Assembly: GCF_006704265.1 (NCBI RefSeq)
Contig: NZ_VIKA01000012.1
Location: 1 to 45,106, forward strand
Direction of reading: 5' to 3'
Source: Elioraea sp. Yellowstone
GTDB taxonomy: Bacteria; Pseudomonadota; Alphaproteobacteria; Acetobacterales; Acetobacteraceae
DNA length: 45,106 bases
Part shown: one piece after another, positions 1 to 45,106 of the stretch
Layout: each line of letters begins with the position of its first letter
Position numbering within the stretch: the stretch's first letter is position 1
The notes under the pieces: model-generated
Databases searched by the model: none
Seen by the model: the letters and a program-made list of their open reading frames with translations, nothing else
Told to the model about the DNA's origin: nothing
Program-made: the position numbers and the translations under genes

Positions 1-318
1 CATCTCGACCCCGCCCCGGGGGCGCCGCCGCATCTGCCGCCCGCCACGCTCGCCCTGCTGCTTCGCCGCGGCGAGGAGCTGATGCGCATCGGCGACGTCT
101 CCGCCGCCCGGCGCTTCTTCGAGCGCGCGGCCGCAGGCGGCAGCGGCGAGGCCGCGCTCCAGGCCGGCGCCACCTACGATCCGCGCGTGCTCGAGACGAT
201 CGGCGCGCGCGGCATCCCGCCCGACCGCGGTCTTGCCCTGCAGTGGTACCGCCGCGCCGCCGCGATGGGCGTCGCGGAGGCGCGGTCCCGCATCGCCCGA
301 CTGGAGGCTTCGCAGTGA
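1..318 (+). CDS. Sel1-like repeat protein, C-terminal fragment
   Basis: The reading frame is open from base 1, so the 5' end lies outside the window. The visible 105 residues carry Sel1/TPR-like helical repeats: a unit with AARRFFERAAAGG and a second with GLALQWYRRAAAMG, each of the A-x-x-W/F-Y/F-x-x-A-A type. Sel1 repeats usually form solenoids that bind proteins, often in the envelope or in signalling. The stop codon overlaps the GTG start of the next gene (GTGA), which suggests translational coupling with the TAXI receptor. Without the N-terminus, localisation and exact role are unknown. Confidence 0.75.
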   Translation, partial: HLDPAPGAPPHLPPATLALLLRRGEELMRIGDVSAARRFFERAAAGGSGEAALQAGATYDPRVLETIGARGIPPDRGLALQWYRRAAAMGVAEARSRIARLEASQ

Positions 319-1295
319 CCCGACCCGATCCTCGCCTGCCCCGCCGCGTGCTGTTCGGCTCGGCGCTTGCCGCCCTCGCCGCCGCACCCGCTCCCGCGCA
401 GACGAGCTGGATCGAGCGTCTCAGCAGCCTGACCGCGCAGGCGAACCAGGGCACGGTCGGGATCATGGCCGGCGGCGTGGACGGCACCTATATCCGCATC
501 GCCGCCGACCTGATGAACGTGCTCGACGAGGGCGACCGGATGCGGGTGGTCGCGATGCTCGGGCGCGGCTCGGTGCAGAACCTGCGCGACATCGTGCTGC
601 TGCGCGGCATCGACATCGGCATCGTGCAGTCCGATGTGCTCGCCTACGCCAAGCGCGAGGGCCTGCTGCCCGGGATCGACCGGCTCGTGCAGTACATCAC
701 CAAGCTCTACGACGAGGAGATCCACCTGCTCGCGCGCGAGGAGGTGCGCAGCGTCCGGGATCTCGCCGGCAAGACGGTGAACGTCGACGTGCGCGGCTCG
801 GGCACGGCGATGACCGCATCGCTCGTGTTCGCGGCCCTCGGCGTGGACGTGCGGATCGCCAACGACCCGCAGGACCTTGCGCTCACGAAGCTGCGCAACG
901 GCGAGATCGCCGGCATGGTGTACGTCGCCGGCAAGCCCGCCCGGCTGTTCGTCGGCATCCCGCCCGGCAGCGGACTGCGTTTCGTGCCGATCCCCGCAAC
1001 CCCGGCGCTGCTCGAGACCTATCTCCCCTCCGTCCTCGCCGCCGCCGACTACCCGAACCTGATTGCCCCCGGCGGCGAGGTGGAGACGATCGCGGTCGGT
1101 GCGGTGATGGCCGTCTATGCCTGGCAGCCGGGCACGGAACGCTACCGCAAGGTCGCGCGCTTCGTGCACGCCTTCACCCGCCGCTTCGACGAGTTCCTCC
1201 GCCCGCCAAGGCACCCGAAGTGGCGCGAGGTGAACCTTGCCGCGCAGGTGCCCGGCTGGACGCGTTTCGATCCGGGCCCGCCGTCCGCCCAGTAG
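315..1295 (+). CDS. TAXI family TRAP transporter solute-binding protein
   Basis: This is a periplasmic receptor of the TAXI (TRAP-associated extracytoplasmic immunogenic) family, about 326 residues. The GTG at 315 is chosen because it overlaps the upstream stop and places a signal peptide at the N-terminus: PRRVLFGSALAALAAAPAPAQ, with adjacent arginines that would also allow Tat export. The mature part begins near TSWIERL and shows the family's early glycine-rich segment (GTVGIMAGGVDGTYIRIA) and later RDIVLLRGIDIGIVQSD. TAXI receptors hand small organic acids or amino acids to a fused DctQM-type permease, but no permease gene is visible nearby, so the partner may be encoded elsewhere. It is convergent with the MFS gene downstream. 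Confidence 0.85.
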   Translation: MTRPDPRLPRRVLFGSALAALAAAPAPAQTSWIERLSSLTAQANQGTVGIMAGGVDGTYIRIAADLMNVLDEGDRMRVVAMLGRGSVQNLRDIVLLRGIDIGIVQSDVLAYAKREGLLPGIDRLVQYITKLYDEEIHLLAREEVRSVRDLAGKTVNVDVRGSGTAMTASLVFAALGVDVRIANDPQDLALTKLRNGEIAGMVYVAGKPARLFVGIPPGSGLRFVPIPATPALLETYLPSVLAAADYPNLIAPGGEVETIAVGAVMAVYAWQPGTERYRKVARFVHAFTRRFDEFLRPPRHPKWREVNLAAQVPGWTRFDPGPPSAQ

Positions 1296-1306
1296 CGCAG
1301 GACCGG

Positions 1307-2527
1307 TCAGGGCCGCGCGCGCATCCAGAGCGCGCCGACCGTGCCGACGATCGCAAGCCCCGCCAGCGCCAGGGCGGTCACGGCGGGACCGGCGCCGAGC
1401 CGGTCTGCCAGGGCCCCGGAGAGCACCATGCCGATCGGCCCGGTGCCGATCGCCATGGTCACCAGCCCCATCATGCGCGAGCGCGCCTCGACCGGCGCTG
1501 CCGTCAGGACGAGCGTGGTCTGGAACGTCCCGAAGGCGGCGATGCCGATGCCGCCGGCAAGCAGCAGCAGGATCGCGAGTGCCAGCAGCGGCATCGCCGG
1601 CATCGCCGCCAGCGCGGCCAGGAAGCCGAGCGAGCCGACCAGGAAGGCGCGCGCCCCGTCCACCCGGTCGCCGCGGCGCGCGAGCAGGAATCCGCCGATC
1701 AGCGCGCCTGCCGGCTCGGCGGCGGCGAGCAGGCCGACACCGAGCGGTGTCGCGTCGAACAGCGCCCGCCCGATCGGCGCGATCAGCGCCAGATAGGAGA
1801 AGCCGAGCGTATTCATCGCGACGGTGATCCCGAGCACGCCGAGCACGGAGGGATGGGCGACCGCAACCGCGATGCCCTCGGCCAGCCCCCGCGTCGCGGT
1901 GCGGACGCGGAGCGGATGCACCGGCTGGGGCGCGCGCACCCCGGCCGCAAGCGCGATGCAGACCAGGGCACCGGCGGCCGAGACGGCGAAGGCGCCGTCC
2001 AGTCCGAGGGCCTGATAGGCGAGCCCGCCCAGCACGGGCCCGAGCATTCGTGTCGTCGCGTTCGTCATGGCATCGAGCGCGATCGCGCGCGGCATCGCCG
2101 GGGCGCCGGCCGCTTCGGCCAGCATGCGCCGGCGCGTGGAGAGCTCGGTGGACCACATCAGTCCCGAGACGAAGCCGCCGATGCCGACATGCCAGGGAGC
2201 GAGCACGCCGGCGCGCGCGAGCAGCGCCATCACCCCGGCCGAGAGCAGTGTCGCGACCAGTCCGAGCTGCAGCAGGAGGCGCCGGTCCACCGCCTCGGCG
2301 ATCGCGCCGGCGAGCGGCCCGAACAGCAGGAGCGGGATGGAGCGCGCAGCGGCGGTGAGCGCGACGATCCCGGCCGAGCCGGTGACCTCGAGCACATAGA
2401 GCCCTGCCGCGAGCAGTTCGAGCCAACGCGACACGTTGGCGACCGCGCCGATCGTCCAGAGCCGTCGGAAGTCGGGCAGGCGAAGCAGCGCAAGCGCGCC
2501 GTCGCGGCGTTTCCCCCCGGTGGACAT
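1307..2527 (-). CDS. MFS transporter (EntS-like)
   Basis: This 406-residue protein has about twelve hydrophobic segments, typical of the major facilitator superfamily. The N-terminus (LLRLPDFRRLWTIGAVANVS) and the basic inter-helix loop after GPLAGAIAEAVDRRLLL match the MFS-3/EntS-like exporters, and a second RRGDRVDG loop marks the start of the second six-helix half. The likely role is proton-coupled export of a small molecule or drug across the inner membrane; the substrate cannot be read from sequence. It lies downstream of trmFO on the same strand with a gap of about 140 bp, so co-transcription is possible but not required. Confidence 0.8.
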   Translation of the reverse strand: MSTGGKRRDGALALLRLPDFRRLWTIGAVANVSRWLELLAAGLYVLEVTGSAGIVALTAAARSIPLLLFGPLAGAIAEAVDRRLLLQLGLVATLLSAGVMALLARAGVLAPWHVGIGGFVSGLMWSTELSTRRRMLAEAAGAPAMPRAIALDAMTNATTRMLGPVLGGLAYQALGLDGAFAVSAAGALVCIALAAGVRAPQPVHPLRVRTATRGLAEGIAVAVAHPSVLGVLGITVAMNTLGFSYLALIAPIGRALFDATPLGVGLLAAAEPAGALIGGFLLARRGDRVDGARAFLVGSLGFLAALAAMPAMPLLALAILLLLAGGIGIAAFGTFQTTLVLTAAPVEARSRMMGLVTMAIGTGPIGMVLSGALADRLGAGPAVTALALAGLAIVGTVGALWMRARP

Positions 2528-2665
2528 TGCCCGGAGTGTGCGCGACCCGGAGCCTCCCCGCCAGACGCGCCGCCGGCAGGGCCGGGCCGCGTCAGGGAGA
2601 TGCGCCCGTGGCCCGGTCGGGGGCCGACGGGGTGCCGGTCGCGCCGGCGAAGCGCCGGGCTGCGT

Positions 2666-4018
2666 TCAGGCCGCCTCGCGCGGGGCGGGCAGGCTGTGCG
2701 GCCGACCGAGCCAGGCATCGACCGCCCTGAGCGCGCGCTCGCAGTGGGCGCGCTTGCGCTCGCGTCCCTTCGGCGCGTCCTCGAGGGGCGGGAACAGGCC
2801 GAAATTGATGTTCATCGGCTGGAACGTCTCCGCCGTCGCCCCGCCGGTGATGTGCGCGAGCAGCGCGCCGAGCGCGGTCTCGGGCGGCGGCGGGGCGGGT
2901 GCTTCGCCCTTCGCCTCGGCGGCGGCGAAGCGGCCGGCGAGCAGGCCGATCGCGGCGGACTCGACATAGCCTTCCACGCCCGTGATCTGGCCGGCGAAGC
3001 GCACATGCGGGGCGGCGCGCAACCGCAGCAGCGGGTCCAGGAGGCGCGGGCTGTTGAGGAAGGTGTTGCGGTGCAGCCCGCCGAGGCGTGCGAACTCGGC
3101 GTTCTCCAGCCCCGGGATGGTGCGGAACAGCCGCACCTGCTCGGCGTGTTTCAGCTTGGTCTGGAAGCCGACCATGTTCCAGAGCGTGCCGAGCGCATTG
3201 TCCTGGCGCAGCTGCACCACCGCCCAGGGGCGGCGGCCGGTGCGCGGATCGGTCAGCCCCACCGGCTTCATCGGCCCCCAGCGCAGCGTGTCCGGCCCGC
3301 GCGCGGCCATCACCTCGATCGGCAGGCAGCCGTCGAAATACGGGGTCGCGGTCTCCCACTCCCGGAACCCGGTCGTCTCGGCGGCGAGCAGCGCAGCGAC
3401 GAAGGCCTCGTACTGCGCACGGTCGAGCGGGCAGTTGATGTAGTCGGCCCCGCCACCCTTGTCGTAGCGCGACTGCATCCAGGCGACCGACATGTCGATC
3501 GAGTCGCGGTGCACGATCGGGGCGATCGCGTCGAAGAAGGCGAGCGCATCCTCGCCGGTCGCGCGGCGGATGTCCTCGGCGAGTGCGGGCGCGGTGAGCG
3601 GCCCGGTGGCGACGATCGCCAAGCCCCAGGCGGGCGGCGGCAGGGCGGGCACCTCCTCGCGCAGCACCGTCACAAGCGGGTGTGCGGCGAGCGTGCGCGT
3701 CACCTCGGCCGAGAAGCCGTCGCGGTCGACCGCGAGCGCGCTGCCCGCCGGCAGGCGGTGCGCGTCGCCCGCGCGCAGGATCAGCGAGCCTGCGCGCCGC
3801 ATCTCCTCGTGCAGCAGCCCGACGGCGTTGAACAGCGGATCGTCGGCGCGGAACGAGTTGGAGCAGACGAGCTCGGCGAAGCCCGCGGTGCGGTGCGCCT
3901 CGGTCATGCGCACCGGGCGCATCTCGTGCAGGACCACCGGCACGCCGGCGGAGGCGATCTGCCAGGCGGCCTCGCTGCCGGCGAGCCCGGCGCCGACGAC
4001 ATGAACGGACGCGGCCAT
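2666..4018 (-). CDS. trmFO: tRNA m5U54 methyltransferase (folate/FAD dependent)
   Basis: TrmFO forms 5-methyluridine at position 54 of the tRNA T-loop, using methylene-tetrahydrofolate as carbon donor and FADH2 as reductant. The 450-residue protein has the N-terminal FAD-binding Rossmann motif ([14 protein letters not shown]), the family signature [10 protein letters not shown], the segment [14 protein letters not shown] containing the conserved cysteine taken to be catalytic, and the C-terminal [13 protein letters not shown]. The start at 4018 is used because the Rossmann strand begins right after it; an in-frame extension further upstream lacks family features. Its start region is divergent from the aminotransferase gene, with 76 bp between them. 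Confidence 0.96.
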
Positions 4019-4094
4019 GGGGGGGAGATAGACGCTCGGGCCGGGCGCTGCAACGCGGCTGGACGCGGGCGCGGCCGGGTGTGAGTCTGCGCCC

Positions 4095-5273
4095 ATGCCG
4101 GACACTGCCGCGCCCGCCGCGCCCCCGTTCCCGCCGAGCATCCTGGCGACCGCCGCGCCGGCGATCCCGGCCGCGCGCGCCTGGGCCGCCGCCTATCGCG
4201 GCGCGGCGGGGCCGCCGATCGACCTGACCCAGGCGGTGCCGGGCTACCCGCCGCACCCGGACCTGCTCGCCCGGCTCGGCGCGGAAGCGGCGCGGCTGGC
4301 CAATGCCGGCTACGGGGCGATCGAGGGCGAGGAGAGCCTGCGCGCCGCTCTGGCCGCGGATCTTGCCGGGCGCTACGGCGCCGCCTTCGCGGCCGAGGAC
4401 ATCGTCATCACCGCGGGCTGCAACCTCGCCTTCGTGATGGCGATGACGGCGCTCGTCGGGCCGGGGGCGGCGGTGCTGCTGCCCGCGCCCTGGTACTTCA
4501 ATCACCAGATGGCGCTCACCATGCAGGGGATCGAGACGGTCCCGCTGCCCTGCCGGGCGGAGGACGGTTTCGTTCCCGATCCGGGGCGGGCGGCGGCGCT
4601 GATCGGCGAGCGCGTGCGCGCAGTGGTGCTGGTGACGCCGAACAACCCGACCGGGGCGATCTATCCGCCCGAGGTGATCGCCGCCTTCGCCGCGCTCTGC
4701 CGCCGGCGTCGGATCGCGCTGGTGCTGGACGAGACCTATCGCGACTTCCTGCCGGGTGACGCCCCGCCGCACGCGCTCTTCGCCGATCCCGCCTGGCGCG
4801 AGGGGCTGGTGCAGCTCTACTCGTTCTCGAAGAGCTACTGCGTGCCCGGCCATCGCGTGGGCGCGATCGTCGCCGGGCCGGCGATCCGCGCGCAGCTCTG
4901 CAAGGTGCTGGACACGCTGCAGATCTGCGCGCCGCGCGCGGCCCAGGCCGCGCTCGCCTGGGCGGTGCCGGCGCTCGCCGCCTGGCGCGAGGGCAACCGG
5001 GACGTGATGGCCGCGCGCGCAGCCGCGTTCCGGCGCGCCTTCGCCGCGCTGCCGGGCTGGCGCATCGACGCGCTCGGCGCCTACTTCGCGTATCTGCGCC
5101 TGCCGGAGGATGCGCCCGACGCCGTGGCGACCGCAGCACGTCTGGCGGCGGAGCGGGGGCTGATGACGCTGCCGGGCCCGTTCTTCGGCCCTGGGCAGGA
5201 GCGGCATCTGCGGCTGGCCTTCGCCAACGCCGACGAGGCGACGATCGCCCGGGTGCCTGCGCGGCTCGGCTGA
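4095..5273 (+). CDS. Class I/II PLP-dependent aminotransferase
   Basis: This 392-residue fold-type I aminotransferase has NNPTGAIY (cofactor contact), [10 protein letters not shown] (the Asp that binds the pyridine nitrogen) and [14 protein letters not shown], whose lysine should form the internal aldimine and whose arginine should bind phosphate. It probably transfers an amino group between an amino acid and a 2-oxo acid in the cytoplasm; the substrate is not evident. It is clearly distinct from the tandem aspartate-type pair at 19.3-21.7 kb. The lipoprotein gene begins two bases after its stop codon, suggesting a two-gene operon. An N-terminal Ala/Pro-rich stretch of about 20 residues could mean the true start is somewhat downstream. 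Confidence 0.88.
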
Positions 5274-5275
5274 CG

Positions 5276-5968
5276 GTGGCCCGTTCGCGCCGGGGCATCC
5301 TTGCGGCGCTTGCAGGGCTCGGCCTTGCGGCCTGCGGTGTCGAACGCATCGCGCAGGATCGGACCGCCCTGCGCGCGGCCGGCCGGATCGGCGTCGTGAC
5401 GCCGGCGGTGGCGGACGCGCCCTCGGCGCCGACCGATCTCTGGCTCTCGGTTCCTTTCGGCCATATCGGGCGGTTCGTGGACGCGGCGCTGAAGGCCGAG
5501 CGCGACCGGCTGCTGGCCTGGGCACTGGTGAGCGCCGGCTACGATGCCGCCGCGCGCTGGAGCGAGCATCTGACCGCGGCCCTGCTGGCGGCGGGGAGCC
5601 AGCCGCTGCCGGTGCCGGTCGGGCGCTTCGGGCTTGACCTCCTGGCGGCATATCCTGCGGCGGAGGTCGATGCCTATCTCGACACGGTGGTGCCGGAATA
5701 CGGGTTCTCGGCGGGCACGCCGGAAGGGCCGTTCATCCCCTTCGGCGTCGTGATGATGCGGGTGGCGCTGCCGGACGGCCGGGTCGTGCTGCAGGACCAG
5801 CTCGTGATGAACGCGTTCCGGCCGTTCGGCGGCGAGCGCATCGGGGGGCCGGGGGAGCCGCGTTTCGCGACCGCCGAGCTCTTTCCCTACGACTTCATGC
5901 GCGCCGCCGAGGGGGTGGATGCGGCGCTCGCGGCGTTGGCGCGGCAGGTGGTCGCGCGGCTGCGGTAG
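5276..5968 (+). CDS. Putative lipoprotein of unknown function
   Basis: The gene starts with GTG two bases after the aminotransferase stop. The 230-residue product has a short basic N-terminus, a hydrophobic stretch and the lipobox LAAC about 20 residues in, so it is probably lipidated and anchored in the membrane facing the periplasm. The mature part contains LWLSVPFGHIGRFVDAALKA and a beta-rich second half (FGVVMMRVALPDGRVVLQDQ). I do not recognise the family. Linkage to an aminotransferase is seen but does not suggest a role. It is convergent with uvrA, nine bases away. Confidence 0.65.
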   Translation: MARSRRGILAALAGLGLAACGVERIAQDRTALRAAGRIGVVTPAVADAPSAPTDLWLSVPFGHIGRFVDAALKAERDRLLAWALVSAGYDAAARWSEHLTAALLAAGSQPLPVPVGRFGLDLLAAYPAAEVDAYLDTVVPEYGFSAGTPEGPFIPFGVVMMRVALPDGRVVLQDQLVMNAFRPFGGERIGGPGEPRFATAELFPYDFMRAAEGVDAALAALARQVVARLR

Positions 5969-5977
5969 CCAGGGCGC

Positions 5978-8860
<2,883 letters not shown>

Positions 8861-8948
8861 GGGCCACCCGGGGGACGAAAGGGGAACGGAGTGGGCCAGA
8901 GATGGGGGCGGCGACGCAAGTGGCGAGAGTGCACATGAGGTCGCCTCG

Positions 8949-8978
8949 TTGGACGGGGCGGGGCGGAGGCCCTACAGT
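8949..8978 (+). promoter_or_regulatory. Putative ssb promoter
   Basis: TTGGAC at 8949-8954 and TACAGT at 8973-8978 are separated by 18 bp and lie about 30 bp before the ssb start. This resembles a housekeeping sigma-70 promoter of alphaproteobacterial type. It was assigned by eye. Confidence 0.45.
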
Positions 8979-9007
8979 CCGGCGGCGGCATTCACGGAGA
9001 GGCGGCG

Positions 9008-9511
9008 ATGGCGGGCAGCGTCAACAAGGTGATCCTGGTGGGCAATCTCGGCCGCGACCCCGAGGTGCGGACCATGCAGCAGACCGGTGGGCGGGTCGTG
9101 ACCTTCTCGGTCGCCACGAGCGAATCCTGGACCGACCGCAGCTCGGGTGAGCGGAAGGAGAAGACGCAGTGGCACCGCATCGCCATCTACAACGAGAAGC
9201 TCGGCGAGATCGCCGAGAAGTACCTGCGCAAGGGCAGCAAGGTGTACGTGGAGGGGAGCCTCGAGAGCCGGAAGTACACCGACAAGGACGGCAACGAGCG
9301 TGAGATCTTCGAGGTGGTGATCGGTCGGTTCCGCGGCGACCTGACGCTGCTCGACGGCCGCGGCGGCGGGGCGGGGGTGGAGGACGAGGCGGGCGGCTAT
9401 GCCTCGCGCCAGCCGATGGCCGCTGCGTCGCGCGGCGGCGGCCGTGCGGGCGGTGGCTGGGAGCCGAAGAAGGGTGGCGGCAGCGACCTGGACGACGACA
9501 TCCCGTTCTGA
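9008..9511 (+). CDS. ssb: Single-stranded DNA-binding protein
   Basis: SSB coats single-stranded DNA during replication, repair and recombination and recruits partner proteins through its C-terminal tip. The 167-residue product has the OB-fold N-terminal domain beginning [19 protein letters not shown], the strand [20 protein letters not shown], a Gly/Arg-rich flexible linker after residue 115, and the acidic tip DLDDDIPF that binds replication and repair partners. The ATG at 9008 is preceded by GGAGAGG. It is divergent from uvrA and convergent with the unknown gene at 9524. Confidence 0.97.
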
Positions 9512-9523
9512 GCGAACCGGGCG

Positions 9524-10324
9524 TCAGTCCTCGTCGGGCCCCGCCATGACGGCGTGCGGCGCCTCGCCCTTGCGGCGCTTGCGGGTGCGCATGGCATAGG
9601 CGCCGCGCTGGCGGTTCGGATCGACGTTGGGACGGACGACGGTGTCCTCGTAGTCCGCCCAGTCGTCCTCCGTCAGGTCGGCAAGCGCTGGGACGATCTT
9701 CACCGACTGCATGGTCTCGTCGCCGTAGAGGCTGCGCGGCAGCGGCACGACCTGGAAGATCGGGTAGTCGGGCTCGAGCCGGACCTGCACGTCGGTCTTG
9801 GTGAGGCGGATGTTGCTGAACAGCGGGCCGAACCAGCGATCGGTCTCGATGATGCCCTCGTAGAGCTCGTAGTGGCCGCGTGGCAGGTTGACGGGGCCGC
9901 GCACCAGCAGGCCCCAGCCGGGGGCCGTGCGCGCGATCAGGCCGGACCAGATCTGCACCACGCCAGGCTCGCGCAGGGCCGAGAGGAAGGGCGGCGAGAA
10001 CCCCTTGACGTGGTCCGGCGCGGCCGCGTCGAAGGCCTGGGCGAAGTAGGGGAACTGGGCACTGCCGTTGAGCGGGATCCAGCCGTCATGTTCGGCGCCG
10101 TCGTAGGTCCAGAAGACCTGGCTGCCGTCCCACATCAGGGTCAGGCCGATCGGCGGGAAGACGTACCAGCCGAAGGCGGTGGCGGTGGTGACGGCCTCGC
10201 AGTACCGGAAGGCGCGGGTGGGCAGGGTGCCGATGGCGGAGCGGTCCGCACGCATCGGTGGGCGGGCCTGCTCGATCAGGCGGTGGAAGGTCAGGATGGG
10301 GCTGGCGGGCGGCGCATCCGGCAT
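9524..10324 (-). CDS. Conserved protein of unknown function (DUF6065-like)
   Basis: The product has 266 residues. The start at 10324 is chosen because GAGGGA lies just upstream; an in-frame extension to 10411 runs back into a strong hairpin. From memory it resembles the DUF6065 family (not verified by search): GTLPTRAFRYCEAVTTATAF near the start, FGWYVFPPIGLTLMWDG, then PPFLSALREPGVVQIWSGL, APGWGLLVRGPVNLPRGHYE and YEGIIETDRWFGPLFSNIRL. The many aromatic and beta-prone segments suggest a compact beta-rich soluble fold, perhaps cupin-like; a His-Tyr-Glu and a later Asp are notable but no metal site is proven. There is no signal peptide or membrane segment. It follows the six-repeat peptide gene on the same strand, 113 bp downstream and past a hairpin, so the two probably act together. 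The basic tail (RTRKRRKG) is also visible. Confidence 0.75.
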   Translation of the reverse strand: MPDAPPASPILTFHRLIEQARPPMRADRSAIGTLPTRAFRYCEAVTTATAFGWYVFPPIGLTLMWDGSQVFWTYDGAEHDGWIPLNGSAQFPYFAQAFDAAAPDHVKGFSPPFLSALREPGVVQIWSGLIARTAPGWGLLVRGPVNLPRGHYELYEGIIETDRWFGPLFSNIRLTKTDVQVRLEPDYPIFQVVPLPRSLYGDETMQSVKIVPALADLTEDDWADYEDTVVRPNVDPNRQRGAYAMRTRKRRKGEAPHAVMAGPDED

Positions 10325-10397
10325 CACGATCCCTCGTCGCGGCGTCTCTGGACGCGCTTCCAGGAAAACATACGGGAAGACCTCGGGGAGAATGAAA

Positions 10398-10426
10398 GGT
10401 CGCGCCGGCATGGGACCGGCGCGACC
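10398..10426 (-). terminator. Hairpin between repeat peptide gene and partner (attenuating terminator?)
   Basis: An 11-bp perfect stem (10398-10408 pairing with 10416-10426) with a 7-base loop lies 11 bases after the repeat gene stop. On the minus strand it is followed by TTTCATTCTCC, a moderately T-rich tail. It could terminate part of the transcription so that the short peptide message is more abundant than the downstream gene, or stabilise the 3' end of a processed message. Confidence 0.55.
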
Positions 10427-10437
10427 TCCGAAGGGGA

Positions 10438-10785
10438 TCAGAGCGCGGGAGCCACGCCGCCGAGGCGCACCTTGCCCGCGTCCGCGACCGGCTTCAGGGC
10501 CGGGGCGACGCCGCCGAGGCGCACCTTGCCGGCATCCGCGATCGGCTTCAGGGCGGGAGCCACGCCGCCGAGGCGCACCTTGCCGGCATCCGCGACCGGC
10601 TTCAGGGCCGGGGCGACGCCGCCGAGGCGGACCTTGCCGGCATCCGCGACCGGCTTCAGGGCGGGAGCCACGCCGCCGAGGCGGACCTTGCCGGCGTCCG
10701 CGATCGGCTTCAGGGCCGGGGCGACGCCGCCGAGGCGCACCTTGCCGGCATCCAGCGTGGGAGAGGCGTTCAGGGTGTGGGCCAT
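10438..10785 (-). CDS. Six-repeat small protein (candidate multi-core peptide precursor)
   Basis: This is a 115-residue protein. After an 11-residue start (MAHTLNASPTL) it consists of five full 18-residue units reading DAGKVRLGGVAPALKP then V or I, then Ala, and a sixth unit of 14 residues that stops after PAL. The only amino-acid difference among units is Val/Ile; DNA differences are otherwise synonymous, so the peptide itself appears to be under selection. A very strong ribosome site (AAGGAG, six bases before ATG) implies high expression. There is no signal peptide, cysteine or aromatic residue, and each unit has a Lys, an Arg and an Asp. The pattern would suit a multi-core peptide precursor cut into identical products, or a flexible repetitive binding protein; neither is shown. 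The DUF6065-like gene follows on the same strand and no protease or exporter is adjacent. Confidence 0.8.
   Translation of the reverse strand: MAHTLNASPTLDAGKVRLGGVAPALKPIADAGKVRLGGVAPALKPVADAGKVRLGGVAPALKPVADAGKVRLGGVAPALKPIADAGKVRLGGVAPALKPVADAGKVRLGGVAPAL
10441..10752 (-). repeat. 54-bp tandem repeat, six units, inside CDS
   Basis: Units recur every 54 bp (the same landmark ACGCCGCCGAGGC occurs at 10454, 10508, 10562, 10616, 10670 and 10724). Alternate units share silent variants (GGGAGCCAC against GGGGCGACG), giving a 108-bp higher-order period, so a two-unit block appears to have been duplicated. Because the unit is a multiple of three, copy-number change keeps the frame. Confidence 0.95.
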
Positions 10786-11142
10786 CGTGATCTCCTTCGA
10801 TCGTCTCTCAGACTGCGGGTTCTTGCTTTGTTCCGGCCATGAACGGAAGCCCCACGACTAGGACAAGAGGCTCGGCCAGATCGAGCAAGGCGGCGAGGCA
10901 GTCCTACCCGCCGGATGAGTGAGAACGTAACAGGAACTTTTGCCGGTCGCAAGAGATATGTCCTACAACCGCGGGGAGGTGTCATGGCTCCGTCGTTGCC
11001 GTCGGGCGGCGTGCGCCAACAAATCACGCATGCTGACGACGATCTCACGCGCGATCCCCGCGTCTGTTCCGGCACTCTTCTCTATATCGGTTCGTCCCGA
11101 CGGATGCCACGCCAGCGGCACGCGGCGCGGATGAGGGGATTC
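10786..11142. other. Intergenic region between divergent small genes
   Basis: This 357-bp stretch separates the repeat peptide gene from the divergent 100-residue gene and is visibly less GC-rich than its surroundings. It should hold the promoters of both genes, but I find no convincing -35/-10 pair. A plus-strand frame is open across part of it (from 10915, with an ATG and good ribosome site at 10984), so the right-hand gene might start earlier than annotated. No RNA gene was recognised. Confidence 0.5.
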
Positions 11143-11445
11143 ATGCGCGAGGCTGGTGAGGAAACGGTAACCGTCTCGGGCGATTCGGTGCTCATCGAGG
11201 TGCTCGAGGCCGCGCAGCGCTTCGTCGCCTGGTATGCGGAATTCCTCTCGCGCGACGGCGCAGCGCCCGCGCGGCGGGGCGAGGGGGCGCAGGATGCGCT
11301 GATCGCCAGCAAGCTGCAGCATGCGGTGTTCGATCTGATGGCGGCGGTGCACGCCATGAACCGCCACTACGCCGACGCCCACCGGCAGCGGACCGTGTCA
11401 GCTGGCCCGCTGCGCACCCAACAGCGTGATGGCACCCTGCACTGA
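11143..11445 (+). CDS. Small hypothetical protein
   Basis: The product has 100 residues and no family I recognise. The start at 11143 is chosen because GAGGGG lies five bases upstream and because the protein becomes plausible here: MREAGEETVTVSGDSVLIEV followed by a helical region (LEAAQRFVAWYAEFL, then SKLQHAVFDLMAAVHAMNRH). An earlier ATG at 10984 with GGGGAGG upstream would add 53 residues of low-complexity, unnatural-looking sequence. The predicted fold is a small all-helical cytoplasmic protein. It is divergent from the repeat peptide gene and convergent with cysK. Confidence 0.55.
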   Translation: MREAGEETVTVSGDSVLIEVLEAAQRFVAWYAEFLSRDGAAPARRGEGAQDALIASKLQHAVFDLMAAVHAMNRHYADAHRQRTVSAGPLRTQQRDGTLH

Positions 11446-11471
11446 ACTGCGGCTGCTCCCCCGACGGGCGG

Positions 11472-12473
11472 TCACGCCAGCCAGGGCGGCACGGGCAGAC
11501 CCTTGCTGCGCAGGAAATCGGGGTTGAACAGCTTCGACTGGTAGCGCGCGCCGCCGTCGCAGAGGATCGTCACGACCGTGTGGCCCGGGCCGAGGGCGCG
11601 CGCCACCCGGATCGCCGCGGCGACGTTGAGTCCGGCCGAACCTCCCACGCTCAGCCCCTCATGGATCGTCAGATCGAATACCTGTTCGAGCGACTCCTCG
11701 TCGGTCACGCGGATCGCATCGTCGATCGGCGCGCCTTCGAGATTGGCCGGCACGCGGCTCTGGCCGATCCCTTCGGTGATCGAGCTGCCCTCGAGCTCGA
11801 GCACGCCGCGCGTCTTCCAGGCATAGAGCGCGCTGCCCGGCGGATCGGCCAGCACGATCCGCACCGACGGCTTCTTCGCCTTGAGCGCGAAGGCCACGCC
11901 GGCGAGCGTGCCGCCCGTGCCGCAGGCGCAGGTGAAGGCGTCGACGCGGCCCTCGGTCTCGCGCCAGATCTCCTCGCCGGTGGTACGGCGGTGGCCCTCG
12001 CGATTGGCGAGATTGTCGAACTGGTTCGCCCAGATCGCGCCGTTCGGTTCGGACGCGGCGAGTTCCTCGGCAAGCCGGCGCGAGACATGCACGTAGTTGC
12101 CGGGGTCCCGGTAGGGGGCCGCGGGCACCAGGCGGAGCTCGGCACCGATCATGCGCAGGAACTCGATCTTCTCGCGGCTCTGGGTCTCCGGCATCACGAT
12201 CACGCAACGATAGCCGCGCGCATTGCCGACCAGCGTCAGCCCGATGCCGGTGTTGCCGGCGGTGCCCTCGACGATCGTTCCGCCGGGGCGCAGCAGCCCC
12301 TTCGCCTCGGCATCGGTGATGATGGCGAGGGCCGCGCGGTCCTTCACCGATCCGCCCGGGTTCATGAACTCGGCCTTGCCGAGGATCTCGCAGCCCGTGG
12401 CCTCGGAGGCCCGCCTCAGCCGGATCAGCGGCGTGTTGCCGATCGCCCCCACCAGCCCGTCCACCATCGCCAT
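11472..12473 (-). CDS. cysK: Cysteine synthase (O-acetylserine sulfhydrylase)
   Basis: This PLP enzyme joins sulfide to O-acetylserine to form cysteine. The 333-residue protein has the lysine motif NPGGSVKDRAA, the substrate loop EGTAGNTGIGL, the phosphate-binding loop CGTGGT and the C-terminal SVGGSAGLN. The loop reads EGTAGNTG rather than the EPTSGNTG of enterobacterial CysK, a form I associate with alphaproteobacterial homologues; a cystathionine beta-synthase-like role cannot be excluded. The ATG at 12473 has AGGAG eight bases upstream; a second ATG six bases inside is also possible. It is divergent from the rhodanese gene (65 bp), a sensible sulfur-metabolism pairing. Confidence 0.9.
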   Translation of the reverse strand: MAMVDGLVGAIGNTPLIRLRRASEATGCEILGKAEFMNPGGSVKDRAALAIITDAEAKGLLRPGGTIVEGTAGNTGIGLTLVGNARGYRCVIVMPETQSREKIEFLRMIGAELRLVPAAPYRDPGNYVHVSRRLAEELAASEPNGAIWANQFDNLANREGHRRTTGEEIWRETEGRVDAFTCACGTGGTLAGVAFALKAKKPSVRIVLADPPGSALYAWKTRGVLELEGSSITEGIGQSRVPANLEGAPIDDAIRVTDEESLEQVFDLTIHEGLSVGGSAGLNVAAAIRVARALGPGHTVVTILCDGGARYQSKLFNPDFLRSKGLPVPPWLA

Positions 12474-12538
12474 CGCACCGCTCCTGCCGCTACCCTGCAC
12501 CCGACGATATCCGACTGCCGGAGAGGATAGCCCACTCG

Positions 12539-12955
12539 ATGAGCGACATACCCGAGGTGACCCCGGCCGAGACCTGGCAGGCGCTGAACGAGGACCCGAA
12601 CGCCATGCTGGTGGATGTCCGTACGGATGCCGAGTGGACCTATGTCGGCATGCCCGACCTGTCGGCGACCGGCAAGCCCATCCTGCCGATCGCCTGGCAG
12701 GTCTTCCCGGCGATGGCGGTGAACCCGCACTTCGTCGAGTCGCTGCGGGCCGCCGGGCTGACGCCCGGACACCGGCTCTACTTTCTCTGCCGGTCGGGCG
12801 CGCGCAGCCTCGCGGCGGCGCGCGCGGCGCGTGCCGCCGGCTTCCCGGCGGTGTTCAACATCCGCGACGGGTTCGAGGGACCGCTGGACGCGCAGGGCCA
12901 CCGTCGCACCGTCGCCGGCTGGATCGCCTCCGGCTTGCCGTGGCGCCAGCGCTGA
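12539..12955 (+). CDS. Rhodanese-like domain protein
   Basis: This is a single rhodanese domain of 138 residues. It shows the opening LVDVRTDAEWTYVGMPDL and the active-site loop CRSGARS, whose cysteine would carry a persulfide, followed by AAGFPAVFNIRDGFEGPLD. Rhodaneses move sulfane sulfur between thiol donors and acceptors in the cytoplasm. The C-terminal part, GHRRTVAGWIASGLPW, is characteristic of a subgroup common in alphaproteobacteria. Divergent placement next to cysK supports a role in sulfur trafficking or sulfide handling. It is convergent with the phage tail-fibre-like gene. Confidence 0.9.
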   Translation: MSDIPEVTPAETWQALNEDPNAMLVDVRTDAEWTYVGMPDLSATGKPILPIAWQVFPAMAVNPHFVESLRAAGLTPGHRLYFLCRSGARSLAAARAARAAGFPAVFNIRDGFEGPLDAQGHRRTVAGWIASGLPWRQR

Positions 12956-12973
12956 GCGGCGGCAACGGCGGTG

Positions 12974-13966
12974 TCAGGCCGGCACCAGCCGTACCAGGAA
13001 GGTCGCGGCGGAACCGGTGTCGGCGATGCACTCGACGGCGATCTCGTCCCACAGTGCGGCGGTGCTCACACTGGCGTCCACCGGCGCGAAGGTCACCCCG
13101 CCGCCCTTGGCCACGGTGGCGTTGCCGGCCGCGGCGCGGCGCACCACGCAGGCGAAGCCCTTGCCGAGCCCGGCCGGCAGGGTGAGGGTACGGTCCGACC
13201 CGTCGCACTCGATCACGCGCCCGTTGTCGGCCGCCGTCGCCGCCCGGTTCGCCGTCAGCGCGGCATAGGAGGCGGGGCCGCCCACCGCGGCGAGGGTCGC
13301 GGTGCGGGTTGCACCCGTGCCGCCATAGGCGATCGCGAGGTTCGTGCCGGCGACCACCATCGCCTCGGTCTGGGCGCGCGCCGCGGCCGGGAAGTCGGTG
13401 ACCTGGGCGGCCGCGTGCGTGTGCGTTGCCGGTGCCTTGCCGTCGAGCGCGGTCTGCAGGTTGGCGATGTCGGCGATGACATGGCCGTGCGACACCGCCG
13501 CCGCGCCGAGCGTGCTGCGCGCGGCGGCGGCGTCCGCGTCGTCCAGCAGCGACCGGGCGAAGCCGGTGAGCGGCGCGAGCGCGGCGGCGCTCGCGCCGGT
13601 GTAGTAGGCGATGCGGTCGGCGGCCGGGGTGAGCGCGTCGATCGCGTCGATCGCCGCCGGGATTCCGGTGAGCGCGGACCAGTCGGTCGAGCCGCCGCTG
13701 CCGACAACGTCGGTCGCCGGGGCCCAGGCGGTGCCGTTCCACTTCAGCACTTGGCCCGTGGAGGCCCCCCCCTGGGCGAGCCTGGCCGGTGCGATCGTGC
13801 CGATCAGATCCGCCTCGGTATGGGTGTGCGCCGCCGGTGCGAGGGATGCCCGGACCTGACCGACGGTGATCTTGCGGGTGGTGCCGTTCTGATTGGCGAC
13901 CATCTCGTCGGTGTCCTGGGCGGACGTCGCGGGCGGGTATTGCGAGATCTTCAGAGGGCCAGACAT
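12974..13966 (-). CDS. Phage tail-fibre-like protein
   Basis: The product has 330 residues. The start at 13966 is preceded by AAGGAG with good spacing. It shows features of phage tail fibres: repeated His-x-His motifs (APAAHTHTEADL, VSHGHVIADI and APATHTHAAAQVTDF), the recurrent LQTALDGKAPATHTH and Gly/Ala/Thr-rich beta stretches (YGGTGATRTATLAAVGGPAS). In T4 short-tail-fibre-like proteins such histidines bind metal ions in a trimeric shaft. The C-terminal 90 residues look like a receptor-binding or capping domain (LTLPAGLGKGFACVVRRAA). No other phage structural genes are adjacent except two small genes beyond the tRNA, so this is a remnant or a domesticated gene. Confidence 0.7.
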   Translation of the reverse strand: MSGPLKISQYPPATSAQDTDEMVANQNGTTRKITVGQVRASLAPAAHTHTEADLIGTIAPARLAQGGASTGQVLKWNGTAWAPATDVVGSGGSTDWSALTGIPAAIDAIDALTPAADRIAYYTGASAAALAPLTGFARSLLDDADAAAARSTLGAAAVSHGHVIADIANLQTALDGKAPATHTHAAAQVTDFPAAARAQTEAMVVAGTNLAIAYGGTGATRTATLAAVGGPASYAALTANRAATAADNGRVIECDGSDRTLTLPAGLGKGFACVVRRAAAGNATVAKGGGVTFAPVDASVSTAALWDEIAVECIADTGSAATFLVRLVPA

Positions 13967-14174
13967 CGGCGTCTCCTTGACGAATGACAGGGCCGTCTCG
14001 ACGGAGCGGCCCGGTTGCGGTGTCACCGCCCGACCGTCGGCCGGCGGGTAGCGGCACGGGGCGTTCGGGCGGCGTGCCGGCCCGCCTCGCCGATGCCGCG
14101 CACGAGGCATCTCGACGGCAGGCCGGGGTTTGGAGTAGTGGACCGGCGCGAGCGGAGTGGCCTGTCAGGCCAGC

Positions 14175-14249
<75 letters not shown>

Positions 14250-14292
14250 TCCGTCCGGCGTGGCGCGTGGTGCTGCGGCGCAGCATGGCGAT

Positions 14293-14529
14293 CTAGACCA
14301 GCGCGGCGACGCTGACCGACGACCCGGAGTGCCCCGTCACGTGCAGGATGGAGAACGCGTCGCTCGAGCGCGACAGCACCATGTCACCGCGGCGCACCAG
14401 ATGCGCGGCCGGGTTGAAGTAGCCTGCAGAGAGGGTCTGGGTGCGGGTGTCGGTGTCGGTGCGGTAGTGCCACAGCGTGAAGCCGTTGGCATAGGCGAGC
14501 ACGGACAGGCTCTGGATCTCGAAGGGCAT
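14293..14529 (-). CDS. Small phage-associated protein (paralogue A)
   Basis: The product has 78 residues, with AAGGAG upstream of its ATG. It has the pattern LSVLAYANGFTLWHYRT, then LSAGYFNPAAHLVRRGDMV, then a beta-rich end (FSILHVTGHSGSSVSVAAL). The same pattern recurs in the neighbouring gene at 14632-14970, so the two are tandem paralogues. I recall similar small genes near tail-fibre genes in alphaproteobacterial prophages, but no function is known to me; a virion decoration or fibre-accessory role is a guess. There is no signal peptide or membrane helix. Confidence 0.65.
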   Translation of the reverse strand: MPFEIQSLSVLAYANGFTLWHYRTDTDTRTQTLSAGYFNPAAHLVRRGDMVLSRSSDAFSILHVTGHSGSSVSVAALV

Positions 14530-14631
14530 TACGGGGACTCCTTGGGCGGGGCTGGGGAGGGGACGGCCAGCACGGGGCTTGCCCGGCGGATGGCGCCTGC
14601 GGGTCGGCGGGTGGCGGCGCCGACCGCGGCT

Positions 14632-14970
14632 CTAGCCCGCCAGGATCGGCTGGCCCGCATCGTCGAGGATCGGCTGGCCGGACTCGTCGAGGATCGCGTC
14701 CGGCGGGATGTCCGGCCCGAGATCGGGCGTCTCGCCCGCGAGCGAGGCGACGGCGACCGTCGATCCGTCGTTCGACACGACGCGCAGGATCCGCGCGCCG
14801 TCGGCACCGTTCAGCAGGATCAGGTCGTCCGTGCGCAGGTAGGTGCGCGCCTCGTCGAAATAGCCCTCGGCGAGGATGGCGGCGACGTCGTCCTCGGCGC
14901 TGGCATAGGTCCAGAGCGTGAAGCCGGCGGCGTAGGAGAGGACCGCAAGACTGGTGGGCACGAACGCCAT
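14632..14970 (-). CDS. Small phage-associated protein (paralogue B)
   Basis: The product has 112 residues and is homologous to its downstream neighbour: LAVLSYAAGFTLWTYASAED, then LAEGYFDEARTYLRTDDLIL, then ARILRVVSNDGSTVAVASLA. It carries an extra tail that contains a short internal repeat, DESGQPIL followed by DDAGQPIL. The start at 14970 is chosen by alignment with the paralogue (MPFEIQSLSVLAY against MAFVPTSLAVLSY). An in-frame upstream extension is low complexity. Function is unknown; the setting with a tail-fibre-like gene points to phage origin. Confidence 0.65.
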   Translation of the reverse strand: MAFVPTSLAVLSYAAGFTLWTYASAEDDVAAILAEGYFDEARTYLRTDDLILLNGADGARILRVVSNDGSTVAVASLAGETPDLGPDIPPDAILDESGQPILDDAGQPILAG

Positions 14971-15277
14971 GGCGGGGTCGGTCCCTTTGCGCGGCGCGCA
15001 GCGCCCGGCGCGAGCGGCGCGTCGGGGCGGCGGCGGACGGTGGGGTTCGGGCGGGGGAACGGCGTGAGCGAAGGGGACCGGTGATCCCCGGGCGCACGAG
15101 TCCCGTGACGTCGCGCAGGCTGCCAAGGCTTCGGATTCCAGTCAAGGAAAATATTCATATAGGCGGCGGAAACCCGGGCCGGCGCCCTGCGGCGGTGATC
15201 CGCCGGGCCGCGACGTGTTAGGGTGTCCGCGGCGGCCCGCCCGCCATTCCACCGCAGAGAGGGGAGACACCGGGACG
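14971..15277. other. Intergenic region upstream of the polyamine importer
   Basis: This is a 307-bp divergent spacer. Its centre (15145-15165) has an unusually AT-rich tract, GGAAAATATTCATATAGG, likely part of the promoter for the importer operon, and a GCGGCGGTGATCCGCCG near-palindrome follows. GAGAGGGGAG before 15278 serves as ribosome site. I could not place -35/-10 boxes with confidence and see no gene here. Confidence 0.4.
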
Positions 15278-16390
15278 ATGAGCCAGCACGCGCCCGCTTT
15301 CGCCCGCCGCGTCCTAGGCGCCTTCGCCGCCGCCGTGATCGCCACGGCCGCAACTGCCGCGATCTCGCAGACGCTCAACGTCTACAACTGGAACGACTAC
15401 ATCGATCCGGCCGTGATCGAACGGTTCCAGCGCGAGACCGGAATCGCCGTCCGCTACGACGTGTTCGAAAGCCTCGAGACGCTGGAGGCGAAGCTGCTCG
15501 CCGGCCGGTCGGGCTACGACATCGTCGTGCCGACCAACGAGCCCACCTTCTCGCGCCTGATCAGGGCCGGGGCGCTGCAGCCGCTCGATCGCGCCAAGAT
15601 CCCGAACTGGGGCAACCTCGACCGCACGCTGATGCAGCGGCTCGACCGTTCCGATGAAGGCAATCGCCACGGCGTGATCTATCTCTGGGGCACGATCGGG
15701 CTCGGCCTCAATCCGGCGCGCATCCGCGAGGTCGCGCCCGACGCGCCGCTCGATTCCTGGGATCTGCTGTTCAAGCCCGAGCACGCGAGCCGCATCGCGC
15801 GCTGCGGCATCACCATGATGGACAGCGCGATCGACGTGATCCCGACCGTGCTGCACTACCTCGGGCTCGATCCGAACAGCACGGCCGAGGCCGACCTGCG
15901 CAAGGTCGAGCAGACGCTGATGGCGATCCGCCCGCATATCCGCACCTTCTCCACGGGCGGGGCGATCGAGCAACTCGCCACCGGCCAGTCCTGCCTCGCC
16001 TTCGCCTACTCGGGCGACGCGATCCAGGCCGCCGACCGCGCGCAGGAGGCTGGCCAGGGCGTGGAGGTGAAGTACGTCGCACCGCGCGAGGGCGCGCAGC
16101 TCTGGTTCGATGTGCTGGCGATCCCGAAGGACGCGCCCAACGCCGAGGCCGCGCACCGCTTCATCGACTTCCTGCTCCAGCCCGAGGTGATCGCGGCGGT
16201 CACCAACCACGTCGCCTATCCGAACGCGGTTCCGGCCTCCAAGCCGATGATCGAGCCGGACATCCTGGCCGACCGGAACGTCTATCCGGCCGAGCAGGAC
16301 TTCGCGCGCTTCTTCACGATCGGCGCCGTGCCGCAGGCGGCCGAACGGGCGCGCAGCCGCATGTGGGCGAGGTTCAAGGCCGGCCGCTGA
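15278..16390 (+). CDS. potF: Polyamine ABC transporter substrate-binding protein
   Basis: This periplasmic receptor probably binds putrescine or spermidine. The 370-residue protein has a signal peptide (RRVLGAFAAAVIATAATAA), followed at once by the PotD/PotF hallmark LNVYNWNDYIDPAVIERF. Further hallmarks are GYDIVVPTNEPTFSRLI, YLWGTIGLGLN and PSAP-type linker sequence near the end, YPNAVPASKPMI. The start at 15278 is chosen because a ribosome site (GAGGGGAG) precedes it and the signal peptide follows. It heads a four-gene operon (receptor, ATPase, two permeases) with overlaps of four bases or gaps of a few bases. Confidence 0.92.
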   Translation: MSQHAPAFARRVLGAFAAAVIATAATAAISQTLNVYNWNDYIDPAVIERFQRETGIAVRYDVFESLETLEAKLLAGRSGYDIVVPTNEPTFSRLIRAGALQPLDRAKIPNWGNLDRTLMQRLDRSDEGNRHGVIYLWGTIGLGLNPARIREVAPDAPLDSWDLLFKPEHASRIARCGITMMDSAIDVIPTVLHYLGLDPNSTAEADLRKVEQTLMAIRPHIRTFSTGGAIEQLATGQSCLAFAYSGDAIQAADRAQEAGQGVEVKYVAPREGAQLWFDVLAIPKDAPNAEAAHRFIDFLLQPEVIAAVTNHVAYPNAVPASKPMIEPDILADRNVYPAEQDFARFFTIGAVPQAAERARSRMWARFKAGR

Positions 16391-16394
16391 GACG

Positions 16395-17546
16395 GTGCAG
16401 ACCGCGAACGTCGCCCCTCCGGGCGCGCCCGAGCCCTGGCGCGACCCGGAGGCGGAGCCCTATGTCCGCATCATCGGCGTCACGAAGCGGTACGGCGCGA
16501 CCGTCGCGGTCGACGACGTGAGCCTCGACATCTATCGCGGCGAGCTGTTCTGCCTGCTCGGCGGCTCGGGCTCCGGCAAGACCACGCTCCTGCGCATGCT
16601 CGCCGGCTTCGAGCGGCCCGACCAGGGGCGCATCCTGATCGACGGCCAGGATGTCGCCGCCGTGCCGCCCTATGCGCGGCCGGTGAACATGATGTTCCAG
16701 TCCTATGCGCTCTTCCCGCACATGACGGTGGCGCAGAACGTCGCCTTCGGCCTGCGCATGGAGGGCCTGCCCCGCGCCGAGATCGCCGCGCGCGTCGGGG
16801 CGATGCTGGACCTCGTCCGCCTCACGGGGCTCGAGCGGCGCCGGCCGCATGAGCTCTCGGGCGGACAGAGGCAGCGCGTCGCGCTGGCGCGCAGCCTCGT
16901 CAAGCGGCCCAAGCTCCTGCTGCTCGACGAGCCGCTCGGCGCGCTCGACAAGAGCCTGCGCGAGCAGACCCAGTTCGAGCTCGTCAACATCCAGGAGCGA
17001 ACCGGCATCACCTTCATCATGGTCACGCACGACCAGGAGGAGGCGATGACCATGGCGACCCGGCTCGCGGTGATGCACCACGGCTACCTCGCCCAGGTCG
17101 GCACGCCGGCGGAGGTCTACGAGTATCCGCAGACCCGCCTGGTCGCGGAGTTCCTCGGCACGGCCAACGTGTTCGAGGGAATCGTGACGAAGGCCGGCGC
17201 GACCGGTGCGCTCGTCGAGTCCACCGAGTTCGACGCCGTCTTCGAGAGCGACACCGACCCGCCCAAGCCGGTGGGGGCGCGCGTCTTCGTCGCCGTCCGG
17301 CCCGAGAAGATGCGCGTGCGCAAGGCCGCCGAGGGCGAGCGGGCGGGAACCAACCGGCTGGTCGGGGCCGTGCGCGACATCGCCTATTACGGCGACTTCT
17401 TCATGTTCGTGGTGGATCTGCCGGACGGCCGCAGCGTGCGCGTCAGCCAGCCCAACCTCGCGCGCGTCACCGAACTGCCGATCACCTGGGGCGACCGCGT
17501 GGCGGTGGACTGGCCGCCGCTCGCGACCGTGGTGCTGCCGGAATGA
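16395..17546 (+). CDS. potG: Polyamine ABC transporter ATP-binding protein
   Basis: This is the ATPase of the importer, 383 residues, starting with GTG four bases after the receptor gene. It shows Walker A GGSGSGKTT, Q-loop FQSYALFPHMTVAQN, signature LSGGQRQRVALARSL, Walker B LLLLDEPLGALD and H-loop MVTHDQEEAMTMA. After the ATPase domain come about 120 residues of TOBE-type regulatory domain (VFVAVRPEKMRVRK). The order and composition match PotG/PotA-type polyamine or spermidine importers. Its stop overlaps the start of the permease gene. Confidence 0.94.
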   Translation: MQTANVAPPGAPEPWRDPEAEPYVRIIGVTKRYGATVAVDDVSLDIYRGELFCLLGGSGSGKTTLLRMLAGFERPDQGRILIDGQDVAAVPPYARPVNMMFQSYALFPHMTVAQNVAFGLRMEGLPRAEIAARVGAMLDLVRLTGLERRRPHELSGGQRQRVALARSLVKRPKLLLLDEPLGALDKSLREQTQFELVNIQERTGITFIMVTHDQEEAMTMATRLAVMHHGYLAQVGTPAEVYEYPQTRLVAEFLGTANVFEGIVTKAGATGALVESTEFDAVFESDTDPPKPVGARVFVAVRPEKMRVRKAAEGERAGTNRLVGAVRDIAYYGDFFMFVVDLPDGRSVRVSQPNLARVTELPITWGDRVAVDWPPLATVVLPE

Positions 17547-18436
17547 GCTGGCGGCTGCCCGCGGGCCGCACGCTCGTCCTGGCGCTACCCTTCGCTTGGC
17601 TCGGCCTGTTCTTCCTCTTCCCCTTCCTGATCGTCGCCAGGATCGCGCTGAGCGAAGCGGCCCTCGGCATCCCGCCCTACGCGCCGCTGCTGCGCCGGGA
17701 CGAGCAGGGCACGCTCGCGATCGTGCTGAACCTCGGCGCCTTCGCGCTGCTGGTCGAGGACAGCTTCTATCTCGACGCCTACCTGCGCAGCCTCCGCGTC
17801 GCCTCGCTCTCGGCGCTGCTCTGCCTGCTCGCGGGCTATCCGATGGCCTATGCGATCGCGCGCGCGCCTGAGCGCCGGCGCAACCTGCTGCTGCTGCTGG
17901 TCGTGCTGCCGTTCTGGACCAGCTTCCTGTTGCGCGTGATGGCCTGGATCGGACTGCTCGCCGACAACGGCGTGGTGAACAACATCCTGCTGGGCCTCGG
18001 CCTCGTCACCGAGCCGCTGCGCCTCCTCTACACCGAAACCGCGCTCTATCTCGGTATCGTCTACTGCTACCTGCCCTTCATGGTGCTGCCGCTCTACGCC
18101 AATCTGGTGAAGCTCGACCCGGCGCTCCTGGAGGCGGCCTCCGACCTCGGCGCGCGGCCCTGGCGCGCCTTCCTCGCCGTCACCCTGCCGCTCTCGCTGC
18201 CCGGGATCCTCGCGGGCTTCATGCTGGTGTTCATCCCGGCGGTCGGCGAGTTCGTCATTCCCGAACTGCTCGGCGGGCCGGACGCGCAGCTGATCGGCCG
18301 GGTGCTGTGGACCGAGTTCTTCCAGAACCGCGACTGGCCGATGGCCTCCGCGCTCGCGGTCGTGCTGCTGCTGCTGCTCGTGCTGCCGATCGCCTGGTTC
18401 CAGCACCTCCAGGGGCGCGCCGGAGGGGGAAGGTGA
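17543..18436 (+). CDS. potH: Polyamine ABC transporter permease (PotH/PotB type)
   Basis: This inner-membrane permease of 297 residues has six or so hydrophobic segments. The N-terminal helix is LVLALPFAWLGLFFLFPFL, and the cytoplasmic EAA loop EAASDLGARPWRAFLAVTLP contacts the ATPase. The start overlaps the ATPase gene stop (ATGA). A large periplasmic stretch between the first two helices (LLRRDEQGT to DSFYLDAYL) is typical of the PotB/PotH subfamily. It works with the following permease as a heterodimeric channel. Confidence 0.92.
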   Translation: MSWRLPAGRTLVLALPFAWLGLFFLFPFLIVARIALSEAALGIPPYAPLLRRDEQGTLAIVLNLGAFALLVEDSFYLDAYLRSLRVASLSALLCLLAGYPMAYAIARAPERRRNLLLLLVVLPFWTSFLLRVMAWIGLLADNGVVNNILLGLGLVTEPLRLLYTETALYLGIVYCYLPFMVLPLYANLVKLDPALLEAASDLGARPWRAFLAVTLPLSLPGILAGFMLVFIPAVGEFVIPELLGGPDAQLIGRVLWTEFFQNRDWPMASALAVVLLLLLVLPIAWFQHLQGRAGGGR

Positions 18437-19242
18437 GCGGGCGGCTCGGCCGGCTCTGGATCGCCCTCGGGGTGGGCTACGCCTTCCTCTACATCCCGAT
18501 CGCGCTGCTGGTCGTGCTGTCCTTCAATGACAGCCGGCTGGTGACGCTCTGGACCGGATTTTCGCTGCGCTGGTACGCCGCCCTCTGGCACAACGACGCG
18601 CTCGTCACAGCCGCCTGGCTGTCGGTCCGGATCGCCGCGGTGGCCGCCACCGGGGCGACGGCGCTCGGCACGGCCGCGGGTTTCGCGCTCGCCCGATTCG
18701 GGGCGTTCCGCGGCCGTTCGCTGTTCGGTGCCATGGTCGCAGCACCCCTCGTGATGCCCGAGGTGATCACCGGGCTCAGCCTGCTCCTGCTGTTCGTGGC
18801 GCTGGCCGAGGCGGTGGGCTGGCCGGGCGAGCGTGGCGTGACCACCGTCACCATCGCCCACATCACCTTCGCCACGGCCTATGTCGCGGTGGTGGTACAG
18901 TCCCGCCTGTCGGACTTCGACCGCTCGCTCGAGGAGGCGGCGCTCGATCTCGGTGCGCGCCCCTGGCGGGTGTTCCTGCTGATCACCCTGCCCCTGATCG
19001 CGCCGGCGCTCGCCGCCGGCTGGCTGCTCGCCTTCACCCTCTCGCTCGACGACCTGGTGATCGCCTCCTTCACCTCGGGCCCTGGCGCCTCGACCCTGCC
19101 GATGGTTGTGTTCTCGGCGCTGAAGCTTGGCCTGACCCCGGAGCTGTTCGCGCTCGCCACGGTGATCATCGTCGTGGTCAGCTTCGGGCTTGCCCTCGCC
19201 CTGCGGCTTGGCCGGGTTGCGTCCGCCCGGGTCGGCGGCTAG
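18433..19242 (+). CDS. potI: Polyamine ABC transporter permease (PotI/PotC type)
   Basis: This second permease has 269 residues. The GTG at 18433 overlaps the upstream stop (GTGA); a longer frame opens at 18307 but lies within the previous gene. Features are the N-terminal membrane helix YAFLYIPIALLVVLSFNDSR, which includes the FND motif common in PotC/PotI, and the EAA loop EEAALDLGARPWRVFLLITL. The motif LSLDDLVIASFTSGPG is also hallmark for the subfamily. It closes the importer operon; 51 bp then separate it from the aminotransferase gene. Confidence 0.92.
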   Translation: MSGRLGRLWIALGVGYAFLYIPIALLVVLSFNDSRLVTLWTGFSLRWYAALWHNDALVTAAWLSVRIAAVAATGATALGTAAGFALARFGAFRGRSLFGAMVAAPLVMPEVITGLSLLLLFVALAEAVGWPGERGVTTVTIAHITFATAYVAVVVQSRLSDFDRSLEEAALDLGARPWRVFLLITLPLIAPALAAGWLLAFTLSLDDLVIASFTSGPGASTLPMVVFSALKLGLTPELFALATVIIVVVSFGLALALRLGRVASARVGG

Positions 19243-19263
19243 CGTCCGATTTCGTTCGCTTGA

Positions 19264-20496
<1,233 letters not shown>

Positions 20497-20525
20497 CCGC
20501 CATTCCAGCGCCCGGGAGTCCGAGG

Positions 20526-21728
20526 ATGCCCGCTCTTGCCAGCCGCCTGAACCGGGTGGAGGTCGCCGCCTCGGTGGTGATGACCAACAAGGCGCGCGCG
20601 CTGCGCGCCGCCGGCCACCGCGTGATCAGCCTTGCCGTCGGCGAGCCGGATTTCGAAACCCCGCCGCACGCGATCGAGGCGGCGCACAAGGCCGCGCTCG
20701 CCGGCGACACGCACTACCCGCCGCAGGACGGCACGGCGGCGCTGAAGGCCGCGGTGCAGCGCAAGTTCAAGCGCGACAACGGGCTCGACTACGCGCTCGA
20801 CGAGATCATGGTCTCGAACGGCGGCAAGCAGATCATCGCCAACGCCTTCCTCGCCACCATCGACGAGGGCGACGAGGTCATCATCCCGACACCCTACTGG
20901 ATCAGCTACGCCGAACAGGCGAAGCTCGCCGGCGGCAGGCCCGTGTTCGTGCCCTGCCCGCAGAACAACGGCTTCAAGCTGCGCGCGGAGGACCTCGAGG
21001 CGGCGATCACGCCGAAGACGAAGTGGATCGTGCTGAACAGCCCGAACAATCCCTCCGGGGCGGCGCTGTCGGGGGAGGAGCTGCGCGCGATCGGCGCGGT
21101 GGTGGCGCGCCATCCGCAGGTCTGGGTGCTGTCGGACGACATGTACGAGCACATGGTCTATGACGGCTTCGCCTTCGCCACCCTTGCGGCCGCGGCGCCC
21201 GAGACGCGCGAGCAGGTGCTCACGGTGAATGGCGCCTCCAAGGCCTATGCCATGACGGGCTGGCGGATCGGTTACTGCGGCGGACCGAAGGCGCTCGTGA
21301 AGGCGATGGTGAACGTGCAGGGCCAGCTCTCCTCGGGCGTCTGCACGGTCGCGCAGGCGGCGGCGGCGGCGGCGCTTGACGGGCCGCAGGACGTGGTGGC
21401 CGAGCGTCAGGCGATCTATCGCCAACGCCGCGACCTGGTCGTCGACCTCCTGAACCAGGCGCCGGGTGTGGTCTGCCACAAGCCCGAGGGCGCCTTCTAT
21501 GTCTACCCGAACATCGCCGGCTGTCTCGGCAAGACCTCCGCCGGCGGACGGCGCATCGAGAGCGATCTCGACTTCGTGCTTGCGCTTCTTGAGGAGCACC
21601 ATGTCGCGGCCGTGCATGGCGGCGCCTATGGCATGAGCCCCTATGTGCGGGTGAGCTACGCCACGGACACGGAGAGTTTGCGCGAAGCCTGCGCCCGCAT
21701 CCAGACCTTCTGCGCAGGCCTCACCTGA
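20526..21728 (+). CDS. Aspartate-type aminotransferase, second tandem copy
   Basis: This 400-residue protein is paralogous to its upstream neighbour. Motifs are SLAVGEPDFETPPHAI, NSPNNPSGAALSG, LSDDMYEHMVYDGF and [19 protein letters not shown] (PLP lysine). GAGG lies directly before the ATG at 20526. It differs from copy one in the substrate-facing N-terminal region and in NSPNNPSG against NNPCNPTG, so specificity may have diverged, for example one copy for aspartate and one for prephenate or another amino acid. The GNAT gene starts two bases after its stop. Confidence 0.92.
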   Translation: MPALASRLNRVEVAASVVMTNKARALRAAGHRVISLAVGEPDFETPPHAIEAAHKAALAGDTHYPPQDGTAALKAAVQRKFKRDNGLDYALDEIMVSNGGKQIIANAFLATIDEGDEVIIPTPYWISYAEQAKLAGGRPVFVPCPQNNGFKLRAEDLEAAITPKTKWIVLNSPNNPSGAALSGEELRAIGAVVARHPQVWVLSDDMYEHMVYDGFAFATLAAAAPETREQVLTVNGASKAYAMTGWRIGYCGGPKALVKAMVNVQGQLSSGVCTVAQAAAAAALDGPQDVVAERQAIYRQRRDLVVDLLNQAPGVVCHKPEGAFYVYPNIAGCLGKTSAGGRRIESDLDFVLALLEEHHVAAVHGGAYGMSPYVRVSYATDTESLREACARIQTFCAGLT

Positions 21729-21730
21729 CC

Positions 21731-22735
21731 ATGACCGCGCTGCCGTGGATCCGTCCGGGCCGCGACGATGACGCGGCCGGGTTCATCGGCCTGATCGCCG
21801 AGTGCTGGTCCGAGTATCCCGGCTGCGTCCTCGACGTCGACGGCGAGGTACCGGAGCTGCGCCGGCTCGCCTCGCATGTGGGCGAGCGCGGCGGTGCGCT
21901 CTGGACCGCCGAGGCCTCGGGGCGCATCGTCGGGATGATCGCGGCCACACCGATGCGCGAGGATCTCGCCTGGGAGATCTCGCGCATGTATGTCGCCCGG
22001 CCCTATCGCGGCACCGGGCTGGCGGCGCGGCTGCTCGCGGCGGCGGAGGAGCGCATCCGCAGCGCCGGTGCGCGCCGCGTGGTGCTCTGGACCGATACGC
22101 GCTTCGAGGCGGCGCACCGCTTCTACGAGAAGCACTCCTTCGTGCGCGCGGGCTCGATCCGCGTGCTCGACGACAAGAGCCGCAGCCTCGAGTTCCGTTA
22201 TGCCAAGCCGATCGCCGGCACGGTGGTCGAGGTGCTGGACGCGGCCGCCGCCGTATCGGCCGAGCGCAGGCTCGCCGATGTGCTGAAGGCCTGCGTCGAC
22301 GACGGCGCCGTGGTGGGCTTCCTAGCACCGCTCGCGATGGAGAAGGCGCGCAGCTTCTGGCGCGACCGCGCCGCCGAGGTGGCTGCCGGCAAGCGCGTGA
22401 TCCTGTGCGCCTGGGTGGATGGAGCGATCGGCGGGTGTTTGCAGCTCGACATGGATACGCCGGAGAACCAGAGCCATCGCGCCGAGGTGCGCCAGCTGAT
22501 CGTGCACCCGGGCTTCCGCCGCAAGGGGGTCGGGCGGGAGTTGATGGCGCGGATCGACCAGGCGGGGCTCGCGCATGGGCGGCGGCTCCTGGTGCTGCGC
22601 ACTTGGCCGGGCGGGCCGGCCGAGGCGATCGTGCGCAGCCTGGGCTGGAACTTCGTCGGCGTGATCCCGGGCTACGCGATCCGCCCGACCGGCGAGCCGG
22701 TGGACGAGGGCTACTGGTGGAAGCGGGTCGAGTAG
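21731..22735 (+). CDS. Double-domain GNAT acetyltransferase
   Basis: The product has 334 residues and two GNAT folds in one chain. The first (about 1-160) has the acetyl-CoA loop RPYRGTGLAARLLAAAEERI and FYEKHSFVRAG. The second (about 170-334) has HPGFRRKGVGRELMARI and the late RSLGWNFVGVIPGYAI. GNAT enzymes transfer acetyl groups to amines. The tight spacing after two aminotransferases and a polyamine importer makes an amino-acid or polyamine substrate attractive, but that is inference. Both loops look intact, so both sites may be active; fused GNATs often keep one site for catalysis and one for structure. Confidence 0.88.
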   Translation: MTALPWIRPGRDDDAAGFIGLIAECWSEYPGCVLDVDGEVPELRRLASHVGERGGALWTAEASGRIVGMIAATPMREDLAWEISRMYVARPYRGTGLAARLLAAAEERIRSAGARRVVLWTDTRFEAAHRFYEKHSFVRAGSIRVLDDKSRSLEFRYAKPIAGTVVEVLDAAAAVSAERRLADVLKACVDDGAVVGFLAPLAMEKARSFWRDRAAEVAAGKRVILCAWVDGAIGGCLQLDMDTPENQSHRAEVRQLIVHPGFRRKGVGRELMARIDQAGLAHGRRLLVLRTWPGGPAEAIVRSLGWNFVGVIPGYAIRPTGEPVDEGYWWKRVE

Positions 22736-22739
22736 GGGC

Positions 22740-23615
22740 TCACAGGAACGCTTCCAACGCCGCCAGGGTTTCGGCCGGCGCCTCCTCGGCGAGATAATGC
22801 CCTGACGGGATCGCGGCGCCGCGTATGTCGGTGCCGTAGAGCCGCCAGACCTCCGGCACGTCGTACCAGGCCCCGACCCGGCCCCTGGCACCCCACAGCA
22901 CCAGCAGCGGGCAGGTGATGCGCTGCCCGGCGGCCCGGCTTGCCCGGTCGTGTTCGAGGTCGATGCCCGCGGCGGCGCGGTAGTCCTCGCAGATCGCCGC
23001 GATCGTGCCGGGCTCGTGCAGCGCGGCGAGGTAGTCGGCGAAGGCCTCCGGGGCGAAGAAGTCGGGCGGCGCGCCGTGCCTGCCGCTGTGGCTCAACAGC
23101 CAGAAGCGCGGATCCGCGGCGATCAGCGTCTCCGGATAGGGCGCTGGCTGGGCCAGGAAGAACCAGTGGTAGTAGCCCATGGCGAAGTCCATCCCGGCGC
23201 GCTCGAAATGCTCCAGCGTCGGGATGATGTCGAGCAGGGCTGCCCGTTCGACCCGGTCCGGGTGGTCGAGCATCAGGCGGTGGCCGACGCGGGCGCCGCG
23301 GTCATGGCCGACCAGGCGGAAGCGGTCGAACCCGAGGATCCGCATCAGCGCCACCATGTCGGCAGCCATGGCCCGTTTGGCGTAGGCGGCATGGTCCGGC
23401 GATGGCGGCGGCTTGGACGAGAAGCCGTAGCCGCGGAGGTCGGGACAGACCACGCTGAAGCGGGCGGCGAGCGCAGGCGCGACCTTGTGCCACATCGCAT
23501 GGGTCTGCGGGTTGCCATGCAGAAGCAGGAGCGGCGGGCCGGAGCCGCCGGTGCGCACGCGAAGCGCGATGCCGGGACCGACCTCGATGCTGCGGAGCGT
23601 GAAGCCTGGGAACAC
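22740..23615 (-). CDS. Haloacetate dehalogenase-like alpha/beta hydrolase
   Basis: This 291-residue alpha/beta hydrolase is close to the fluoroacetate/haloacetate dehalogenases. The N-terminal oxyanion segment is LLLLHGNPQTHAMWHKVAPA. The nucleophile elbow HDRGARVGHRL supplies the Asp nucleophile and two Arg residues that in the known enzyme bind carboxylate. The cap segment YYHWFFLAQPAPYPE holds the halide-binding His and Trp, and SGHYLAEEAP supplies the catalytic His. The enzyme would release halide from haloacetates; some relatives are epoxide hydrolases. The GTG at 23615 has GGAGG upstream. It is convergent with the GNAT gene. Confidence 0.85.
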   Translation of the reverse strand: MFPGFTLRSIEVGPGIALRVRTGGSGPPLLLLHGNPQTHAMWHKVAPALAARFSVVCPDLRGYGFSSKPPPSPDHAAYAKRAMAADMVALMRILGFDRFRLVGHDRGARVGHRLMLDHPDRVERAALLDIIPTLEHFERAGMDFAMGYYHWFFLAQPAPYPETLIAADPRFWLLSHSGRHGAPPDFFAPEAFADYLAALHEPGTIAAICEDYRAAAGIDLEHDRASRAAGQRITCPLLVLWGARGRVGAWYDVPEVWRLYGTDIRGAAIPSGHYLAEEAPAETLAALEAFL

Positions 23616-23704
23616 CGACGCCCCTCCTTCGCCTCTGCGGCTCAAGCCTGTCTCGGCTCGGCCGGACGGGCAAGCCGGTCCGGCGCATGACCCAGAAACG
23701 ATCG

Positions 23705-23734
23705 AAAAAAGAGGGTCCGGGTTGTCCCGGACCC
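23705..23734 (-). terminator. Rho-independent terminator of the small RNA
   Basis: On the minus strand GGGTCCGGG (23734-23726), loop ACAA and CCCGGACCC (23721-23713) are followed by TC and six Ts (23710-23705). It is oriented only for minus-strand transcription and lies upstream of the dehalogenase gene, so it would insulate that gene from the RNA and from LysR readthrough. Confidence 0.85.
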
Positions 23735-23833
23735 CCAAGTCAACAGGGAGGCTTCACGTCTGGGAGACGAAGGGGTCCGAAGACCCCGGTTTCCGGCAAA
23801 GTCGCCGGAACTGGATCGGCCAAAGCCGAAACC
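23705..23833 (-). ncRNA. Candidate small RNA with CUCCC motifs and strong terminator
   Basis: This stretch lies in the 427-bp gap between the LysR and dehalogenase genes and is not coding. Read on the minus strand from about 23833 it begins with two G/C-rich stems (CGGC-TTTG-GCCG and TTCCGGC-GACTTT-GCCGGAA). Next come a perfect GGGGTC-TTCG-GACCCC hairpin (23772-23787), a hairpin displaying CCC in its loop (23752-23772) and an unpaired CCTCCC (23746-23751). It ends in a textbook terminator with a 9-bp stem and six Ts. CUCCC/CCUCCC exposed in loops resembles the anti-Shine-Dalgarno sRNAs of alphaproteobacteria (CcsR/cuckoo-like). The length would be about 129 nt. A FixK/FNR-like box and -10 element upstream fit the predicted start. 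Confidence 0.6.
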
Positions 23834-23839
23834 GGATGA

Positions 23840-23881
23840 AATCTATCAACCAAGTCCGCTAACGCGTGTGATCTGCGTCAA
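23840..23881 (-). promoter_or_regulatory. FNR/FixK-like box and -10 element before the small RNA
   Basis: On the minus strand TTGACGCAGATCAC (23881-23868) matches TTGA-N6-TCAA in seven of eight positions, the operator of FNR, FixK and Dnr regulators. Its centre is 41.5 bases upstream of the predicted start at about 23833, the class II activation position. TAGATT at 23845-23840 could serve as the -10. The box has no other gene start nearby in a suitable position. Confidence 0.5.
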
Positions 23882-24042
23882 TCAACGCAGCAAAGGTAGG
23901 GGGCGGTTCCGGTCTGCTGCATCGCGAAATGCCGGGGGCCGACATGCGTGTGCCGCATGGCCCAGTCTGCAACTTTGCAGCGAGTCGGATCAACCGCTGT
24001 TTGCGCTGCCCTTCGCGCCCGCCGGTCGCGGTCAGACGGCGG

Positions 24043-24930
24043 TCAGCCCTTGTCCGCCAACTGCGTGAGCAGGAAGTCGCGGAACACCGAGACCCGTTTC
24101 GAGTTCCTGAGCTCCTCGGGGTAGACGAAGTAGGCCTCGACCTTCGGCGCCTTGATGTCCGGCAGCACGCGGACGAGATCGCGCGTCTCGTCGATCATGT
24201 AGTCGGGGATCGCCGCGATCCCGAGGCCGCTCTGGACCGCGAGCAGCAGGCCATAGATCGAGTTCACTTCCAGCACCGGCCGGCGCGTGATGCCCTGCCG
24301 CTTGCCTGCATCCAGGATCCAGTTGATGTCCTGCACGGGGGTTCGGTAGTCGCCGAACACCAGCAACCGATGCTGGTCGAGGTCCTCGGCCCGCTCCGGC
24401 ACACCCATGCGCTTGAGGTAGTCGGGCGCCGCGACCAGCATCCAGCTCATCGTCATCAGGTGGCGCTGGATCAGGTCCGGCTGGCGCGGGGGGTGCATCC
24501 GGATCGCCACATCGGCCTCGCGCATGGCGAGATCGAGATCCTGGTCGTCGAGAACGATCGAGAGGGAGATCTCGGGATAGTGGTCGAGGAACGCCTTGAT
24601 GCGCGGGGCGAGCCAGGTGGATCCGAAGGCGACGGTGGTGGTGACCTTCAGCTTGCCCGAAGGCTTCTCCTTGCTTTCCGTCAACAGCGCCTCGGTCATC
24701 GCCAGCTTGGCGAAGACCTCGCGCACCGTGCGGTTCAGCGTTTCGCCCTGCTCGGTCAGGATCAAGCCGCGCGCATGGCGGTGGAACAGCGGCACCTGGA
24801 GCGCCTCCTCGAGCGCCGAGATCTGCCGGCTGACCGCCGACTGCGAGAGGTTCAGGGTCTCGCCCGCATGGGTGAAGCTTCCCGCCTCTGCGACCGCGTG
24901 GAAGACGCGCAGCTTGTCCCAGTCGATCAT
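24043..24930 (-). CDS. LysR family transcriptional regulator
   Basis: The product has 295 residues. The N-terminal winged helix is MIDWDKLRVFHAVAEAGSFT followed by LNLSQSAVSRQISALEEALQ, the LysR recognition helix. A periplasmic-binding-protein-like effector domain follows (GKLKVTTTVAFGSTWLAPRI onward). The start at 24930 is fixed by the family N-terminus; the frame extends further upstream without homology. LysR proteins usually control a divergent gene, but here the upstream neighbour trxB is on the same strand, 220 bp away, so the target is unclear. Its transcript would run toward the small-RNA locus. Confidence 0.92.
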   Translation of the reverse strand: MIDWDKLRVFHAVAEAGSFTHAGETLNLSQSAVSRQISALEEALQVPLFHRHARGLILTEQGETLNRTVREVFAKLAMTEALLTESKEKPSGKLKVTTTVAFGSTWLAPRIKAFLDHYPEISLSIVLDDQDLDLAMREADVAIRMHPPRQPDLIQRHLMTMSWMLVAAPDYLKRMGVPERAEDLDQHRLLVFGDYRTPVQDINWILDAGKRQGITRRPVLEVNSIYGLLLAVQSGLGIAAIPDYMIDETRDLVRVLPDIKAPKVEAYFVYPEELRNSKRVSVFRDFLLTQLADKG

Positions 24931-25150
24931 CGTCCTGCTCCGCCTCGCGGGGCGACGCCTCTGTCTGCCTGTCCGCCCCCGGCAGGGACGGCGAGGCGAT
25001 GCCATGACGTTTCGCACCCGATGCCCACGGCGCAGGAGTCGCGCCGCGGGCGGTGTGATCGTGCCGCCGGAGAGGGCCCGTTGTCACCTGGGGCGACAAC
25101 GTTCCACGCGTGATCCGACGACCGCCCGGCGGCATCCGCGCCGGGCAAGC

Positions 25151-26119
25151 TCAGTCGGCCGCCAGCGCCGGCTGCGCCGGATGTGCGGCCAGGAACTTCT
25201 CAGCCTCGAGTGCGGCCATGCAGCCGGTCCCGGCCGCCGTCACCGCCTGACGGAACACCTTGTCCTGAACGTCGCCGGCGGCGAACACGCCGGGGACGGA
25301 GGTGCGCGTGCTGCCGGGGGCGGTGAGGATGTAGCCCTCGCCATCCATCTCCACCTGCCCCCTGAACAGGGCCGTGTTCGGGCTGTGGCCGATGGCGATG
25401 AAGACCCCCTCGAGCGCGACCTCCCGCATGGTGCCGGTGCGCGCGTGGCGCAGCCGAAGCCCGGTCACGCCCGGCGGGTCGTCCGTGCCGAGGATCTCGT
25501 CCACCACATGGTCCCAGATCACGCTGATCTTCGGGTTCGCGAACAGCCGCTCCTGCAGGATCTTCTCGGCGCGCAGGGTGTCGCGCCGGTGCACCAGTGT
25601 GACCTGAGAGGCATGGTGGGTGAGGTAGAGAGCCTCCTCCACCGCCGAGTTGCCGCCGCCGATCACCGCCACCCGCTTGCCCCTGAAGAAGAACCCGTCG
25701 CAGGTGGCGCAGGCCGAGACGCCGAAGCCCTGGAACCGCTTCTCGGAGGGCAGGCCGAGCCAGCGCGCCTGGGCGCCGGTGGCGATCACGACCGCGTCCG
25801 CGAGGTAGGTCGCGCCCGAGTCGCCGGTCGCCCGGAACGGCCTGCGGGAGAAGTCGACCGCGGTGACGATGTCCTCGATCACGCGGGTGCCGACATGCTC
25901 GGCCTGCTTGCGCATCTGCTCCATCAGCCAGGGGCCCTGGATGACGTCCGCGAAGCCTGGATAGTTCTCGACATCCGTCGTGATCATGAGCTGCCCGCCC
26001 GGCTGCAGCCCGGCGACGAGCACGGGCTTGAGCGCGGCCCGCGCCGCGTAGATCCCTGCCGTGTAGCCGGCCGGGCCGGCGCCGATGATCAGCACCGGGG
26101 AAGTGATCGGATCGGCCAT
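25151..26119 (-). CDS. trxB: Thioredoxin reductase
   Basis: TrxB passes electrons from NADPH through FAD and a disulfide to thioredoxin. The 322-residue protein has the FAD motif [18 protein letters not shown], the redox-active SACATCDGF (Cys-Ala-Thr-Cys), the NADPH-binding [16 protein letters not shown] with [10 protein letters not shown], and the C-terminal FAD contact [20 protein letters not shown]. The ATG at 26119 has AGGGGG upstream and is followed directly by the FAD domain. It is divergent from the Lrp-type regulator. The final tail of about 15 residues is Ala/Pro-rich. Confidence 0.96.
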
Positions 26120-26143
26120 CGCCCCCTCGTCCGCGTCCACGAC

Positions 26144-26173
26144 AGGATATTGCCCTTTGCCGCGGCGCGACAA
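26144..26173 (-). promoter_or_regulatory. Putative trxB promoter
   Basis: On the minus strand TTGTCG (26173-26168) and TATCCT (26149-26144) are 18 bp apart and about 25 bp before the trxB start. This fits a housekeeping promoter, assigned by eye. Confidence 0.4.
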
Positions 26174-26262
26174 GGCGAACGCGCAGGCCAGGCTGTTCCG
26201 CGGGGGACGAATCTGGAATATTCTTGCGCGTGCGAGCTTCGTGACCGTTCCAGGATTCCGAG

Positions 26263-26751
26263 ATGCGCAAGACCCCGGCCGCCACGCCCGTGCTGGACGC
26301 GATCGACCGGCGGATCCTCGCCGAACTGCAGGAGGATGGGCGGATGACCAATGTCGAGCTCGCCCGGCGCGCCGGCATCTCGGCGCCGCCCTGCCTCAGG
26401 CGCGTGCGCAGGCTCGAGGAGGCGGGAGTGATCCGCGGCTACCACGCGGAGACCGATGCGGCGATGCTGGGCTGGGAGGTGCTGTTCTTCGCGGTGGTGG
26501 GACTGGAGAGCCAGAAGCAGTCCGTGCTCGACGCCTTCGAGCAGATGGCGAGCTCCTGGCCGGAGGTGCGCGAGTGCCACATGATCCGCGGCGGCGGCGA
26601 CTTCCTGCTGAAGGTGGTGGCGCGCGACACCGCCCATGAGAACGAGCTGACGCGCCGGCTCACCGAGGCTCCGAACGTGACGCGCGTGACCACGCTGCAG
26701 ACCATCCGCACCGGCAAGGACGTGGCCGGGGTGCCGATCCCGCGCGAGTGA
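26263..26751 (+). CDS. Lrp/AsnC family regulator
   Basis: The product has 162 residues. The N-terminal helix-turn-helix is [20 protein letters not shown] then [22 protein letters not shown]-terminal RAM/ACT-like effector domain follows ([20 protein letters not shown] onward). These proteins bind DNA as multimers and sense amino acids. The SDR gene for 3-hydroxybutyrate dehydrogenase follows 22 bp later on the same strand. The spacer to divergent trxB has the palindrome GAATATTC at about 26215-26222, a possible autoregulatory site, though too short to be sure. Confidence 0.92.
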
Positions 26752-26773
26752 ACCCCAGGAACGGAGTGCAGGG

Positions 26774-27553
26774 ATGCGACTCGAGGGACGCACGGCGATC
26801 GTCACGGGCGCTGCGAGCGGCATCGGCCGGCGCATCGCCGAACGCTTCGCCGAGGAGGGGGCGAAGGTCGCGATCGCGGACCTGAACCGCGACTCCGCCG
26901 AGGCGGCCGCCGAGGCGATCCGCGGGGCGGGCGGGACGGCGATGGCGGTGGCGATGGACGTCGCCGACGAGGCAGCCGTGCAGGCCGGCGTCGAGGCGGT
27001 GCTGAAATCCTGGGGCCGCACCGACATCCTGGTCAGCAATGCCGGCATCCAGGTGGTCCATCCGCTGGAGGAGTTCAGCTTCGCCGAGTGGCGCCGCGTG
27101 GTGGCGGTCCATCTCGACGCCGCCTTCCTGCTCACCCGCGCCTGCCTGCCCTCGATGTACGCCAACAACCACGGCCGGATCATCTACATGGGCTCGGTGC
27201 ACTCCAAGACCGCCTCGGTGCTGAAGGCGCCCTATGTCGCCGCCAAGCACGGGCTCATGGGCCTCGCGCGCGTGGTCGCGAAGGAGGGAGCGCGGAAGGG
27301 CGTGACCGCCAACGTCGTCTGTCCGGGCTTCGTGCTCACCCCCCTGGTCGAGAAGCAGATCCCGGAACAGGCCCGGACGCTGGGGCTGAGCGAGCAGGAG
27401 GTCGTCCAGAAGGTGATGCTGAAGGACACGGTGGACGGCGAGTTCACCACCGTGGACGACATCGCCGAGGTGACGCTGTTCTTCGCGAGCCATCCCACCG
27501 CGGCGCTGACCGGGCAGAGCCTGATCGCGAGCCACGGCTGGCACATGGAGTAG
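26774..27553 (+). CDS. bdhA: 3-hydroxybutyrate dehydrogenase (SDR)
   Basis: This enzyme oxidises D-3-hydroxybutyrate to acetoacetate with NAD in ketone-body and PHB breakdown. The 259-residue protein has the cofactor motif TGAASGIGRRIAERFAEEGA, the NAG motif SNAGIQVVHPLEEF and the catalytic block MGSVHSKTASVLKAPYVAAK with Ser, Tyr and Lys. The motif FVLTPLVEKQIPEQA is characteristic of this subfamily, and it ends GQSLIASHGWHME. It is downstream of the Lrp regulator, which may control it. Confidence 0.88.
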   Translation: MRLEGRTAIVTGAASGIGRRIAERFAEEGAKVAIADLNRDSAEAAAEAIRGAGGTAMAVAMDVADEAAVQAGVEAVLKSWGRTDILVSNAGIQVVHPLEEFSFAEWRRVVAVHLDAAFLLTRACLPSMYANNHGRIIYMGSVHSKTASVLKAPYVAAKHGLMGLARVVAKEGARKGVTANVVCPGFVLTPLVEKQIPEQARTLGLSEQEVVQKVMLKDTVDGEFTTVDDIAEVTLFFASHPTAALTGQSLIASHGWHME

Positions 27554-27585
27554 CGTCGGCGGCGCGCGGGCGCGGGCGCGCGCCC

Positions 27586-28188
27586 TCAGCGATGGGCGAC
27601 GATCGGCGGTGGTGCCTCCATCAGCCGATAGGCGTAGCCGGGGCAGGTCACGGTCGGGTTGATGGCGTTGAAGACCCCTTCCGGGTTGTCCTTCCACAGC
27701 CAGACATGCAGGTCGTAGTGGTGCAGCTCGCGCGGCATCAGCGGCTCGTGGCCCTCCATCGGCCCGTCGAAGGGCCGGCCGAAGATCGTCGGCCGGTCGG
27801 CGATGCCCGTGGCGAGAGGGATGAACCACTCTGCGGCGACCAGGTGCAGCCGGCCTGCGCGATCCGGCTCGTAGACCAGGATCTGCGGCTTGAACGGATC
27901 GGGCGTGGGGCCGATCAGCGCCGGGTTGAGGAAGTGCACTCCCATCCCGCCCTCGGGATAGAGCACACAGCCCAGCGTCGAGAAGTAGCCGTCGCGGATC
28001 GCGACCAGGGGATCGGCGTATTTCGACAGCGCCTCGCGCACCTCGACGAGCTGGGCGGTCAGCGCGGCCGGGCCGCCGGCGGCGGAGCGGGGGTCGTGCG
28101 CGGACGCGGGTGAGGCGGCGCTCGCCGCGGCGAGGCACGCGGCCAGGCCAAGGGCGGCGAGAGTGCGGCGGGGGCGGGTCTGGGTCAT
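27586..28188 (-). CDS. Secreted protein of unknown function
   Basis: The product has 200 residues with a clear Sec signal peptide (basic TRPRRT, then ALGLAACLAAASAASPASA), so it is periplasmic. The mature part starts HDPRSAAGG. It contains LSKYADPLVAIRDGYFSTLG, GVHFLNPALI, HLVAAEWFIPL, HHYDLHVWLWKDNPEGVFNA and NPTVTCPGY. Histidines and two cysteines (in STLGCVLYP and TVTCPGY) could bind metal or form a disulfide. I believe it is a conserved family without known function. It is convergent with bdhA and sits alone on its strand, with 126 bp to the threonine dehydratase stop upstream. Confidence 0.75.
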   Translation of the reverse strand: MTQTRPRRTLAALGLAACLAAASAASPASAHDPRSAAGGPAALTAQLVEVREALSKYADPLVAIRDGYFSTLGCVLYPEGGMGVHFLNPALIGPTPDPFKPQILVYEPDRAGRLHLVAAEWFIPLATGIADRPTIFGRPFDGPMEGHEPLMPRELHHYDLHVWLWKDNPEGVFNAINPTVTCPGYAYRLMEAPPPIVAHR

Positions 28189-28314
28189 GGCGGGATCTCC
28201 CTGCGGTGCACGGCGCCTGCCTGGGCGTCGTTCCGCAGCCACCATGCCGACCCGCGCTTTCCGCGACGACCGTCGCGTCTTGCCGGAGCTTTCCTGACCT
28301 TTCCGGTTGCGAGG

Positions 28315-29520
28315 CTAGATCCGCTTCACCCGGAACGCGGCCCCTTCCAGGGCGGCGAGGATCTCCGCGCCGTGCAGGGCATCGCGCGCCTCCACCACCA
28401 GGTCGAGTTCGGCGGCGCGCACCGACGGGGTTGCGAACAGGCGCTGATGCGTCACCTCGATGATGTTGCCGCCGGCCGCCGCGATCCGGCCGGCGACATC
28501 GGCGAGCACGCCCGGCCGGTCGGCGATGTCGACCGCAAGCCGCAAGAGCCTCCCGTCCCGCACCAGGTTGCGCAGCAGCACGTTGGCGAGGATGCGCGCA
28601 TCGATGTTCGCGCCGCACAGCATGACGCCGACCCGCGCGCCGGCGAACAGCGGCGCATGCGCGATCAGCGCCGCGATGCCGGCCGCGCCCGCCCCTTCGG
28701 TGACGATCTTCGCCTCCTCGGCCAGGAGCCCGATCGCCTCCTCGATCGACTGTTCCGGGACAACAAGGACACGCTCGACATGGTCGCGGATGATCGCGAA
28801 GGGGCGCTCGCCGATGTCGCGCACGGCGATCCCTTCGGCGATCGTCGCGCCCCCGGTGCGCACCTCCTCGCCGGCGAGACGCTGGGCGCAGGCCGCCCAG
28901 CCCTCGACCTCGACGCCGATCACGCGTGCGCCCGGCCGCAGCGCGCGTGCGGCGACCGCGCAGCCGGCGATCAGGCCGCCGCCGCCGACCGGGACAACGA
29001 TCGTATCGAGATCGGGCGCATCGCGGAGCAGCTCGAGCGCGGCGGTGCCCTGGCCGGCGATGATCGCATCGTCGTCGTACGGATGCACCAAGGTCAGCCC
29101 GTGCTCGGCTGCGAGCGCGCGCGCATGCCTGGCGCTGTCCGCGAGCGTCTCGCCGTGCAGCACCACCCTCGCGCCGTGACCGCGGGTGCGCATCACCTTG
29201 GCGTTCGGCGTCGAAGCCGGCATCACCACGGTCGCGGGAATGCCGAGCCGTTGCGCGTGGTAGGCGACCGCCTGGGCGTGATTGCCGGCCGACATGGTGA
29301 TCACGCCCGCGCGCCGTTCGTCTTCGGACAGCGCCAGCAGGCGGTTCAGCGCGCCGCGTTCCTTGAAGCTGCCCGTGCGCTGCAGTGTCTCGAGCTTGAG
29401 CGCGAGCGCCGCAAGGCCGAGGCGTGTCGCCAGCGCATGGGCGGGAACCGTCGGCGTGCGCGCGACACCGTCGGCGATGCGTGCCGCCGCCGCGGCGATG
29501 TCGTCAAAGGTCACCGCCAC
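28315..29520 (-). CDS. ilvA: Threonine ammonia-lyase
   Basis: This PLP enzyme deaminates threonine to 2-oxobutyrate, the first step of isoleucine synthesis or threonine breakdown. The 401-residue protein has the lysine motif QRTGSFKERGALN, the loop TMSAGNHAQAVAYHA and the glycine-rich PVGGGGLIAG. A single C-terminal ACT domain follows (about residues 325-401, LAVDIADRPGVLADVAGRIA). That length and single ACT domain match the shorter TdcB-like/IlvA2 form rather than the 514-residue IlvA of E. coli. It follows greA on the same strand by 24 bp. Confidence 0.9.
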   Translation of the reverse strand: MAVTFDDIAAAAARIADGVARTPTVPAHALATRLGLAALALKLETLQRTGSFKERGALNRLLALSEDERRAGVITMSAGNHAQAVAYHAQRLGIPATVVMPASTPNAKVMRTRGHGARVVLHGETLADSARHARALAAEHGLTLVHPYDDDAIIAGQGTAALELLRDAPDLDTIVVPVGGGGLIAGCAVAARALRPGARVIGVEVEGWAACAQRLAGEEVRTGGATIAEGIAVRDIGERPFAIIRDHVERVLVVPEQSIEEAIGLLAEEAKIVTEGAGAAGIAALIAHAPLFAGARVGVMLCGANIDARILANVLLRNLVRDGRLLRLAVDIADRPGVLADVAGRIAAAGGNIIEVTHQRLFATPSVRAAELDLVVEARDALHGAEILAALEGAAFRVKRI

Positions 29521-29544
29521 GGCGGGACGGACCGGGCCTGACCC

Positions 29545-30018
29545 TCAGCCGAAGCCGACCGCTGTGATCTCGTAGCTCTTCGCCCCGCCCGGGGCCGGCA
29601 CCTCGACCACGTCGCCGACCTTCTTGCCGAGGATCGCGCGCGCGACCGGCGAGGAGATGCTGATCAGTCCCTTCTTGATGTCGGCCTCGTGCGCACCGAC
29701 GATCTGCCAGGTGCGCTCCTCCTCGGTCTCCTCGTCCACGAGCGTCACCTTCGCGCCGAACATGACCTGGTTGCCCGAGAGCTTGGAGATGTCGATCACC
29801 TCGGCGGCGGCGATGATCGCCTCGAGCTCCGCCACCCGGCCCTCGATGAAACTCTGGCGTTCGCGCGCCGCGTGATACTCGGCGTTCTCCGACAGGTCGC
29901 CATGCGTGCGCGCCTCGGCGATCGAGCGGATCACCGCCGGTCGCTCCACGCTCTTCAGGTGCCGGAGTTCCTCCTCCAGTCTGGCAAGGCCTTCGGCCGT
30001 CATCGGGAACTTCTGCAC
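29545..30018 (-). CDS. greA: Transcription elongation factor GreA
   Basis: GreA enters the RNA polymerase secondary channel and stimulates cleavage of backtracked RNA. The 157-residue protein has the N-terminal coiled coil ([20 protein letters not shown], then [20 protein letters not shown]) with the acidic tip DLSENAEY. The C-terminal FKBP-like domain follows ([20 protein letters not shown] to [20 protein letters not shown]). It lies downstream of carB on the same strand, an order common in alphaproteobacteria. Confidence 0.96.
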
Positions 30019-30158
30019 GGCAGGCGTCCTCTTGAACTCTCTTCTCGTGTAACCGGCACAACATGCCGCGGGGACGGCGATCAGCTTGCCCCTTTCCCCG
30101 CGACTGTCAAACGACGCTGCGCGCCCCCCGGTTGCCCGGGCAGGCGCGCGGCTTCGTC

Positions 30159-33404
<3,246 letters not shown>

Positions 33405-33416
33405 GTCTTCCCCTCC

Positions 33417-33464
33417 GCAAGGGCTCCGCCCTTGCATCCCGCCGGGGGGCCATTGGCCCCCCGG
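33417..33464. repeat. Paired palindromes in the carB leader
   Basis: There are two strong inverted repeats. GCAAGGGC-TCC-GCCCTTGC spans 33417-33435, and a 10-bp stem CCGGGGGGCC/GGCCCCCCGG with an ATT loop spans 33442-33464. They lie between lysE and carB. The first abuts the carB ribosome site. Neither has a T-tract on the minus strand, so they are not clear terminators; they look like extragenic palindromic elements of the sort repeated across GC-rich alphaproteobacterial genomes. Confidence 0.6.
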
Positions 33465-33473
33465 ACCCCCCGA

Positions 33474-34106
33474 TTACCGTCGCTCGTCTGTCGCCAACTT
33501 CACCGCGAGCAGCGCCAAGGCCCCGCCGAGCACCCAGCGCTGCGCCGCCATCCACATCGGGCGCTTCTGCAGGAACGTCGCCACACCGCCGGACGTCGCC
33601 ACCAGGAACGCGTCGCCCAGCGTGCACACCAGCACCTGGATGCCGCCCAGCACCGCGCCCTGCACGAACACGTCGCCGCGCGCCGGATCGATGAATGGCG
33701 GCAACACCGCGACATAGAACAACGCGACCTTCGGGTTCAGGATCGCCGTGCCCATGCCGATCAGGAACAGCCGCGCATCGCCCTCGCGCGGCATCGGCCG
33801 CGGCGCGAATAAAGGCACACCGCCCGGCCGGACGCTCTGCCAGGCGAGCCAGCCGAGATAGGCCGCGCCACCGAACCGCAACGCGTCATAGGCCGCTGGC
33901 ACCGCCAGCAGCACCGCACTGATCCCCGCCGCGCCCAGCAGCGCATAGACCAGGCTGCCGCACTGGCAGCCGACCAGCGACACGAACCCCGCGCGATGCC
34001 CCTGCGTCAGGCTGCGCGAGACGAGATAGAGCATGTTCGGCCCGGGCGTGATCCACAGGCCGAAGCTCAGCGCCGCGAAGGTCAGCAGGGTGGCGGTGTC
34101 GGGCAC
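33474..34106 (-). CDS. LysE family amino-acid exporter
   Basis: This 210-residue inner-membrane protein of the LysE/RhtB superfamily has about six hydrophobic segments. The N-terminal hallmark is ITPGPNMLYLVSRSLTQGHR and the mid-protein hallmark GTAILNPKVALFYVAVLPPF. Such proteins export amino acids or derivatives to protect against overload. Its start lies three bases after the SDR stop, so it belongs to the carA-SDR-lysE-carB unit. Placement between the two carbamoyl-phosphate synthase genes suggests export of a linked metabolite such as arginine or citrulline, but this is only inference. Confidence 0.88.
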   Translation of the reverse strand: MPDTATLLTFAALSFGLWITPGPNMLYLVSRSLTQGHRAGFVSLVGCQCGSLVYALLGAAGISAVLLAVPAAYDALRFGGAAYLGWLAWQSVRPGGVPLFAPRPMPREGDARLFLIGMGTAILNPKVALFYVAVLPPFIDPARGDVFVQGAVLGGIQVLVCTLGDAFLVATSGGVATFLQKRPMWMAAQRWVLGGALALLAVKLATDERR

Positions 34107-34109
34107 GGT

Positions 34110-34868
34110 TCAGATCATCGCCGCGTAGCCGCCATCGACCGGGATCGCCGTGCCGGTGACGAAGTCCGATGCGCTCGACGCGAGGAACACCGCGATCCCG
34201 CCGAGATCGTCCGGCACGCCCCAGCGCCCGGCCGGCGTGCGCGCCACCACCTTCTCGTTGAGCCCCGCGACGTCCTGCCGCGCGCGACGTGTCAGATCGG
34301 TGTCGATCCAGCCCGGCAGCACCGCGTTCGCCTGGATGTTGTCCGCCGCCCAGCCGGTCGCCAGCGCCTTGGTGAACTGCACGATCCCGCCCTTGGACGC
34401 GGCATAGGCCGGCGCGAAGCCGGCGGCGAAGATCGACATCATCGAGCCGATCGTGATCACCTTGCCGCGCCCCGAGGCCTTCAGCGCCGGATAGGCCGCC
34501 TTGGCGCAGGCGAAGGCGCTGTCGAGATTGGTCGCGATCACCTGGCGCCACTCGTCGAACGCCAGTTCTTGCACGGGCTTGCGGATGTTCATGCCGGCAT
34601 TGATCACCAGGATGTCCAGGCCGCCGAACCGGTCCGTGGTCGCCTTGACCATCGCCGCGACCGACGCCGCGTCGTTCACATCCGCGACCACGGACGCCGC
34701 CCGCTCGCCGAGGGCGGCCACGGCGGCCGCGTTCTTCTCCGTGTTGCGGCCCGCGATCATCACCGACGCACCGGCGCCATGGATCGCCTTCGCCATGCCG
34801 AGACCGATGCCGCCATTGCCCCCGGTGACCAGCGCCACCCGCCCCGTCAGATCGAACAGACCGCTCAT
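34110..34868 (-). CDS. SDR family oxidoreductase
   Basis: The product is a 252-residue short-chain dehydrogenase. It has the cofactor motif TGGNGGIGLGMAKAIHGAGA, the NAG motif VINAGMNIRKPVQEL and the catalytic block IGSMMSIFAAGFAPAYAASK with Ser, Tyr and Lys. It ends FVTGTAIPVDGGYAAMI. The sequence resembles sugar-acid or 2-deoxygluconate dehydrogenases (KduD-like) and gluconate 5-dehydrogenases, but the substrate is uncertain. The ATG overlaps the carA stop by four bases, so translation is coupled to carA. Confidence 0.9.
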   Translation of the reverse strand: MSGLFDLTGRVALVTGGNGGIGLGMAKAIHGAGASVMIAGRNTEKNAAAVAALGERAASVVADVNDAASVAAMVKATTDRFGGLDILVINAGMNIRKPVQELAFDEWRQVIATNLDSAFACAKAAYPALKASGRGKVITIGSMMSIFAAGFAPAYAASKGGIVQFTKALATGWAADNIQANAVLPGWIDTDLTRRARQDVAGLNEKVVARTPAGRWGVPDDLGGIAVFLASSASDFVTGTAIPVDGGYAAMI

Positions 34869-36223
34869 GCTGCCTTCGCCCTCTCCATCATCGTCACGAA
34901 CCGGTCGAACAGGTGATGGCTGTCGGTCGGTCCCGGGCTCGCCTCGGGGTGGTACTGCACGCTGAACGCCGGCAGCGCGTCCGACGCGATCCCCTCGTTC
35001 GTGCCGTCGAACAGCGACACATGCGTCACCCGCACGCTCTCCGGCAGGCTCTCCGGGATCACCGCGAAGCCGTGGTTCTGGCTGGTGATCTCGACTTTGC
35101 CGGTGGCGAGCTCCTTCACCGGATGGTTCGCGCCGCGGTGGCCCTGGTGCAGCTTGCGCGTCTTCCCCCCGAGCGCCAGCGCGAGCAGTTGATGCCCGAG
35201 GCAGATGCCGAACACCGGCACGCGCTTCTCCAGCACGCCGCGGATCGCGGGGACCGCGTACTCGCCGGTGGCGGCCGGATCGCCCGGGCCGTTCGAGAGG
35301 AACACCCCGTCCGGCGCGTGGCGCAGGATGTCCTCCGCGCTCGCGGTCGCGGGCAGCACCGTCACCCGGCAGCCGGCATTGGCGAGGCAGCGCAGGATGT
35401 TGCGCTTCGCCCCGTAGTCGATCGCGACCACGTGGAAGCGCGGCGCCTCCTGACGCCCATAGCCCGCGGGCCACGCCCAGACCGTCTCGTCCCACGAGTA
35501 CTGCTGGCGGGTGGTGACCTCGCGCGCGAGGTCCATGCCCTCGAGCCCCGGCCATGACGTCGCCTGCGCGACCAGCGCCTCGAGGTCGAACCTGCCGTCC
35601 GCCGGGTGCGCGAGCACGCCCGTGGGCGCGCCGGCAAGCCGGATGCGCCGCGTCAGGCGTCGCGTGTCGAGCCCGGCGATGCCGGGCAGGCCGTGCGCCA
35701 CGAGCCACTCGGGCAGGCCGCGCGAGGCCCTCCAGTTGGAGGGCAGCGTCGGATCGTCCTTCACCGCGAGCCCGCGCGCGGCGGGGGTGGCGGTCTCGAT
35801 GTCCTCGGCATTGGTGCCGACATTGCCGATATGCGGGAAGGTGAAGGTGATGATCTGCCCGGCATAGGAGGGATCGGTCAGCACCTCCTGGTAGCCGGTC
35901 ATGGCCGTGTTGAAGCACACCTCGCCAACCATGGTGGCGTGCGCGCCGAAGCCGCGGCCCCAGAGCACGGTGCCATCCGCCAGCACCAGCGCCGCCGTCG
36001 CGCCGACCGGGCGGCCATCCGCGCTCGGCGCAGGCTCCGCCGCTTCGGCACCGGGCATGTCGGCCAGCGCGAGCCCAGTCTCCTTCAGGATCAGCGGCCA
36101 GTGCTTGGCAGGAATGGTGCGGGACTGGCGCCACTTGCGGATCGCTTCCGTCCCGACGCCGGTGAGCTGGGCCGCCCGCTCTGGGCCGCCGAGCCGGTCG
36201 ATGATCTCGTCCACGCTGGCCAT
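34865..36223 (-). CDS. carA: Carbamoyl-phosphate synthase small subunit with N-terminal HTH-like domain
   Basis: CarA hydrolyses glutamine and channels ammonia to CarB. The 452-residue protein has the usual CarA domain (TAALVLADGTVLWGRGFGAH onward) and a class I glutaminase domain with nucleophile in FGICLGHQ and His-x-Glu partner in YHPEASPGP. It carries about 60 extra N-terminal residues: MASVDEIIDRLGGPERAAQL, then GVGTEAIRKWRQSRTIPAKH. These read as a Cro/YdaS-like helix-turn-helix. E. coli CarA is about 382 residues, so the extension accounts for the extra length. I recall a domain named for this association (carph-isopro) in sequence databases; not verified. No good ribosome site precedes the ATG at 36223. 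Confidence 0.92.
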   Translation of the reverse strand: MASVDEIIDRLGGPERAAQLTGVGTEAIRKWRQSRTIPAKHWPLILKETGLALADMPGAEAAEPAPSADGRPVGATAALVLADGTVLWGRGFGAHATMVGEVCFNTAMTGYQEVLTDPSYAGQIITFTFPHIGNVGTNAEDIETATPAARGLAVKDDPTLPSNWRASRGLPEWLVAHGLPGIAGLDTRRLTRRIRLAGAPTGVLAHPADGRFDLEALVAQATSWPGLEGMDLAREVTTRQQYSWDETVWAWPAGYGRQEAPRFHVVAIDYGAKRNILRCLANAGCRVTVLPATASAEDILRHAPDGVFLSNGPGDPAATGEYAVPAIRGVLEKRVPVFGICLGHQLLALALGGKTRKLHQGHRGANHPVKELATGKVEITSQNHGFAVIPESLPESVRVTHVSLFDGTNEGIASDALPAFSVQYHPEASPGPTDSHHLFDRFVTMMERAKAA

Positions 36224-36270
36224 GGGGCGGAGATAAGGGAAGAGATTTCCTGCCGCAAGCCAAATCGGCA

Positions 36271-36291
36271 CTTGGGAAGGGCGTTCCCAAG
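36271..36291. promoter_or_regulatory. Perfect palindrome in carA/yqeY divergent promoter
   Basis: CTTGGGAA (36271-36278), a 5-bp centre and TTCCCAAG (36284-36291) form a perfect 8-bp-arm inverted repeat. It lies 48-68 bp before the carA start and 24-44 bp before the yqeY -10 element. The shape fits an operator for a dimeric HTH protein; the HTH-bearing CarA is one candidate ligand. Confidence 0.5.
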
Positions 36292-36314
36292 CTGCGCCGG
36301 CGAGCGTCATACCC

Positions 36315-36320
36315 TATAGT
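36315..36320 (+). promoter_or_regulatory. Putative -10 element for yqeY-dnaG-rpoD
   Basis: TATAGT lies 29 bp before the yqeY start, followed by AGGGAG as ribosome site. A matching -35 is weak, which would suit an activated or repressed promoter. Confidence 0.35.
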
Positions 36321-36349
36321 AGAGGGCCATTCATCAGGGAGATCCGCGC

Positions 36350-36808
36350 ATGGGCCTGCGCGAGCAGTTCGCCGAGGCGATGAAGACCTCGCTGAAGGCG
36401 GGGGATGCCGCCACCACCTCGACCATCCGCATGATCCTCGCCGAGCTCAAGAAGGTGGATATCGAGGCGCGGCCGAAGGGCATCGACAAGGTCGAGGACG
36501 ACGAGATCCTCGCCATGCTGCGCCGGATGGTGAAGTCGCGCCGCGAGAGCGTGGAGATGTACCGCCAGGGCAACCGCCAGGATCTGGTGGACAAGGAGCT
36601 CGCCGAGATCGCCGTGATCGAGCGCTTCCTGCCCGCCGAGATGGACGAGGCGGCGCTCGAGGCCGCCGTGCGCGCCGCCGTGGCCGAGACCGGCGCGGCC
36701 TCGGTCAAGGACATGGGCAAGGTGATGGCCGCGCTGAAGGCGAAGCACGGCTGGGCGCTCGACCTGGCCAAGGCCGGGCCGAAGGTGAGGGCGGCGCTCG
36801 CCGGCTGA
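36350..36808 (+). CDS. yqeY: GatB/YqeY domain protein
   Basis: This 152-residue YqeY protein is homologous to the tail domain of GatB, which contacts tRNA in the amidotransferase. It has MGLREQFAEAMKTSLKAGDA, TIRMILAELKKVDIEARPKG, the segment RRMVKSRRESVEMYRQGNRQ and LAEIAVIERFLPAEMDE; the C-terminal half ends SVKDMGKVMAALKAKHG. The function of free-standing YqeY is not settled. It heads the dnaG-rpoD cluster in place of the rpsU seen in enterobacteria, a layout normal for alphaproteobacteria. Confidence 0.93.
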   Translation: MGLREQFAEAMKTSLKAGDAATTSTIRMILAELKKVDIEARPKGIDKVEDDEILAMLRRMVKSRRESVEMYRQGNRQDLVDKELAEIAVIERFLPAEMDEAALEAAVRAAVAETGAASVKDMGKVMAALKAKHGWALDLAKAGPKVRAALAG

Positions 36809-36818
36809 ACCCGCGCCG

Positions 36819-38603
36819 ATGGCGCTTCCCGACTCCTTCCTCGACGAGCTGCGTGCGCGCACCCCCCTCGGCGCGCTGATCGGCCGGCGCGTGCGCCTCA
36901 CGCGCGCGGGGCGTGAGCTGAAGGGCCTCTGCCCGTTCCACAACGAGAAGACGCCCTCCTTCCACGTGGTCGAGGACAAGGGGTTCTTCCACTGCTTCGG
37001 CTGCGGTGCGCATGGCGATGCGATCGCCTTCGTGATGCGCTGCGAGAACCTCGGATTCATGGAGGCGGTGGAACGGCTGGCCAGTGAAGCGGGCATGACC
37101 GTGCCGCGGGCGAGCCCCGAGGCCGCCGCCGCGGCCGAGCGGATCGCGAGCCTCTCCGGCATCGCCGAGGCCGCCGCCGCCGCCTTCGCCCGCCGGCTGC
37201 ATCTGCCGGAGGGGCGACCCGCACTCGCGTATCTCCGTCGGCGGGGACTGACCGACGAGACCATCCGGCTGTTCGGGCTCGGCTGGTCGGGCGAGGGGCG
37301 GGGCGCGATCGCGGCCGATCTGCGCGGCCAGGGCGTGACGGTCGAGCAGCTCGTCGCGGTCGGACTGATGAAGCAGGACGACCCGGATCGCCCGGCAGTC
37401 GATCTCTTCTTCAACCGCGTGATGTTCCCGATCCGCGACCGGCGCGGCCGGGTGATCGGCTTCGGCGGCCGGACCCTCGGCGACGGCCAGCCCAAGTACC
37501 TGAACGGGCCGGAGACGGGGCTGTTCTCGAAGCGCCGCACGCTCTACGGGCTCGATCTCGCGCGGGCGAATGCGCGTGCGGGCGCCGAGCTGGTCGTCGT
37601 CGAGGGCTACATGGACGTGATCGCGCTGCACCAGGCCGGGTTCGGCGGCGCGGTCGCCCCGCTCGGCACGGCGCTGACCGCCGAACACCTCGCCGAGCTG
37701 TGGCGCATCTCCCCGGCCCCGGTGCTCTGCTTCGACGGCGATGCTGCCGGCGCGCGTGCGGCGCTGCGCACCGCCGAGATCGCGCTGCCGCTGCTTGCGC
37801 CCGGGCGGACGCTGGCGCTCGCCTCCCTGCCGCCGGGCGAGGATCCAGACACGCTCGTCCTGCGCAAGGGCGCGGACGGGTTCCACCAGGTGCTCGCGGC
37901 GCGGAAGGGCCTCGCGGATACCCTGTTCGACGCGATCGCCGGTCCTGCCGCCGGGCCGGAGGAACGGGCCGCGCAGCGCCGCCGCCTTGACGAACTCGCC
38001 GGGCGCATCCGGGACCGCGACCTCAGCGACGAGTACCGCCGCCACTTCCGCGACCGCTGGTTCCGCCAGCGCCAGGGCGCCCGGAGCGGCGCCGCAGGGC
38101 CGGCGACCCGCCCGCGCGCACGCCTAGCATCCCGTCCGCCCCTTGCCCCGGATCGGGTACAGGCGCTGCGCGAGCGCAACCTGCTCGCCCTGCTGCTGAC
38201 CCATCCGGGGCTGCTGCCCCGGTTCGAGGAGGCGCTCGCGGCCGAGCGGTTCACCTCCCCGCCCTGCGAGCAGGTCAGGACCGCCCTGATCGGGCTTGAC
38301 CCCAAGGGGCTCGTCGACCAACTCCGCAGCCTGGGGCTTGCAGAGGCTTTGGAGGCCGTTCTGGGACGCGGCCTGAGCGACATTCCACCGACCACCCTGC
38401 CCGAGGCGACACCAGCGGAGGCGAGTGCCGCGATCGAGCGCGCCTTCGCCGGACTGCACCCTGAGCGGCTGGAGCGCGAAGTGGCCGAGGCGCGCGCGGC
38501 GCTGGCTGCCGATTTCTGCGAGGCCAATCTGCGCAGGCTCCAGGCGCTGGACCGGATGCGGGCGGAGCTCCGGGCGGAGCTCGCCGAGGATCCGGCCGAG
38601 TGA
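36819..38603 (+). CDS. dnaG: DNA primase
   Basis: DnaG makes the RNA primers for DNA replication. The 594-residue protein has the N-terminal zinc finger LCPFHNEKTPSFHVVEDKGF with FHCFGCGAHGD and the basic primase core (IRDRRGRVIGFGGRTLGDGQ, KYLNGPETGLFSKR). The TOPRIM domain shows VVVEGYMDVIALHQAGF and CFDGDAAGARAALRTAEIAL. The C-terminal part (about 440-594) would bind the replicative helicase DnaB. It starts ten bases after yqeY and is followed by rpoD after 84 bp. Confidence 0.96.
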   Translation: MALPDSFLDELRARTPLGALIGRRVRLTRAGRELKGLCPFHNEKTPSFHVVEDKGFFHCFGCGAHGDAIAFVMRCENLGFMEAVERLASEAGMTVPRASPEAAAAAERIASLSGIAEAAAAAFARRLHLPEGRPALAYLRRRGLTDETIRLFGLGWSGEGRGAIAADLRGQGVTVEQLVAVGLMKQDDPDRPAVDLFFNRVMFPIRDRRGRVIGFGGRTLGDGQPKYLNGPETGLFSKRRTLYGLDLARANARAGAELVVVEGYMDVIALHQAGFGGAVAPLGTALTAEHLAELWRISPAPVLCFDGDAAGARAALRTAEIALPLLAPGRTLALASLPPGEDPDTLVLRKGADGFHQVLAARKGLADTLFDAIAGPAAGPEERAAQRRRLDELAGRIRDRDLSDEYRRHFRDRWFRQRQGARSGAAGPATRPRARLASRPPLAPDRVQALRERNLLALLLTHPGLLPRFEEALAAERFTSPPCEQVRTALIGLDPKGLVDQLRSLGLAEALEAVLGRGLSDIPPTTLPEATPAEASAAIERAFAGLHPERLEREVAEARAALAADFCEANLRRLQALDRMRAELRAELAEDPAE

Positions 38604-38687
38604 CGCCGCCGAGGCCTGCGAGACACGCACATAGGGTAGGGGGACAGTGTTCGTGCCCCATCCCGACCACCGACCGAGGTGACCCGA

Positions 38688-40637
<1,950 letters not shown>

Positions 40638-40653
40638 TCGCTGCGGGGGGTGT

Positions 40654-40690
40654 GGGGGGCGAGCGTCGCCCCCCATTGCTTTATGACTTT
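40654..40690 (+). terminator. rpoD terminator
   Basis: GGGGGGCGA (40654-40662), loop GCG and TCGCCCCCC (40666-40674) form a 9-bp stem, followed by ATTGCTTTATGACTTTAT. It lies 16 bases after the rpoD stop. The T-rich tail overlaps the octamer repeats. Confidence 0.7.
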
Positions 40691-40709
40691 ATCGCTTTAC
40701 GACTTTATG
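40678..40709. repeat. AT-rich octamer repeat, four units
   Basis: Four tandem 8-bp units occur: GCTTTATG, ACTTTATC, GCTTTACG and ACTTTATG, consensus RCTTTAYS. They stand out in this GC-rich window. They follow the rpoD terminator in the gap 40638-40829, which otherwise shows no gene. Confidence 0.85.
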
Positions 40710-40829
40710 CCGCCGCCCGGCGTCGTGTGCGGCGTGCCGGGGAATGGCGCGCGCAGCGTAGTGCACCGATGCGTCAGAACCGGTCGTGTTCGTCCTCGAT
40801 CGCGTAGAGCCGCTGCGGGGCACGGTGGG

Positions 40830-41108
40830 CTACGCGGTGACCCCGTGCCGGGCGAGCGCCGCGGCGAAGGCCGCGCGCAGCGTCTCGCGCTCCTCCTCAG
40901 GCAACCAGCTCGTGGCATTGGTGACCAGCATCCTCGCGCTGGCCCGTGCGGCCTCGTCCCACGGCATGGTCTTGGCCGCTTCGAGCTCGGCGATGACGTG
41001 CCGCGCCATGCGGCGCGCGGCCCTGCGTCGGGCCTCGTCCTCGGCCTCCGTGCTCTGGGCCGGGAGGTGGTCGAACAGGCTGGTCTGGTCGGGGGCGTGA
41101 ATCGGCAT
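40830..41108 (-). CDS. Small hypothetical protein behind R-M gene
   Basis: The product has 92 residues: MPIHAPDQTSLFDHLPAQST, then a basic helical stretch (EDEARRRAARRMARHVIAEL) and TSWLPEEERETLRAAFAAAL. It starts 31 bp after the stop of the ISP C-terminal half on the same strand, so it may be part of that operon. No family recognised. The helical, charged composition could suit a small nucleic-acid-binding or regulatory protein. The ribosome site is weak. Confidence 0.55.
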   Translation of the reverse strand: MPIHAPDQTSLFDHLPAQSTEAEDEARRRAARRMARHVIAELEAAKTMPWDEAARASARMLVTNATSWLPEEERETLRAAFAAALARHGVTA

Positions 41109-41139
41109 GCCGGCAGTGTAGCAGCCCGGGGGCGGTGTC

Positions 41140-42348
41140 TTACAGGCCGAGCGTGGCGCGGCTGAGCGGGCGCGCGAGCGCGGCGTCCAGCACGGGATCG
41201 GCCTGGTCGAACCAGTGCAGCAGCTCGGCGAGCCGCCAGGCGATATCGAGGGCGTCGCGCTGCACCTCGGCAAGGGGTTCGCCTGCGCGTGCCACAAGCC
41301 AGCGGTAGAGCACGCGATAACCGGACACGCCGAAGGCGAAGACGCGCTCGGGCACGCCAGCGAGGCGGAGCGAGCTGTCGTGCTGGAGCGGGATCGCGCC
41401 GCTGCCGGACCCGTCGGGCAGGAAGGCCCGGCCGATCGGCGGCACCTGGAGCGTGACGCCCGTTGCCTTGCCCGCGAGACGCGCGGTGCGGAACGCGGCG
41501 GCCGGCTGGCGTGCGAAGGTTTCCAGCGCGGCGATCTCCGCGCCGATCCGCGCGGCGTCCTCGAACACCGCCGGATCGGCGGGGAAGGGGATGTGCGGGA
41601 AGGCCTCCTCCAGGTCCCAGGCGAAGCGGCGGGTGTAGGAGGTGGCGGAGAGCAGCGCGGTGATCGCGTGGAACACGTCCTCGGGCCGGACGCGGCGCGC
41701 ATAGGCGGCTTCCAGGCCGCGCAGCAGGTCGGGGTTCAGGTTGTGCGCGCCGGGACCGTTGCGGCGGTCGTAGAGCGGGAAGGCGTAGCCGCCGTAGGAG
41801 CCGCGGAAGGCGTGGTAGTCGGGGATCAGGCCGTGCACCCACACGGCCGGGCCGGCGCCGGTGCCGGAGGGCATGGCGTAGAGGGCGATGTTCGTGGCGC
41901 CCCAGGCCGCGCGGAGATCGGTGCGCAGGAAATCGTTGAAGGCGCGGTGCGCGTAGTGGAGCCGACGATCGAGCGGTCGATACGCCGTTTCACGGACCAG
42001 CGCGGCATCGAAGGACGTGGCGTGCGCCTCTGACCAGTCGCGGTCGCGCGACGCATGGAACGCTGCCTGCGCCTCGGCCGCTGGCGCCGCCAGCCAATCC
42101 TTCACCTGGCGTTCGATCTGTGCGGCCGTGAAGCCGTAGACGAATTCATCCCGTTTCGTCTGTGTTCCGGACGAGCGGAACCGGAACGCATCGGCGATGG
42201 ACACGGCGGCGACATCGGCGAACGGCGCAGGCAGGAAATCGTCGAGCCCGCCGCGCTCGACGCGCACGAACGAGAGGGCCACCTCGTCCCGCGCGACACG
42301 CTCCAGGAACGCCTCCTTCGCCGCCTTCGAGAACAGACCCACCGCCAC
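41140..42348 (-). CDS. Type ISP-like restriction-modification protein, C-terminal specificity half
   Basis: The product has 402 residues and starts with GTG one base after the stop of the methylase half. It contains GGLDDFLPAPFADVAAVSIA, FRSSGTQTKRDEFVYG, YRPLDRRLHYAHRAFNDFLR and TSYTRRFAWDLEEAFPHIPF, and ends RLAELLHWFDQADPVLDAAL. These match the specificity (C-terminal) domain of type ISP enzymes, which recognises the DNA target. In intact enzymes it is joined to the methylase, so the window shows a split. AGCAGG ahead of the GTG could allow translational coupling; a single frameshift would also explain it. Confidence 0.8.
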   Translation of the reverse strand: MAVGLFSKAAKEAFLERVARDEVALSFVRVERGGLDDFLPAPFADVAAVSIADAFRFRSSGTQTKRDEFVYGFTAAQIERQVKDWLAAPAAEAQAAFHASRDRDWSEAHATSFDAALVRETAYRPLDRRLHYAHRAFNDFLRTDLRAAWGATNIALYAMPSGTGAGPAVWVHGLIPDYHAFRGSYGGYAFPLYDRRNGPGAHNLNPDLLRGLEAAYARRVRPEDVFHAITALLSATSYTRRFAWDLEEAFPHIPFPADPAVFEDAARIGAEIAALETFARQPAAAFRTARLAGKATGVTLQVPPIGRAFLPDGSGSGAIPLQHDSSLRLAGVPERVFAFGVSGYRVLYRWLVARAGEPLAEVQRDALDIAWRLAELLHWFDQADPVLDAALARPLSRATLGL

Positions 42349-42349
42349 G

Positions 42350-44347
42350 CTACGCCTGCTGCCGCCACGTGTCGGCGTAGAACACCTGCGCCTCCGTGCC
42401 GTCCGCTTTCGTGCCGTCGGCGACGGCGATCGTGATGCACACCCCCGCCTGGATCGCGAAGACGTTCTCGTCCTCCTCGATCCCGGCCGGGCGCTCCCCG
42501 CGCAGGTCGCCGCGCAGGTCGATCACCTCGATCCGGTCGAACCGTTCGCGCAGCATCCTGCGCAGCCCGGCATAGGGGTGGCCCGCGAGGAAGGTCCGGT
42601 TGGTGATCAGGCACACCACGCCGCGCTTCGGCGCGCCCTCGCTCTCGAACAGCTTCCACAGGCACCAGCGCCAGAACGCGATGTAGAGGTCGGGGAACGT
42701 GTTGAGCTCCCCGCCCCAGCCGGCCTCACGCACCGGCTGCTTCAGATCGTCCCAGAACCCGTTCGCCCAGCCGGCGGTGATCCGCGTCTCCTCGCCCTCC
42801 GCCAGCCGCCGATAGGGCGGGTTGCCGAAGATCGCCAGGATCGGCGCCTCGCGCTTCACCGCATCCGCCGCCCGCCGCTCCTCCACGATCGGTGCCGACA
42901 TGAACCCGAGATGCGGCACCACCCCGACGCCGCCGGTCGGCGGGGTGAGCGTGTCCGCGAGGTAGATCTTCAACCGCGTCGCAAGTGACGCTCCGGCGGC
43001 CAGCAATTCGCGCTGCAACCGGTAGTGCGCCACCGTGTACGGCCCCACCAGCAGCTCGAACCCGTGCAGCCGTTCGGCAAGCTTGGTCAGTTCGCCGGCT
43101 ACCGCGCCCTCGCCCATCTCGCGTGCCGCCCGCTCCGCGACAAGCGATGCGGCGGCGATCAGGAACGTGCCCGTGCCGCAGGCCGGGTCGAGCACCAGCA
43201 CATCCCGGTCCAGCAACCCGTTCGTGCCCAGATGCTCGCGCAGCGCCCGGTCGGTCACCGCCACCATGAACCGCACGACCGGAACGGGTGTGAAATAGAC
43301 CCCGTGCCGCTTGCGCGCGACCGGATCGAAGGTCGCGAGGAAGTCCTCGTAGAAATAGAGGATCGGATCGTGTCCGTTTCGTTTGGCCAGCACCTCGGGA
43401 TCGACCGCGTTCACGGTGTCCAGGATGACGTCGAAGCCGGCGCCGAGCACCTCGACGATCTCGTCCTGCGTCAGCGCGCGCAGCGTGGCGCGCAGCAGCG
43501 GATAGCTGCCTTCCGGCAGCCTGCGGTAGGCGTCCTGACCGACCTCTCCGCCGGCTGCCTCGCGCGCGAGCAGCAGGCCGAAGGCCAGCGTCTGGGCGAA
43601 CGCGTTCGCGAACAGCGCGTTCTCGTCCCGCTCGTCGTAGCCGCCCGCCTCGGCATGGGCGAACAGCGTGTCGCGGAATTCGGCCCGCACGGCATCCAAG
43701 GCCGCTGGCGCGCCCTCGCGGCAGGCATCCAGCGTGATGCCCCGCACCAGCCGCGCGGCATGCGCCAGCGCCTCGGCCACGTCCTGCGCCGTGCGCATCG
43801 GCGGCGGTTGCGCCAGCGCCAGTTTCTCGACGATCGCCAGGAACGGCGCGGGATCGCTGCCCCGGATCAGCCGCTCCGCCGTCGCCGCCGGCGTCTCCGG
43901 GTCGAGCACCGAGGCCGGAACGATCATCGCCTCCTCGTCGTGCGCATCACGCCGATAGAGATGGATCGTGTGGAAGTTGCAGAATCCCCACAGCGGCAGC
44001 GCCCTGAAGCGCTCGAACTGCAACTTGTCGTGCCCGCGCAACTGCGCCGGCCGCAGCCCCTTGTCCGGCGCCTTCAACTCGACGAAGGCGCGCGCCGGCT
44101 GCGCCGCCTGCGCCAACGCGATGTCGGGCCGGCCCACGCCAGGCTTGCGGTATTCGGGCAGCACGCGCACCGCTGCCCCGGCGCCGAAGCGCAGCCGCAG
44201 CGCATCTTCCAACAGTCGCTGGAAGCGCGGCGCCAGCAGCAGTTCCAGTCCCGTACCGTCGCCGGCAATGCCCCGATTGGCCGCGCGATCCTTCCGGATC
44301 GCATCGGCATAGGCGATCAATGCGTCATGAACGGACGTGTCCAGCAT
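42350..44347 (-). CDS. Type ISP-like restriction-modification protein, nuclease and N6-adenine methylase half
   Basis: The product has 665 residues. The N-terminal 150 residues carry a PD-(D/E)xK nuclease pattern: GVGRPDIALA, then RAFVELKAPDKGL (Asp, Glu-x-Lys). The methylase has FTPVPVVRFMVAVTDRALRE, motif I VLDPACGTGTFLIAAASLVA and motif IV ILAIFGNPPYRRL. It ends YADTWRQQA where related enzymes continue into the specificity domain. No SF2 helicase block (DEAH box) is seen between nuclease and methylase, unlike LlaGI-type enzymes of about 1570 residues. The start at 44347 is tentative; the extension upstream is low complexity. It should protect against foreign DNA, or methylate only if the nuclease is inactive. 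Confidence 0.85.
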   Translation of the reverse strand: MLDTSVHDALIAYADAIRKDRAANRGIAGDGTGLELLLAPRFQRLLEDALRLRFGAGAAVRVLPEYRKPGVGRPDIALAQAAQPARAFVELKAPDKGLRPAQLRGHDKLQFERFRALPLWGFCNFHTIHLYRRDAHDEEAMIVPASVLDPETPAATAERLIRGSDPAPFLAIVEKLALAQPPPMRTAQDVAEALAHAARLVRGITLDACREGAPAALDAVRAEFRDTLFAHAEAGGYDERDENALFANAFAQTLAFGLLLAREAAGGEVGQDAYRRLPEGSYPLLRATLRALTQDEIVEVLGAGFDVILDTVNAVDPEVLAKRNGHDPILYFYEDFLATFDPVARKRHGVYFTPVPVVRFMVAVTDRALREHLGTNGLLDRDVLVLDPACGTGTFLIAAASLVAERAAREMGEGAVAGELTKLAERLHGFELLVGPYTVAHYRLQRELLAAGASLATRLKIYLADTLTPPTGGVGVVPHLGFMSAPIVEERRAADAVKREAPILAIFGNPPYRRLAEGEETRITAGWANGFWDDLKQPVREAGWGGELNTFPDLYIAFWRWCLWKLFESEGAPKRGVVCLITNRTFLAGHPYAGLRRMLRERFDRIEVIDLRGDLRGERPAGIEEDENVFAIQAGVCITIAVADGTKADGTEAQVFYADTWRQQA

Positions 44348-44508
44348 CGGGCCTCGCGCGACTCGGTCCGTGCCAGAGTGGCGGCTTCGCCCCCGCAAGA
44401 CAAGCGGACCCGCGGAGGGAAGGGTGGCGCTGAGCCGGCCCCCGGGCCGGCGACGCCACGGCACCTCGCCCCTTCCCCCCACCACCCCCCATCCCCGACC
44501 CTCCCCCC

Positions 44509-45106
44509 GTGCTGCCCCTGCCGATTCTCCTCCCCTTCTTCGCCCTGATCGCGCTCGGCTACGCGCTCGGCCGCGGCCCGCTCGCCGCGCCCGCAGCCCA
44601 GAACGGGCTGCGCCTGTTCGTCCTCTACGCGGCGCTGCCCGCCTTCATCTTCCGCTTCGTCGTCGAGGCCGCCACGCCGCCACCCGCCGCACTCCTCGCA
44701 CCCGCCGCCTTCGCCGCCGCCATGCTCGCCACCGCCGCAACCGCCGCCCTCGTCTCCCCGCGCGCCCGCGCCCTCGCCGCCATGGGCGCGGTCAGCGCGA
44801 ACGTCGGCTACATGGGCCTGCCCGCCATCGCCGTCTCGCCCCTCGGCTCCGACCCCGCCGCCACCGGTGCCGCGATCGCCATCCTGGTGATCGACGTGCT
44901 CGGCACCATGAACGCCAACATGCTGCTGCTGACCCGCGGGGGCCTGCGCGCGGGCGCCAACGCCATGCTGCGTGCGCCGCTCGTCTGGGCGATGGTCGCG
45001 GGGCTCGCCGTCCGCGCCTCGGGCGCAACACTGCCCGAACCGGCGCTCCGCCTCGCCGCCATGCTCGCCGGCGGCGCGGTGCCGGGGGCGCTGGTCAGCC
45101 TCGGCG
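44509..45106 (+). CDS. AEC family permease, N-terminal part
   Basis: The frame is open from a GTG at 44509 to the end of the window, so the 3' end is missing; about 199 residues are visible. The product is hydrophobic with helices such as LLPFFALIALGYALGRG. It has the family pattern LFVLYAALPAFIFRFVVEAA and ANVGYMGLPAIAVSPLGSDP, the NxGYMGLP motif of auxin-efflux-carrier-type (AEC) permeases. These move organic acids or amino acids across the inner membrane. It is divergent from the restriction-modification gene by about 160 bp, and the upstream stretch is C-rich with no good ribosome site. Confidence 0.85.
   Translation, partial: MLPLPILLPFFALIALGYALGRGPLAAPAAQNGLRLFVLYAALPAFIFRFVVEAATPPPAALLAPAAFAAAMLATAATAALVSPRARALAAMGAVSANVGYMGLPAIAVSPLGSDPAATGAAIAILVIDVLGTMNANMLLLTRGGLRAGANAMLRAPLVWAMVAGLAVRASGATLPEPALRLAAMLAGGAVPGALVSLG

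Follow-up and report, generated by a model that had tools for sequence, protein, structure and literature searches.

The window analysed here is a 45,106-nucleotide stretch of Elioraea sp. Yellowstone DNA. It carries a small gene built of six peptide units followed on the same strand by a gene of the DUF6065 family, and this repeat-partner module is conserved across Acetobacteraceae and in other Alphaproteobacteria. We consider it probable (roughly 0.6) that the units act as a series of docking or substrate sites for the cognate DUF6065 protein, for which a dUTPase fold is predicted. The evidence for this reading comprises coding constraint on the repeat gene, its linkage to the partner, the co-evolution of unit type and partner, the linkage of both to a regulator and the predicted fold of the partner. 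From these we infer direct binding, the binding site, the stoichiometry, any chemical change and the role of the regulator. All results were computed from sequence, and statements about fold refer to a predicted model.

The repeat gene is under coding constraint

The repeat protein consists of a short N-terminus followed by five copies of DAGKVRLGGVAPAL-KP[VI]A and a final DAGKVRLGGVAPAL standing alone (Table 1). The initial annotation had described six 18-residue units in a 115-residue protein. The length and the number of units are correct, but the last unit has only 14 aa and stops at ...GGVAPAL. TRF called the array at positions 10438-10753 (period 54, score 509). Consistent with the earlier claim that the units differ almost only synonymously, the six 14-aa cores share one amino-acid sequence, and their codons show 8 synonymous and 0 replacing differences, a bias with P = 8e-5 when judged against mutational opportunity. 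When the five full 18-aa units were compared, 5 synonymous differences and 1 replacing (V/I) difference were found. The very strong ribosome site noted previously was also found, as a Shine-Dalgarno sequence close to the ATG. The repeat occurs only once in the window's genome, with no similar stretch elsewhere there, and a chance origin is excluded because about 90 homologous loci exist. The repeat gene is a genuine coding gene. Matches of its product to Pfam VMAP-M7 and to NCBIfam models all scored below cut-off, and these identities were rejected on that ground.

A hairpin had been claimed 3′ of the repeat-gene stop, and folding of the intergenic region bore this out, with a stem of 14-15 bp, an energy of −29.3 kcal/mol and z = −5.05. 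The terminator scan called no intrinsic terminator in the hairpin region, because the U-run is missing.

Table 1. Positions of the module's features in the window
Feature	Position	Strand	Remark
Partner gene, window-like subfamily of DUF6065 (PF19541)	9524..10324	-	266 aa; predicted dUTPase fold
Hairpin GGTCGCGCCGG...CCGGCGCGACC	10395..10429	-	between repeat gene and partner; without U-run
Repeat gene	10438..10785	-	115 aa; six DAGKVRLGGVAPAL units behind 11-aa N-terminus
Unit array	10441..10752	-	five 18-aa units and a final 14-aa unit; TRF period 54
N-terminus MAHTLNASPTL	10753..10785	-	shorter than a typical RiPP leader
Shine-Dalgarno AAGGAG	10792..10797	-	6 nt 5′ of ATG

The repeat gene and its DUF6065 partner form a conserved module

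The partner matched Pfam DUF6065 (PF19541) with an E value of 2e-15 and 57 bits, against a curated cut-off of 26.6 bits, and matches above this cut-off were obtained for 35/35 members of set A2. The partner is a member of DUF6065, and the conserved same-strand gene of the initial annotation is a DUF6065 gene with many relatives. DUF6065 was its only Pfam match and NCBIfam gave none; none of the families known for peptide modification was matched, and the PADLOC anti-phage defence models returned 0 families for either the repeat protein or the partner. The partner most likely starts at position 10324 (MPDAPP...), the point at which its homologues begin; this start was preferred over the ORF start at 10411 because the latter falls within the hairpin. 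A second, divergent DUF6065 gene of the same genome (L124; G000:C348:12447-12878) has neither nearby units nor the RADRSA...RYC motif.

When 150 Acetobacteraceae genomes were searched for DUF6065, two main groups were obtained, one classic (about 300 bits) and one window-like (about 30-65 bits). Both belong to the same family by the curated cut-off and have in common the positions C42, W65-x-G67, P144-x-N146, E160-T161-D162-x-W164 and N171. Classic members, most of which scored roughly 300 bits or higher in the genomes searched, differ in having a tail of their own and no unit genes. Their conserved C-terminal tail, PDH.TKLRLKPF, is placed at the site of dUTPase motif V. One classic member (L075) carries a C-terminal Cupin_8/JmjC fusion that was confirmed by Pfam. 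Domains of this kind are present in protein hydroxylases, so that the fusion is compatible with a DUF6065 family that handles peptides. Four other long DUF6065 ORFs (L392, L398, L402 and L409) are candidates for the same fusion, Pfam confirmation having been obtained for L075 alone.

Using a nine-column score profile of the unit on 102 non-redundant window-like loci, we found a DxGxVRLGG-like unit within 1.2 kb upstream of 88/102 DUF6065 genes. At the same threshold no unit was found on the antisense strand (0/102), downstream (0/99) or at classic DUF6065 loci (0/10). These controls matter because the profile was trained on the loci that it then scored, with the exception of five outside the family; the controls and the out-of-family loci together are the safeguard. 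Inspection by eye added six loci with divergent units (L182, L184, L211, L283, L284 and L285), which include relatives outside the Acetobacteraceae found through DUF6065 alone, and raised the count to 94/102. Four loci (L143, L180, L190 and L196) have no recognisable unit. The initial annotation had named a consistent lack of nearby repeat genes at homologues of the partner as evidence that would refute it. The counts come out in its favour, and they extend the proposed peptide system with a conserved partner to about 90 loci.

As a blind check, the partner profile was run against 385 genomes of the class. Four strong matches lay outside the Acetobacteraceae, and all four had multi-unit ORFs just upstream, with units such as KVRLGNMSPAF and KVKLGMMAPAF, although these loci had been picked by the partner alone. 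On a Rhizobium plasmid, three D[AD]G[NKR]VHIANKSP[AM]F units lie directly 5′ of the DUF6065 gene; behind this pair (L211:4843-5861) are two overlapping ORFs that resemble a split MFS transporter. The module is conserved: it occurs across Acetobacteraceae, in other Alphaproteobacteria and on the Rhizobium plasmid, many of the carriers being soil or water bacteria. The nearest named relatives of the window's organism are Elioraea species. Sixteen contigs that IMG/VR lists as viral (L365-L380) also carry a window-like DUF6065 gene; in ten or so of them a unit peptide was recognised upstream, and many start near the unit array.

Unit type co-evolves with the partner

In nearly all window-like loci the unit-bearing ORF lies directly upstream of the partner on the same strand and contains between 1 and about 19 units. 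These copy numbers are lower bounds because many assemblies break inside arrays; the contigs of L017, L020, L022, L132, L174 and others end or reach N there, so that units are undercounted in short-read assemblies. A regular expression recognised a single unit in 31/102 genes, a figure that includes some false calls (for example L135, L143, L172 and L180), and score-based counts are preferred. Several genes, such as L109, encode one unit within a peptide of about 30 aa. The short N-terminus before the first unit also recurs in other intact homologues (for example L010 and L012).

The units begin with D-x-G-[KR]-[VI]-R-L-G-[GA] and end in a variable half; most homologues share D1, G3, K/R4, V/I5, R6, L7 and G8. 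Variable halves of the P type include GVAPAL, GMSPSL and GYAPTL, and those of the R type AGMRRG, GGYRLP and AGCRLLP; others exist. The earlier claim that residue content excludes lanthipeptide and thiazole chemistries holds for the window unit. Ser, Thr, Cys and aromatic residues are present in the variable half of some homologues and missing from that of others, which makes a universal lanthionine or azole chemistry unlikely.

In a tree built from 113 partner proteins, only 3 changes of unit type (P or R) were needed for 89 labelled loci. Such a signal can stem from the shared inheritance of neighbouring genes. Several genomes, however, carry both unit types, each beside the matching DUF6065 clade (CAIZFE01, L151 P and L178 R; JAJZFA01, L153 P and L202 R; JAFKFI01, L146 P and L179 R; JAFAHH01, L163 P and L140 R), and these paralogous modules argue against shared inheritance as the sole cause. 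The pairing is therefore specific within a genome and not only between species.

The partner is predicted to have a dUTPase fold

The AlphaFold model of the partner had a pLDDT of 80.8 and a pTM of 0.75. The PDB matches listed by Foldseek for this model were all dUTPases (best E value, 3.1e-5), and VIA-align superimposed it on dUTPases with Z scores of 10.7-12.0 (for example, Z 12.0, rmsd 5.4 over 122 residues and Z 11.7, rmsd 3.2 over 119 residues). A dUTPase fold is thus predicted for the partner. At the sequence level, a deep DUF6065 profile matched dUTPases with P = 0.005, compared with 0.35-0.92 for six unrelated profiles, a link that is weak when taken alone; a sequence search of the PDB gave one chance match (E 0.37).

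In the alignment, VRGPVN of the partner, a stretch of the form V-R-[GP]-P-[VA]-N, falls on dUTPase motif II (VRPRSG), and G-I-I-E-T-D-R-W-F-G falls on motif III (GTIDADYRG), with Asp replaced by Glu, Tyr by Trp and one residue inserted. The serine of motif II (P-R-S-[SG]) is absent, with N146 present in 99-100% of members instead. The glycine-rich motif V (RGxGGFGSTG) is also absent, the C-terminus of the partner being RGxYAxxxRKRR. Since the alignment with dUTPases indicates that the motif II serine and motif V are gone, the partner fails membership in the dUTPase enzyme family on these two motifs. In a 173-protein DUF6065 alignment, N146, E160 and W164 are almost invariant, and D162 is invariant among window-like members and present in 85% of classic ones. 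The partner may be a dUTPase-like pocket redirected to another use.

Possible roles of the units

If the units are docking or substrate sites, the partner would bind the units singly, at the place where dUTPases have their active-site cleft. The number of units would set the number of sites per precursor, according to a RiPP-like logic of many equivalent cores and one partner. The conserved first half of the unit would be the part that is recognised, and the variable second half would differ between module types. The module may instead be a true RiPP system, a tentative reading in which DUF6065, with or without housekeeping enzymes, modifies a multi-core precursor whose units are cut out and act extracellularly. 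A small multi-unit ORF does stand beside one conserved partner with unit boundaries kept, a structured hairpin and a linked transcription regulator accompany it, and precursors with several cores are known, such as the three-core microviridin precursor AMdnA (PMC5934393). In one group of mostly P-type loci, TldD, a member of the protease family that matures microcin B17 (PMC5810440), is encoded 5′ of the module and on its strand. This adjacency is, however, limited to one locus set and may be old gene order, because the TldD loci mostly share gshA/rsmE too. Moreover, only 11 aa precede the first unit of the window repeat protein, the units within a gene are near-identical, and they have no universal reactive Cys, Ser, Thr or aromatic side chain. 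Neither a leader peptide nor a known modifying enzyme was found in the cluster, and on both features RiPP membership fails; the recurring neighbour families included no such enzyme and no dedicated transporter or protease either. A RiPP is possible but unproven because a leader, a dedicated transporter and a dedicated protease are not consistently present.

The lack of recurring processing genes would suit a multivalent regulator or scaffold, in which uncut and unmodified units block the dUTPase-like clefts and thereby inactivate, store or cluster DUF6065. We regard this as possible though doubtful. The range from 1 to about 19 units is what valency would predict, the predicted fold of the partner would provide the clefts, and trimeric dUTPases are bound and inhibited by a protein ligand, the repressor Stl (PMC6770826, PMC5847570). 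Yet multivalency is irrelevant to the 31 genes with one recognised unit, even allowing for the false calls among them, and no ligand of DUF6065, or activity to be inhibited, is known. It is improbable that the units are the C-terminal arm of DUF6065 itself, split off from the protein, multiplied and now provided in trans. A dUTPase-fold protein would then have lost its active-site arm, and 1 to about 19 copies acting in trans would complete, occupy or time the cleft, a proposal that we likewise hold to be improbable. The window-like subfamily does lack the classic tail and has separate units (DAGKVRLGGMAPAL) instead. Profile alignment of D..TKLRL, from a tail window of 47 distinct classic sequences, with DAGKVRL gave permutation P values of 0.009 for all units, 0.023 for the P type and 0.048 for the R type, but with the most basal units P was 0.18. 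The matching stretch is short, common residues are frequent in it, and the idea arose after the data had been seen; since P ranges from 0.009 to 0.18 with the unit set, the likeness is a lead only. Finally, we hold it very unlikely that the repeat protein is a structural beta-solenoid with DUF6065 as its chaperone or anchor. When the repeat protein was modelled by itself, the best AlphaFold model did have one strand per repeat and a pLDDT of 75. False solenoids are known to arise from perfect repeats, and the model was not trusted because the other four scored 38.8-44.0; one-unit peptides of about 30 aa such as L109 would also be too short.

Besides the classic DUF6065 members, three known systems come closest to the module. 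Like multi-core RiPPs (microviridin AMdnA, cyanobactins), it has several near-equivalent units per precursor, one partner gene and a variable copy number; unlike them, it lacks a recognisable leader, a known modifying enzyme and a consistent protease or transporter, and its partner has a predicted dUTPase fold. With the trimeric dUTPase/dCTP deaminase fold family the partner would share the predicted fold (Z 12), the order of core strands and the motif-III-like G-I-I-E-T-D-x-W-x-G, but it is about twice the size, lacks the motif II serine and motif V, and has an adjacent cognate peptide gene. In the dUTPase-Stl pairs of phage-inducible islands, a dUTPase-fold protein has a protein ligand, as may be the case here by analogy; Stl, however, is a DNA-binding repressor, whereas the candidate ligand of the module is a repeated short motif. 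The literature searched contained no paper on DUF6065, on the unit strings tried or on a dUTPase-fold peptide partner. In the accessible portion of an antiSMASH survey of Acetobacteraceae, where DUF692, azole, lasso, cyanobactin-like and linocin clusters are reported, the module is not among the RiPP clusters (PMC8776678). The view that this is an undescribed peptide system agrees with the absence of any description in the databases and literature searched. Should the partner bind or alter the units, no earlier case of a dUTPase-fold protein devoted to a ribosomal peptide would be known to us, and DUF6065, for which no function is known, would gain its first testable ligand.

A BTAD/TPR regulator is linked to the module

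Clustering of neighbouring genes yielded one recurring large family, a BTAD/TPR transcription regulator of about 700 aa (Pfam BTAD, E 5e-15). It adjoins the module, upstream or downstream, at 27/39 named loci whose flanks are long enough on either side. Upstream positions prevail in R-type loci and downstream ones in P-type loci, the regulator being on the opposite strand in both cases. In Roseomonas rosea (L182) it is downstream on the same strand, and in a genome of another family (G338) it directly precedes the repeat gene and partner, all on one strand. The regulator beside the pair probably controls it. The C-terminal ...RLGG of the regulator was considered as a unit and rejected, since the Elioraea homologue ends in AAGLPEG and the motif is not conserved.

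In the window and in G003, the repeat gene and DUF6065 lie beside ssb and the regulator is elsewhere, adjoining gyrA in the window's genome. In four other Elioraea genomes (G001 and G004-G006), the repeat gene is beside the regulator and gyrA, and DUF6065 is on another contig (beside cysK in G001). The partners without an adjacent repeat gene in these four genomes are explained by this two-way split of the trio. Repeat gene, DUF6065 and regulator are all kept in 6/7 Elioraea genomes and all absent from the seventh, which is incomplete.

Several further neighbours were observed. The C-terminal part of the regulator adjoins gyrA on contig C49 of G000, and its N-terminal part (L280, G000:C308) lies beside genes resembling a dipeptide/oligopeptide ABC importer. 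A TldD/PmbA protease gene lies upstream in mostly P-type loci (L144, L154, L198 and others), with gshA-rsmE downstream where the contig reaches. In the window, the 378-aa product of a gene near cysK (positions 12974-14110, minus strand) contains a phage-tail-repeat domain (PF12789), and a similar gene is found near cysK in G001 (L082).
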